Shown piece after piece: positions 1-45,552 of a stretch of 45,552 nt of DNA; positions within the stretch are counted from its first letter, which is position 1; the number at the start of each line of letters is the position of its first letter. Location of the stretch: contig WLGS01000004.1 in NCBI GenBank assembly GCA_009703125.1, forward strand, positions 1-45,552. Reading direction: 5' to 3'. Below the pieces are notes generated by a model. That model did not search any database. It saw only the letters and a program-made list of their open reading frames with translations, and was not told the origin of the DNA. The translations under genes were made by a program, and so were the position numbers. This DNA comes from Actinomycetota bacterium (GTDB taxonomy: Bacteria > Actinomycetota > Acidimicrobiia > Acidimicrobiales > Ilumatobacteraceae).

Positions 1-264
1 AACAACGACTTCAGGAAGAACTTCAGATGAGGGTTCTGTGTCAGTATCAATTTCATCGATGACCTCGGTGGCGACATCGGTGACAACTTCGGCAAAAACG
101 TGTGGCTCTGGTGCTACGGGTACATCTCTCTGAGTACTAGGTGCAGGAGCCGTTGTGGACGTCTTAGATTTTTGTCGCCGCGAGACAACAAGCACTCCAA
201 GTCCACCGGCCAGGCCAAGAACTAGAAGAAGGAGAAGAAGATTGCTCGTTGTCGAGCCGCTCAT
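1..264 (-). CDS. ftsY: Signal recognition particle receptor FtsY, N-terminal part (cut by window edge)
   Basis: Only the first 88 residues are present; the gene runs off the left edge. It opens with a hydrophobic helix (about residues 9-27, rich in Leu and Gly), then a basic stretch (SRRQKSK), then a Pro/Ala and acidic Glu/Asp/Val-rich linker. This is how actinobacterial FtsY begins: a membrane anchor and an acidic A region ahead of the NG GTPase domain, which is not in the window. The start ATG overlaps the smc stop as ATGA, so translation is probably coupled. An smc-ftsY pair downstream of rnc and mutM is the usual actinobacterial order. FtsY would receive the SRP-ribosome complex at the membrane. 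The call rests on the N-terminal pattern and position, because the GTPase motifs cannot be seen. Confidence 0.72.
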   Translation of the reverse strand, partial: MSGSTTSNLLLLLLVLGLAGGLGVLVVSRRQKSKTSTTAPAPSTQRDVPVAPEPHVFAEVVTDVATEVIDEIDTDTEPSSEVLPEVVV

Positions 265-3200
265 GTTGTGGCGTTTCCTGCCGTAGAGCTAGCACGTTCG
301 GTCACAACCTTTGAAGAACCGCCTGGCTGCATGGATACACCCAAGAGGCAGTCGGCAGCTTCCATCGTGCGCTTTTGGTGACTCACGATGATCAATTGAG
401 CATCGCGGCGGAACTCCCCGACCAACCCCAAGAATCGATGCAAGTTCACATCGTCGAGAGCAGCCTCCACTTCGTCCATGACATAGAACGGTGAAGGGCG
501 ACTACGGAACACAGCAAACAGATATGCCAGAGCAGTCAGTGATCGCTCACCACCAGAGAGAAGCGACAACTTCTTGAAGGTTTTTCCTGGAGGCGTTGCT
601 TCTACTTCAATTCCGGTATTCAACATGTCGGCAGGATTTGTCAGCGACAGTTTTCCTTTTCCGCCTGGGAACAGAAGTTGGAACAAATCCGTAAAGTTGC
701 GGTTCACATCTTCAAAAGCTTTTGCAAAGACAGTTTGAATTTCTTCATCAATAGCAGCAATCACTTGTGACAATTCACGACGCGAGTTGCGCACATCGTT
801 GAGTTGTTCTTCTAAGAACGTGTGACGTTCTTGAAGTTCAGTGAACTCTTGAAGTGCCAATGGGTTGATGGGGCCCATGAGTCGAATATCGCGCTCCAAT
901 GCACGTGCACGGTCCACATGGCTAGAGCCATCGGCCACCTCAGGCATGGGTGCAGCTTCAGCTACCTCGGGCTCCACTTCCAACTCACGGCGAATCATCT
1001 CGACAGCTGCTTCTACACGTGTTCGTGTTTCTGCCTCTTCCACATCAATACGACGACTACGCTCGCGCATTGCCTCGAGTTGTTGCTCTGCTTCTTGACG
1101 ACCAGTGCGTCCTGCATCGAGCCGAGCCGTGATTTCTCGCACTTCGTCACTTTGACGACGACGCATTTCGTACAACTCAGCAAGGCGCCCTTCGGCAGTA
1201 ACTCGATGCTGATCTACTAATTCAGCAAGTCGTGACACAGCGAGCAATGCGCCCTCTAGACGTTGACGCCGGGTTCCTGCTTCGATACGTGCGGCTGTGT
1301 CAATTTCTAGGCGACTCTCTGTTTCTTCAAGACGCTGACGCAAGAACTGATCGCGCTCGCGTAGTCCCGCAAGTCGCACATCGAGATCCTTACGGCGCAT
1401 TGCCATGTGGGCCGTCTTGGAATCAATGGCAGCCCGAGCTTCGCTTTGAGCTTTAGCAGCCGCAATCTCGGCAGCTTCAGACTCCTCTAAACCTGGCAAC
1501 AATGCTTCTAGTTCGGTGACTCTCACCAAATATTGGTCACTGCGTGCACGCATATCATCAAGTGAGTTAAGAGTCATCTCACGCTCTGCACCATTTGCAC
1601 GACGGTCGTTGATGGCATTTGTCAATCGATCTGATGCAGCATCAACTGCTTTCACTTGACGATCCAGGGACGTCTGCAAATCGGCAAGACGAGTACGCGC
1701 AGAGACAAGAGCACGACGCTGTGCTTCCACTTGCTCATCGATGTCGTTGAGTTGTTGTGTAGAAGCAACTACCTCTTGTTGGGTCTTTTCGATGATTTCA
1801 ATAGAGCCCACATCATCGGCTGCGCCGAGGCGCCAACCAGTTGGTGCCAACTTGTCACCATCACGGGTAACAACCACTGTTCCCGCATGGGTTTCCACAA
1901 CTGACATTGCTTCTGAAATGTTGCTCACACAACCCACATGGCCTAACAATGCATCAAGCAAACCGCCAAGTTGTGACGGGGCTCCATTTGTTGGCGTGAC
2001 GCGAGTACGCACAGACTCCACAGTGGACGGCAAGTTCTGCGTCACGGTCTGCATAGCTGACAGTGACAGAATTGCACCGTTGTGTTCGGCGTGACGCAGC
2101 TGTTCTATAGCTCGCCGAGCGGCTTGGGAATCTGACACCACAATGGACGCCAAAGTGTCACCCAATGCAGCCTTAACGGCAGCATCCCAACCTGCATCAA
2201 TCTCAACAAGATCAATAAGCGCACCTACGACACCCTCAATGTGATTGAGGTGGTCGGCGCCTGCACGCGCTCGCGTGGATGCCATAGCTGATTCAAGGGA
2301 TTCCAATCGCGCAACCGCGCGCGCATTACGGCGTTCCGCATCTGCGCGCAACTGCTGAGCGTTGTCGCCAGCAATTTCGGCGGCATCGCGTTCACGCTCT
2401 ACTGCCGTGATGTTCGCGCGAATCTCGCCAAGAACAGTCTCTGCTCGCGCAAGTTCTGATTGCAGCGAGTCGATTGTGGTCACAAAACTTGAGTCACGAT
2501 TTTCAATTTTTTCAATACGCGCCTGAAGCTTTTGAATCTCTCCTGCGCTTTGCTCCACCGTGTTGCGCAGAGTACGTAACTCACCGCGCACCTCAGCTGC
2601 TGCATTCGAGGCTTCGTTGCCCTGCACCGTATGGAACAAGCCTTGTTCAGTGCGTTCTCTTTCGAAGGCCTCTTCTTCAATGGCGAGGCCGTCGCTCTCT
2701 GCAATCGAGATTGCAAGCCCACGTTCTACTTCCACCAAATCGGCACGCATCTGTGCGGCATCTGCTTCAAGTGCAGCTACAACATCATCAGCAATCAACT
2801 GACCCTGGTCGCGCTCCATGGATCGGCGACGCTCTGCAATAAGTGCAGACAATCCTCGTGCACGCTCGCGAAGTTGTTCCACGCGCATCAGTTCATCATT
2901 AAGACCCGAGGCTCCACGATCAGCAAGTTCACGTTCCGCACTACGCACGTCTGCTTCGAGCGCCACGATGCGATCACGAAGTTCTTGTTCCGTTGATGCT
3001 GTGGTGGTCTTGGCCTCTTCGAGTCCAGAAAGTTTTTCTCGAAGATCAGCGATTTCACGACCCGACAGATACAGGCGCAATGCACGTAGTTCTTCCACTA
3101 CTTGCTCATGCCGACGTGCGGCTTCAGCTTGTCGCTCTAACGGGCGCAACTGACGACGGACTTCGCGAATGAGATCCTGTACCCGCAAAAGATTGGCCTC

Positions 3201-3752
3201 AGTAGCTTCCAATCGTCGCTCTGCTTTTTCTTTGCGCTTGCGGTACTTGAGCACACCAGCTGCTTCTTCAATGATTGCGCGTCGATCTTCAGCACGGGCT
3301 GTCAACACCGCATCAATTTGTCCCTGACTGATGATGACGTGTTGTTGGCGACCTACGCCAGCATCAGAGAGCAGTTCTTGCACATCTAGAAGTCGACACT
3401 CGACACCATTGATTGCATATTCGCTATCTCCATTGCGGAACAATGTGCGCGACACAGTGACTTCAGAAAAATCCAACGGCAAGATGCCGGCTGAATTGTC
3501 AAGCGTCAACATCACTTCTGCGCGACCAAGAGCTGACCTTTTCTGAGTGCCATTAAAGATGACGTCTTCCATTTTTTGGCTTCGCACAGAACTGGGCGCT
3601 TGCGCACCCAACACCCATGCAATGGCATCCACCACGTTGGATTTGCCCGAACCATTTGGGCCCACGACAACAGTGACACCTGGCTCCATTTCCATGACGG
3701 TGGAGTCAGCGAAGGACTTAAAGCCTTTGAGGGTTAGCGATTTCAAAAACAC
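261..3752 (-). CDS. smc: Chromosome segregation protein SMC
   Basis: A 1163-residue SMC ATPase that, with ScpA and ScpB (not in this window), compacts and segregates the chromosome. The N-terminal head carries Walker A GPNGSGKS at about residues 31-38. Long coiled coils rich in Glu, Arg and Ala follow, interrupted by a globular hinge at roughly residues 490-630, and then the return coil. The C-terminal head has the signature LSGGERS at about 1065 and Walker B FYVMDEVEAALDD at about 1090, then the D-loop and a short Ser/Thr tail. The reading frame is open further upstream, but the family begins at FLKSLTLKGFKSF, so I choose GTG at 3750-3752. This leaves 46 bases after mutM and avoids an overlap with it. 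The stop overlaps the ftsY start by 4 bases. Confidence 0.97.
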   Translation of the reverse strand: MFLKSLTLKGFKSFADSTVMEMEPGVTVVVGPNGSGKSNVVDAIAWVLGAQAPSSVRSQKMEDVIFNGTQKRSALGRAEVMLTLDNSAGILPLDFSEVTVSRTLFRNGDSEYAINGVECRLLDVQELLSDAGVGRQQHVIISQGQIDAVLTARAEDRRAIIEEAAGVLKYRKRKEKAERRLEATEANLLRVQDLIREVRRQLRPLERQAEAARRHEQVVEELRALRLYLSGREIADLREKLSGLEEAKTTTASTEQELRDRIVALEADVRSAERELADRGASGLNDELMRVEQLRERARGLSALIAERRRSMERDQGQLIADDVVAALEADAAQMRADLVEVERGLAISIAESDGLAIEEEAFERERTEQGLFHTVQGNEASNAAAEVRGELRTLRNTVEQSAGEIQKLQARIEKIENRDSSFVTTIDSLQSELARAETVLGEIRANITAVERERDAAEIAGDNAQQLRADAERRNARAVARLESLESAMASTRARAGADHLNHIEGVVGALIDLVEIDAGWDAAVKAALGDTLASIVVSDSQAARRAIEQLRHAEHNGAILSLSAMQTVTQNLPSTVESVRTRVTPTNGAPSQLGGLLDALLGHVGCVSNISEAMSVVETHAGTVVVTRDGDKLAPTGWRLGAADDVGSIEIIEKTQQEVVASTQQLNDIDEQVEAQRRALVSARTRLADLQTSLDRQVKAVDAASDRLTNAINDRRANGAEREMTLNSLDDMRARSDQYLVRVTELEALLPGLEESEAAEIAAAKAQSEARAAIDSKTAHMAMRRKDLDVRLAGLRERDQFLRQRLEETESRLEIDTAARIEAGTRRQRLEGALLAVSRLAELVDQHRVTAEGRLAELYEMRRRQSDEVREITARLDAGRTGRQEAEQQLEAMRERSRRIDVEEAETRTRVEAAVEMIRRELEVEPEVAEAAPMPEVADGSSHVDRARALERDIRLMGPINPLALQEFTELQERHTFLEEQLNDVRNSRRELSQVIAAIDEEIQTVFAKAFEDVNRNFTDLFQLLFPGGKGKLSLTNPADMLNTGIEVEATPPGKTFKKLSLLSGGERSLTALAYLFAVFRSRPSPFYVMDEVEAALDDVNLHRFLGLVGEFRRDAQLIIVSHQKRTMEAADCLLGVSMQPGGSSKVVTERASSTAGNATT

Positions 3753-3798
3753 GGCGACTTCAACAGTAATAGACAGCGCCCGAGAACGCCCTATGGCT

Positions 3799-4647
3799 CT
3801 AGCGCTGACAGCGCGGGCAATACGACGAGGAGCGCCCTGCAACCATCACCTTGCGTATGGCACTTTTTCCACAGGTCAGACACATCTGTCCCTCTCGGCC
3901 ATACACGCGATGAAAATCCTGAAATGAACCCGTATTGCCCTCGATATCCACATATTGAGTGTCGTCCAAGGTGGATCCTCCCGCCTCAATGGCAGCCCGC
4001 AAGATATCCACAATGGTTGCGGCGACCTGGTCCACTTTCTTTTTATTGAGCGAATCTGCAGTCCGATTCCATCTCAGTGCGCATCGGTGGAGCACCTCAT
4101 CGGCATAAATATTTCCCACCCCTGCCACAATCTGCTGGTTCAACAGCAGCGACTTGATCGCGCCTCTTCGCCCGTGAAGCTGCCGGCGCAAGACATCTCC
4201 ATTGAATTCATCACAGATGGGGTCTGGTCCTAGACGTGTCAATTCAGGAAGAACCTCGTGTTCATGCATGGGGTCATAGACCACCACCTCACCAAAGGTT
4301 CTTGGGTCGACAAACCACATCTCTTCATTGATTCCATTCCGCGAAGCGAGTTGAAGCACTACATGAGTATGAGGTGGACGAGTAGTGCCTTGCGGCTCCA
4401 CCAGCACTCGCCCACTCATGCGTAGATGAATCATCACTGCATCACCAGAGTCAAGAGAGCTCAGAAGATATTTTCCACGCCGACGTGCATCCACAAAAGT
4501 GCTGCCCAACAATCCGTGAATGACTGCCTCGCGCCCTACTCTTCGCACAGAGCGTTCACGTCCCACTTCAACATGCAATATTTTTCTACCCACCACGCGA
4601 TCTTCAAGACCGCGGCGCACGGTTTCTACTTCAGGTAGTTCAGGCAT
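3799..4647 (-). CDS. mutM: Formamidopyrimidine-DNA glycosylase (MutM/Fpg)
   Basis: Base-excision repair enzyme that removes 8-oxoguanine and formamidopyrimidines and then nicks the strand by beta/delta elimination. It is 282 residues, the normal length. The start ATG at 4645-4647 gives MPELPEVETVRRGL, where Pro2 (the Schiff-base nucleophile after Met removal) and Glu3 are the catalytic residues. Upstream in-frame residues do not belong to the family. The middle has the helix-two-turn-helix segment (NQQIVAGVGNIYADEVL). The C-terminus is a Cys4 zinc finger (CLTCGK...CPRCQR) that grips DNA. The gene overlaps the end of rnc by 8 bases, in the usual rnc-mutM-smc order. Confidence 0.97.
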   Translation of the reverse strand: MPELPEVETVRRGLEDRVVGRKILHVEVGRERSVRRVGREAVIHGLLGSTFVDARRRGKYLLSSLDSGDAVMIHLRMSGRVLVEPQGTTRPPHTHVVLQLASRNGINEEMWFVDPRTFGEVVVYDPMHEHEVLPELTRLGPDPICDEFNGDVLRRQLHGRRGAIKSLLLNQQIVAGVGNIYADEVLHRCALRWNRTADSLNKKKVDQVAATIVDILRAAIEAGGSTLDDTQYVDIEGNTGSFQDFHRVYGREGQMCLTCGKSAIRKVMVAGRSSSYCPRCQR

Positions 4648-5335
4648 CGTGTTGCGATAACGCTTCAAAGGCGCCGAGGGCTGCTGTCTGTTCAGCAGCC
4701 TTCTTTGTGCGCCCGATACCAAGACCAAATTCTTGTCCACTCACAAACACTCGCGCAGTGAACACACGCTCATGGTCGGGACCTTCTCCTTCGGTGCGAT
4801 AGTTCGGCACTCCACGCCCCGTGCGAGCACACAATTCTTGTAGTCGTGTTTTCGTATCAAACATCTCCAAATGTGGAATTGCTTTTTCGATTGCAGGAGT
4901 CATGATTCGTCGCACAAAATCAAACGCGGCCTCGAAACCTGCGTCGAGATAGACCGCACCAATGAGCGCTTCCAATGTGTCGGAAAGAATGGAAGTCTTG
5001 TCGTGGCCGCCACCGGCAATTTCACCTTTTCCCAACAAGATGAATTCACCAATTTTCAACTCACGTGCAATATCGGCAAGTGCATACATATTGACCACAC
5101 TGCGTCTGAGGTCGGTGAGTTTCCCTTCCGGCATGTCGCCAAGTCGGTGATATGCGATGTCTGCAACTACCCAACCGAGCACTGCATCGCCAAGAAATTC
5201 CAGTCGTTCGTTAGAACTTTGTTCATCATTTTCGGCCTGCCACGAACGGTGGAGCAACGCTTCTCGAAGAAGTTCAGGGTGTGAAAAAGAATGACCAATT
5301 CGGGATGCGCATTCCGCAAGCAGATCGTCATTCAT
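4640..5335 (-). CDS. rnc: Ribonuclease III
   Basis: Double-stranded RNA endonuclease that processes rRNA precursors and some mRNAs. It has 231 residues from ATG 5333-5335; a TTG two codons upstream is also open but less likely. The catalytic domain contains the signature NERLEFLGDAVLGWVVAD near residue 40, with the metal-binding Glu and Asp, and the second acidic cluster (DTLEALIGAVYLDAG) near residue 110. The C-terminal double-stranded RNA-binding domain ends in GIGRTKKAAEQTAALGAFEAL. It lies 12 bases after acpP and overlaps mutM at its 3' end. No strong ribosome-binding site is seen, so coupling to acpP translation is likely. Confidence 0.97.
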   Translation of the reverse strand: MNDDLLAECASRIGHSFSHPELLREALLHRSWQAENDEQSSNERLEFLGDAVLGWVVADIAYHRLGDMPEGKLTDLRRSVVNMYALADIARELKIGEFILLGKGEIAGGGHDKTSILSDTLEALIGAVYLDAGFEAAFDFVRRIMTPAIEKAIPHLEMFDTKTRLQELCARTGRGVPNYRTEGEGPDHERVFTARVFVSGQEFGLGIGRTKKAAEQTAALGAFEALSQHDA

Positions 5336-5347
5336 GAGCAAATGAAG

Positions 5348-5614
5348 TTAGCCGTGTGCGCGCACGATGTAATCCACCGCATCGGCCACGGTACGAAGAT
5401 TCACTAAATCATCGTCGTCAAACTGAAAATCAGGAAGGGTCTGCGAAAACTCTTGCTCTAAACAGTCCACTAATTCGATGAGGGCAATCGAGTCGGCTCC
5501 CAAATCATCTGCGAAAGAGTGACCTTCGTTAATGGAAGACGGGTCAATCTCCAAGATGTCCGCTAATTGATTTCGAACTACATCCACAACAACATTGCGA
5601 TCTACTTGCGACAT
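5348..5614 (-). CDS. acpP: Acyl carrier protein
   Basis: An 88-residue acidic acyl carrier protein that carries growing fatty acyl chains on a phosphopantetheine arm. The attachment serine is in the motif DLGADSIALIELV at about residues 38-50. Three to four helices and a high Asp/Glu content fit the family. The stretch FQFDDDDLVNL before the last helix is unusually acidic. ATG at 5612-5614 follows a purine-rich GGGGGAAG. It sits between plsX and rnc, an arrangement also known from other bacteria, linking fatty-acid and phospholipid supply to the operon. A specialised carrier is possible, but the plsX neighbour argues for the primary one. Confidence 0.9.
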   Translation of the reverse strand: MSQVDRNVVVDVVRNQLADILEIDPSSINEGHSFADDLGADSIALIELVDCLEQEFSQTLPDFQFDDDDLVNLRTVADAVDYIVRAHG

Positions 5615-5634
5615 ACTTCCCCCGAATCGTGTTA

Positions 5635-6606
5635 CTAGGCGAGGCTAGTAGAGATTGCCTGGCGGATTGCTTCCACCATTTTGGTCTCCACCATTTCTTG
5701 TGCGCACTTAATGCCATTCACCATTGCACGGGCACTACTTGACCCATGAGAAATGATGCACACTCCATCAACGCCTAACAGAATCGCCCCACCGTAAGTA
5801 TCGGGGTCCAATGTTTCATACAACGGCAATAGTGCAGGCATGAGCGCATTCGCCGCCTCGGCATACTCGGGCTGACCAAATGCGGTGAACAATGCCTTCA
5901 CCACTGTTTTGAGACTTCCCTCGAGGGTCTTGAGCACAACGTTGCCTGTAAAGCCATCAGTGACGACGACATCAACAGCCCCCGTCATCAAGTCTCGGCC
6001 TTCAACATTTCCGATGAAGTTGATGTGAGGCGCCACTGCAAGTAATTCATACGCTTCTTTGCGCAAGGTGTCGCCTTTGCCCGGCTCTTCACCAATCGAC
6101 AACAATCCCACGCGTGGTTTCTCTACACCGAAACGTTGTGTGGAATACACAGAGCCCATCACTGCGAACTGCACGAGCCATTCAGGCTGTACTTCAGCAT
6201 TGGCTCCCGCATCCAGAAGAACTGTGGGCGTACCGCCTGGAACTGGAACAGGAGTGGCAATAGCTGGACGTGCGACTCCGGTAATCCGCCCCATACGCAA
6301 CAATGCACTTGCCATGGTGGCGCCCGTGTTGCCCGCTGAAATCATGGCGCTTGCTTCCCCGTCACGAACAGCTTCTGCTGCCCGTACCAGAGTCGAGTCG
6401 CGCTTTTTTCGTACAGACTGCGCGGGATCGTCATCCATCTCAATGACTTCAGATGCAACCTTGAGCGGCAGCGAACCTGCACCCTCGAGACCTTCTGGCC
6501 CCACTAAGAGAATGGGTATGCCTAATTCAGCGGCTTGATGAGCACCTGCAAGAATTTCTCCAGGTGCACGATCTCCACCCATCGCATCAACGGCGATTGG
6601 CAACAT
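5635..6606 (-). CDS. plsX: Phosphate acyltransferase PlsX
   Basis: Converts acyl-ACP and phosphate to acyl-phosphate, the acyl donor for PlsY in phosphatidic-acid synthesis. It is 323 residues, family length. The N-terminus MLPIAVDAMGGDRAPGEIL is diagnostic, and further conserved segments are SAGNTGATMASALLRMGRI (about residues 90-110) and VVVTDGFTGNVVLKTLEG (about 210-230). It is a peripheral membrane enzyme. It lies 15 bases after rpmF and 20 before acpP; the rpmF-plsX pairing is common across bacteria and suggests joint growth-rate control of ribosome and membrane production. Confidence 0.97.
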   Translation of the reverse strand: MLPIAVDAMGGDRAPGEILAGAHQAAELGIPILLVGPEGLEGAGSLPLKVASEVIEMDDDPAQSVRKKRDSTLVRAAEAVRDGEASAMISAGNTGATMASALLRMGRITGVARPAIATPVPVPGGTPTVLLDAGANAEVQPEWLVQFAVMGSVYSTQRFGVEKPRVGLLSIGEEPGKGDTLRKEAYELLAVAPHINFIGNVEGRDLMTGAVDVVVTDGFTGNVVLKTLEGSLKTVVKALFTAFGQPEYAEAANALMPALLPLYETLDPDTYGGAILLGVDGVCIISHGSSSARAMVNGIKCAQEMVETKMVEAIRQAISTSLA

Positions 6607-6621
6607 GTGTCAGCAGTGCTT

Positions 6622-6801
6622 CTAGTCGATGCTGACAGCAACTCGACCCTTGTACCAACCGCAAGTTCCGCACACTGTGTGTGGGATCTTGGCAGCTGCA
6701 CAACGAGGGCAGACGCTTCGCGACGGCGCATCGAGACGCCAGTTAGAGGCGCGACGCATACGTGTCTTTGACTTCGACTTCTTTTTCTTGGGAACGGCCA
6801 C
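6622..6801 (-). CDS. rpmF: 50S ribosomal protein L32, zinc-binding form
   Basis: A 59-residue basic protein starting at GTG 6799-6801. It begins VAVPKKKKSKSKTRMRRASN, the classic L32 N-terminus, and contains two Cys pairs (VCPRC and VCGTC) that form a zinc ribbon. This is therefore the zinc-containing version of L32, not a Cys-less substitute. A good ribosome-binding site (AGGGAG) lies 6 bases upstream of the GTG. The gene is short and could be missed by length cut-offs. It sits between DUF177 and plsX, the near-universal DUF177-rpmF-plsX order. Confidence 0.95.
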   Translation of the reverse strand: MAVPKKKKSKSKTRMRRASNWRLDAPSRSVCPRCAAAKIPHTVCGTCGWYKGRVAVSID

Positions 6802-6874
6802 CGTGGTCTCCCTGTGTTAGCGGCAAAACCCTCACTTGAGGGCTCTGTGAGGATAGCCCGATTCGGGCGAAAAC

Positions 6875-7393
6875 TCACTCTGCGGGATCATCAAGCACCC
6901 CACGAAGGGCCTCCAAGGCCCCCCACCTGGGATCCGCAGTCGATATTTCGCACTTGCAGCTGGATTCTGCGAGGTCAATTCCACAATGTGGACACAGCCC
7001 TGGGCAGTCCGGCCGACAGAGGGGCCCGAGAGGAATTGCCAAAAGAATGTTTTCCCGGACCATGGGCAACAGGTTCAACTGGTCGTTATCGATGACATAG
7101 GCATCGGGGTCCTCTAGCTCTTTTTGATAGAGCTCTGAGATGTCCACAGTCATCCGCACGGACAACTCCGCTACACACCGCCGACACAACCCCGACCACG
7201 TTGCGCACGCCGTTCCCTGCACCGAGATTCCGTTCGACATTGACTCAAGATGCAATGCAACATCGACTGGCTCATTCACAATTCGTGAATCGTCGAACTC
7301 AAGATCTACAACATCAAGCGATACGGCAACTTCTTTGGTCGTTCCAGGCCAGCGGAGAAGTTCAACAACGTTAATGATGAGTGGTTTAGCCAT
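6875..7393 (-). CDS. yceD: DUF177 / YceD-family protein
   Basis: A 172-residue protein of the YceD (DUF177) family, which is almost always encoded directly upstream of rpmF. In other organisms the family is tied to 23S rRNA metabolism and ribosome assembly; that role here is inference. The C-terminal half has several Cys: one pair in the domain core (GLCRRCV, about residues 87-93), then CRPDCPGLCPHCGIDL and a final SCKCE, consistent with a metal-binding zinc-ribbon tail as in other actinobacterial members. The stop lies 73 bases upstream of rpmF, so rpmF has its own leader. The start is ATG 7391-7393. Confidence 0.88.
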   Translation of the reverse strand: MAKPLIINVVELLRWPGTTKEVAVSLDVVDLEFDDSRIVNEPVDVALHLESMSNGISVQGTACATWSGLCRRCVAELSVRMTVDISELYQKELEDPDAYVIDNDQLNLLPMVRENILLAIPLGPLCRPDCPGLCPHCGIDLAESSCKCEISTADPRWGALEALRGVLDDPAE

Positions 7394-7432
7394 GGGTCAG
7401 TGCACCAATGATTCGTGTAAGTGAGCGCGGCG

Positions 7433-8023
7433 TTAGCCGCGGTCTTGATCAAAGAAACCTGTTGTGCCGTTTTCTTCGGCAGGCTCAGCTACTTCTTGTT
7501 CCACTTGTGTACCAATTGACAATCTTTGTCTGCCATTAGCGACAGTTTTTGAGAGACGGTCCAAAAGAATTTCAAAACTTCCCAATCGCTGATCCAGGAA
7601 GTCTTCTGTTTCATTGCGCAGTCGCCTTGTTTCTTCGTCTGCTGCATCAATCACCTGGCGTGCACGCGCCTCGGCAGCTCGTACAACTTCGGTGCGTTGC
7701 ACCATTCGTTCAGCTTGCTGACGTGCAACAGCTAATAATTCATCCGCTTCACGCTTTGTCTTTTCTAAGAACTCCTGGCGTTCCTTCAGCATCCAACGGG
7801 CCTGACGAATTTCTTCTGGGACGCGCACCAGTGCATCTTCAAGAAGTTCAATGATTTCATCACGATCGATTCGAGGAGTGCTCGACAGCGGCACACTTGG
7901 TGCAGTCGCAATGATGTCAATGGTCTTGCGAAGAATCATTTCACTCTCACCCAGACGCGCCTGTACGGGTGCGGGATTGGGGTATGAATTGTCATCAAAG
8001 TCATCGAAGTCATCGAAAGGCAT
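7433..8023 (-). CDS. sepIVA: SepIVA-like DivIVA-related coiled-coil protein
   Basis: A 196-residue charged protein: an acidic, Phe/Asp-rich N-terminus (FDDFDDFDDN), then a long predicted coiled coil from about residue 55 to 165 rich in Glu, Arg, Ala and Gln, and an acidic tail. This resembles the DivIVA-related SepIVA proteins of mycobacteria, which act in septum formation and polar growth, and the position directly before the DUF177 gene is the same as in mycobacteria. Tools may label it as an ATP-synthase b-subunit-like protein because of the coiled coil. A good AGGAG site lies 7 bases before ATG 8021-8023, three bases after coaD. The cell-division role is inferred from synteny. Confidence 0.7.
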   Translation of the reverse strand: MPFDDFDDFDDNSYPNPAPVQARLGESEMILRKTIDIIATAPSVPLSSTPRIDRDEIIELLEDALVRVPEEIRQARWMLKERQEFLEKTKREADELLAVARQQAERMVQRTEVVRAAEARARQVIDAADEETRRLRNETEDFLDQRLGSFEILLDRLSKTVANGRQRLSIGTQVEQEVAEPAEENGTTGFFDQDRG

Positions 8024-8026
8024 GTC

Positions 8027-8512
8027 TTAGCTCCTCGCCGAAAAAGATTTTTGCAATGCATCCACCACGAAGGCAGGCACCATGGATGAAACATCTCCGC
8101 CGTAATGGACAATGTCGCGAATAAAGCGACTCGACACATGACTAAGCCCGGGCTGACAAGGGACATACACGGTGCGCACGTGGGCAACTGCATAATTTGT
8201 GTGCGCCATTTGTTGTTCTACTTCAAAATCACCTGGAGTGCGCAAGCCCTTCACAATGAAATCTGCCTTCGCAGAACGAGCTGCATCAACTGCCAGACCG
8301 CCGAATGCTTGCACCGTGACGCCTGGAATGTCAGACAGCATTTTCTGGGCGATATCGAGGCGAGTCTGTGTGGGAAGAACTCCTGAAGGTTTTTGAGGAT
8401 TGTGCATCACCGCAACGACAACGGAGCCAAATAACTCTGCTGCCTGGGTGACCACATCGAGGTGCCCGTAATGGAAGGGATCAAAGCTCCCTGGATACAA
8501 AACCGTGCTCAT
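8027..8512 (-). CDS. coaD: Phosphopantetheine adenylyltransferase
   Basis: Fourth step of coenzyme A synthesis: transfers AMP from ATP to 4'-phosphopantetheine. It has 161 residues, family length. The nucleotidyltransferase motif is YPGSFDPFHYGHLDVV at residues 6-21 (HxGH form). The C-terminal conserved segment is VSSRFIRDIVHYGGDVSSMVP, where many relatives have ISSTxVRE, so Thr is replaced by Arg. It overlaps the end of rsmD by 4 bases (ATGA) and lies 3 bases before the sepIVA-like gene. The rsmD-coaD pair is widespread in bacteria. Confidence 0.96.
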   Translation of the reverse strand: MSTVLYPGSFDPFHYGHLDVVTQAAELFGSVVVAVMHNPQKPSGVLPTQTRLDIAQKMLSDIPGVTVQAFGGLAVDAARSAKADFIVKGLRTPGDFEVEQQMAHTNYAVAHVRTVYVPCQPGLSHVSSRFIRDIVHYGGDVSSMVPAFVVDALQKSFSARS

Positions 8513-9054
8513 GTGGCTTCTACGGTACCTTCCGACGGTGCCTCGTGTCTGAGAAATGCAACAAATGTCCTGCCGTAGCGACGTTCGCGGATTGTTGAAA
8601 ACCCTGAAACATCACCAATTTGGCGGTTCGATTCCAGAACCACGATGGATGCGGTGCAGTGCTGCAACAGTTTTCCCCATTCAGTGAAGCCATAGGGAGG
8701 GTCGGCCAACACGAGATCACACGACGATGCTGCCAATAAGGCACCCATGGCATCTGCCTCCATCACACTGCTTCGGTCCTGCAGTCCAAGATGTTGCAGA
8801 TTTTTACGCAATACCACGAGGGCATCTCTGTTGTTCTCTACAAAGACACAATGCGCCGCCCCTCTCGACAATGCCTCTATTCCCAGAGCGCCCGAGCCCG
8901 CATAAAGATCGATCACTCGCGCTCCATCGACCACATCCAAGCTGGAGAGTGCATTAAAAATGGCCTCTCGTACTTTGTCGGTGGTGGGTCGAGTTGCCTC
9001 TGTGAGTGGCCCTTCAATCTTTCGGCCACGTAATTGACCCGCAACGACTCTCAT
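8509..9054 (-). CDS. rsmD: 16S rRNA (guanine966-N2)-methyltransferase RsmD
   Basis: A 181-residue Rossmann-fold methyltransferase that modifies G966 of 16S rRNA with S-adenosylmethionine. Diagnostic parts are the N-terminus MRVVAGQLRGRKIEGP, the SAM-binding loop VIDLYAGSGALGIEALSRGA at about residues 46-65, and the catalytic DPPYGF motif at about 117-122. It is the first gene of the long minus-strand operon reaching ftsY. There is no ribosome-binding site; instead TAGTCT ends exactly 7 bases before the ATG, which suggests a leaderless transcript. Confidence 0.95.
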   Translation of the reverse strand: MRVVAGQLRGRKIEGPLTEATRPTTDKVREAIFNALSSLDVVDGARVIDLYAGSGALGIEALSRGAAHCVFVENNRDALVVLRKNLQHLGLQDRSSVMEADAMGALLAASSCDLVLADPPYGFTEWGKLLQHCTASIVVLESNRQIGDVSGFSTIRERRYGRTFVAFLRHEAPSEGTVEAT

Positions 9055-9061
9055 CCCAGGC

Positions 9062-9067
9062 AGACTA
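9062..9067 (-). promoter_or_regulatory. Putative leaderless -10 box of the rsmD-to-ftsY operon
   Basis: On the minus strand TAGTCT is followed by seven bases (GCCTGGG) and then the rsmD ATG at 9054. A TANNNT hexamer with the first transcribed base on the start codon is the actinobacterial leaderless pattern. No clear -35 box is visible. The spacing repeats at many genes in this window. Confidence 0.5.
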
Positions 9068-9072
9068 CGGCA

Positions 9073-9261
9073 GTGATCGTTCCAAAAGAATCAATTATCT
9101 GCGTGGACTGCGGCGGGCCCTGTTCGCTCATTACTCCTGCCCGCGAAGATGGCATGTGGTACGAGGGTGATGTTGTTGCATACCGATGTCGTGACTGCCG
9201 CGACAGATGGGATATCGAACTGTGCGACGACGACAATGATGACGACACTTCTGACTTCTAG
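9073..9261 (+). CDS. Small zinc-ribbon protein of unknown function
   Basis: A protein of about 62 residues starting at GTG 9073. It holds two Cys pairs, CVDC at about residues 10-13 and CRDC at about 39-42, spaced like a zinc ribbon, then a very acidic end (CDDDNDDDTSDF). A conserved-looking core (GMWYEGDVVAYRCRDCRDRWDI) argues that it is real. It is encoded opposite and directly divergent to rsmD, so the rsmD promoter region lies against its start. An in-frame TTG at 9034 would add 13 residues reading into rsmD and is less likely. No ribosome-binding site is obvious. I do not recognise the family; a nucleic-acid-binding or redox zinc ribbon is possible. Confidence 0.55.
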   Translation: MIVPKESIICVDCGGPCSLITPAREDGMWYEGDVVAYRCRDCRDRWDIELCDDDNDDDTSDF

Positions 9262-9290
9262 ACCTTCTTAACTACGGAAGCACGGGGCTT

Positions 9291-10103
9291 CTACTTATGC
9301 CCCGCATCGAGTGGATCGAACTTGATGCCCCATGAGGCAAAGTTGGCAATTCGTGTGGGTGCATGATTGAGCCAAAAGTTGATGCCCAATCTCTTGGGGT
9401 CACGCACAAAGGGTTTGTTTTTCTCAATGGCATCAACTGTGCGTCGAGCAATTTTGACGGGATCTGCAATGGGAATGAGTTGCAGACGCTTGTAACGCTT
9501 CACAATTTTTTGAATCGACGATTGACGCCCTTCAATTTCTTGCCACATATCCGTTGCCACAGGGCCAGGAGACAAAGTGGTGATGTTGACCTGCGTGGAT
9601 TTCAATTCACGCGCAAGACCGTTAACGAAATTCAGAATTCCCGCCTTAGTGGCGCCATAGACAGCCATCCCAGGAAAACCTGCAGTGCCAGCTAGTGACG
9701 ACACAAACACAATGTGCCCCTCGTGACGCGCGAGCATCTGGGGAAGTACATGCCGCGTCAACAACATCGGGACTTCGAGGTTCACTCGTGAGACTGCACG
9801 AATCTCTCGTTCATCTTCCACTGCAAAGGGTGTGGAAGTTTCAAGACCCGCATTATTCACAAGAACATCTATTGGTCCGAACTGCGTCTCGATCTTTTCA
9901 ATGAGACCATCGACAGTTGCATCATCACTGAGATCTGCAACATATGCATTTCCTGAAATCGACTGAGCTACTCGCTCCAGAGCATCTTGGTTTCGTGCCA
10001 CCACAGTGACCTTTGCACCACGTGCGGCGCATTGGCGAGCAATCTGTTCACCAATGCCTCGCGACCCACCTGTGACTACAACGTGTTTGCCGTGCAATTT
10101 CAT
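9291..10103 (-). CDS. Short-chain dehydrogenase/reductase
   Basis: A 270-residue classical SDR oxidoreductase using NAD(P)H. It shows the cofactor loop TGGSRGIG at residues 11-18, the NNAG motif at about 84-87, and the active-site Ser and YxxxK (VYGATKAG) at about 145-152. The C-terminal part is extended with basic and hydrophobic residues (RRTVDAIEKNKPFVRDPKRLGIN), as in SDRs that act on lipids at the membrane. The substrate cannot be told from sequence. ATG 10101-10103 follows a GGGGGCAAG ribosome-binding site. It is the last gene after fakA-like and recG, 58 bases downstream of recG, so it may be co-transcribed. Confidence 0.9.
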   Translation of the reverse strand: MKLHGKHVVVTGGSRGIGEQIARQCAARGAKVTVVARNQDALERVAQSISGNAYVADLSDDATVDGLIEKIETQFGPIDVLVNNAGLETSTPFAVEDEREIRAVSRVNLEVPMLLTRHVLPQMLARHEGHIVFVSSLAGTAGFPGMAVYGATKAGILNFVNGLARELKSTQVNITTLSPGPVATDMWQEIEGRQSSIQKIVKRYKRLQLIPIADPVKIARRTVDAIEKNKPFVRDPKRLGINFWLNHAPTRIANFASWGIKFDPLDAGHK

Positions 10104-10161
10104 CTTGCCCCCATCTGCCCTATGTGGCCTCACCACAGATAAGACAGTAGTACCCACATGA

Positions 10162-12297
10162 TTAGGACTTAAACAGAAACTCTTCGTCCTCGGCCGAGAA
10201 CAGCAGATCAAGCTCATCTCGCAAGATAGGTAGCGACTCCAGCATGGGGTCAGACTTGATAATGCGCACAGCATCTTGCCTGGCCCATTGGATGAGATCA
10301 AGGTCGCGTTGCAACGATGCCAGTGTGAGATCCGTTTGCCCTTTTTGACGAGCCCCCATAATGGTTCCCTCACCCCGAAGCCGCAGATCTTCTTCGGCTA
10401 ATTCAAATCCATCAGTGGAGGCCACAAGTGCCTCCACTCTTGGTGAAGGATCGCTGTGTTGCGTCACTAGATAACACTGCGACGCAAGCGCACCACGACC
10501 TACACGCCCACGCAACTGGTGAAGTTGGGCAATGCCAAAACGATCGGAATCCAAAATAATCATCGTGGTGGAATTCGGAACATCAACGCCCACTTCAATC
10601 ACTGTCGTTGCCACCAAGACATCTAGATCGCCACGTCGAAACGAAGCCATCACTGCTTCCTTTTCTTTTGACGACATGCGACCGTGCAACAAGCCCACCG
10701 AATAGTCAGACAACTCACCTGAAGAAAGCGTCTCATAGGTTTCCTGTGCTGAGGCGACTTCAAGTTTTTCGCTTTCCTCTACGAGTGGACACACCACATA
10801 TGCCTGTTGGCCCTTTTTGAGTAGCTCGCGCACAGAACTCCACATCATCTCCATTTCAAGTGGACCAGAGACACGACTTGTCACAATTGGTGTGCGGCCC
10901 GGTGGGAGTTCATCCAAGACACTGACATCAAGATCTCCATAGACCGTCATTGCTGCTGTACGCGGAATAGGTGTGGCGGTCATCACCAAAACATCTGGCA
11001 CTAGGCCATGTTCTGATTGCAGTGCCTTGTCACGCAAACGTGAACGTTGCTCGACGCCAAAGCGATGTTGCTCATCCACCACAACCACACCAAGACTTGC
11101 GAACGACACTTTGTCCTGAATGAGAGCGTGTGTTCCAATAGCGATGTCCACACTGCCATCTGCAATTCCCGCCAAGATGGACCTGCGCTCCTCACCCGTC
11201 ACTTTGTTCGTGAGCAACTCCACTCTCAATGAGCGATCGCCAAAAAGATTTCCCTCATCTGCAATTTTCAAAGACGCCAACAATGCACGAATGCTAAGAG
11301 CATGCTGATCAGCAAGAACTTCAGTTGGAGCCATGATGGCCGCCTGATGTCCACCTTGGACCGCAGCCAGCATTGTTGCAACTGCCACCAATGTTTTTCC
11401 CGCACCCACGTCACCTTGCAGAAGACGATGCATGGGTCGCTGGGAAGCCAGGTCGTGATAAATCTCGTCAATGGTGCGTCGTTGTGCACCAGTGAGCGGA
11501 AAAGGAAGGGCGGCAAATAAGCCATCAATGAGATGGCCCGTTATCGCATGAGAAAAACCTGCCGACTCGCGTTCCCATTGTGATTTCTTGCCCACCAACA
11601 TCAACTGCACGCGCAACACTTCATCAAATGCCAATCGACGTCGTGCTTGAAGATGGTCATCAACAACATCGGGTCGATGAATCTTTCGCAACGCGTCGTG
11701 ACGCGACATCAAACCATGCGAGGACACCACATCATCAGGAATCGGATCTGCAATTCCTCGTGGCTCACACTTTGCAAGCGCATCAGTAATCCAGCGCGCA
11801 AGATCCCAAGAAGAAATGCGCACTTTCTCGCTTTGTGGATACATCGGCACCACGCGACCTGTTTGATCACCAATGCGATCCACAACAGGATTCGTCATTT
11901 GGCGATAGCCGCGATACATCTCAGCTTTGCCAAACACTGCAACTTCCATTCCCGGATGCAGTTGCTTATCGCGCCACGCTTGATTAAAGAAAGTAAGGGA
12001 CAGCTTCCCCGTGTGATCCTCCACCGTGACTGTCACCATTGTCTTGCCACGTTGCGTGCGCATAGACCGCGATGACACCACCCGCACCATCACCAATGTG
12101 TCTACGCCTAGTTGCATCTCGCTAAGGGTTGCCATGTTCGATCGATCGATGTAGCGACGCGGATATGTTTCCACTAGGTCCAGCACGCTATGAATACCAA
12201 AAGACTCCAGTGCAGTGAGCGATTTTTCGCCAATTCCCTTGATGCGTTCAAGACCAAGCTGGTCTAAGTCGCGATACGTAAGTGGTGAATTACTCAA
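10162..12297 (-). CDS. recG: ATP-dependent DNA helicase RecG
   Basis: A superfamily 2 helicase that regresses stalled replication forks and branch-migrates Holliday junctions. About 711 residues. The N-terminal wedge domain (OB fold, about residues 40-160) is followed by the helicase core with Walker A GDVGAGKT near residue 295, the DEQH box (VVVDEQHRFGVEQR) near 395, and motifs such as MTATPIPRTAAMTVYGDLD and QLRGRVGRG. The start is uncertain: TTG at 12295-12297 overlaps the stop of the upstream gene by 8 bases and fits translational coupling; a TTG at 12343-12345 would add 16 residues. Neither has a clear ribosome-binding site. RecG beside a DhaL-type gene is also seen in Firmicutes. Confidence 0.95.
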   Translation of the reverse strand: MSNSPLTYRDLDQLGLERIKGIGEKSLTALESFGIHSVLDLVETYPRRYIDRSNMATLSEMQLGVDTLVMVRVVSSRSMRTQRGKTMVTVTVEDHTGKLSLTFFNQAWRDKQLHPGMEVAVFGKAEMYRGYRQMTNPVVDRIGDQTGRVVPMYPQSEKVRISSWDLARWITDALAKCEPRGIADPIPDDVVSSHGLMSRHDALRKIHRPDVVDDHLQARRRLAFDEVLRVQLMLVGKKSQWERESAGFSHAITGHLIDGLFAALPFPLTGAQRRTIDEIYHDLASQRPMHRLLQGDVGAGKTLVAVATMLAAVQGGHQAAIMAPTEVLADQHALSIRALLASLKIADEGNLFGDRSLRVELLTNKVTGEERRSILAGIADGSVDIAIGTHALIQDKVSFASLGVVVVDEQHRFGVEQRSRLRDKALQSEHGLVPDVLVMTATPIPRTAAMTVYGDLDVSVLDELPPGRTPIVTSRVSGPLEMEMMWSSVRELLKKGQQAYVVCPLVEESEKLEVASAQETYETLSSGELSDYSVGLLHGRMSSKEKEAVMASFRRGDLDVLVATTVIEVGVDVPNSTTMIILDSDRFGIAQLHQLRGRVGRGALASQCYLVTQHSDPSPRVEALVASTDGFELAEEDLRLRGEGTIMGARQKGQTDLTLASLQRDLDLIQWARQDAVRIIKSDPMLESLPILRDELDLLFSAEDEEFLFKS

Positions 12298-13975
12298 CGC
12301 CGAATAAGTATGGATACAACGGTTGTCCACCAAAGTGAACTTCAACGGCCAACTCTGGACGCTGCGTGGCGACCCATGCGGTGATTTTTTCAGTGTCGGC
12401 CGTCGTTGCGTCTGCGCCAGTAATCAAGGTGAGCAGTTCACGCGAATCATCAATCAGCGATTCAAGTAACTGTTCTGCCGCACCAACGACTGTTCCAGAG
12501 ATGGACACAATTCCATCTCCGCGGACTAAGCCGATCCAATCGCCTTCAGTGACTTGTCCTGCATCAGTCTTTGTGTCACGCACTGCCTGGGTGACTTCAC
12601 CTGTTGCAACTGCTTCTGCCGCCTCGGTCATTGCGCGCGCATTGGTCTCAGCCGACACTTCAGGGTCATAGAACACCAATGAAGCTAAAGCTTCAGGCAT
12701 AGAACACGTGGGCACAACTCGCACATCTTTAGTAGTGAGGGCATCTAGTTGTTGTGCAACAGGAATGATGTTCTTGTTGTTTGGCAAAATGATGACTTGA
12801 CGGGCATTCATTCGCTCGACCGCTGCAAGCAATTCCGCAGTGGATGGATTCAGTGTTTGACCACCAGAGATCACTCCGTGCACGCCGAGCTGTCCAAATA
12901 GCTCTGCAATTCCATCACCACTTGCAACCGCAACAACCGCACATGTCACTGGTGGCAACGACGAGGTGAGTGTGCGATTGAGAACTGGTGCACCCAACTC
13001 TGCTTCGCGCGCTGCATGTTCTTCGGCCACTTCTTCGAACAAATCTGTCACGCGAATGTTCTTGGGCGTACCGCCGAGAAGTAGTGGCGCTTCAATCGTT
13101 GCCCCGATGTCATTGGTGTGGATATGGCAGTTATAGAGACCGTCTCCACCTACAACAACAATGGAATCGCCCAGCGAACCCCATGCGGTTTTGAAATCAG
13201 GCGCACGAGAATCATCGAGGTTCAACAAGAACATCACTTCGTATCGCAACTCGCTGACGTCGACTGTGCCATCTTCGTGGTGACGTTGTGCAACCGCATC
13301 GAGTTGTTCTGGCGTAGGACCAGCACTTTCATCGGGCTCAGGCATTGGCTCACCTGTCACCACATGAATGAATGCGTCCATCAACAACAAGAATCCTGCG
13401 CCACCTGCATCCACTACGCCCGCCTCTTTCAAGACAGGCAATAACTCAGGTGTGTGCGCAAGTGCAGTACGACCCGACTCGCGCGCAGCAACCAGCACCT
13501 CTGACAAAGTTGCTCCACTGCGTGCAGCATGTGCGCCACCTTCGGCAGTTTCTCGCACAACAGTAAGAATTGTTCCTTCAATCGGTTTTAAAACTGCTTC
13601 GTATGCAGCCGCTCCGGCGCGAGTAAATGCATCCGACAACACAGTGGCGGTGATACCGGACTGCGATGCATTGCCACCCATGGTGGATGCAAGCCCGCGC
13701 AGAATCTGGCTCAAGATCACACCACTGTTTCCGCGGGCCCCCATCAATGATCCATGACTGATTGCGGCACACGTCGCTGCAAGGTCGTCGTCTGCACCAC
13801 TGAGTTCGGCAACGACTGCTTCGAGCGTGCGGAACATATTGGTTCCGGTGTCGCCATCGGGCACCGGATACACGTTGAGTCTGTTAATGGAAGGCGAATG
13901 CACTTTCATCGCATCACGGAACACCGTGATGATGAGGCGTAGTTCGGTTGCCCCTAAAGTCTGAAGCCCTGTCAC
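12290..13975 (-). CDS. DhaL-domain protein, FakA-like fatty acid kinase
   Basis: A 561-residue protein of the YloV/FakA family. The N-terminal DhaL (Dak phosphatase) domain has the ATP/metal motif NRLNVYPVPDGDTGTNM at residues 31-47 and further conserved parts SLMGARGNSGVILSQILRG and VDAGGAGFLLL. The C-terminal half (about residues 330-561) matches the EDD/DegV-like region with IILPNNKNI. In Firmicutes FakA phosphorylates fatty acids bound to FakB; no FakB is visible here, so the substrate is inference. The GTG start at 13973-13975 has no ribosome-binding site but sits 7 bases after TAGCCT. It is followed by recG with an 8-base overlap. Confidence 0.85.
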   Translation of the reverse strand: MTGLQTLGATELRLIITVFRDAMKVHSPSINRLNVYPVPDGDTGTNMFRTLEAVVAELSGADDDLAATCAAISHGSLMGARGNSGVILSQILRGLASTMGGNASQSGITATVLSDAFTRAGAAAYEAVLKPIEGTILTVVRETAEGGAHAARSGATLSEVLVAARESGRTALAHTPELLPVLKEAGVVDAGGAGFLLLMDAFIHVVTGEPMPEPDESAGPTPEQLDAVAQRHHEDGTVDVSELRYEVMFLLNLDDSRAPDFKTAWGSLGDSIVVVGGDGLYNCHIHTNDIGATIEAPLLLGGTPKNIRVTDLFEEVAEEHAAREAELGAPVLNRTLTSSLPPVTCAVVAVASGDGIAELFGQLGVHGVISGGQTLNPSTAELLAAVERMNARQVIILPNNKNIIPVAQQLDALTTKDVRVVPTCSMPEALASLVFYDPEVSAETNARAMTEAAEAVATGEVTQAVRDTKTDAGQVTEGDWIGLVRGDGIVSISGTVVGAAEQLLESLIDDSRELLTLITGADATTADTEKITAWVATQRPELAVEVHFGGQPLYPYLFGVE

Positions 13976-13982
13976 GGGCGAA

Positions 13983-13988
13983 AGGCTA
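13983..13988 (-). promoter_or_regulatory. Putative leaderless -10 box for the fakA-like/recG operon
   Basis: On the minus strand TAGCCT is followed by TTCGCCC (7 bases) and then the GTG start at 13975. The same hexamer and spacing occur at 28895 and 43468. No convincing -35 element or Shine-Dalgarno sequence is seen. Confidence 0.5.
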
Positions 13989-14091
13989 GTAAGCCAGAGG
14001 GCCTAGGTGGGAAATATGCGAAATTTGGCTGTTTTGGGGTCGGCACGGTTGGGGTCGGTTTGGTCTCGCTGGTAGTTTTGACTTCTGCGTC

Positions 14092-14112
14092 CGACAGGCC
14101 CGATGCCTGTCG
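14092..14112 (+). promoter_or_regulatory. Hairpin in the leader of rpmB
   Basis: A perfect 8-base-pair inverted repeat, CGACAGGC and GCCTGTCG with a 5-base loop (CCGAT), ends 8 bases before the AAGAGG ribosome-binding site of rpmB. There is no T-run, so it is not a simple terminator. It could be a protein-binding or attenuating leader structure, or a DNA operator; the sequence alone does not decide. Confidence 0.45.
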
Positions 14113-14134
14113 CCGATACAAAGAGGTTTCCAAA

Positions 14135-14329
14135 ATGGCTGCTGTTTGCGAAGTATGTGGCAAGGGTCCATCCTGGGGCATGTCTGTGTCTCACTCCCAC
14201 GTGCGCACCAAGCGCCGCTGGAGCCCCAATATTCAGCGTGTACGCGCCATCGTCAAGGGATCTCCTCGGCGCGTGTATGCCTGCACCGCCTGCATCAAGT
14301 CGGGCAAAGTCGTCAAGGCCGGCCGCTAA
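14135..14329 (+). CDS. rpmB: 50S ribosomal protein L28, zinc-binding form
   Basis: A 64-residue basic protein of the large subunit. It starts MAAVCEVCGKGPSWGMSVSH, the typical L28 N-terminus, and ends CTACIKSGKVVKAGR. The two Cys pairs (CEVC near residue 5 and CTAC near residue 53) mark the zinc-binding version. ATG at 14135 follows AAGAGG with an 8-base spacer, so unlike many neighbours this gene has a normal leader, which also contains the hairpin at 14092-14112. A cold-shock-like gene follows after 8 bases. Confidence 0.95.
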   Translation: MAAVCEVCGKGPSWGMSVSHSHVRTKRRWSPNIQRVRAIVKGSPRRVYACTACIKSGKVVKAGR

Positions 14330-14337
14330 GGCATCTC

Positions 14338-14559
14338 ATGCAAGGCGTTGTCAAGGCATATGACCCTGTCAGCGGTGACGGAGTCATCATCTCCGATACC
14401 GACCTTCGCGAATACAACTTGGCCTCCAATGCCCTCGAAGGGTCGATCTTTCGCATGTTGCGCCAAGGCCAGAGAGTGGTCTTTACCTTGGATGACAGTG
14501 GTCGTGCCACTTGTCTCACCTTGGGTTCAGAGTCGGACATGGAGACTCCTGGGGTTTAG
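14338..14559 (+). CDS. Cold-shock-domain-like small protein
   Basis: A 73-residue protein that looks like a diverged cold-shock (CspA/OB-fold) protein. It begins MQGVVKAYDPVSGDGVI, parallel to the family's MQGTVKWFN...GFGFI, and has FRMLRQGQRVVFTLDDSGRA, parallel to the C-terminal FxxLxxGQxVxFxxxxGxxG segment. The aromatic RNP1/RNP2 residues that stack on nucleic acid (Trp, Phe, Phe, His) are largely replaced: the WFN position is AYD, and the FGFI position is DGVI. It may therefore bind RNA differently or not at all. It starts 8 bases after rpmB, with AAGG 6 bases before ATG 14338, so the two are probably co-transcribed. The assignment is from pattern only. Confidence 0.68.
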   Translation: MQGVVKAYDPVSGDGVIISDTDLREYNLASNALEGSIFRMLRQGQRVVFTLDDSGRATCLTLGSESDMETPGV

Positions 14560-14575
14560 CCTTAGTTCATATTGC

Positions 14576-14604
14576 TTGAGCCGTTCCGGTTAGGGCAGTA
14601 TCTA
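14576..14604 (+). promoter_or_regulatory. pckG: Possible promoter of pckG
   Basis: TTGAGC (14576-14581) and TATCTA (14599-14604) are separated by 17 bases and lie about 36 bases before the pckG start. This would give a leader carrying the AGAGG ribosome-binding site. The -10 match is weak, so this is a candidate only. Confidence 0.25.
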
Positions 14605-14640
14605 CTTCAATAACTTTGACCTTTGAATAGAGGTACCTCC

Positions 14641-16431
14641 ATGGCTGCAACCACGAGCAACACACGTCTGAAACAGTGGGTCAACGACTGGGCAGAGATT
14701 CTCCAGCCCGATTCCATCTACTGGTGTGATGGGTCTAGTGAAGAGTACGACTCCCTGTGTCAATCACTTGTTGACGCTGGCACCTTCACCAAGCTTGATG
14801 AAGCAAAGCGTCCAAACAGTTACTGGGCACACTCTGATCCAGGCGACGTAGCGCGCGTGGAAGATCGCACCTTTATCTGTTCGACAGATAAAGACGATGC
14901 GGGCCCGAACAACAACTGGCGTGAACCTTCTGAGATGCGCGCCGAAATGAATTCTTTGTACGCAGGCGCGATGAAAGGTCGCACCATGTACGTGGTGCCG
15001 TTCTCCATGGGGCCATTGGGATCCCCTATCGCCCACATCGGCGTACAGCTCACCGACAGCGCATACGTTGCAGTCAGCATGCGCATCATGACCCGTATGG
15101 GTCAAAAGGCCCTCGATGTCTTGGGTGACAACGACTGGGTGCCATGTGTGCACTCGGTAGGTGACCCACTTGCTCCAGGCCAGACAAGTTCCGCATGGCC
15201 ATGCAACCCCGACAACAAATACATCGTGCACTTCCCTGAGACACGCGAGATTTGGTCCTTTGGTTCGGGCTACGGCGGCAATGCACTTCTTGGAAAGAAG
15301 TGTTTCGCCTTACGTATCGCATCTGTGATGGCACGCGATGCTGGCTGGCTCGCAGAACACATGTTGATTTTGAAGCTCACCAATCCAGAGGGCGCACACA
15401 AATACATCGCTGCGGCATTCCCTTCGGCATGCGGCAAAACAAACCTCGCCATGCTTGTTCCCACCATTCCAGGCTGGAAGGCCGAAACAATCGGTGACGA
15501 CATTTGCTGGATGAAGTTCGGCGAAGACGGTCGCCTCTACGCCATTAACCCTGAAGCTGGCTTCTTCGGTGTGGCACCTGGAACTGGCTATGACACCAAC
15601 GCCAACGCGATGGAGACATTGTGGGGCAACTGCTTGTTCACCAACACTGCTCTCACCTCTGATGGCGATGTGTGGTGGGAAGGTATGAGCGACACTGCAC
15701 CTGCACGTGCAACCGACTGGAAGGGCAATACCTGGACACCAGAGAGTGATTCTGTGTCTGCACACCCCAATGCTCGCTTCACAGCACCTGCATCACAGTG
15801 CCCATCAATGGCTCCTGAATGGGAAGATCCAGCCGGCGTTCCCATCTCGGCAATCATGTTCGGGGGACGTCGCCGCACAACAGTGCCTTTGGTGACAGAA
15901 GCATTTGATTGGGATCATGGTGTCTTCCTGGGAAGCATCATGGCTTCTGAGACCACTGCAGCCCAACAAGGTGCTGTGGGCAATCTTCGCTTTGACCCCA
16001 TGGCCATGCTCCCCTTCTGTGGCTACAACATGGCCGATTACTTCGGACACTGGCTCAAGATTGGTGCTGCCACCAAGTCAGAGAACTTGCCAAAGATTTT
16101 CTTTGTCAACTGGTTCCGTCGCGACGAAGACGGCCGCTTCTTGTGGCCAGGATTTGGCGAGAACAGCCGTGTTCTGAAGTGGATCTTTGATCGCATCGAT
16201 GGCAAGGCATCGGCTGAAAAGACTGCAATTGGCTACTTGCCAAATGCAGGCGATTTGGACACCAACGGTCTCGACATCAACGACAGCGATCTTGAAAAAC
16301 TGTTGTCAGTTGACGCATCTGGCTGGAAGGAAGCGATTCCACAGATTCGTGATCACTTCGCACAGTTCGGGCCCAAGTTGCCATCTGCTTTGGTAGACAA
16401 GTTAAATGAACTTGACAAGTCACTGGCATAA
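14641..16431 (+). CDS. pckG: Phosphoenolpyruvate carboxykinase (GTP)
   Basis: Interconverts oxaloacetate and phosphoenolpyruvate using GTP/GDP, the entry to gluconeogenesis or an anaplerotic route. It has 596 residues, normal for the GTP family. The P-loop with the hyper-reactive cysteine, [13 protein letters not shown], is at about residues 260-272. Other family segments are [22 protein letters not shown], the metal-binding region [20 protein letters not shown], and [23 protein letters not shown] at 14641 has AGAGG 7 bases upstream; residues encoded further upstream in frame are not family sequence. It ends 17 bases before a strong terminator. PckG and the fused Kgd at 29565 mark the central carbon metabolism of this organism. 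Confidence 0.97.
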
Positions 16432-16448
16432 ATCAGTTTCTTTTTAAG

Positions 16449-16490
16449 AATAAAAAATCCCCTGCCGAGCTCGGCAGGGGATTTTTTATT
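16449..16490. terminator. Bidirectional rho-independent terminator
   Basis: A perfect 42-base palindrome centred at 16469/16470: a GC-rich stem CCCCTGCCGAG/CTCGGCAGGGG flanked by A-run and T-run arms (AATAAAAAAT and ATTTTTTATT). Both strands therefore carry hairpin plus T-tract. It separates the convergent pckG (plus) and the surface-protein gene (minus) and would end both transcripts. The palindrome has essentially no loop, so the RNA hairpin would open the central bases. Confidence 0.93.
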
Positions 16491-16492
16491 TT

Positions 16493-19400
16493 CTACTTCT
16501 CTTCTTCGTCCTTGCGACGACGACGCAAGATTGCAGGAATGACAAGAGCAGCAATCACAGCCAAGCCCAACGGAATCCCCACCAGCAATACCAACGCAGA
16601 CGGCCCCGCGGAGTCTGCACCCACAAACACTGCAAGGGCAAACGTTAACTCTTCACGTTGTTGTGATTCACCTAGCAACACAACGGTGTGTCGTCCATCA
16701 ATCACAGAATCAGGCACCTCATAGGACGCCATCAAGTTTCCAAGTGCCGACACAGTGCTACGACCCAACAACACTGGATCTGAATACATGCGCACTTCCA
16801 CTTGTGATTCGGATCCAAACCCAGTGACTTCAATTTCTATTGAGTCCCCTTGGTCCATACGAATGCGGCCCTCAGAATCAAGTGGTGCACGACCACCTTC
16901 GCGTTGCACAGCAGAAATACGTGCACGCAATACTCCGGCTGCAATCACAAGTTGATTGTTCTCACGCGTGATGGTGGCCTCAATACGTTGACCATTCACC
17001 ACAAGTGCGCCACCACTATCGGCCACTTCTGGCACATCTACAGACGGCAAGGTTGTGGTGGTAGTGCTTGGTACCGGCAAGGTAGTGGTGGGGGCAACAG
17101 TTGTGGCTACACCTTGAGCCACAGGTGTCGGACCTGATGGTCCAGTACCCACAGGTGGCACCGTGGTGCCCGATGACGGCACAGTCGATTGAGTCGGCGC
17201 AACAGTGCCCGAAGGTGCAGTCGATGGCGTTGTGGTGTCTATGGTGACCGTTGATGCCTGTACAGCAGAAGTGGGACCAGTGTTTGAGGCTCCATCAGTC
17301 ACACTATTAGGCGCCAATCGCAGAATGACCGTTCCATCTGAAGTACACGTTGCAGTAATTGAAAACGATGTCCCCGATGATGTCGGTGCGGCAAATGTGC
17401 AGTTCGCGGTACCGAGATTTGAAAAATCTGCGTTTGTTAATCCACTAATGACTTCATCAAAGACAACTGCATATACGAGCGTGCGCGAACCCGCAGGTGA
17501 CGAAGGAGAAGTAACCGTTACTGAAGGGCTAGTCACATCAGCAGATGAAGTCGTAAATCTCACTCCGCCCGCTGCAGTGGGATCATGAAGTGGCGCATTA
17601 TTGCCGGCAATGTCTTTGACGACACCCGCAGAAATTGACAGACACTGCACTGTTGAATGTGCGAAGTTGTTCGGCGGATTCACCGTCACCGTGTCCCCAG
17701 AAACCGTCACAGCTGCCGACGTCGAAGAGATTGTTTGCTCAGTTGTAGGACATGTGGAACCACCAGATTTCACCAAGAAATCACCGATAGCCGCATAAAC
17801 ATCTTCGTTGTAGGTCAATTGAATGTTCGAGTTAACCGCAATACCTACTGCATCACGAGTGGGAGAAATAGCTGTTAAGGCTGGCGCTGTTGTATCAACA
17901 ACGATTGTGAGTGCTGCAGAATTAGCAGAGGTATTGCCATTGACATCGGTATGGGTCGCCACCACAGTCCATGTCCCCTGCGATAAGCCTGACATTGAGC
18001 AGGCATCAAGATATGTGGCCCCAGGTCGCGTACATGTCTTGTCTGCTAATCCGCTACGCGATGCGGTCACAGTAATAGTTCCACCGTTCTCGGCACCGCG
18101 AAAACGGAACTGTGGGTTCACCACCGATGTGATGTTGTCGGTATTAAAGAGGCCCGCATCTGATGCATCACTGAGATCTGGCGTGGTGGGCGGCGCAGGT
18201 GGAGTTACATCGGCAGCAGTGGTGAATTGATACCCCGATGATGAGGAAATCCCTGCGTAACCATTTCCTGCAATATCAGTAAATGCACCTTGATTAATGA
18301 GTACATACAACGCAGTTGATGTAGGGAGATCAACTGTGGGGTTCACCGTGACTGTGGCACCAGAGAACGTGACTTGAGAGGAACTGGCATCAATAGATGT
18401 GACTGTGCTGTTGTCAGATACCTTCTTGATGGTGACATGCTGCCCAGGACCGGGGCCGACATTTTCCGAAAAAGTTAATGTGATGTTCGTGGTGTATTCA
18501 ATTCCTGTCGCACCGTCAGAGGGACTCTGTTGTACCAAAGAGGGAGCGGTTGTATCTGGAGTATCGGTGGATGCGATTGTTCTAGATGCTCCACCGATAC
18601 TCGTATCGCCCACCGCAAGGAATTGACCAGCGCCAAAACCTAATCCGCGCCATTGCCCACTGCCTAAAGAAAGCCAATTAGTTGCACTCGAAAAAGACGT
18701 GCCGTTTACGGTGGTGACGAATCTGGTACTTGATCCAAAGAGAAATACACCATTGCCGAAACGAATACGATGAACATATTGAGGACTAATTCCCAATGAA
18801 GGATGAGTCACGGCACTCCATGAACTGCCCCAGTTCGTAGAACGATACAAATGGTTGGAACCATTGCCCGTAGTCATAATGGCCAAAAGCACACCATTGC
18901 CAAATGCAATGTCATTCAAGAATGTCGAGTTGCTGTTTGTCCAAGTAATGCCGTCAGACGATGTCAATGTGCGGTTGCCCACAAGAATGAATTGCCCGTT
19001 CGCAAAAACCACTGCGTTTGCTGCAACAAAAGTCTGAGGAAAGGAATTGATCTGTGGCAAAGTTTGAATCTGCCACGTTGCACCATTATCGGTAGATCGC
19101 AGAATTCGATTTGCGGTTTCGTTTCCACTAAGCATTCCGGAACTCACCGCAACGAGTACTCCGTTACCGTACGCCACATCATTCCAGTGGGCATCAGCAA
19201 CGGGAACATTGGTGGTGGGAACATTTGCCGCAGTCCACGTCATTCCGTCGTCTGAATATTGAATCTGTCTACCCGCGGTACAAAAAGTCGAACACAATGC
19301 GAAAAACCGATTGTTCACAAACTCAATATTGGAATACCGACCCGCGGTGACATTCGTCGTGCCAGCTACCCAGTCTTGGCCCCCATTGGTTGAATACACC

Positions 19401-19603
19401 GGAGTCGATCCCTCAACCTTGGCCCAGACACCCGCTCCATACGCAGTTGCGTAGTAGGTCGCATTGGCATTAGTGCCCGTCTTATTTTGAAATGTAGGCA
19501 CATACGAAGAGCCCACAACTTCGGATTCATAAACCAACTGTGCCGTCACAGATCCTCCAGCAATCAAAAGAAGAGCGCCAAGAGGTCCCAGAAATCGTTT
19601 CAT
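16493..19603 (-). CDS. Secreted, membrane-anchored surface protein with propeller-like and Ig-like domains
   Basis: A 1036-residue exported protein of unknown function. It opens with a signal peptide (MKRFLGPLGALLLIAGGSVTA). Residues about 40-340 carry repeated Asp-box-like SxDxGxTW motifs (SDDGMTW, STDNGATW, SSDGITW, STNWGSSW), typical of sialidase-like beta-propellers. Two Big_5-type Ig-like domains follow, each opening DTTAPxL...SP (about 345-455 and 565-670) and ending DIAGN; a further beta-sandwich is at about 690-785. Then comes a Thr/Pro/Ser-rich linker, another beta domain, one transmembrane helix (about 1000-1025) and a basic tail (RRRRKDEEEK). There is no LPXTG motif. This suggests an extracellular stalk held in the membrane, perhaps for adhesion or glycan binding. 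The start codon lies inside a palindrome and 7 bases after TAGATT. Confidence 0.85.
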   Translation of the reverse strand: MKRFLGPLGALLLIAGGSVTAQLVYESEVVGSSYVPTFQNKTGTNANATYYATAYGAGVWAKVEGSTPVYSTNGGQDWVAGTTNVTAGRYSNIEFVNNRFFALCSTFCTAGRQIQYSDDGMTWTAANVPTTNVPVADAHWNDVAYGNGVLVAVSSGMLSGNETANRILRSTDNGATWQIQTLPQINSFPQTFVAANAVVFANGQFILVGNRTLTSSDGITWTNSNSTFLNDIAFGNGVLLAIMTTGNGSNHLYRSTNWGSSWSAVTHPSLGISPQYVHRIRFGNGVFLFGSSTRFVTTVNGTSFSSATNWLSLGSGQWRGLGFGAGQFLAVGDTSIGGASRTIASTDTPDTTAPSLVQQSPSDGATGIEYTTNITLTFSENVGPGPGQHVTIKKVSDNSTVTSIDASSSQVTFSGATVTVNPTVDLPTSTALYVLINQGAFTDIAGNGYAGISSSSGYQFTTAADVTPPAPPTTPDLSDASDAGLFNTDNITSVVNPQFRFRGAENGGTITVTASRSGLADKTCTRPGATYLDACSMSGLSQGTWTVVATHTDVNGNTSANSAALTIVVDTTAPALTAISPTRDAVGIAVNSNIQLTYNEDVYAAIGDFLVKSGGSTCPTTEQTISSTSAAVTVSGDTVTVNPPNNFAHSTVQCLSISAGVVKDIAGNNAPLHDPTAAGGVRFTTSSADVTSPSVTVTSPSSPAGSRTLVYAVVFDEVISGLTNADFSNLGTANCTFAAPTSSGTSFSITATCTSDGTVILRLAPNSVTDGASNTGPTSAVQASTVTIDTTTPSTAPSGTVAPTQSTVPSSGTTVPPVGTGPSGPTPVAQGVATTVAPTTTLPVPSTTTTTLPSVDVPEVADSGGALVVNGQRIEATITRENNQLVIAAGVLRARISAVQREGGRAPLDSEGRIRMDQGDSIEIEVTGFGSESQVEVRMYSDPVLLGRSTVSALGNLMASYEVPDSVIDGRHTVVLLGESQQREELTFALAVFVGADSAGPSALVLLVGIPLGLAVIAALVIPAILRRRRKDEEEK

Positions 19604-19640
19604 TGGAGAAAATCTACTTCATTTGTAGATTTTCTTCAAT
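19602..19640. promoter_or_regulatory. 39-base palindrome over the surface-protein start
   Basis: Arms of 16 bases (19602-19617 and 19625-19640) match with one G/T mismatch around a 7-base spacer. The minus-strand arm contains the TAGATT -10-like box (19611-19616) and the ATG of the surface protein; the plus-strand arm carries the mirror-image TAGATT at 19626-19631. It is AT-rich with no proper U-tail, so an operator or translation-blocking hairpin fits better than a terminator for the upstream membrane-protein gene. Confidence 0.55.
19611..19616 (-). promoter_or_regulatory. Putative leaderless -10 box of the surface-protein gene
   Basis: Minus-strand TAGATT, then TTCTCCA (7 bases), then ATG at 19603. 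There is no Shine-Dalgarno sequence; TTCTCC is pyrimidine-rich. The box lies inside the palindrome at 19602-19640, so a protein bound there would block it. Confidence 0.5.
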
Positions 19641-19666
19641 TGAATCGTGGTCTAGCCCCGATGAAT

Positions 19667-20065
19667 TTAGGCGGACTGCCCCACCAGCATTGCGCGAATG
19701 CCGAGGCCCATGAGGAAGAGACCACCAAAGCCATACAACAAATACACGCGACCCTTGAGTTGGTGACGGTACGAGTAAATGATGGCTACTGCCATAACGG
19801 AGACAAAACCATAGAAAGCATGAAATGCAGGAAATTCCATTTTTTCTTTGTTCACAATGGCAACACCGATGGCCACTTGCACAAACACGGTGAACTGAGC
19901 TGCACCTGTGTACCACCACAAAGCACGAGTGCGAAGTGGCTGAATCTTGTGCGCAGCCAAGGCCCACACACCAGCGAATCCGTTGGCAATAATCGTGATC
20001 CACGCCCACGAAAGATGGGAGTCATACAACGAAGATGTCGTATCAAGTACCGCAGAGGAAATCAC
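19667..20065 (-). CDS. Small integral membrane protein of unknown function
   Basis: A 132-residue protein with four predicted transmembrane helices (about residues 18-38, 48-70, 80-100 and 108-126) and short, basic loops. Aromatic and charged motifs (WAWITIIANGFAGVWALAAH, LRTRALWWYTGAAQFTVFVQ, FPAFHAFYGFV) include His in or near membrane segments, which could bind haem or metal, but no family could be named. The GTG start at 20063-20065 lies 6 bases after TAGATT on the minus strand, a leaderless arrangement. It lies 33 bases downstream of the phosphatase gene and 63 bases upstream of the surface-protein start. Confidence 0.8.
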   Translation of the reverse strand: MISSAVLDTTSSLYDSHLSWAWITIIANGFAGVWALAAHKIQPLRTRALWWYTGAAQFTVFVQVAIGVAIVNKEKMEFPAFHAFYGFVSVMAVAIIYSYRHQLKGRVYLLYGFGGLFLMGLGIRAMLVGQSA

Positions 20066-20071
20066 GCTCTA

Positions 20072-20077
20072 AATCTA
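20072..20077 (-). promoter_or_regulatory. Putative leaderless -10 box of the small membrane protein
   Basis: Minus-strand TAGATT followed by TAGAGC (6 bases) and GTG at 20065. It uses the same hexamer as the surface-protein gene 460 bases downstream, so the two genes may respond alike. Confidence 0.48.
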
Positions 20078-20098
20078 GTCGCCAAAGTTCAATGTTGA

Positions 20099-20662
20099 CT
20101 AACGGATCAGCGTGTCAGCTTCCCCACCCATTTCTATAAGAAATAGACCTTCGTCACTCACATCAAAAACCGACACCGAACAGTTATCTAGGTGCCCGAT
20201 TACCACACGATCATCATCGGTAGCTGCGCCAATCACTGCGTTGATAGCAATGAAATGACTAAAGATCACAGTGTCCGTGCGTAACGATTGCACAAGACGA
20301 GCAACATCGTCGCGATAGGTGCGATAATGCGCCCCGGACGTCTGGGCCACTTGTTCCCACGTTCCCGACATCGCCTCACGTAGCCACTCCACTCGATTTT
20401 CCAGTTCGTAGCCCTCTGGCGAGGGAATCTCTCCCACCAAAGATTCAATACGCACATCCTGCTTCCATGCGGTAGCCAAAGGGAATGCTGTCTGTTGGCA
20501 ACGCAGAAGTGGGCTCGACAAGACAGGCAATGGACCCAACGAGGACAACCGCGTTGCCACCTGCAGTGCTTGTGCACGACCCAATTCGTCAAGACCTGGA
20601 TCGGGATCAACATTCCAGCCTGCAGCGGCGCGACCATGTCGCACCATGTAAATGCGGCTCAT
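20099..20662 (-). CDS. Histidine phosphatase superfamily protein
   Basis: A 187-residue protein of the phosphoglycerate-mutase-like branch. The catalytic RHG is at residues 8-10 (YMVRHGRAAAGW), a conserved Arg occurs in LSSPLLRCQQTA, and the second His is in VIFSHFIAINAVIG, where most relatives have HxG; here the residue after His is Phe. The protein would transfer phosphate through His9. The substrate is unknown. It overlaps the PIG-L deacetylase gene by 4 bases (ATGA), and both follow a CoA-racemase gene, so the three form a small operon. Confidence 0.88.
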   Translation of the reverse strand: MSRIYMVRHGRAAAGWNVDPDPGLDELGRAQALQVATRLSSLGPLPVLSSPLLRCQQTAFPLATAWKQDVRIESLVGEIPSPEGYELENRVEWLREAMSGTWEQVAQTSGAHYRTYRDDVARLVQSLRTDTVIFSHFIAINAVIGAATDDDRVVIGHLDNCSVSVFDVSDEGLFLIEMGGEADTLIR

Positions 20663-21456
20663 GCGAAAATCCAGCCATCGCGCAATGGCTCGGTGCTTCC
20701 TGGCTCAATGAACCACTCCACACCAAACATCATCGCAAATGCACCATCGTCCATTGCGAGGAAAAAACTGTTCTCTTGTAATTGACTGGTATGGCAACGC
20801 ATAGCGTCTCGCTTACGTGCAGAAAAATCTGTGACATCAACACGCAAGTTGATTTCTGCCTCAGGTGTGCCGAATGGATTGCCATCATCTGCAGGACCAT
20901 CGGGATTAAAGCCCTCTTCTTCTTTCAAAAAACCGGCGTCACGAGCCATTTGAATGTTGCGCCTGATGAGGTCGCGATTCATTGTTCCTTCCAACAATCG
21001 CACCTCGGGTACCAAGACCGCGGCCGCATGTCCCACTTTGTGCACCATGATGTGATCTGGGTGACCGTATCCGCCATGCCAGTCGTATGCGGTAAGCACA
21101 TCAGCATTTTCTTCTCGAAGAACTTCAGCTAATGCAGATGCTGCAGTGTGCACATCTGCATTACAGAATGCGCCGGGATTTTTGTTTTGTTCCCAACCCG
21201 TCATTCCACTGTCTTCATATCCCAACCACACGACTCGCTGAATTCCTAAAGTCGCAGCTGACTTCATCGTTTCTTCGCGACGGACATCTACCAACGACAC
21301 ACCATTGGCCATACCATCGGGAATTTCACCATGGTCACCATTTGTGGCAACAACAAGAACTACCCGATGACCCTCTTGTGCAGCACGAGCGATGGTTCCA
21401 CCAGTTCCAATGCACTCATCGTCGGGGTGTGCATGAAAACAGACGAGAGTTCCCAC
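20659..21456 (-). CDS. PIG-L (LmbE) family deacetylase
   Basis: A 265-residue zinc-dependent N-acetyl-sugar deacetylase. The metal and catalytic motif HAHPDDE is at residues 8-14 and a second metal His is in WHGGYGHPDHIMVH. The family includes MshB and Mca of the mycothiol pathway of actinobacteria; the rest is too general to pick one. The C-terminus contains DVTDFSARKRDAMRCHTSQLQ, also seen in LmbE-type proteins close to Mca/MshB. It begins at GTG 21454-21456 immediately after the racemase gene with no spacer and overlaps the phosphatase gene by 4 bases. A thiol-detoxification role is possible but unproven. Confidence 0.88.
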   Translation of the reverse strand: MGTLVCFHAHPDDECIGTGGTIARAAQEGHRVVLVVATNGDHGEIPDGMANGVSLVDVRREETMKSAATLGIQRVVWLGYEDSGMTGWEQNKNPGAFCNADVHTAASALAEVLREENADVLTAYDWHGGYGHPDHIMVHKVGHAAAVLVPEVRLLEGTMNRDLIRRNIQMARDAGFLKEEEGFNPDGPADDGNPFGTPEAEINLRVDVTDFSARKRDAMRCHTSQLQENSFFLAMDDGAFAMMFGVEWFIEPGSTEPLRDGWIFA

Positions 21457-22611
21457 TTACTGTGCCTGCTTGGCAGCACCAGATGACAACAGTGCATCTG
21501 CATTTCCTACACCCCAGTCACGCAGGATGTCTGCAGTGTGTTGACCAGGGTGAGCCGATGGGCGTTCGACCGTCGGTGTTGTGCGAGAAAAACGAGGTGC
21601 AGGTGCAGGCTGCATATGGCCATTGATATTGACAAACGTCTTGCGCTCCACGTTGTGGGGATGCGCTGCTGCCTCACTCATAGTTAACACCGGGGCAAAA
21701 CAGACATCAGTTGCTTCCATGATGGCGCACCACTCATCACGCGACTTTTTCTTCATCACCTCACGCAGGCGTTCCTTGAGATGTGGCCACATGGATTGAT
21801 CCATTTGTCGTGCAAACTCTACGTCACCTTCAAGTCCAGTTAAACGAAGTAGCTCGGCATAGAACTGCGGCTCAATTGATCCGAGCGAGACGTATTTTCC
21901 ATCGCTGCATTCGAATACATCATAAAAATGCGCACCGGTGTCCAAGAGATTTGTTCCTGGTGCATTCTCATCAAAGATTCCCATGGACTTAAATGACCAG
22001 AACATCGACATCAAAGTGGCGGCACCATCGACCATTGCAGTATCTACAACTTGTCCAGCTCCACTCTTTTGTGCCTCAAGTAGTCCACATACAACTCCAT
22101 ACGCCAAGAACATTCCGCCGCCACCGAAGTCGCCCACCATATTCAGTGGAGGTAGTGGCATCTCGTCTTTGCGGGCAAAATGCGCCAGCGAACCAGCCAA
22201 GGCGATGTAGTTGATGTCGTGGCCCGCTGCTTGGGCATACATTCCCTCTTGACCCCAACCAGTCATACGTCCAAACACCAATTTCGGATTGCGCGCCAAA
22301 CACACGTCTGGACCCACACCGAGTCGTTCCATAACGCCTGGACGAAAGCCTTCAATCAAACCATCTGCTTTTTCCACTAATTGCAACAAAGCTTCCACAC
22401 CATCGGGGTGCTTCAGATCCAGTGCAATATTGCGCCGCCCACGTAACATCAGGTCGCCTGCAGGCTTATCACCAGCAGGACCACGAACTGCTTGTGCACG
22501 ATCTACACGAATGACTTCTGCACCCATGTCAGCCAACATCATCGCTGCAAATGGGCCAGGTCCAATACCTGCAATTTCAATAATTCTGTATCCGCTCAAT
22601 GGACCAGCCAT
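21457..22611 (-). CDS. mcr: Alpha-methylacyl-CoA racemase (CoA transferase family III fold)
   Basis: A 384-residue member of the CaiB/CoA-transferase III fold, of the racemase type. It has the N-terminal LSGYRIIEIAGIGPGPFAAM and MLADMGAEVIRVDR, and the racemase signature GHDINYIALAGSL (about residues 125-138) with the His and Asp acid/base, followed by NMVGDFGGGGMFLAYG. It would invert the 2-methyl centre of branched acyl-CoAs so that beta-oxidation can proceed, which fits the acyl-CoA enzymes at 38058 and 41577-43373. ATG 22609-22611 is chosen for its strong AAGGAG site; residues upstream overlap the next gene and are not family sequence. Confidence 0.9.
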   Translation of the reverse strand: MAGPLSGYRIIEIAGIGPGPFAAMMLADMGAEVIRVDRAQAVRGPAGDKPAGDLMLRGRRNIALDLKHPDGVEALLQLVEKADGLIEGFRPGVMERLGVGPDVCLARNPKLVFGRMTGWGQEGMYAQAAGHDINYIALAGSLAHFARKDEMPLPPLNMVGDFGGGGMFLAYGVVCGLLEAQKSGAGQVVDTAMVDGAATLMSMFWSFKSMGIFDENAPGTNLLDTGAHFYDVFECSDGKYVSLGSIEPQFYAELLRLTGLEGDVEFARQMDQSMWPHLKERLREVMKKKSRDEWCAIMEATDVCFAPVLTMSEAAAHPHNVERKTFVNINGHMQPAPAPRFSRTTPTVERPSAHPGQHTADILRDWGVGNADALLSSGAAKQAQ

Positions 22612-22643
22612 GTCAAATCTCCTTGTGTAGTGAATGAATGTGA

Positions 22644-23528
22644 TTACGAATGAACACGCCGTGCATGTGACGCGATGGCGTCGACAAACAGCGACCACAA
22701 TGGACGTGGAAGGTCATGTCCCATGTCGGCAAGCATCATGAGAATTGATCCAGGCACTAGCTCGGCAGTGCGCTCACCACCAGATGGTGTGAGCAATGTG
22801 TCATCTCGGCCATGGATCACCAAAGTGGGTATTGAAAGTGTCCGAAGTTTTTCGCTGCGATCACCTGATGCATAGATCGCCGCCATTTGACGATGCGTCC
22901 CTTCGGGATAGAAGCTGCGATCAAACTCACGTGCGGCGCGTGCGCGTGCTTCATCGAGATCGAAATACTTCTTCGAGCACCACACTGCCCAGTTTTTTGC
23001 ACCTTCAATATAGGCAGCACGATCTTCTGGTGGCGGCGCAACGAGTGTGTTAAGCGCTTCAGGAGTAGGCGTGCCGTAGGCCATGTCACCAGGCACCGAC
23101 ATAATGCTGGTGAGACTCAGTACGCGACGGGGAAATTCGATAGCGAGAGTTTGGGCAATCATGCCACCCATCGATGCTCCGACAATGTGCGCTGCATCGA
23201 TTCCCAAACCGTCAAGCACACCTACTGCATCTGCAGCCATATCCGACAATGTGTAGGGCACTGGCGGTGGCGGATCTCCCATCAGGGCCGCTGCGGTCAC
23301 TGCACCCACATCAACCATGACACCATCGTGCTTATAGGACAGCCCGCAGTCACGGTTGTCAAAGCGCACCACGTGAAAGCCTGCATCCACATACATCTGC
23401 AAGAACTCATCGGGCCAAGCGGTCATCTGGGCGCCAAAACCCATGATCCACAACATTGTGGGATTCGAGGGATTACCCATCGATTCGTATTCCAAGAAGA
23501 CTCCCGAAGGAAGGGTTACCTGCGCCAT
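22644..23528 (-). CDS. Alpha/beta hydrolase
   Basis: A 294-residue alpha/beta hydrolase. The nucleophile elbow GASMGG places the catalytic Ser at residue 119, the acid is probably the Asp in HGRDDTLL, and the His is in MGHDLPRPLW near the C-terminus. A HG-type oxyanion region is seen as WIMGFGAQM, and RFDNRDCGLS is typical of the esterase/methylesterase group around aclacinomycin methylesterase. A cap domain lies between about residues 150 and 220. The substrate cannot be given. The start ATG 23526-23528 is 6 bases after GAGAAT. It lies 32 bases before the racemase gene and may be transcribed with it. Confidence 0.88.
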   Translation of the reverse strand: MAQVTLPSGVFLEYESMGNPSNPTMLWIMGFGAQMTAWPDEFLQMYVDAGFHVVRFDNRDCGLSYKHDGVMVDVGAVTAAALMGDPPPPVPYTLSDMAADAVGVLDGLGIDAAHIVGASMGGMIAQTLAIEFPRRVLSLTSIMSVPGDMAYGTPTPEALNTLVAPPPEDRAAYIEGAKNWAVWCSKKYFDLDEARARAAREFDRSFYPEGTHRQMAAIYASGDRSEKLRTLSIPTLVIHGRDDTLLTPSGGERTAELVPGSILMMLADMGHDLPRPLWSLFVDAIASHARRVHS

Positions 23529-23534
23529 TTGCCT

Positions 23535-23540
23535 ATTCTC
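23535..23540 (-). promoter_or_regulatory. Possible leaderless -10 box of the alpha/beta hydrolase gene
   Basis: Minus-strand GAGAAT followed by AGGCAA (6 bases) and ATG at 23528. The hexamer lacks the first T of TANNNT but is identical to the one before nucS at 40909. No good ribosome-binding site is present. Confidence 0.35.
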
Positions 23541-23577
23541 ACAGGTTCACGGCGGTGCCGCGAAAGCGAGAGAGCCC

Positions 23578-24189
23578 TCAATCAATGAGGCGGCGCTTTT
23601 GCTCCTCAAACTCTTCTTGAGTCAGCACTCCCCGGTCGCGCAAACCCTCAAGACGTTCCAATTCATGGGCAATCCCCGCCAACGACGGCGCCCCCTCAAA
23701 TCGTTGCTGCTTGTCGCGCTGAATCGTGGAATGAATGATGTTCTGCACTTCCTCGGGTCTTGCGATATCGGAGAACACTTGCTGGCCTTCCTGGCCACCA
23801 GATTCCACCAACAGATCACCCACTTGCAAAAGGCGTTCGAAAATTGTTTGAGCAAAATTCACGTTATTCACGCGCTCAAGGGGAATCTCCACGCCGTTGC
23901 GCGCAACAACACCTTGGCGATAAATCAAACGATGCGATGTCACCACAAAATACGTTGTACGCCACTTGATCAAAGCGACAATCAACCACGACATCGACAC
24001 AATGATTGCGGCCAACCCCACATAGGTCACCGCAGTTTCCCACCAGCCCGACACTTTGGAGCGCAGATAGATGGTGCCCAACATGGACACAACCAAAGAA
24101 ATGGACTCGGGTCCAAAAAACCACCAATGGGGATGGAGGTCCAATACAAGTGTTTCACCATCATTGAGGTGGCGAGGGGAAAAGGGCAT
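23578..24189 (-). CDS. Membrane protein with bacterial PH domain and SHOCT tail
   Basis: A 203-residue protein. Two transmembrane helices (about residues 28-45 and 55-75) precede a bacterial PH (bPH2, YdbS-like) domain with the motif RTTYFVVTSHRLIYRQGVV and LERVNNVNFAQTIFERLLQVGDL. The C-terminus is a SHOCT module (LERLEGLRDRGVLTQEEFEEQKRRLI), a short domain often attached to such proteins for oligomerisation. The function is unknown; relatives are membrane-associated. ATG 24187-24189 is preceded by TACCCT and 6 bases, a leaderless pattern. It is divergent from the helicase gene with only 33 bases between the starts. Confidence 0.88.
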   Translation of the reverse strand: MPFSPRHLNDGETLVLDLHPHWWFFGPESISLVVSMLGTIYLRSKVSGWWETAVTYVGLAAIIVSMSWLIVALIKWRTTYFVVTSHRLIYRQGVVARNGVEIPLERVNNVNFAQTIFERLLQVGDLLVESGGQEGQQVFSDIARPEEVQNIIHSTIQRDKQQRFEGAPSLAGIAHELERLEGLRDRGVLTQEEFEEQKRRLID

Positions 24190-24195
24190 GTCAAA

Positions 24196-24201
24196 AGGGT
24201 A
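24196..24201 (-). promoter_or_regulatory. Putative leaderless -10 box of the bPH/SHOCT gene
   Basis: Minus-strand TACCCT, then TTTGAC (6 bases), then ATG at 24189. It faces the uvrD2 box only 9 bases away. Confidence 0.45.
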
Positions 24202-24210
24202 GCAACCGCC

Positions 24211-24216
24211 TAGTTT
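24211..24216 (+). promoter_or_regulatory. Putative leaderless -10 box of uvrD2
   Basis: TAGTTT, then CAAGGG (6 bases), then GTG at 24223. This supports the GTG as start. CAAGGG could weakly pair with 16S rRNA but touches the start codon. Confidence 0.42.
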
Positions 24217-24222
24217 CAAGGG

Positions 24223-26139
24223 GTGCGAACAAACGACCCGACTAGCTCAATGAGGGCCCTGAGCCCAGAATCTGTGCTGGTGGGCCTTGATGCAGACCAG
24301 CGAGCAGCCGTGACTGCCCCCACGGGAATCATTGTTGTGCGTGCGGGAGCAGGCTCGGGAAAGACAACCGTTCTTACGCGACGAATCGCCTGGCGTGCAT
24401 TATCTGAAACTGCTGACATCAACCGCACGCTTGCCATCACCTTTACCCGTCAAGCGGCCACCGAAATGCGCGCTCGACTTTCACAATTCGAACTTGACGG
24501 ACGACCCACCATCGGCACTTTTCACGCCGTCGCGCGACGACTCATGATGCAGCATTTCCAGGACAAAGGGAAAACAGCGCCCGTCATAATCAACAATCGC
24601 ACTTCTGTTTTGTCACTCAGCATGGGGGCCGATGCTCGCAAGGGTGGACTACATGAAATTCTTGCAGCAATTGATTGGGCTCATGGGCACATGTGTTCAC
24701 CCCAACAATCCGTGGAGAAAATGACACGAGCAGGATTAACAATCCCACTCGGCTCGGATCGTTTCGTTGATGTATTCGAGACATACGAAAAGACCAAGAA
24801 AAAACGTGGCGTGGTGGACCTCAACGACTTTCTGACATTCGTTGTGCATGAGGCTCGACGTGATCAGCGCTACATCGAGTCGGTGAATTTTCAATTCAAA
24901 CATCTTTCCGTTGATGAAGCACAAGACATGAACCCTCTTCAATATGAATTCTTGAAGGTTCTCTCAGGCTCAAGTCCTGACCTCTTTCTTGTAGGTGATC
25001 CAAATCAAGCGATCTATGGATTTAACGGTGCGGACAAAACATTGTTTGATGAGTTACCCGGTATTGGCTCACCAGCACAAGTGATTTCGTTGCCTTCGAA
25101 CTATCGATGCACTCCAGAAATTGTGTCGTTTGCGGTGGACACCTTGTCGGGTCAAGGTCAACCGACAGAGGCGTATTCACGTCGCAATTCAGGACTTCCT
25201 GTTGACCTGCGACGCTTCCCCACCGAAGTACAAGAACTGCAACACATTGTGCGCGTGGTCTCTGATGTGCAACGCTCTGAATCACTTAACTCAATAGCCG
25301 TACTTTGCCGCACGAATGTTGTTGCCGAGAAAGTACGCACCGCTCTGACCGACGCAGGACTGGCGGTTCGCTCGGCGCGACGTGGCGGTGAGTGGGCGCG
25401 TGCAGTTGCAATTGCTACCGACCTCACAGGACGCGAATCATTGTCCACTTGGGCATCGGATGTACTGGACTTGGGCGACTACACCGAACAAGACAGCGAC
25501 TACCAAGTGGCCAAGTTGGTTCGACAGTTTCTCGATGACAACCGCATGGGTTCCGTAGATGGCCGCGCATTTGGTTCATGGGTTGCAACATCAGCAGATG
25601 TTGCCGAATCAGATGGAGTTGAAGTCCTTACTTTTCACGCAGCCAAAGGTCGTGAATGGCCACATGTGATTGTGGCGGCATGTGAAAAAGGCCTACTTCC
25701 CCATCGAAGCGCCCGTGGTGCACTCGCCCGCGCCGAAGAAGTGCGTCTTGCCTACGTTGCATTCACTCGTGCAGCACATCAACTCATTGTCACTTGGACT
25801 GACCAGCGAGAAAGTCGCTCGTCTGGGCCATCTCCATTTTTGCCCTCGCTCACCACTGCAACACCCACATACACTGCACCCACTCAAGAATTTCGTGAGC
25901 GTCGCAAGAAAGTGTCAACAAAGAATCCACTCGAAGAAGCGCTGCTTTCTTGGCGTGGGGCAAAGGCCCGCCAGATGCGTGTGGACCCCGATGCTGTCTT
26001 GTCACAACGTCAACTAACCGCACTCATTCGTACGTTGCCTCACACTGTTGACGAAATTGAAGAAATCGCTGATCCAGTGTTTGCCCATAGATACGGACAA
26101 GAGATTCTCGCCCTTATTCGAGAGCAAGGGAATTCTTAA
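24223..26139 (+). CDS. uvrD2: UvrD2-like superfamily I DNA helicase with HRDC domain
   Basis: A 638-residue 3'-5' DNA helicase of the UvrD/Rep type. Motifs in order: Walker A AGAGSGKT at 41-48, Ia TFTRQAATEMRARL, II DEAQD (SVDEAQDMNPLQYEFL) near 230, III GDPNQAIYGFNGAD, IV LPSNYRCTPEIV, V VLTFHAAKGREWPHVIVA, VI RLAYVAFTRAAHQL. The last ~65 residues (MRVDPDAVLSQRQLTALIRTLP...) match an HRDC domain, which is the mark of actinobacterial UvrD2. The Cys4 zinc motif that mycobacterial UvrD2 carries before HRDC is absent. It probably acts in DNA repair. The tail overlaps the thioesterase gene (opposite strand) by 26 bases. Confidence 0.9.
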   Translation: MRTNDPTSSMRALSPESVLVGLDADQRAAVTAPTGIIVVRAGAGSGKTTVLTRRIAWRALSETADINRTLAITFTRQAATEMRARLSQFELDGRPTIGTFHAVARRLMMQHFQDKGKTAPVIINNRTSVLSLSMGADARKGGLHEILAAIDWAHGHMCSPQQSVEKMTRAGLTIPLGSDRFVDVFETYEKTKKKRGVVDLNDFLTFVVHEARRDQRYIESVNFQFKHLSVDEAQDMNPLQYEFLKVLSGSSPDLFLVGDPNQAIYGFNGADKTLFDELPGIGSPAQVISLPSNYRCTPEIVSFAVDTLSGQGQPTEAYSRRNSGLPVDLRRFPTEVQELQHIVRVVSDVQRSESLNSIAVLCRTNVVAEKVRTALTDAGLAVRSARRGGEWARAVAIATDLTGRESLSTWASDVLDLGDYTEQDSDYQVAKLVRQFLDDNRMGSVDGRAFGSWVATSADVAESDGVEVLTFHAAKGREWPHVIVAACEKGLLPHRSARGALARAEEVRLAYVAFTRAAHQLIVTWTDQRESRSSGPSPFLPSLTTATPTYTAPTQEFRERRKKVSTKNPLEEALLSWRGAKARQMRVDPDAVLSQRQLTALIRTLPHTVDEIEEIADPVFAHRYGQEILALIREQGNS

Positions 26140-26812
26140 GGTCCCGACCTTTTTTCAATCGCTCCATCAACTCAGCGGGCATTGACAAAAACAATCCCTC
26201 AGATTCAGCACATAGTGTCTCACCATTGTGCGCAGTGCCTTTTGTGAAAATCTTTCGCCCCTCAACTTTTTCAACCCATCCCACAAAATGAATCGGCGTG
26301 TTCAACGGCGTGGGTGCACGATATGTGATACTCAGTTTTCCCGTCATCCCAGGGCGACCCGTCAACGATTGAGCCATGCCCAGCACCTCGTCAAAAGCTG
26401 CTGCAATGAACCCACCATGACAATGGCCCGGCGGGCCTTCATAGAGTTCTGTGAACACTGCCTCACCTGTGACCGAACCAAATTCCCCACCACCGTCAAC
26501 AAGACCCATTTTCATTGGCATGGAAAGTGGATTCATTGCTCCATAGATCGGGCTGCGATCTGAAAAATGTGAATCGCTTGCTGCTGAACCTGGCACATGT
26601 GGTGCGGCGCGCAGAACGGCGAGTTGTTGCTCCATCTCAAGAGCCAAGGCATCAATTTCGACAGCCGAAGCATGCGACGTAAATGCTTCGCGCATAACGC
26701 GCCGCATGACATCGGCAAGTCTGACTCGGGCTAGATCAGAATCTGAGAGTTCTCCATCTCGCTGATGAAAAGTGGGAAATGTTCCAAATGGGGAATCAGA
26801 TTCCGTGTTCAC
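26114..26812 (-). CDS. PaaI/THEM4-type acyl-CoA thioesterase (hotdog fold)
   Basis: A 232-residue protein whose C-terminal ~130 residues form a hotdog thioesterase. The active-site region is PPGHCHGGFIAAAFDEVLG, with HGG and the catalytic Asp, and the fold continues with GKLSITYRAPTPLNTPIHFVGWVEK. The N-terminal ~100 residues are a helical extension with many Ala, Glu and Arg. It would hydrolyse acyl-CoA; the chain length is unknown. The GTG start overlaps the xthA stop (GTGA), so it is translated after xthA. Its 3' end overlaps uvrD2 on the other strand. Confidence 0.85.
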   Translation of the reverse strand: MNTESDSPFGTFPTFHQRDGELSDSDLARVRLADVMRRVMREAFTSHASAVEIDALALEMEQQLAVLRAAPHVPGSAASDSHFSDRSPIYGAMNPLSMPMKMGLVDGGGEFGSVTGEAVFTELYEGPPGHCHGGFIAAAFDEVLGMAQSLTGRPGMTGKLSITYRAPTPLNTPIHFVGWVEKVEGRKIFTKGTAHNGETLCAESEGLFLSMPAELMERLKKGRDLKNSLALE

Positions 26813-27585
26813 GGTGCATCTACCTTCAACAACACTGGTGCATGATCACTAGGCGACTCACCCTTTCGAGCGTTGCGATCCACTGTTGTCCACGTAGAAC
26901 GTGCGGCAACAGTGGTAGTTGCAAGCAAAAGATCAATCCGCATGCCATGGCCTTTGTAGAAACTGCCACCTCGATAGTCCCACCATGAAAAAAGTCCCGC
27001 ATCATTGTGAAAACGACGGAACGTATCTTCCATACCAAAGTCACATACATGACGCAGTACATCACGTTCAGGTTCACTCACGTGAGTGGCATCTGCAAAC
27101 TGCGTCACGTCCCACACATCGCGATCATCGGGTGCAATGTTGAAATCACCCGCCACAATCACATCATCGCTGGGGGCACATGTTGCATCTAGGTGTTCAC
27201 GCAAACGCTTCATCCACGAGAGCTTGTATTGATAGTGATCATGATCAAGTGAACGACCATTGGGCACATAGACCGAACTCACTCGCACGCCTCCACAAGT
27301 TGCCGAAATAATGCGGGCTTCGTGGTCTTGTTCCACTGTCGGCGCAAAATTCAACATCACATTCTCAAGTCCCACCTTGGACACAATGGCCACGCCGTTC
27401 CATTGACCCTGACCAAAGTGGGCACTTTCGTATCCAAGAGATGCAAAAGCTTCTGTGGGGAACTTTTCTTGAGCCAATTTGGTCTCTTGAATGCACACCA
27501 CATCGGGTTGCACCTCTTCAATCCAGGCTTCCACGCGGGGCAACCGCGCCTTGAGAGAATTAACGTTCCATGTCACAAACAGCAC
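26809..27585 (-). CDS. xthA: Exodeoxyribonuclease III (XthA)
   Basis: AP endonuclease and 3'-5' exonuclease of base-excision repair. 258 residues with the EEP fold: N-terminal TWNVNSLKARLPRVEAW, metal-binding Glu in VCIQETKL (about residue 35), AGDFNIAPDDRDVWD (about 150), WWDYRGGSFYKGHGMRIDLLLAT (about 205-227), and the catalytic SDHAPVLL near the end. I choose GTG 27583-27585 because TACCGT lies exactly 6 bases upstream; a TTG two codons earlier would be inside the promoter spacer. It lies 51 bases after the NYN-domain gene. The thioesterase gene follows with a 4-base overlap. Confidence 0.94.
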   Translation of the reverse strand: MLFVTWNVNSLKARLPRVEAWIEEVQPDVVCIQETKLAQEKFPTEAFASLGYESAHFGQGQWNGVAIVSKVGLENVMLNFAPTVEQDHEARIISATCGGVRVSSVYVPNGRSLDHDHYQYKLSWMKRLREHLDATCAPSDDVIVAGDFNIAPDDRDVWDVTQFADATHVSEPERDVLRHVCDFGMEDTFRRFHNDAGLFSWWDYRGGSFYKGHGMRIDLLLATTTVAARSTWTTVDRNARKGESPSDHAPVLLKVDAP

Positions 27586-27591
27586 TCTCAA

Positions 27592-27597
27592 ACGGTA
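27592..27597 (-). promoter_or_regulatory. xthA: Putative leaderless -10 box of xthA
   Basis: Minus-strand TACCGT followed by TTGAGA (6 bases) and GTG at 27585. This spacing favours the GTG over the upstream in-frame TTG. Confidence 0.45.
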
Positions 27598-27636
27598 GCG
27601 GGCACAAGAGAGAACCCGAGAACTCGAGGAGAAGCG

Positions 27637-28824
27637 TTATTTCTTTTTTGGCGCTGATTTCTTGGCTGTCACGACTTTTTTGGCAGCAGGTCGTGCGGTT
27701 TTCTTCACAACTGGAGCTGCGGTCTTTTTGACTACAGCTTTTTTGACAATTGCTTTCTTGACGACATTCTTTTTTGCAACAGCCTTCTTTGTGGGGGCCT
27801 TTTCCACGGACACCTTGCGTGCCGGTACCCCAGGCTTTTTGATTGTTGATTTCTTAGCGCCTGCAACTTTTGATGACGCAGTCTTTTTTGTCTTCTTCTT
27901 TGTGTCGTGCTGAAGTGACTCTGCCACTTTTGTGGCCACTACATCAGGAACACCAAGGTCCACACTTCGTCGAGAAGGTGAGTAACCCACCACCATGAGC
28001 GATACTTGGTCACCCAATTTGAAGACATCACGCGCGCTTCGCGGAATGGGAGTTGCCATGTTTTTCAACGGCACATAGCCCGCAATGCTTCCCATTCGCA
28101 CTGACACACCATTGGCCGCATAGGTCTCTACAACTGCTTTAACTTTTGCGCCGACAGGATGTTTCTCCACAAACTCCAAGAAAGACACAAGATCATTGAC
28201 CATGGTTGTTGCGGGTTTGCTGGCGCTCACTGGCGCCTTGGCAGTAGTTGCGGCGTTCTGCTTCGCCGAAACAGGAGCAGACTTTGCAAGACGTGCATTA
28301 GGTGGCGGTGTCTTGGGAACGGGCATGGGCTTGCTCGCCTCTGGACTTGCAGCCGGTAATGCTTTTGCCACCACGCCACCATGTTTCACCGACCGACGAC
28401 TTGTTGGTCCTCGAACTGGAAGACGTTCCACCAACACCCAACCCACGAGTGGTACGGGCTTGCCACCAATGAGACGACCTTCATCAAAGAGCCACTTGTA
28501 TTTTCCATGGAACTCTTGGAAGCTGTCATTTGAAAAAATTGCAGCATTTACTTTGTCGGCAATCGCCAAGATAAATGCGTCTCCACGACCCACGGCTCCC
28601 GCAGGTGGCGTCACTAATTCATTGTTTGCCAAAGCCTTTTCAAACTCAGCACGCTCTTTCTTTGCAATCCGATGCCCAAAGGTGGCATCAACAATCACAG
28701 TCACTTTGGCGCCCTTGTATTCGTCCATCAAGGCACTGACGGCCTCATCTAATTGGGCCAAACTGGGCTCTGCTCGACCTTCGGTGGCGATATTTGATCC
28801 GTCAACGATGATGTGTTTGGTCAC
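27637..28824 (-). CDS. NYN-type ribonuclease with S1-like domain and lysine-rich histone-like tail
   Basis: A 395-residue three-part protein. Residues 1-135 look like a Zc3h12a-like NYN/PIN nuclease: the acidic residues expected at the metal site are Asp8 (VDGSNIA), Asp46 (VIVDATFG), Asp82 (GRGDAFILAIADK) and Asp100 (FSNDSFQEF). A Pro/Ala/Ser linker follows. Residues about 210-295 resemble an S1 RNA-binding domain (VGAKVKAVVETYAANGVSVR, then GYVPLKN and SRRSVDLG). Residues about 305-395 are a Lys/Ala-rich, low-complexity tail with many AxKK repeats, like histone H1 or the HupB tail of actinobacteria. I infer an RNA endonuclease held on nucleic acid. The start is GTG 28822-28824, just after an in-frame TAG. 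xthA lies downstream on the same strand. Confidence 0.8.
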   Translation of the reverse strand: MTKHIIVDGSNIATEGRAEPSLAQLDEAVSALMDEYKGAKVTVIVDATFGHRIAKKERAEFEKALANNELVTPPAGAVGRGDAFILAIADKVNAAIFSNDSFQEFHGKYKWLFDEGRLIGGKPVPLVGWVLVERLPVRGPTSRRSVKHGGVVAKALPAASPEASKPMPVPKTPPPNARLAKSAPVSAKQNAATTAKAPVSASKPATTMVNDLVSFLEFVEKHPVGAKVKAVVETYAANGVSVRMGSIAGYVPLKNMATPIPRSARDVFKLGDQVSLMVVGYSPSRRSVDLGVPDVVATKVAESLQHDTKKKTKKTASSKVAGAKKSTIKKPGVPARKVSVEKAPTKKAVAKKNVVKKAIVKKAVVKKTAAPVVKKTARPAAKKVVTAKKSAPKKK

Positions 28825-28894
28825 CTAGTTAGTCAAGCACTCCCGCACCCCTAATCGGGGGCAATCGGACCCCATAGGCCATATCAATAGCCCC

Positions 28895-28900
28895 TAGCCT
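28895..28900 (+). promoter_or_regulatory. Putative leaderless -10 box of the HAD gene
   Basis: TAGCCT, then CCAATAG (7 bases), then ATG at 28908. Same hexamer and spacing as at 13983 and 43468. Confidence 0.5.
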
Positions 28901-28907
28901 CCAATAG

Positions 28908-29552
28908 ATGACGCAACACCCAGTTCGAGCCGTTTTATGGGACTTTGGAGGGGTGATCTTGTCCAGCCCTTTTGAGGCATTTAACGGATACGAGAACCGC
29001 CACGGTCTCCCCCTCGACTTCATTAGGGGCGTCAACTCCCATAATCCCCACTCGAATGCATGGGCCCAATTGGAGCGCAACGACATCACCCCGCAGCAGT
29101 TCGATGAGCTTTTCGCCCAAGAAAGTGAAGCCCTTGGCCATCGCATCCCAGGAGTGGACATCTTGGCATTGCTCTCAGGTGATGTGCGCCCGGAGATGGT
29201 TACAGCCCTCGACATAGTGATTCATGCAGGATTTCTTACTGCGTGTTTGACAAACAATGTTGTCTCGCAGTCACCTGAACCGACACCACGTCAACAAGAG
29301 GTTGCCGCAATCATGCACAGGTTTCATCACGTTGTGGAAAGCAGCAAAGTGGGATGTCGTAAGCCAGAGCCACGGTTTTACGAAATCGCCTGCGAACTAC
29401 TCGGGGTTGCGCCGACCGAATGTGTCTTTCTTGATGATCTTGGCATCAATCTCAAACCAGCGGCCGCAATGGGAATGCGCACCATCAAAGTTGTTGACCC
29501 CACCGCTGCGCTCAATGAGTTATCCACTCATCTTGCGCTTCCGCTGTTGTGA
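28908..29552 (+). CDS. HAD-like hydrolase of the ACAD10/EPHX2 N-domain type
   Basis: A 214-residue haloacid-dehalogenase fold protein. The nucleophile motif is WDFGGVI with Asp12, but the second Asp of the usual DxD is replaced by Gly (DFG), as in the branch of the ACAD10 and epoxide-hydrolase N-terminal domains. Motif II is CLTNN, motif III is the Lys in GCRKPEPRFYEIA, and motif IV is VFLDDLGINLKPAAAMGM. The helical cap is at about residues 20-90. Whether it is a phosphatase, a dehalogenase-like enzyme or something else is open. It has its own leaderless promoter, is divergent from the NYN gene, and ends 12 bases before the end of kgd (convergent). Confidence 0.85.
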   Translation: MTQHPVRAVLWDFGGVILSSPFEAFNGYENRHGLPLDFIRGVNSHNPHSNAWAQLERNDITPQQFDELFAQESEALGHRIPGVDILALLSGDVRPEMVTALDIVIHAGFLTACLTNNVVSQSPEPTPRQQEVAAIMHRFHHVVESSKVGCRKPEPRFYEIACELLGVAPTECVFLDDLGINLKPAAAMGMRTIKVVDPTAALNELSTHLALPLL

Positions 29553-29564
29553 AGTTGTGACGGG

Positions 29565-32500
29565 CTACAAGCCGAGGAAAGTCTCGTCCATTAAGTCTGC
29601 ATGCTCTTGGTCATGAATTGCCTTTGATCCAGTTGCAGGACTTCCCGAGGCAACTCGGGCTGCATGACGAAGGTCGTAGCCACGATCTTTCACACGCCAG
29701 ATCAGATGCTCCACGAAATTCCATGGACCCATATTCTCTGGCTCTTCTTGTAGCCACACAATTTCGCGAGCATTCGGATAACGGGTCAACATCTCGTTGA
29801 TTTGATCAAGCGGGAATGGATACAGCTGTTCCACTCGGATGACTGCAACAGGCGCATTGCGCTTCACACGCTCGTTCATTGCATCCCATGCAACTTTTCC
29901 GCTGCACATCACGATGCGCTTTACGGCGGACTTATCGGTCACGAACGGATCATCGAGCACTTCTTGAAAAGAACCAGCGGTGAACTCATTGATGTGTGAA
30001 CGGCTTTCCTTCATTCGCAATGGTTGCTTAGGTGTGAATATCACCAAAGGCTTACGTACATCGCGAATTAACTGGCGACGCAACACATGGAAATACTGCG
30101 CAGCAGTTGTGGCATTCACTACTTGGATGTTGTCTTCGGCACACATCTGCAAGAAGCGTTCAATGCGCGCACTTGAGTGCTCCGGGCCTTGGCCTTCGAA
30201 ACCATGAGGCAGCAACATCACAAGACCATTGGCTTGTTTCCATTTGTCTTCGGCCGCAACAATGTATTGGTCAATCACAATCTGTGCACCGTTGACAAAG
30301 TCGCCAAACTGGCCTTCCCACATCACCAAGGCATTGCGGTTGCTATGTGCGTAGCCGTATTCGAACCCAAGAGCTGCATATTCACTCAACAGAGAGTCAT
30401 ATACCCAGAAGTTTCCACTGATTCCTGGAACACCCCGCAAGGGTAGGAAAGTTTCTTCGGTCTCCACATCCACCAATGATGCATGTCGATGACTAAATGT
30501 TCCGCGACGTGAATCCTCACCCGCAAGACGCACATCAAAGCCTTCAATCAACAAGGAACCAAATGCAAGCGCTTCACCGACGCCCCATTCAAAGTCGCCA
30601 TCTGTTTCATATGCCTTTTGTCGGGCTTCAAATTGACGAACCAACTTGGGATGTGGATGGAAACCTTCTGGGTAATTGGTGAGCTGATAAAAGATGCGCT
30701 CAATCGTTTCTTTATCAACGCTTGTATCCACGTGCGGCAATACCCCAATTGGAGCAGGAGGTTTTGCGGCCTTTACATTGCCCGGCGCATTCTGACGTGT
30801 GTCATCAAGTGCTACTTGAAGCTTGCTTTGATAATCAATCAGCGCTTGTTCAGCCACTTCCAAACTAATGTCACCACGCTTGACGAGTTGTTCAACGTAC
30901 AGTTTGCGCACACTGCGCTTCTCTGCAATCGCTTTGTACATCAATGGCTGCGTATAGCTGGGATCGTCACCTTCGTTGTGACCATGTAGGCGATAACACA
31001 CCATGTCTATAACAACGTCTTTGTGGAACTTTTGACGATACTCGTAGGCCAACTGGGCCACACGCGCACATGCTTCTGGATCATCACCATTGACATGGAA
31101 AATAGGCGCCTGGACGGTCTTGGCAACATCTGTTGCATACAACGACGAACGTGCGAATTGCGGAGATGTAGTGAATCCGATTTGGTTATTCACCACGAGG
31201 TGAATAGTTCCACCCACGCGATACCCACTGGTATCACTCATAGCAAGACCCTCATACACAATTCCTTGCCCAGCGAATGCAGCGTCGCCGTGCATCAACA
31301 CAGGAATCACGCTGTAGAGCATGGGCGGCTGAATGGCGTCTTGTTTCGCACGCACCATTCCCAACACAACACCATTGACAGTTTCAAGGTGGCTTGGGTT
31401 TGCAGCCAATTCCACATCAATGCTTGCACCCGATGCTGAGTGATACACACCTTTAGCTCCAAGGTGATACTTCACATCGCCACTGCCTTGCACTGAATCT
31501 GGGCTGACGTGACCTTCAAATTCTTTGAACAACTGGGCGTAGTCCTTGCCCATCACATTCACCAACACGTTCAAGCGACCACGGTGCGGCATACCGAACA
31601 CAATCCCGTGCATGCCATCATCTGCAGCGGAGCTCACAATTCTGTCGATGATGGGAATCATCGATTCGGCCCCTTCAAGACCGAAACGCTTTGTGCCGAC
31701 ATACTTCGTTGCGAGGAACTTCTCGAAAGCTTCTGCCGCATTGACACGTTCCAAGATGCGCAACTTCTCATCCAGTGTGGGTGTGAATGTCACACCTTCC
31801 ATCTTGGATTGAATCCAGCGCTGTTCATCGGTGTCTTGAATGTGCATGTACTCCACGCCAACGGTGCGACAGTACGCATCACGCAATACACCCAAAAGAT
31901 CATCAAGCTTCATCTTGGTGCTACCAGCAACACCACCGGTCAAGAATTCACGCTCAAGGTCCCAAATGGTGAGGCCGTAGTTAGCTGGGTCAAGCTCACG
32001 TGGCAGACGTGGCTCTTTCCAACGCAGTGGGTCGATATCGGCAATGAGATGTCCGCGCACGCGGTGCGAGCGCACCAGCAAACTCACTTGCATCTGCTTG
32101 TGCATCATTGTCTCTTCACGATTCAACGGAGCAACGTCTGATGCCCACTGCACTGCCTGATATGGAATTTCCAAACCTCGGAACAAGGAGTCATAGAAAC
32201 CGTGATCACCCAACAACAGTTCATGGACGCGCTTTAAGAACAAGCCGCTTTCTGCACCTTGAATAATGCGATGGTCATAGGTGCTGGTGATGGTGACAAC
32301 TTTTGAGACACCCAAAGTGTTCAAGTTGGTTTCGTCAGTTCCTTGAAACTCAGCGGGGTAATCGATGGAACCCACACCCACGATGACACCTTGGCCGGGC
32401 ATGAGTCGAGGAACTGATTGCACCGTACCGATGGTTCCAGGATTGGTAATGGACACATTCGCACCTTGGAAATCTGCGATGGTGAGTTTGTTGGCCTTTA

Positions 32501-33194
32501 CCTTGCGAATGATCTCGTCATAGGCAACCAAAAATCCTGAGAAGTCCAAGGTGTCTGCGTCGCGAAGAACTGGTACGACCAGGTTGCGTGAACCATCACC
32601 TTTGTCCACATCGACTGCGAGACCCACGTTCACATGTGGATTGCGCACCAATAATGGTTTGCCTGCAGAATCGGTGGCGTAACCATTCTTCATGTTGGGC
32701 ACTGCATCTGCGATGGCACGCACAATTGCATAGGCAATGATGTGAGTGAAGGAGACTTTGCTCATGCCATGACGTGAGCGGTAGTCATTGATTTGTTTAC
32801 GGTTGACTTCCAACAAACGTGCGGGAACATTGCGGAACGAAGTAGCGGTCGGAACCGACAAGCTCTTTTCCATGTTGGTCACGATTGCGGCGCCGACACC
32901 ACGAATCGGCTCGCCGTCCACCACTACGGGTGCGCTCGCAGCAGGTACCGATGGTGCAGCAGTGGGTGCTGTGCCGTTCGTAGGGGCAGAGGCAGCAGTC
33001 GCGGGTGGCGCATCGTGGGTTACTGCAGCAGCTTGAGGTGTTGCAAGGAGCGGATTCTGAGAGCGGTAGTCACTAAAGAACTCTCTCCATGCCTCACTGA
33101 CCGACTGTGGATCAGTGCGAAATTGCTCGTACATCTCTTCGACCAACCAGGAGTTGGCGCCAAAGTCTTGCGTGCGGTCCGCTAAGTCAGCCAT
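29565..33194 (-). CDS. kgd: Fused 2-oxoglutarate dehydrogenase E2/E1 (Kgd)
   Basis: A 1209-residue actinobacterial fusion: an N-terminal helix (FGANSWLVEEMYEQFRTDP, residues 11-29), a Pro/Ala/Thr linker, a succinyltransferase-like (E2) catalytic domain at about residues 95-330 (DHRIIQGAESGLFL), and then a complete thiamine-diphosphate E1 domain. E1 motifs include IFGMPHRGRLNVLVNVMGKD, HVNGDDPEACARVAQLA (ThDP/Mg) and YRLHGHNEGDDP. There is no lipoyl domain in the fusion, as in mycobacterial Kgd, so lipoyl must come from another E2. It links the TCA cycle at 2-oxoglutarate. ATG 33192-33194 follows AAGG with a 7-base spacer. Upstream lie two palindromes that may be regulatory. Confidence 0.96.
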   Translation of the reverse strand: MADLADRTQDFGANSWLVEEMYEQFRTDPQSVSEAWREFFSDYRSQNPLLATPQAAAVTHDAPPATAASAPTNGTAPTAAPSVPAASAPVVVDGEPIRGVGAAIVTNMEKSLSVPTATSFRNVPARLLEVNRKQINDYRSRHGMSKVSFTHIIAYAIVRAIADAVPNMKNGYATDSAGKPLLVRNPHVNVGLAVDVDKGDGSRNLVVPVLRDADTLDFSGFLVAYDEIIRKVKANKLTIADFQGANVSITNPGTIGTVQSVPRLMPGQGVIVGVGSIDYPAEFQGTDETNLNTLGVSKVVTITSTYDHRIIQGAESGLFLKRVHELLLGDHGFYDSLFRGLEIPYQAVQWASDVAPLNREETMMHKQMQVSLLVRSHRVRGHLIADIDPLRWKEPRLPRELDPANYGLTIWDLEREFLTGGVAGSTKMKLDDLLGVLRDAYCRTVGVEYMHIQDTDEQRWIQSKMEGVTFTPTLDEKLRILERVNAAEAFEKFLATKYVGTKRFGLEGAESMIPIIDRIVSSAADDGMHGIVFGMPHRGRLNVLVNVMGKDYAQLFKEFEGHVSPDSVQGSGDVKYHLGAKGVYHSASGASIDVELAANPSHLETVNGVVLGMVRAKQDAIQPPMLYSVIPVLMHGDAAFAGQGIVYEGLAMSDTSGYRVGGTIHLVVNNQIGFTTSPQFARSSLYATDVAKTVQAPIFHVNGDDPEACARVAQLAYEYRQKFHKDVVIDMVCYRLHGHNEGDDPSYTQPLMYKAIAEKRSVRKLYVEQLVKRGDISLEVAEQALIDYQSKLQVALDDTRQNAPGNVKAAKPPAPIGVLPHVDTSVDKETIERIFYQLTNYPEGFHPHPKLVRQFEARQKAYETDGDFEWGVGEALAFGSLLIEGFDVRLAGEDSRRGTFSHRHASLVDVETEETFLPLRGVPGISGNFWVYDSLLSEYAALGFEYGYAHSNRNALVMWEGQFGDFVNGAQIVIDQYIVAAEDKWKQANGLVMLLPHGFEGQGPEHSSARIERFLQMCAEDNIQVVNATTAAQYFHVLRRQLIRDVRKPLVIFTPKQPLRMKESRSHINEFTAGSFQEVLDDPFVTDKSAVKRIVMCSGKVAWDAMNERVKRNAPVAVIRVEQLYPFPLDQINEMLTRYPNAREIVWLQEEPENMGPWNFVEHLIWRVKDRGYDLRHAARVASGSPATGSKAIHDQEHADLMDETFLGL

Positions 33195-33230
33195 GTTCTT
33201 GCCTTAGATTCTTGCCCCGAGGAGCTATGG

Positions 33231-33264
33231 GGTGCGGTGGCGCACCGCGGACGACGTTGTCCGC
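33231..33264. promoter_or_regulatory. Tandem palindromes upstream of kgd
   Basis: Two adjacent inverted repeats in the 142-base gap between kgd and the cupredoxin gene: GGTGCG-GTGG-CGCACC (33231-33246) and the near-perfect 18-base GCGGACGACGTTGTCCGC (33247-33264, one mismatched pair). They lie 37-70 bases before the kgd start and could be an operator pair or a leader structure. No T-run follows. The function is not known. Confidence 0.4.
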
Positions 33265-33323
33265 GTGACAAATGGTACTTGCCCACATCGTTCTGCCGAG
33301 ACTCTTTCCTCACTATTGGGGAG

Positions 33324-33329
33324 TAAATT
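33324..33329 (+). promoter_or_regulatory. Putative leaderless -10 box of the cupredoxin gene
   Basis: TAAATT, then CAGTCTC (7 bases), then ATG at 33337. A GGGGAG at 33318-33323 lies too far upstream (13 bases) for a good ribosome-binding site. Confidence 0.45.
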
Positions 33330-33336
33330 CAGTCTC

Positions 33337-33714
33337 ATGAAGCGCACTCTCCCCCTCCTGGCCGTTCTCGGTCTCGCCCTATCTGCCTGTGGCGGATCCA
33401 GCACTGATGCACCTGCGGAAACTGTGCCCGCTGATGCATTCGTGGTGAAGGCAGTCTCTGGTTTGAAGTTTGATGCCCAGACATACGGCCCGATTCCCGC
33501 AGGCGATGTCACTTTTGGCTACGTGAATGAAGATTCGGTACGCCACACCTTGATCTTGGCGAAAGATGGCGTCAAGGTCCCCAACTTCAAGTTGGATGTC
33601 TCCAAAAAAGGAAGTGTTGATTCAGGCGTCGTCAATCTTGAGGCCGGCACCTACCAAGTGATTTGTGATGTGCCCGGGCACACCAACATGCGTGCAGTTC
33701 TTACTGTCGAATAA
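33337..33714 (+). CDS. Cupredoxin-type lipoprotein
   Basis: A 125-residue exported lipoprotein with a plastocyanin-like type 1 copper site. The signal peptide ends in the lipobox LSAC with Cys18 for lipid attachment, followed by a short Gly/Ser/Thr/Pro linker. The copper ligands are His70 (SVRHTL), Cys110, His115 and Met118 in CDVPGHTNM, the C-x4-H-x2-M order of cupredoxins. It would carry electrons at the outer face of the membrane. The partner is not visible; the PuuD-like membrane protein next door is convergent and may be unrelated. A terminator follows 14 bases after the stop. Confidence 0.88.
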   Translation: MKRTLPLLAVLGLALSACGGSSTDAPAETVPADAFVVKAVSGLKFDAQTYGPIPAGDVTFGYVNEDSVRHTLILAKDGVKVPNFKLDVSKKGSVDSGVVNLEAGTYQVICDVPGHTNMRAVLTVE

Positions 33715-33728
33715 TCAATCTCGAAAAC

Positions 33729-33767
33729 AAAAATGGGCCACCCCGCAAGGGATGGCCCATTTTTTTA
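33729..33767. terminator. Rho-independent terminator after the cupredoxin gene
   Basis: AAAAATGGGCCA (33729-33740) pairs with TGGCCCATTTTT (33753-33764), with an inner CCC-GCAA-GGG hairpin (GNRA-type loop) and a T-run. A-run and T-run arms allow termination from both directions, so it probably also ends the convergent PuuD-like gene. Confidence 0.9.
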
Positions 33768-33789
33768 TATCTCTAGACGAGTGTGTGCG

Positions 33790-34560
33790 TTACACGAGAC
33801 CCAATGTGAGGGTTGATGCAACGAACAACACCACGAACAACACCACCGAGGTGATGATGGCGTTCTTGTGCGACTCATATGGCCACAGCATCTTGTTGCC
33901 AGCCTTGATTCCACCAAAGATTCCCAATGCGTTCAATTGCAACAGCGCACCGATGACAACCGCAATGAGCAACAAGGTATAGGCCTCGCTGCGGGTCGCT
34001 ACGAAGTAGGAATCGTAGTAGTGAGCTGCACCCACCATGAAGAACAACATCGACACAGAGAAAATCATGTTCTGACGTGATGCGAGAAGTGCACGACGGC
34101 CTGCAGTTGCTGCATTTGGATCAGCTTCTTGACCATTCAACACATTGGTGGCATTAGCGATAACGACCTTCTGGTTTTTCCAGATGATCATCCATACGTT
34201 TGCCGCCATGGTGATTCCCAAGATCATTCCGATGGTGATTGCCACGTTCTTTGCGTTGGCTCCTACTTGGCCCTCATGGTTCATGAAATTTTCCATGTAC
34301 TCAGGAAGCACACCAATGATGAGCAAACCAGTAGCCAAAGTTGCGATAGATGCCCAACGGAACCACCACAAGGCACGAGTTGCGATCTGGGTGATGGTGA
34401 TGTTGCGGGCCTTGCCCTCATCGCCGTATGCGGCAAGGCCAGGCACTTGCACGAAGTTGAAGTAGTACAGCAAGCCGATCCAGGCAATACCGGCAAGGAC
34501 GTGAAGGTACCTGAACCAGAAGTTATGTAGAGCAGCTTGGTCAAATAGTGCTGACAGCAT
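33790..34560 (-). CDS. PuuD-like (urate oxidase N-terminal type) membrane protein
   Basis: A 256-residue integral membrane protein with about seven to eight helices. The N-terminus FWFRYLHVLAGIAWIGLLYYFNFVQVP is typical of the urate-oxidase N-terminal / DUF989 domain found in bacterial PuuD. The C-terminal cytochrome c domain of full PuuD is absent (no CxxCH). A His pair (AAHYYDSYF, residues about 184-192) and other membrane His may bind haem. A urate role is uncertain; relatives without cytochrome c occur widely and are unstudied. ATG 34558-34560 follows AAGGGG; upstream in-frame residues are not family sequence. Confidence 0.72.
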   Translation of the reverse strand: MLSALFDQAALHNFWFRYLHVLAGIAWIGLLYYFNFVQVPGLAAYGDEGKARNITITQIATRALWWFRWASIATLATGLLIIGVLPEYMENFMNHEGQVGANAKNVAITIGMILGITMAANVWMIIWKNQKVVIANATNVLNGQEADPNAATAGRRALLASRQNMIFSVSMLFFMVGAAHYYDSYFVATRSEAYTLLLIAVVIGALLQLNALGIFGGIKAGNKMLWPYESHKNAIITSVVLFVVLFVASTLTLGLV

Positions 34561-34607
34561 GAGATGTTCCCCTTGTGTGAGCGCCCGATGGGACGACATG
34601 GTCAAGT

Positions 34608-34632
34608 TACCCTCCCACAGCACGGGAAGGGT
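34608..34632 (+). promoter_or_regulatory. ettA: ettA promoter box and SD-covering hairpin
   Basis: TACCCT (34608-34613) is a -10-like box about 25 bases before ATG 34638. ACCCTCCC (34609-34616) can also pair with GGGaAGGGT (34624-34632, one bulged A), which would hide the GGAAGGG ribosome-binding site. If transcription starts near 34620 the hairpin cannot form in RNA; if it starts further upstream it can. The two readings exclude each other. Confidence 0.35.
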
Positions 34633-34637
34633 GGAAT

Positions 34638-36344
34638 ATGGCTCGCCGAACTAACCTCAATGGCATCATGGCTCACGAGTTCATCTATACCTGTTACAAA
34701 CTGGCCCGCTTTTACCCACCTGATCGCACCATTTTGGAGAACATTTCCCTCTCCTTTTACCCTGGGGCGAAAATTGGCGTCATTGGCTCCAACGGAAGCG
34801 GCAAGTCAAGCCTGCTGCGCATCATGGCCGGCCTCGACGACGGCTACACCGGTGAGGCACGCCTGACCCCAGGCTTTTCCGTCGGCCTGCTGGAACAAGA
34901 GCCTCAACTCGACCCAAGCAAAGATGTTCTCGGAAATGTGATGGACGGCGTTGCCCCTATTCGCGATGTCCTTACCCGTTACGACGAAGTGATGGCCATG
35001 TGGGGCGACCCTGACGCGGACTACGAAAAAGTAGGTGCGTTACAAGCAGAGCTTGAAGACAAGATCGCAGCGATGGACGCATGGAGCCTTGATCGCAATG
35101 TGGAGATCGCCATGGATGCATTGCGTTGCCCACCCAACGATGCCGATGTCACCACGTTGTCCGGTGGCGAGCGACGCCGAGTGGCCCTGTGTCGACTACT
35201 GCTCTCTCGCCCCGACCTGTTGCTATTGGACGAGCCCACCAACCACTTAGACGCAGAGAGCGTGGACTGGCTGGAGCGTTTTCTCTCCGAGTATCCAGGC
35301 ACCGTCGTCGCCATTACACACGACCGTTATTTCTTGGACAACGTCGCCAAGTGGATTCTCGAACTTGATCGAGGACGCGGATTTCCATTTGAAGGCAATT
35401 ACTCGTCGTGGTTGGAACAAAAACAGACTCGTCTGGCTGCAGAAGAAAAACAGAGTGACAACCGTGCGCGCACTCTGCAACGCGAACTTGAATGGGTCAA
35501 GATGTCGCCAAAAGCACGTCAAGCAAAAGGTAAAGCGCGCTTGGCTGCCTACGACAAACTGCATGCAGAAGCACTTGCTGCAGAACGTGGCCCTGACAAG
35601 TTGGAAATCAATATTCCTGCCGGCCCACGTCTTGGAGACAATGTCATCAAAGTGGAAAATCTTTCGAAAGGTTTCGGCGATCGTTTACTGATTGAGAACC
35701 TCTCGTTCGCACTTCCCCCTGCAGGCATTGTGGGCATTATTGGTCCCAACGGCGCAGGTAAGTCGACGTTGTTTGCCATGCTCACTGGCCAACAAGCACC
35801 CGATTCTGGAACTGTCACCGTGGGCGACACTGTGCAATTGAGTTATGTTGACCAAAATCGTGACTCGCTTGATGCCACCAAGACTGTGTACGAAGAAATC
35901 ACTGAAGGTGTAGAGCACATGAAGGTGGGCAACCGTGAAATTCACGGACGCGCCTACGTGGCAAGTTTCAACTTCAAAGGCGCAGACCAACAAAAACTTG
36001 TGGGCGATCTCTCAGGTGGTGAGCGCAACAGAGTGCATCTTGCAAAAGTTCTCAAACGTGGCGGCAACGTACTACTGCTTGACGAACCCACCAATGACTT
36101 GGACGTCGATACTTTGCGCGCACTTGAAGATGCATTGGAAGCATTTCCCGGATGTGCGGTGGTTATCAGCCACGACCGTTGGTTCCTTGACCGCATCGCC
36201 ACGCACGTGCTCGCATTCGAAGGCGACAGTCAGGTGCGATGGTTCGAAGGCAACTTCACCGAATACGAAGCATGGCGTCGTAAAGAGTTGGGATCAGCGG
36301 CTGAACAACCGCACCGCATTAAGTACAAGCCGCTGTCGAGGTAA
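34638..36344 (+). CDS. ettA: ABC-F translation factor EttA
   Basis: A 568-residue protein of two fused ABC ATPases without membrane segments, close to E. coli EttA along its length. It binds the ribosomal E site and gates entry into elongation depending on ATP/ADP. Domain 1 has Walker A GSNGSGKS (about residues 52-59), LSGGERRRVALCRLLL and LLLLDEPTNHLDAES. The linker (P-site tRNA interaction motif) has ELEWVKMSPKARQAKGKARL. Domain 2 has GPNGAGKS, GDLSGGERNRVHLAK and DEPTNDLDVDTL. The start is ATG 34638 because AAGG is 7 bases upstream; a second ATG (34668, MAHEFIYTC) matches the family N-terminus and is possible. Confidence 0.97.
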   Translation: MARRTNLNGIMAHEFIYTCYKLARFYPPDRTILENISLSFYPGAKIGVIGSNGSGKSSLLRIMAGLDDGYTGEARLTPGFSVGLLEQEPQLDPSKDVLGNVMDGVAPIRDVLTRYDEVMAMWGDPDADYEKVGALQAELEDKIAAMDAWSLDRNVEIAMDALRCPPNDADVTTLSGGERRRVALCRLLLSRPDLLLLDEPTNHLDAESVDWLERFLSEYPGTVVAITHDRYFLDNVAKWILELDRGRGFPFEGNYSSWLEQKQTRLAAEEKQSDNRARTLQRELEWVKMSPKARQAKGKARLAAYDKLHAEALAAERGPDKLEINIPAGPRLGDNVIKVENLSKGFGDRLLIENLSFALPPAGIVGIIGPNGAGKSTLFAMLTGQQAPDSGTVTVGDTVQLSYVDQNRDSLDATKTVYEEITEGVEHMKVGNREIHGRAYVASFNFKGADQQKLVGDLSGGERNRVHLAKVLKRGGNVLLLDEPTNDLDVDTLRALEDALEAFPGCAVVISHDRWFLDRIATHVLAFEGDSQVRWFEGNFTEYEAWRRKELGSAAEQPHRIKYKPLSR

Positions 36345-36347
36345 CCC

Positions 36348-36659
36348 ATGGCTCTCAAAATCATCAAGGTCATTTGTTTCGTCATTTTCCTCAGTGGAAT
36401 TCCCGCGCTCATCATTTCCTCGATTGCAGGCAACAACGAGGGATGGGTACTCACCTTTGGCGTGGTCACTGCGATTGCTGCTCTCATTTTGATTGCTGTT
36501 TCTGCAGTCACTGCGAAGACCCGTCTTGACTCTTTTGATGAAGTCATCGCAGAACGCATCGAACAACGAGTGCGAGAACTCGTCGCGTCTGGCGCATCCG
36601 AAGCAGATGTGCGTGCCTTGATTCGCGATGCTCTTGAGTTGTCACGCGGACAGCAGTGA
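36348..36659 (+). CDS. Small two-helix membrane protein
   Basis: A 103-residue protein with two hydrophobic helices (about residues 6-26 and 33-55) and a charged C-terminal half rich in Glu, Arg and Ala, probably a short amphipathic helix or coiled coil facing the cytoplasm. It starts 3 bases after the ettA stop and overlaps cysQ by 4 bases (GTGA), so it is translated with them. I do not recognise the family. Confidence 0.78.
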   Translation: MALKIIKVICFVIFLSGIPALIISSIAGNNEGWVLTFGVVTAIAALILIAVSAVTAKTRLDSFDEVIAERIEQRVRELVASGASEADVRALIRDALELSRGQQ

Positions 36660-37447
36660 GCAACGCCGAACTGTTTGCAACATGGCAAGGGCTCACTGAC
36701 GCTGAGCTCGCAACTGTGCTCGCCCAACATGTGGGACAGATTCTTGATGAACATCGCAATACCCAGGTAGAACGCGGGATAAGCATCTGGCAATTAAAGG
36801 ATTCGGGAGATCTCCTCGCGCATCACTTTCTCCTTGATGCCTTCACCACCTTGCGGCCCAACGATGCAGTTCTGTCCGAAGAGGGACGAGATTCTCAAAA
36901 TCGTCTGACAAATAATCGTGTATGGATTATTGACCCACTCGATGGCACCAATGAATACGGCGAAGGTCGCGCTGACTGGGCTGTACACATTGCATTGTGG
37001 GAAGACGAAGCCCTTACTGCAGGTGCAGTCTCTCTGCCGAGCATTGACACTGTGTTTGCTACCGACCCTCCTGCAGTTGTGCCACCCAAAGCGCCACACA
37101 CAAAACCTCGCCTAGTGACCTCTCGCAACAGAGCTCCCTACGCTGCGGTACTTGTTGCTGAAGGATTGGATTGCGAGGCCTTTCGTTTGGGAAGTGCGGG
37201 CGCAAAAACAATGTCAATTTTGATGGGTGAAGCTGACATCTATATTCATGACGGTGGAATGCACCAATGGGATTCGGCTGCACCTGCTGCAGTTGCAATG
37301 GCCGCCGGTCTTCATGCAAGCCGTATCGATGGCTCACCACTGATCTACAACAAGCCCGATACTTGGCTTCCAGATTTCTTTGTGTGTCGACCCGAATACA
37401 CCACAGACATTCTCCATGCGTTGTGGGGCCGCGATCCGCGCAAGTAA
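36656..37447 (+). CDS. cysQ: 3'(2'),5'-bisphosphate nucleotidase CysQ
   Basis: A 263-residue phosphatase of the inositol-monophosphatase superfamily, close to mycobacterial CysQ. It removes the 3'-phosphate from PAP, the by-product of sulfate assimilation and sulfation. Motifs: VLSEEGRDS with metal-binding Glu, WIIDPLDGTNEYGEGRADWAVHIALW (metal-binding Asp, about residues 90-115), GSAGAKTMSIL, and WDSAAPAAVAMAAGLHASRIDGSPL near the C-terminus with the third metal Asp. The start is GTG 36656. It ends exactly where the convergent alkB gene ends, with no base between the stops. Confidence 0.92.
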   Translation: MSNAELFATWQGLTDAELATVLAQHVGQILDEHRNTQVERGISIWQLKDSGDLLAHHFLLDAFTTLRPNDAVLSEEGRDSQNRLTNNRVWIIDPLDGTNEYGEGRADWAVHIALWEDEALTAGAVSLPSIDTVFATDPPAVVPPKAPHTKPRLVTSRNRAPYAAVLVAEGLDCEAFRLGSAGAKTMSILMGEADIYIHDGGMHQWDSAAPAAVAMAAGLHASRIDGSPLIYNKPDTWLPDFFVCRPEYTTDILHALWGRDPRK

Positions 37448-38047
37448 TCAGCTCTGAATTTTTCGAAATGTCAGATTGATTCGTGGCGTACTCACACGCT
37501 TTTGCCGTGGCACTTCATGTACCCAACATTTTTGCGACAGACCACTCATCACCACCAAAGAGCCCGTAGGTAGTTCACACTCCACTACTTCTTTCGTGAC
37601 GCGATGACGAAAACGAAATTTCCGTGTTGCACCCAAACTCAATGAGGCAATGACAGGTTCTGTGCCCAGCTCTGGTTCGTCATCTGCATGCCATCCCATT
37701 TTGTCATTGCCATCGCGATACAAGTTAAGGAGCACTGAGTTGAATGCGCTGCCGCTGTTTTGCTCACACACGTCACGCAAGGACTGCAGCAACGGCGTCC
37801 ATGGATGCGGTGTCATCGTGATGCCTGAGTAGGTGTAACTGGCACCCTCGTCACCAAACCATGCAGTACGTCGGGGTTCTTCGTATTGCTTTCCGAACAT
37901 GGTGATTGTCTGTGATGCCCAGGGAACAGAGTCGAGTAGTTCTTGCATCACCACACTTGGATCAGTATCGCCTAACACCCACTCATACAGTTTTGCGCTG
38001 CCATCGGTGGGTAACAATTCGTGACCATTCACGGCAAACAACGACAT
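37448..38047 (-). CDS. alkB: AlkB-like DNA dealkylase (2-oxoglutarate/Fe(II) dioxygenase)
   Basis: A 199-residue oxidative demethylase of N-alkylated bases. The metal triad is His120 and Asp122 (GWHADDE) with His177 (WVHEVP), and the 2-oxoglutarate-binding Arg residues are in RINLTFR (189 and 195). YxYSG (residues 71-75) is the substrate-side segment typical of the ALKBH2/3-like group. ATG 38045-38047 has GAGG 8 bases upstream; residues read further upstream lie in the neighbouring gene. It follows the CoA-transferase gene by 10 bases on the same strand. Confidence 0.92.
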   Translation of the reverse strand: MSLFAVNGHELLPTDGSAKLYEWVLGDTDPSVVMQELLDSVPWASQTITMFGKQYEEPRRTAWFGDEGASYTYSGITMTPHPWTPLLQSLRDVCEQNSGSAFNSVLLNLYRDGNDKMGWHADDEPELGTEPVIASLSLGATRKFRFRHRVTKEVVECELPTGSLVVMSGLSQKCWVHEVPRQKRVSTPRINLTFRKIQS

Positions 38048-38057
38048 TGCTAGTTCC

Positions 38058-39203
38058 TCACCAATGTGGGGAGTGTTCACCAAGTGCGGGCACTGGACCA
38101 TACACAGGTACATAGTCATTGAAGTCCACTGGTGAATTCACTGCGCGATACGGGGCTTCGCCTTCACGTGGGGTCATTTCTACAATTGCACCCGAGGCCA
38201 ACACTTGTTCATCCATAACAGCTTCCGCAATTGAATTCAATGGTGCCCACCACACATCATGTGCATCAAATCGTGTTGTCCAATACTCGTAGGACTGAGT
38301 GGCAAAATGTGCATCGAGGACTGCAGTGAATTCAGCTGCATTTACCGAACGCGCACGAGCATTCTTGAAGTTTTCTACCTCGGCTAAATCTGGACGCTCC
38401 ATGGCTGTAAGTAATCCCGGGAAATGTCGATCGGCTTCTAAACCAAGAAGCCAGAACGCTCTGCCATCGGCTGCGCGATAACAGTTCATCATGGGAGCTG
38501 GATTCTCTCGATTGGGTTTTGTGCTCTGACGCTTTCCAAAACGCAAGAACACACCAATATCCCACCCCAACGTGTACATCCCAGTACGCAGCAAGCTTGT
38601 GGACACCACTCGACCTTTGCCTGTGCGCTCGCGGTCGAACAATGCAGCCATCACTCCCGACACCAAAGACAATGCCGTCGTGTGATCGCCTTGACCGCTA
38701 CGTAGTGCAGGGGGTAACTCATTGGGAGCAACAGTGGTATGAGCCAAACCCGATCGCGCCCAAAACGCGCCGATGTCATACCCTGCCCGATCCACATCGG
38801 GGCCATCTGTTCCGTAACCGGTGATGACCCCATAGATCAAGCGAGGAAACTTCTTAGTGAGAGATTCAGGATCAAGACCGAGCCGCGCTAGTCCAGCTGG
38901 ACGCACGTTAGTGACGAACACGTCTGCATCGGCCAGTAACGACATAAATACGGACATACCTTTTTCATCACGAAGATCTGCAATGACCGAACGCTTGCCG
39001 CGATTGTCAATTTCAAAGGGAGGCACTCCACTTTGGTCAGCCACGCCAAGTGCACCAAAGACAGAACGCTGCGGATCGCCACTGGGTGGCTCCACTTTCA
39101 CAACATCTGCACCCCAATCAGCCATGATGCCCGTTGCTGCAGGCCCGGCAACCCATACGCCCAACTCCACTACTTTCACACCGTGTAAAGGTCCTTGAGT
39201 CAT
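38058..39203 (-). CDS. CoA transferase, CaiB family III
   Basis: A 381-residue family III CoA transferase. It has the N-terminal GVKVVELGVWVAGPAATGIMAD and WGADVVKVEPPSGDPQRS, and the catalytic Asp probably in RAGYDIGAFWARSG (about residue 148). It lacks the GHDINY sequence of the racemase at 21457, so a transferase role is more likely. The acyl-CoA substrate is unknown. ATG 39201-39203 has AAAGG upstream. It is divergent from the UbiB-like gene with 41 bases between starts. Confidence 0.9.
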   Translation of the reverse strand: MTQGPLHGVKVVELGVWVAGPAATGIMADWGADVVKVEPPSGDPQRSVFGALGVADQSGVPPFEIDNRGKRSVIADLRDEKGMSVFMSLLADADVFVTNVRPAGLARLGLDPESLTKKFPRLIYGVITGYGTDGPDVDRAGYDIGAFWARSGLAHTTVAPNELPPALRSGQGDHTTALSLVSGVMAALFDRERTGKGRVVSTSLLRTGMYTLGWDIGVFLRFGKRQSTKPNRENPAPMMNCYRAADGRAFWLLGLEADRHFPGLLTAMERPDLAEVENFKNARARSVNAAEFTAVLDAHFATQSYEYWTTRFDAHDVWWAPLNSIAEAVMDEQVLASGAIVEMTPREGEAPYRAVNSPVDFNDYVPVYGPVPALGEHSPHW

Positions 39204-39233
39204 TGGTATTGCCTTTCGGTTTATTCCCCTCTC

Positions 39234-39239
39234 TATTGT
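39234..39239 (+). promoter_or_regulatory. Possible leaderless -10 box of the UbiB-like gene
   Basis: TATTGT, then 5 bases (GTCCT), then ATG at 39245. The spacing is one base short of the others, so confidence is lower. The box lies in the 41-base gap shared with the divergent CoA-transferase gene. Confidence 0.33.
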
Positions 39240-39244
39240 GTCCT

Positions 39245-40879
39245 ATGTCGCCCGTCTTTCAGGCAAGCCAACGGCAGACTTACAGCGTGACAACCTCCCA
39301 CTCAGACCTCTCTTGGGGAAACTTTTCCGACTCAGGCCCCTGGGTGCTCGACCGCGACACAATTGCCTGGTCTCAAGTAGCTGTGGTGTTGCGTGATGCG
39401 GCACGCAAAGAAGTCCCCACCCTCATTCGCACACGCAAATTTCCCCCGATAGGTCGACTCATCGTTGTGGTGTGGCATCTCGGCACTGCACTATTGCCAT
39501 GGTTCATTAACAAAAAAAGAAAACGCTTCGCCACCCCAGAAGAATCGCGCACTTATGTCTCGCGCCGTCTTCGCGTCGCGATCGAAAAACTTGGCGCCAC
39601 CTATATCAAACTTGCTCAAATAATCTCGAGCGGCGAAGGCCTCTTCCCTACTGAACTGGTTGATGAATTTAAACGCTGTCGCGATCAAGTACCTCCTGAA
39701 CCCTGGGACAGTGTGCGCACAACCATTGAACAAGATCTTGGTGCGCGACTTGACGACGTGTTTATCCATGTAGAGAAAACGGCTCTTGCAGCTGCATCTA
39801 TTGCACAAGTACACCGAGCACAACTACGCACAGGCGAAGATGTCGTCATCAAGGTGCAACGTCCACGTGTGAGCACTTTGGTGCGCAAGGACTTACAAGT
39901 GATGGCTTGGATTGCCCCGTTTATGATTGGACGCATCAAGGTCGCTGCCCTTGCTAATCCACCGGCACTTGTCGAGCTTTTCGCAGAGACCATTGTGGAA
40001 GAGCTCGACTTCCGTATGGAAGCTGCCAACATGGTTGATGTTGCAGCCATGATGCACGAACTAAGACAAGAGGCCTACATCGTTCCGCGCCCTCACCCTC
40101 AACTTGTGACGCGTCGCATTCTGATCATGGAAAGATTGCAAGGCTTCAACTTCGATGATGTGGAAGGGATGCAGGCAGCGGGCATTGACACCGAAGCCGT
40201 TGTACGTGCAGGAATGATTGCATTTATGGAAGGCGCACTTGTGCATGGCGTGTTCCATGGAGACCTCCACGGGGGCAACCTTTTCGTACTCAATGATGGG
40301 CGCACTGCTCTGCTTGACTTCGGCATTGTGGGACGCCTGAGCGATAAACGACGCATGGCCTTTATGCGTTTGATGCTTGGCGCCACCACAAATGATTTGC
40401 GTGGCCAAGTTGCAGCACTGCGTGATCTAGGTGCACTTCCTCAAGACACAGACATCGATGCAGTGATTGTGGATCTAAAGCTTGACCAACCCGTAGACCC
40501 CACCACTCTCAATGGTGAAGAACTCGTCCAAGAAGTGCAACGCATTGTGAAATCACTTTTGGCCTACGGCGCCAAACTTCCAAAGGAACTGATGCTGTAC
40601 GTGAAAAACATGGTGTTTCTCGATGGCGCAATCGCCCGGCTCGCTCCTGATCTTGACATCATTGCTGAGTTAACCAATATCACGATGGTCTTTACACAAC
40701 GACACGGGGAGAGAATCTTCCGTGAGCTTGGCGTAGACCAGAGCACTTTCCAGATTGACCTGGGAAGCGTAAAGGCGAGCTTGGGCGTGGATGAATCCAC
40801 CGACACCTTGACTTATCGCGAACTGCAGCGCCGGCGTGAACTCATCCAAAAGCGCATGAAAGATCACCTGGTCGGCTGA
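39245..40879 (+). CDS. UbiB/ABC1/ADCK atypical kinase
   Basis: A 544-residue protein of the ABC1 atypical kinase family. It has the A-rich nucleotide loop AAASIAQVHRA, the catalytic Lys in VVIKVQRP, the Glu-rich EELDFRMEAANM, the HGDLHGGNLF catalytic loop and the LLDFGIVGRL metal motif. The family's KxGQ motif reads KLAQ here (YIKLAQIISSGEG), with Gly changed to Ala. The N-terminus (about residues 1-90) has one hydrophobic segment (LIVVVWHLGTALLPWF). Family members act in quinone-lipid biology or as lipid-linked ATPases; whether this organism makes ubiquinone or menaquinone is not visible here. ATG 39245 is chosen because upstream residues read into the divergent gene. Confidence 0.88.
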   Translation: MSPVFQASQRQTYSVTTSHSDLSWGNFSDSGPWVLDRDTIAWSQVAVVLRDAARKEVPTLIRTRKFPPIGRLIVVVWHLGTALLPWFINKKRKRFATPEESRTYVSRRLRVAIEKLGATYIKLAQIISSGEGLFPTELVDEFKRCRDQVPPEPWDSVRTTIEQDLGARLDDVFIHVEKTALAAASIAQVHRAQLRTGEDVVIKVQRPRVSTLVRKDLQVMAWIAPFMIGRIKVAALANPPALVELFAETIVEELDFRMEAANMVDVAAMMHELRQEAYIVPRPHPQLVTRRILIMERLQGFNFDDVEGMQAAGIDTEAVVRAGMIAFMEGALVHGVFHGDLHGGNLFVLNDGRTALLDFGIVGRLSDKRRMAFMRLMLGATTNDLRGQVAALRDLGALPQDTDIDAVIVDLKLDQPVDPTTLNGEELVQEVQRIVKSLLAYGAKLPKELMLYVKNMVFLDGAIARLAPDLDIIAELTNITMVFTQRHGERIFRELGVDQSTFQIDLGSVKASLGVDESTDTLTYRELQRRRELIQKRMKDHLVG

Positions 40880-40908
40880 CATTTTGGTGCTCGCCCACCG
40901 TGATGAGC

Positions 40909-40914
40909 GAGAAT
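40909..40914 (+). promoter_or_regulatory. nucS: Possible leaderless -10 box of nucS
   Basis: GAGAAT, then AGAAACC (7 bases), then GTG at 40922. It is the same hexamer as at 23535 on the minus strand. No Shine-Dalgarno sequence is seen. Confidence 0.35.
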
Positions 40915-40921
40915 AGAAACC

Positions 40922-41584
40922 GTGAGATTGATTGTTGCTCGTTGCACGGTGGATTACGCAGGCCGTCTCGAAACCCGTCTGCCTGAAGCCATTCGACTAG
41001 TGATGGTCAAAGCAGATGGTTGCGTGGCAATTCATTCCGACGGTGGCGCATACAAGCCTCTGAATTGGATGAACTCACCCAACACCATCGAGGAACTCAC
41101 CGATGCATGGGTTGTTCGCAACCCCAAAGGTGAAACGATGACCATCTTGTTTCATGAGATTTTTTACGAATCTGCACACGAGTTAGGAATTGACCCCGGC
41201 TTAGAAAAAGACGGCGTAGAGAAACAACTCCAAGAACTTCTTGCCGCTTCACCCGACGTCATGGAACCAGGGCTTGTCCTACTGCGTCGTGAGCATTACA
41301 CCGCTCTTGGCCCCGTGGACATTTTGTGCAAAGACCCTAATGGCAACACCGTGGTGATTGAAGTGAAACGACGTGGCGAAATTGACGGAGTGGAACAACT
41401 CACTCGATATCTTGCCGACCTCGCCAACGATCCCACTTTGGGCACACTGCGAGGCATGTTTGTTGCACAAAGCATTAAGCCCCAAGCACGCACACTTGCA
41501 GAGTCTCGTGGAATTATGTGTGTAGAAGTCGACTATGACGAATTGCGTGGCAAAAAGTCTGACGACTGGACACTGTTTAACTGA
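40922..41584 (+). CDS. nucS: Mismatch-specific endonuclease NucS/EndoMS
   Basis: A 220-residue homodimeric endonuclease that cuts both strands at mismatches and replaces MutS/MutL in most actinobacteria. The N-terminal DNA-binding/dimer domain (about 1-115) has the conserved YKPLNWMNSPN segment. The RecB-like nuclease core has GPVDILCKDPNGNTVVIEVKRRG with the catalytic Asp, Glu and Lys, and then VEQLTRYL. The C-terminus ends DDWTLFN, similar to the short beta-clamp-binding tails of actinobacterial NucS. The start is GTG 40922. Its last 8 bases overlap the end of the MaoC gene on the other strand. Confidence 0.95.
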   Translation: MRLIVARCTVDYAGRLETRLPEAIRLVMVKADGCVAIHSDGGAYKPLNWMNSPNTIEELTDAWVVRNPKGETMTILFHEIFYESAHELGIDPGLEKDGVEKQLQELLAASPDVMEPGLVLLRREHYTALGPVDILCKDPNGNTVVIEVKRRGEIDGVEQLTRYLADLANDPTLGTLRGMFVAQSIKPQARTLAESRGIMCVEVDYDELRGKKSDDWTLFN

Positions 41585-42434
41585 AGCGCACTAAACCTTG
41601 GTCGATGACTTTGCGGTCACCTACGTAGGTTTCAAACAACGCTTCGCCAGCGCTGCTATTCCAAATCTTCACAGTGAGCGCATCACCAGGAAACACCGGC
41701 GAGGCGAATCGGCCTTCAATGTGCTTGAAGCGATCTGCATCTCCGTCACACAATGCATTCAATAATCCACGACCAGTGAATCCGTACGTGCACAATCCGT
41801 GAAGGATGGGCTTGGGAAATATTCCTGCGGCAACAGCTGGATGATTGGGATCTGAGTGCAAAGGATTGCGATCGCCATTTAAGCGATAGAGCAATGCTTG
41901 GTCAGGGGTTGTCTGAAAAGTGACTTCATGATCTGGAGCCTTGGCGGGCGGTTCATTGACTGCACCACTTGGTCCGCGCTCTCCACCAAAGCCACCTGCT
42001 TCACGAATGAATACAGAAGAACGCGTGGAATACAGCGGCTTGCCAGCGGCGTCGGTGGCTTCTGCTTCCGTCACGATGACTGCAGCCTTCACCTTGTCGT
42101 ACATTGCAACAAGCTTGCTTTGTATGGTGGCCGTTCCTTCCACAGGAAGAGGCTGATGCAAGGTGATGGCTTGCGACGCGTGCACCAAGTTCGCAAAGTT
42201 GAACTCTCCTACATTGCGCATCGGATTTGAGTTAGCTCCACCTTGTCCGTACCCAAGCACGACAGGCATGGTGGGCAATGCTTTTTGCGTCACGCCGGTT
42301 GAGTTTTCAGTGACGTATTGCAGTTGTTCGGAACCCACATTCAAACTCACTGCATACAACAGCGAATCTTTAGAGGACCATGAAATTTGGTACGGCTCGC
42401 CTACGGAACCGACTGCTTCTGGATTCAGAGCCAT
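41577..42434 (-). CDS. MaoC-type enoyl-CoA hydratase 2
   Basis: A 285-residue double-hotdog dehydratase that hydrates 2-trans-enoyl-CoA to (3R)-hydroxyacyl-CoA. The catalytic segment is YRLNGDRNPLHSDPNHP (Asp and His) in the second repeat, followed by KPILHGLCTYGFTGRGLL. The N-terminal repeat lacks the catalytic pair, as in eukaryotic MFE-2 type hydratases. It is encoded 9 bases after the SDR at 42444, and together they correspond to the two catalytic parts of peroxisomal MFE-2. The start is ATG 42432-42434. Confidence 0.93.
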   Translation of the reverse strand: MALNPEAVGSVGEPYQISWSSKDSLLYAVSLNVGSEQLQYVTENSTGVTQKALPTMPVVLGYGQGGANSNPMRNVGEFNFANLVHASQAITLHQPLPVEGTATIQSKLVAMYDKVKAAVIVTEAEATDAAGKPLYSTRSSVFIREAGGFGGERGPSGAVNEPPAKAPDHEVTFQTTPDQALLYRLNGDRNPLHSDPNHPAVAAGIFPKPILHGLCTYGFTGRGLLNALCDGDADRFKHIEGRFASPVFPGDALTVKIWNSSAGEALFETYVGDRKVIDQGLVRFS

Positions 42435-42443
42435 GAGCGTGAC

Positions 42444-43373
42444 CTACTTCTTGCCAATGGTGTTTTGCGGATACGAACCGTCGCGTCCGTCCATTCCCGC
42501 ATTGGGTCGAGCAGTCTTGAGCATCTCTGTGACCGCTGCGCCGATCTTGGTGGGGTCGTCAATGGGCGACACGCTTGGTCCACGATGCCATCCCTCGGCA
42601 ATTGCCAATGTCTGGCCACTTGCTTCAAAAACGCGACCAGTGACATCGCCCGCTTCACTGCCAGCCAACCACGTCACAATGGGTGCAATCCAACGTGGCG
42701 AGCGCATCTCACGCTCTTCGTCGGTCTCTGGTGCATTGCCCAGACCTTCGGTCATACGAGTAAGAGCAACAGGTGCAACAGCATTGACTGTCACGCCAAA
42801 ACGTGCCAACTCGAGTGCTGCAATCACCGTGAATGATGCAATACCTGCTTTTGCTGCGCCGTAGTTGGTCTGGCCAATGTTGCCGTAGATTCCCGACACC
42901 GAGGTGGTGTTGATGATGCGACCGTATACCTCTTTGCCTGCCTTGGCCTGTTCACGCCAGTATGCAGCAGCCCAACGGCTTGGTCCGAATGTGCCCTTCA
43001 AGTGCACCTTGATGACTGCATCCCACTCTTCTTCGGTCATGTTGGTCAACATACGGTCGCGCAAAATTCCCGCGTTGTTCACCACGATGTTGATGTCCCC
43101 AAAGGTTTCTACAGCGGTATTGATGAGACGTTGTGCGCCTTCCCAAGAAGAAATGTCATCGCCGTTAGCAACAGCTTCGCCACCCATCGCCTTGATTTCA
43201 TCCACAACAGACTGTGCGGGGCTGACATCGCCACCTGATCCATCGATGTTTCCGCCAAGATCGTTCACTACAACCTTGGCGCCTTGACTAGCCAAACTCA
43301 ATGCATGTTCGCGACCAATTCCGCGACCTGCTCCTGTAACTACGGCAACACGGCCTTCACACAACTTTGCCAC
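42444..43373 (-). CDS. (3R)-hydroxyacyl-CoA dehydrogenase-like SDR (MFE-2 / 17-beta-HSD4 type)
   Basis: A 309-residue short-chain dehydrogenase similar to the dehydrogenase part of peroxisomal MFE-2. It has TGAGRGIGREHALSLASQGA (cofactor loop, residues 14-33), VVNDLGGNIDGSG with the acidic NAD-binding part, NNAGILRDRML (about 98-108), and the active-site Ser and YxxxK in TTSVSGIYGNIGQTNYGAAK (about 155-174). It would oxidise (3R)-hydroxyacyl-CoA to 3-ketoacyl-CoA, continuing from the MaoC product; a steroid or bile-acid side-chain role is possible. GTG 43371-43373 has AGGAG 8 bases upstream. It is divergent from the flavoprotein gene. Confidence 0.92.
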   Translation of the reverse strand: MAKLCEGRVAVVTGAGRGIGREHALSLASQGAKVVVNDLGGNIDGSGGDVSPAQSVVDEIKAMGGEAVANGDDISSWEGAQRLINTAVETFGDINIVVNNAGILRDRMLTNMTEEEWDAVIKVHLKGTFGPSRWAAAYWREQAKAGKEVYGRIINTTSVSGIYGNIGQTNYGAAKAGIASFTVIAALELARFGVTVNAVAPVALTRMTEGLGNAPETDEEREMRSPRWIAPIVTWLAGSEAGDVTGRVFEASGQTLAIAEGWHRGPSVSPIDDPTKIGAAVTEMLKTARPNAGMDGRDGSYPQNTIGKK

Positions 43374-43467
43374 GACGGCTCTCCTCTTTGTAGATGGGAT
43401 AACACCTCATGGTGTCCGCCTTTGATACTACGAACTGGTGTCACAGCCCACATAGCCCAAGGCGCCC

Positions 43468-43473
43468 TAGCCT
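43468..43473 (+). promoter_or_regulatory. Putative leaderless -10 box of the flavoprotein gene
   Basis: TAGCCT, then CGAAAGC (7 bases), then GTG at 43481. It fixes the start to the codon just before KKVLIIGAG rather than the ATG at 43409. Confidence 0.5.
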
Positions 43474-43480
43474 CGAAAGC

Positions 43481-44692
43481 GTGGCAAAAAAGGTCCTCAT
43501 TATTGGTGCTGGCCCCTCTGGAGCAGCATGTGCCATCACATTGCACCGTCTTGGCCACAACGTCACCGTGGTAGACAAAGCCACCTTTCCTAGAGACAAG
43601 TGTTGTGGTGATGGTCTCACTACAAATGCGTTGCGCATTTTGGAACAACTCGACTTCAACCCCGAGTCGGTGCCTGACTGGAAGCAGACACACAAGGTCA
43701 TTGTCCAATCACCTGACGGCCGCACACTTGACATGGATCTACCCAAGGGTCAGGGAATGTTCGCAGCCGTTGCTCCTCGCCGACAACTTGACAATGCACT
43801 CGTTGAACAATGCATTCAGTTGGGAATTCCCGTTCACCAAGGACACAGTTTTCGCAATGTTGTGCGCAATGACGCCGACGCCATCACCGTTGATATTGAA
43901 GGACTCGGCATTGTTGAGGCCGACTATGTCATTGCCGCCGACGGCATGTGGTCACCCATTCGAAAATCGTTGGAACTCTCTACACCGGGGTATCTCGGTG
44001 AGTGGCACGCATTTCGTCAATACTTCAACCACGTGGATGGGCCAGCGGCACAGAACTTGTATGTCTGGTTCGACGATGATGTCCTCCCCGGGTATGTATG
44101 GTCCTTCCCATTGCCCAACAATCGAGTGAACTTTGGTTTCTGCATGTTGCGCAATGACGCAACGAGTATGCAATTCATGAAAAAGACATGGACAGAATTA
44201 TGTGACCGGCCTCATGTGCGTGCTGCACTCGGCAACAGTTTTGTTCCCGAAGATCGACATACTGCATGGCCAATTCCTGCGCGCATCGACAATGCCGTGC
44301 GCTCAACCGGTCGCATCCTTTTCGTGGGTGATGCAGTGTGCGCCACCGACATCATGACCGGCGAGGGAATTGCGCAAGCTCTAGAAACAGGTATAGCTGC
44401 AGCGCATGCAATTGCATACAAAGAGACCCCAAGTGATGTGCGCCATTACTACTCAACGACACTCGACAAAACTTTGCTTGCAGATCATCGCATGTCAAAG
44501 TTTTTAGGCAACATGCTTTCTTCTCCACGCACCACACGACGAGTTCTTGCCCTGGTGAACAGCACATCGTGGACAAAACGACATTTTGTGCGCTGGATGT
44601 TTGAAGATGAGCCCCGAGCCGCGCTTTTCACCCCTCGACGCTGGCATCGCAAGTTTCTGCGTCGACCTGGGGCCTATCGCAACATGGTCTGA
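43481..44692 (+). CDS. Geranylgeranyl-reductase-family FAD oxidoreductase
   Basis: A 403-residue flavoprotein of the GGR / FixC-like family. The FAD loop GAGPSGAA is at residues 9-16, then KATFPRDKCCGDGLTTNALRIL with the conserved PRxKxCG, and DYVIAADGMWSPIRKSL; the second FAD motif is RILFVGDAVCATDIMTGEGIAQALETG (about 275-301). Members reduce prenyl chains of lipids or quinones, and in actinobacteria many act on menaquinone (MenJ-like) or are uncharacterised. The C-terminal basic tail (FTPRRWHRKFLRRPGAYRNMV) is unusual and may bind the membrane. The start is GTG 43481, from promoter spacing and the family start. Confidence 0.87.
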   Translation: MAKKVLIIGAGPSGAACAITLHRLGHNVTVVDKATFPRDKCCGDGLTTNALRILEQLDFNPESVPDWKQTHKVIVQSPDGRTLDMDLPKGQGMFAAVAPRRQLDNALVEQCIQLGIPVHQGHSFRNVVRNDADAITVDIEGLGIVEADYVIAADGMWSPIRKSLELSTPGYLGEWHAFRQYFNHVDGPAAQNLYVWFDDDVLPGYVWSFPLPNNRVNFGFCMLRNDATSMQFMKKTWTELCDRPHVRAALGNSFVPEDRHTAWPIPARIDNAVRSTGRILFVGDAVCATDIMTGEGIAQALETGIAAAHAIAYKETPSDVRHYYSTTLDKTLLADHRMSKFLGNMLSSPRTTRRVLALVNSTSWTKRHFVRWMFEDEPRAALFTPRRWHRKFLRRPGAYRNMV

Positions 44693-44718
44693 TTAGGTCA
44701 CAAGACGCCGCCGAGTTG

Positions 44719-44724
44719 TACGGT
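44719..44724 (+). promoter_or_regulatory. Possible leaderless -10 box of the nitronate monooxygenase gene
   Basis: TACGGT, then 8 bases (ACATACCT), then ATG at 44733. The spacer is one base longer than elsewhere, so this is a weak call. Confidence 0.3.
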
Positions 44725-44732
44725 ACATACCT

Positions 44733-45552
44733 ATGAAGACACGCCTCACCGAAATGTTTGACATCGAATTGCCCATCATGCTCGCGGGCATGGGTGGTGT
44801 CTCCTACTCCGATCTAGTGGCTGCCGTATCCGATGCTGGAGGTATCGGGACATTCGGCGCAGCCCCGATGTCCACTGAATTACTCATCTCAGAAATGGCA
44901 CGCGTACGTTCCCTCACCGATAAGCCTTTTGGAGTAGACCTACTCACCGCTTCACCAGATTCCATCGAACGCAATCTCAAGGCAATCATCGAAGGTGGAG
45001 CCAGCATTTATGTGGCTGGCCTTGGCGTACCACGCGAGATTGTGGACGAACTACATGCACACAACATCTTGGTGGGCTCCATGTGCGGCAAAGTGCGCCA
45101 TGCCATTGCCGCAGTTGCAAGCGGATGCGACTTTGTTGTTGCACAAGGGACAGAAGCAGGTGGACATACTGGCGTTGTTGCCACCATGGCACTTGTTCCT
45201 CAAGTAGTCGATGCGGTTGAAGGAAAAGTTCCCGTTGTTGCTGCGGGCGGAATTTTTGACGGACGCGGACTTATCGCCTCGCTTGCACTTGGTGCAGAAG
45301 GTGTGTGGATTGGCACCAAGTTCATCGCCACCCACGAAGCACACACAGGTCGCGGCTACAAAGAAAAGATGTTGGAGATGGCCGAAGATGACACCGTCAT
45401 CAGCAAGGCCTACACGGGAAAAACATGTCGCGTTGCACGTACCGAGTGGACACAACATTTCGAAGAACACCCAGAAGAACTGCAAGGTTTCCCTGGTCAA
45501 GCAATTGCCACAATCCAAGCAGGCATTCATCACTTAGGCGTGGGCCCAGAAG
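44733..45552 (+). CDS. Nitronate monooxygenase / 2-nitropropane dioxygenase-type flavoprotein, 3' end missing
   Basis: The first 273 codons are open to the right edge, so the end is outside the window. It begins MKTRLTEMFDIELPIMLAGM, where the family start leads into the FMN-binding TIM barrel. The glycine-rich FMN/phosphate segments are QGTEAGGHTG (about residue 140) and VVAAGGIFDGRGLIASLALGAEGVWIGTKF (about 170-200). These enzymes oxidise alkyl nitronates such as propionate-3-nitronate with O2; the family also includes enoyl-ACP-reductase-like (FabK) members, and some actinobacterial homologues have no known substrate. It starts 40 bases after the flavoprotein gene and may share a transcript with it. 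Confidence 0.9.
   Translation, partial: MKTRLTEMFDIELPIMLAGMGGVSYSDLVAAVSDAGGIGTFGAAPMSTELLISEMARVRSLTDKPFGVDLLTASPDSIERNLKAIIEGGASIYVAGLGVPREIVDELHAHNILVGSMCGKVRHAIAAVASGCDFVVAQGTEAGGHTGVVATMALVPQVVDAVEGKVPVVAAGGIFDGRGLIASLALGAEGVWIGTKFIATHEAHTGRGYKEKMLEMAEDDTVISKAYTGKTCRVARTEWTQHFEEHPEELQGFPGQAIATIQAGIHHLGVGPE

Follow-up and report, generated by a model that had tools for sequence, protein, structure and literature searches.

What is a 39-nt palindrome doing across the start of a gene for a large surface protein? The question is raised by one locus of an actinobacterium of the family Ilumatobacteraceae, which we analyzed within a contig stretch of 45,552 nt (referred to here as the window). 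The palindrome covers both a promoter-like element and the beginning of the reading frame, and it could act as DNA, as RNA, or not at all. The features on which the argument turns are as follows.

14623 to 16431, plus strand: PEPCK (GTP) gene, convergent with the surface-protein gene; other border of a variable gene slot
16447 to 16492, no strand assigned: long, terminator-like inverted repeat in the gap that separates the surface-protein and PEPCK genes; contrast case
16493 to 19603, minus strand: surface-protein gene, 1036 aa; signal-peptide-like start, Big_5 and Big_13 Ig-like domains
19602 to 19640, minus strand: palindrome, proposed dyad operator; 16-nt arms with one mismatch and a 7-nt loop, 39 nt in all
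19611 to 19616, minus strand: -10-like hexamer (TAGATT) within the promoter-proximal arm; it ends 7 nt before the start codon
19634 to 19639, minus strand: weak -35-like TTGAAG in the distal arm, 17 nt from the -10
19667 to 20065, minus strand: upstream same-strand gene, 132 aa, whose stop codon ends 26 nt before the palindrome

Structure of the palindrome and the probable promoter within it

The two arms (19602 to 19617 and 19625 to 19640) are complementary at 15 of 16 pairs (94%), are separated by 7 nt, and include a perfect core of 11 pairs. A preliminary description of the sequence had claimed a palindrome with these dimensions, and both an inverted-repeat search and shuffling bore this out: none of 5,000 dinucleotide shuffles of the surrounding 75 nt reached its local score. 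With perfect arms of at least 9 nt and loops of 3 to 10 nt, the window contains 4 inverted repeats (shuffle mean, 1.4), and with arms of at least 14 nt and one mismatch allowed it contains 3 (shuffle mean, 0.1). When perfect arms of at least 11 nt were required at the same loop lengths, the whole window returned only the palindrome and the terminator-like repeat, here delimited as 16449 to 16490 (mean of 0.0 in 20 shuffles). Over 253,283 bases of the organism's own genome (G000), window included, 8 inverted repeats have perfect arms of at least 10 nt and loops of 3 to 10 nt; palindromes of such quality are rare in this genome, not unique.

The surface-protein gene reads on the minus strand, a small correction to the preliminary description. 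Its product further comprises a hydrophobic N terminus, a Thr/Pro-rich linker, and a C-terminal domain common in the genus, and its tail is a hydrophobic segment followed by RRRRKDEEEK at the very end. The next candidate start lies 12 codons in and would remove most of the hydrophobic stretch. Because the frame is open for only five codons upstream, to a TGA in the palindrome loop, the ATG is the only sensible start and is well supported. The ATG had been placed on one arm of the palindrome; its A and T (19603 and 19602) do lie inside, while its G (19601) falls just outside.

Read on the minus strand, one arm contains TAGATT (19616 to 19611) and the other a mirror TAGATT, as had been reported. 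To judge the spacing of this element, we used a promoter-proximal gene set from the own genome, consisting of open reading frames (ORFs) that encode at least 150 aa and whose 50 nt of upstream sequence are free of another ORF of at least that size, each taken at its first start codon. In 18 of these 96 genes, the start codon follows the end of a TANNNT by 6 or 7 nt, compared with 0 to 2 of the 96 at each other distance from 0 to 34, and Shine-Dalgarno-like stretches precede just 7 of the 96. Given this peak and the few Shine-Dalgarno-like starts, the -10 in the arm sits where a leaderless promoter should be. Since TAGATT ends 7 nt before the ATG and no Shine-Dalgarno sequence lies upstream, the surface-protein promoter is probably leaderless, lying inside the palindrome. 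The mirror element (TAGATT in the window and TAGAAT in G020, the genome of a second species discussed below) is not followed at leaderless distance by any start codon on the opposite strand, and a bidirectional promoter was rejected as a candidate.

In published descriptions, leaderless genes of Actinobacteria carry TANNNT about 12 bp before the start codon and make up about a fifth of genes, and no conserved -35 was found for leaderless promoters of M. tuberculosis (PMC3160421, PMC3898074). The pattern in the own genome matches the published one (PMC3160421, PMC3898074). A palindrome is no part of that published pattern; the window promoter has one over its -10. A strict promoter scan around the palindrome reported no promoter, and no -35-like hexamer occurs at the corresponding place in G020. 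A -35-like element that is weak and not conserved would suit an activator site, where a dyad-bound regulator would assist polymerase in using a promoter whose -35 is poor, and many promoters of the surface-protein family carry another motif upstream of the -10. MerR-type activator sites lie between the promoter hexamers. Here, however, the dyad covers the -10, with its axis near -18, where binding normally occludes polymerase, and we regard activation as very unlikely.

Conservation of the palindrome in a variable gene slot

The interval between the 132-aa gene, which is present in 31 of 32 genomes of the genus, and the PEPCK gene is a variable gene slot (16432 to 19666 in the window; loci L062 to L093). 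Both borders were seen in 29 of 33 loci examined; in 21 of these the gap is at most 72 nt, and in 8 it is occupied by a gene. Half of the occupied slots, those of the window and of genomes G020, G019, and G007, contain large surface-type proteins. Genome G017 also holds a surface-type counterpart, PEPCK not being on its contig. In L062, L063, and L069, the slot contains an opposite-strand ORF of 364 to 399 aa with a hydrophobic N terminus.

The four counterparts were found by a protein search of 61 genomes and by synteny through the upstream gene; a contig scan with the whole surface protein as the query confirmed no relative. Parts of the surface protein were matched in 26 of the 61 genomes (own included; E of ≤1e-10), mostly in its C-terminal part. 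In the G019 counterpart the C-terminal domain is missing, and similarity is confined to the middle of the protein. Within the own genome, a segment at G000:C1:61297-61887 (in L132) has 32% similarity to the C-terminal part and lies inside a 6930-aa open frame, that is, a giant protein in a 1.9-Mb genome.

Lack of conservation in relatives that keep the gene had been named in the preliminary description among the grounds for refuting its proposal, and the outcome was divided: the palindrome directly precedes the ATG in one of the four syntenic counterparts (G020) and is absent from the other three (G017, G007, and G019). The core TCTAC-N7-GTAGA is missing from the 60 nt ahead of the chosen start in 39 of the 41 members, window counted, of the family defined by the C-terminal domain.

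In G020, the palindrome stands at the same place with the same loop length, and a TAGAAT ends 6 nt before the ATG. A second contig end of G020 shows the same palindrome as far as the contig reaches. A five-way alignment of upstream regions held little outside the two palindromes, and MAFFT left their distal arms out of register; the window and G020 were compared in pairwise register instead. The inner 11-nt arms are identical at 10 of 11 positions on each side (20 of 22), compared with 2 of 7 in the loop, 1 of 5 and 2 of 5 in the outer five bases, and 4 of 26 in the ungapped upstream flank, of which the first 9 positions still belong to the upstream gene in G020 and the rest match at 4 of 17. 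The two inner-arm differences are partners, representing both sides of one pair. Of the 16 pairs, 11 are unvaried, 3 have both bases changed but remain paired (in G020, the outermost is G-U), and 2 are paired in a single species only. The distal arm, superfluous for a bare -10, is conserved as well as the proximal arm.

The paired-change count alone is suggestive, not decisive: it comes from two sequences only and was reached by 72 of 500 shuffles, and slid controls favor the structure partly because the structure was drawn from these same sequences. We consider the contrast between the arms and the loop and flanks to be the stronger argument. The surface protein and its G020 counterpart match only over window residues 658 to 1034, at 41 to 44%; the arms, therefore, have not been kept merely through recent copying. 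The first 657 residues had no match to the G020 protein in either protein comparison.

These comparisons also bear on whether the palindrome could be a chance or neutral AT-rich symmetry. Promoter DNA is AT-rich, and the palindrome is missing from most relatives, with the strict core matched within 3 mismatches in 4 of the 32 genomes of the genus compared with 3 for a reversed control. Such an origin is nevertheless extremely improbable in our estimation, considering that 0 of 5,000 shuffles reach the score in either species, that the arms were kept while the loop and flanks diverged, and that position and loop length are the same in both species. The palindrome is real and probably a functional control site, ordinary in kind.

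Operator, hairpin, or terminator

Our preferred reading, which we hold to be reasonably probable, treats the palindrome as a dyad operator that works on DNA and overlies a leaderless promoter. In this model, TAGATT (19616 to 19611, minus strand) would be recognized by RNA polymerase and transcription would begin with the first base of the ATG, yielding a leaderless mRNA. A putative dimeric regulator would bind the arms GAAAATCTAC and GTAGATTTTC, which are spaced about 17 bp center to center. Once bound, with the dyad axis near -18, the dimer would overlie everything from the -35 region through the spacer and -10 to the start; repression of this single surface-protein gene would be its most likely effect, presumably in response to a signal. 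A near-perfect inverted repeat overlapping the -10 and the start is the arrangement found here, and a repressor dimer is its simplest account. Direct blocking of transcription by a dimeric repressor had been proposed in the preliminary description, and the dyad over the -10 and start, kept in G020 by paired changes, is consistent with that proposal; that the surface protein is "switchable" is something we, likewise, only infer.

The same symmetry could act in RNA, and it had been suggested that the start codon would be buried in a hairpin in RNA read through from the upstream gene. Read-through transcripts from the 132-aa gene would then fold, leaving the start region poorly accessible, and protein would be made only from the gene's own leaderless mRNA. 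No terminator was reported in the 26 nt between the end of that same-strand gene and the palindrome, and the paired changes fit RNA as well as DNA. The predicted folds (-12.3 kcal/mol in the window and -20.0 kcal/mol in G020) were matched in stability by 0 of 200 shuffles, and over 111 nt of the window the z score is -2.97 (1 of 200 shuffles). What makes burial of the start codon the weaker account, possible but in our view unlikely, is the position of the hairpin: the AUG lies at the foot of the stem, with the first two bases in the weak outer part in the window and only the A in the longest perfect stem in G020, and there is no upstream Shine-Dalgarno sequence to hide. Moreover, the -10 and the genome-wide leaderless pattern put the hairpin outside the main mRNA, which would start without it. 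A search for known RNA families gave 0 Rfam matches at the gathering score in the window.

A hairpin at this position might instead terminate or process the transcript of the 132-aa gene, insulating it from the surface-protein gene. It follows the stop codon of that gene by 26 nt in the window and by 17 to 19 nt in G020, and its arms contain an A-run and a T-run. An intrinsic terminator has a GC-containing stem with a T-run after it, whereas here the U-run lies inside the stem and is followed by CUCC, leaving no U-tail. A terminator scan of 19000 to 20400 did not report the palindrome, and the hairpins seen by eye after the same gene in five relatives (L064, L075, L077, L079, and L081) are GC-rich with T-tails. 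We accordingly rate insulation of the upstream gene as quite improbable.

The arm search of the genome proposed in the preliminary description gave no second copy, the strict core having no other match in the own genome within 3 mismatches. Among the 32 genomes of the genus, only the own genome and G020 contain the strict core without mismatch; within 2 mismatches, it was matched in 3 of 397 sampled genomes of the order, a sample from which G020 was absent. Viral contigs gave 0 matches. In a collection of 84,980 species, GAAAWTCTAC-N7-GTAGAWTTTC occurs in nine stretches, one being the G020 contig at this position; the other eight stretches with the strict core belong to unrelated groups. A looser, shorter core was found at 8 places in the own genome, compared with 5 for the control, and at 7 places in G020, compared with 3, with 2 of the 7 being the palindrome site itself. 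As the looser patterns occur near the control rate, no regulon is seen in these searches. Genome G308, from another genus of the order, has three copies of GAAAATCGAC-N7-GTCGATTTTC (L106, L107, and L108, on contigs C2, C5, and C7), which share the form of the window palindrome and differ from it in both bases of one pair. No transcription-factor family was matched among the 18 window proteins, a subset of the window ORFs, that were scanned against Pfam. TetR_N, counted alone among regulator families, has 23 matches in the own genome and 18 in G020, too many to single out a binder.

Leaderless genes with operators of this kind have precedents. In Rhodobacter sphaeroides, the inverted repeat TAATAGAC-n6-GTCTATTA, bound by the TetR family protein AcuR, overlaps the promoter of the leaderless acuR-acuI-dddL operon, whose mRNA begins at the ATG; without acrylate AcuR acts as a repressor, and a co-inducer relieves the repression (PMC3017554). 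The likeness is an inverted repeat over the promoter of a leaderless transcript, a transcript that we infer for the window. The acuR operon includes its own repressor gene, and its operator was probed by mutation, whereas the window has no adjoining regulator gene, its arms differ, its loop is 7 nt rather than n6, and its target is a surface protein (PMC3017554). An AcuR-type self-controlled operon was set aside as a candidate, given that the controlled gene encodes a surface protein, that none of the 18 scanned window proteins belongs to a transcription-factor family, and that no second site occurs in the genome within 3 mismatches. The same source names Tn1721 tetR and lambda cI among leaderless mRNAs (PMC3017554). 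These two genes encode repressors, unlike the window gene, which encodes a surface protein. Operators of Tn1721 tetR and lambda cI overlap the promoter.

Possible control elements of the paralogous surface proteins

Many promoters of the paralogous surface-protein family, whose genes share the C-terminal domain of the window gene, carry a different short dyad, AGTC-N3-GACT, shortly before the start. The family comprised 46 matches, reduced to 41 by removing repeats that share the last 200 bases. AGTCnnnG[A/T]CT occurs within 60 nt before the start in 13 of the 41 members, compared with an expectation of 0.05 based on 205,560 bases of the own genome, and G[A/T]CTGTT precedes the start in 14 of 41 (0.17 expected); family members are related, and these counts are not independent. 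In 11 of the 13, the first match lies at -33 to -22. By comparison, either motif was found in 2 of 195 ORFs of the own genome. Examples of AGTCnnnG[A/T]CT(GTT) are L030, L031, L012, L007, L008, L147, L016, and L010. Start codons of family members were chosen by a score that favors leaderless spacing, and a few of them, such as those of L015, L017, L134, and L144, are doubtful; for this reason, the family start spacings were not used as leaderless evidence.

Across the genus, AGTCnnnGACTGTT occurs at 26 distinct places (27 rows), of which eight directly precede secreted-type ORFs, mostly family members, three precede an ORF starting MGTVRRE, and two precede another ORF, which we take to resemble ribosomal protein L21. 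AGTC-N3-GACTGTT shows no genome-wide excess and is rarer than its reverse (27 rows versus 50); its signal lies only in its place before family genes. This suggests that AGTCnnnG[A/T]CT is a control element shared by paralogs, with a possible common regulator of surface display. The motif is absent before the start of both the window gene and its G020 counterpart, which have TCTAC-N7-GTAGA instead. A family-wide dyad AACAGT-N5-ACTGTT was dropped after it was found in 4 of 32 genomes, compared with 11 of 32 for the reversed control.

Two other surface-protein genes are preceded by inverted or repeated elements. In L135 (G020:C221), repeated TGCGCA boxes extend over the -10 up to the ATG of another surface-protein gene (the frame opens at about 100), making this a second operator-like promoter (a fraction of 0.005 of 200 plain shuffles, which keep base composition only). 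In the own genome, L130 (G000:C143) has a perfect 12-bp inverted repeat with an 8-nt loop at 1339 to 1370, which ends some 50 nt upstream of the start chosen for another surface-protein family member.

It is conceivable, though rather doubtful, that the variable slot exchanges its gene while a conserved cis-acting switch in front of it persists. Surface proteins whose N-terminal parts are unrelated would then share one symmetric promoter-operator in the window and in G020, and the switch and not the protein would be the conserved unit, possibly combining a DNA operator with a read-through hairpin that forces leaderless-only expression. If the operator reading is true, an actinobacterium with a small genome (1.93 Mb, 94% complete) would keep a dedicated switch for just one cell-surface protein; this may point to phage- or environment-driven control of surface display. 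The palindrome would then also be a well-defined example, open to experiment, of a leaderless promoter overlaid by a dyad operator, in a group that has received little study.

Follow-up and report, generated by a model that had tools for sequence, protein, structure and literature searches.

An NYN nuclease domain, a bS1-type S1 domain, and a Lys/Ala-rich tail in a single conserved protein of Acidimicrobiia

The Zc3h12a-like NYN/PIN RNases (Regnase-1/MCPIP1, ZC3H12B/C, N4BP1, and KHNYN) carry the NYN fold together with CCCH zinc finger, KH, or UBA-type partners. A bacterial NYN protein has been described as a Mn2+-dependent RNase requiring its first Asp; the same paper cites Rae1/YacP (PF05991), an NYN endoribonuclease of Bacillus subtilis, as acting in a ribosome-dependent manner (PMC11346440). 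In RNase R, the nuclease is followed by S1 and then by a Lys-rich disordered C-terminus. In Escherichia coli, this Lys-rich region after S1 is needed for recruitment of the enzyme to stalled ribosomes (PMC3949413). Histone-H1-like Lys/Ala repeats are known from several actinobacterial proteins (TopA, HupB/HupS, Ku, and HrdB), and in TopA, Ku, and HupB they function in binding to DNA (PMC7398561). PRORP combines the NYN catalytic fold with PPR and zinc-binding domains.

The window (the whole stretch of 45,552 nucleotides that was analysed) contains a gene at 27637..28824 on the minus strand, which starts with GTG and encodes a protein of 395 residues. A preliminary description had read this ORF as an NYN nuclease, an S1 barrel, and a basic tail in a single chain. 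This was borne out by Pfam matches, AlphaFold models, and fold searches against the PDB, and the ORF is confirmed as a real gene of this make-up. It is more than a chance assembly: of 100 related genomes, 83 have a homologue, mostly as one full-length match and sometimes as two pieces split by a variable linker, and the NYN and S1 parts are under strong purifying selection. The earlier interpretation as a whole was partly supported; the three parts stood, and the type of the S1 domain and the position of the tail were refined, as described below.

The protein belongs to neither RNase R nor Rae1/YacP; it resembles the former in layout and the latter in logic. Its NYN catalytic domain is unrelated to the RNB 3'-5' exonuclease domain of RNase R, for which no Pfam match was found in the protein, and a cold-shock domain is lacking. 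With Rae1/YacP it shares the NYN endonuclease logic and the proposed translation-linked action. However, the two represent different NYN families: PF05991 did not match the protein at E-values up to 1, and both families coexist in 41 genomes. The described lysine-repeat proteins act on DNA or transcription, whereas the repeats of the present protein are joined to RNase and S1 domains.

The NYN/PIN nuclease domain (residues 1-139; 28408..28824, minus strand) was matched by RNase_Zc3h12a (PF11977) at residues 3-108 with 34.1 bits, against a cut-off of 23. Structure prediction gave an NYN/PIN fold, as had been expected for the N-terminal part: the domain modelled alone had a pLDDT of 87 and a pTM of 0.84, and in the model of residues 1-300 its pLDDT was mostly 85-94. 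Fold searches against the PDB matched ZC3H12C, KHNYN, ZC3H12B, Regnase-1, and PRORP with E-values of about 1e-6 to 1e-5; the top 30 matches were all ZC3H12, KHNYN, or PRORP structures (TMq 0.66-0.77). The DGSN-A and SND motifs and the residues Asp8, Asp82, and Asp100 are shared with the Zc3h12a-like RNases. The protein differs from them in being bacterial, in having GD in place of DD, in an extra invariant Asp46, and in carrying S1 and a Lys/Ala tail instead of their partner domains.

Asp8, Asp46, Asp82, and Asp100, which had been named together as four acidic site residues, are invariant in 81 of 81 sequences, namely the window protein and the best 80 of at least 578 relatives found in a scan of genome contigs. 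Upon alignment to solved structures, Asp8, Asp82, and Asp100 fall on the catalytic aspartates of Regnase-1 and KHNYN. Asp46, by contrast, has no aligned Asp in Regnase-1. An equivalent of it (VFDPG) was seen by eye in an unrelated Pseudomonas plasmid NYN protein having the same GRGxD pattern. Gly81 occupies the position of the first Asp of the metazoan "DD" pair. Thus, of the D, DD, D catalytic set, three aspartates are aligned, the DD pair contains Gly81, and the invariant Asp46 might be a fourth.

The S1 domain and its preceding helix (residues 209-293; 27946..28200, minus strand) were recognized by PF00575 at residues 221-291, with 23.3 bits against a cut-off of 22. In the model of residues 1-300 this part formed an S1 barrel with a pLDDT of about 95, in agreement with the preliminary description, and the fold search returned structures of ribosomal protein S1 (bS1). 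By sequence, too, it is closest to bS1 among PDB entries, including the helix that precedes each bS1 repeat; the E-value of 1e-23 is a sum over several bS1 repeats, the best single repeat giving 6e-5. The S1 part is therefore specifically of the ribosomal-protein-S1 type. The bS1 type and the pre-repeat helix, as judged from sequence and model, would favour tethering to RNA or the ribosome over tethering to the nucleoid.

The linker between the two domains (residues 140-208; 28201..28407, minus strand) is predicted to be disordered, with a pLDDT of mostly 44-69. It contains a PMPVPxxPPP motif at residues 166-175 (28300..28329, minus strand), recognized by sequence comparison. The fixed Pro and Met positions are kept in 71-80 of the 81 sequences, which come from the best-matching, mostly Ilumatobacteraceae, loci. 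The motif is missing from most of the distant members, in other families, several of which have Arg-rich linkers instead.

The Lys/Ala-rich C-terminal tail (residues 294-395, dense from about residue 309; 27640..27945, minus strand) has a net charge of +30, and its last 60 residues are 35% Lys. The preliminary description would have failed had the tail been peculiar to this genome, which it is not. The tail was found positive in all 78 complete sequences, with net charges of +11 to +45 and lengths of 26-276 residues. Among 26 close pairs, 85 of 591 substitutions in the tail (14%) alter its charge. The charge of the tail is thus conserved while its sequence drifts. A Pfam match to the HC2 histone-like family (PF07382) is considered compositional, because its score of 20 bits is under the gathering score of 40. 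Among 318 ORFs, picked as the longest, in 344 kb sampled from this genome, only the window protein had a C-terminus that reached 22% Lys, and a genome-wide habit of Lys/Ala tails was rejected. The only other comparable Lys/Ala stretch in this sample is an internal segment near the N-terminus of a protein read as IF-2 (L155:691-3690; G000 C60).

The position of the Lys/Ala stretch in homologues of the window protein is not fixed. Three members of family f22 (L135, L151, and L152) have no C-terminal tail; they carry a Lys/Ala stretch in the linker that joins NYN to S1, and their chain ends with S1. The stretch is relocated in this family, not lost. The tail is therefore not essential in the C-terminal position. 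It might be argued from these members, and from the variable length and drifting sequence, that the tail is a neutral or solubility-type basic extension and that S1 alone sets the target, or, from the GD in place of the DD pair, that the protein has a regulatory function and weak catalytic activity or none. We regard this as quite unlikely: the net charge is positive throughout, the substitutions mostly preserve charge, no other ORF in the genome sample has such a tail, and the aspartates are invariant.

Homologues were found in 107 of 296 Acidimicrobiia genomes, ten of the 107 lying in six families of other orders. This count, together with that from the related genomes, showed that the make-up is not peculiar to the genome of the window. 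Every PF11977 match among 197 genomes of the phylum lay inside the genomes and loci of the NYN-S1-tail family itself, and when 296 phylum genomes were searched with a profile, the matches outside Acidimicrobiia covered S1 alone or the tail alone. The NYN part is thus confined to Acidimicrobiia in the phylum sample. Among the best 80 of the at least 578 relatives, informative titles were Ilumatobacteraceae, Acidimicrobiaceae, or related, apart from a few plainly mislabelled MAGs. The dN/dS ratios from the 26 close pairs were 0.024 for NYN, 0.136 for the linker, 0.037 for S1, and 0.18 for the tail; these values are approximate because the synonymous divergence is high. The carriers are mostly uncultured freshwater and marine Acidimicrobiia, in which the protein is strongly conserved. 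Some genomes of the same order have, in addition, a shorter Zc3h12a-type NYN match (about 75-95 residues); it lies in ORFs of 153-267 residues that apparently lack S1, for example at G078 C36:101808-102071 (the genome of L139) and similarly in G070, G606, G444, G583, G523, G502, G621, and G601.

Effectors and toxins are common among bacterial NYN/PIN proteins, and the present protein could in principle be a toxin, a phage protein, or a mobile defence protein. This is extremely improbable and already largely refuted. The gene is usually present as one full-length copy per genome and is vertically conserved, with fixed synteny and the low dN/dS ratio of its NYN part. Outside the phylum, the search covered phages, plasmids, and viral contigs: no relatives were found in the phage and IMG/VR collections, and the plasmid collection gave one weak NYN-only match. 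A PHROGs search returned nothing convincing. A phage or mobile origin was accordingly rejected.

In the window, kgd and a HAD hydrolase gene lie upstream of the gene; xth (exodeoxyribonuclease III; 26809..27591, minus strand; TIGR00633, 250.9 bits), a thioesterase gene, and a UvrD-like helicase gene lie downstream. Within 26114-27591, xth and the thioesterase-like ORF overlap by 4 bases on the same strand as the gene, and the UvrD-like ORF (24223-26139, plus strand) overlaps the thioesterase ORF end to end. Among the best-matching loci, xth follows the gene in 76 of 76 with enough flank, and four others end at or near a contig edge. The kgd adjacency is found across much of Acidimicrobiales. 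In several further families, and in every locus sampled from other orders, the gene persists with xth missing from its neighbourhood. In the other orders, the neighbours, judged by eye from translations, are rhodanese, CoA-transferase, AMP-ligase, and WYL-like proteins with no common theme. An operon partnership with xth was therefore rejected as a general rule; it is fixed in the best-matching, mostly Ilumatobacteraceae, loci and not in several other families. The gene order is conserved, yet nothing about the neighbours indicates a function in RNA metabolism; if anything, they suggest DNA repair.

These neighbours bear on the possibility that the nuclease is tethered to the nucleoid, with H1/TopA-like Lys repeats holding DNA, and that it processes R-loops, primers, or damaged ends together with exonuclease III. 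The fixed position of xth in the best-matching loci, with the UvrD-like helicase beyond, and the DNA-binding role of the actinobacterial Lys repeats cited above are in line with such a function. Persistence of the gene apart from xth speaks against it, as do the RNA-binding fold of the bS1-type domain and the RNase nature of the relatives of the NYN domain, and it is considered unlikely. The tail alone does not settle whether DNA or RNA is bound; the bS1-type domain shifts the balance towards RNA.

A TGC-TTGACT element (28831..28839, minus strand) lies 6 nt before the GTG codon (TGC-TTGACT-N6 at 28825-28839, followed by GTG). In most orthologues, TTGACT, TTGAAT, TTCAAT, GACAAT, or TAGGCT is found 6-12 nt before the start, and no obvious Shine-Dalgarno sequence is seen in the few nucleotides before it. 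Judged from these sequences, the element is a possible extended -10 for transcription of a leaderless mRNA.

The genome of the window, which is 94% complete, contains RNase E/G, and no match to an RNB-family RNase or YacP was found in it; the protein may therefore be an important NYN endonuclease there. Across the 296 genomes of the class, counted by hand, RNB occurs in 15 of the 107 genomes that carry the gene and in 16 of the 189 that lack it, and YacP in 41 of 107 and 97 of 189, respectively. This is co-occurrence, not exclusion, and functional replacement of RNase R or YacP was rejected. The RNase P RNA is also present in this genome (RF00010, 239.7 bits), and a role as RNase P was rejected since the RNA subunit is there. 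A substrate-specific role in RNA maturation (of tRNA or rRNA, or RNase P-like), with the NYN domain used as in PRORP, is very unlikely for the same reason. Although PRORP1/2 are among the best fold matches, their similarity is no greater than that of the ZC3H12 and KHNYN domains, and no PPR or zinc-binding domain was found in the protein with Pfam.

It seems fairly likely that the protein serves as a metal-dependent housekeeping endoribonuclease and that S1 and the basic tail hold it on RNA, the probable target being translated mRNA or the ribosome. This reading is supported by the predicted folds, the invariant aspartates, the purifying selection, the distribution across the class, and a tail whose charge is conserved. 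The relocation of the Lys/Ala stretch in f22 and the precedents of RNase R, the Mn2+-dependent bacterial NYN RNase, and Rae1/YacP also speak for it. The NYN domain would cut single-stranded RNA via an Asp-based site formed by Asp8, Asp82, and Asp100, with Asp46. The bS1-type domain would bring the nuclease to its RNA, which is most likely mRNA at or close to the ribosome. The disordered basic tail might add sequence-independent affinity for nucleic acid or the ribosome, in the manner of the Lys-rich region that follows S1 in RNase R. We infer catalysis, the RNA substrate, and tethering to the ribosome or mRNA. Counting against this reading are the neighbours, which give no RNA context, the absence of a replacement pattern with RNase R or YacP, the Gly in the DD pair, and the fact that actinobacterial Lys-rich tails are best documented on DNA-binding proteins. 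A more specific proposal is put forward as a tentative possibility, and a somewhat doubtful one: the protein could be an ancient, Acidimicrobiia-specific mRNA-surveillance endonuclease acting on translating ribosomes via a borrowed bS1 module and the basic tail. It would then be a bacterial counterpart of Regnase-1 or Rae1, serving lineages, such as that of the window, for which no RNase R or YacP was found.

In the part of the literature that was searched, no account of the combination of NYN, S1, and a Lys/Ala tail was found. The suggestion that the protein is undescribed thus holds for its architecture and not for its parts, each of which is of a known kind; what is new is the domain architecture, the kind of nuclease being already known. 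Because the parts are familiar and the combination had no account there, the protein looks like an unstudied RNA-decay enzyme of the class Acidimicrobiia. These bacteria are abundant in lakes and seas and are almost unstudied genetically. If active as proposed, the protein would be a class-specific core RNase, to which standard annotation gives no specific name, and it would show a Zc3h12a-type nuclease, a kind familiar mainly from immunity in animals, at work as a housekeeping enzyme of bacteria. It would also test whether S1 and a Lys-rich tail form a reusable module that brings unrelated RNases, such as RNase R and this NYN protein, to RNA or ribosomes.
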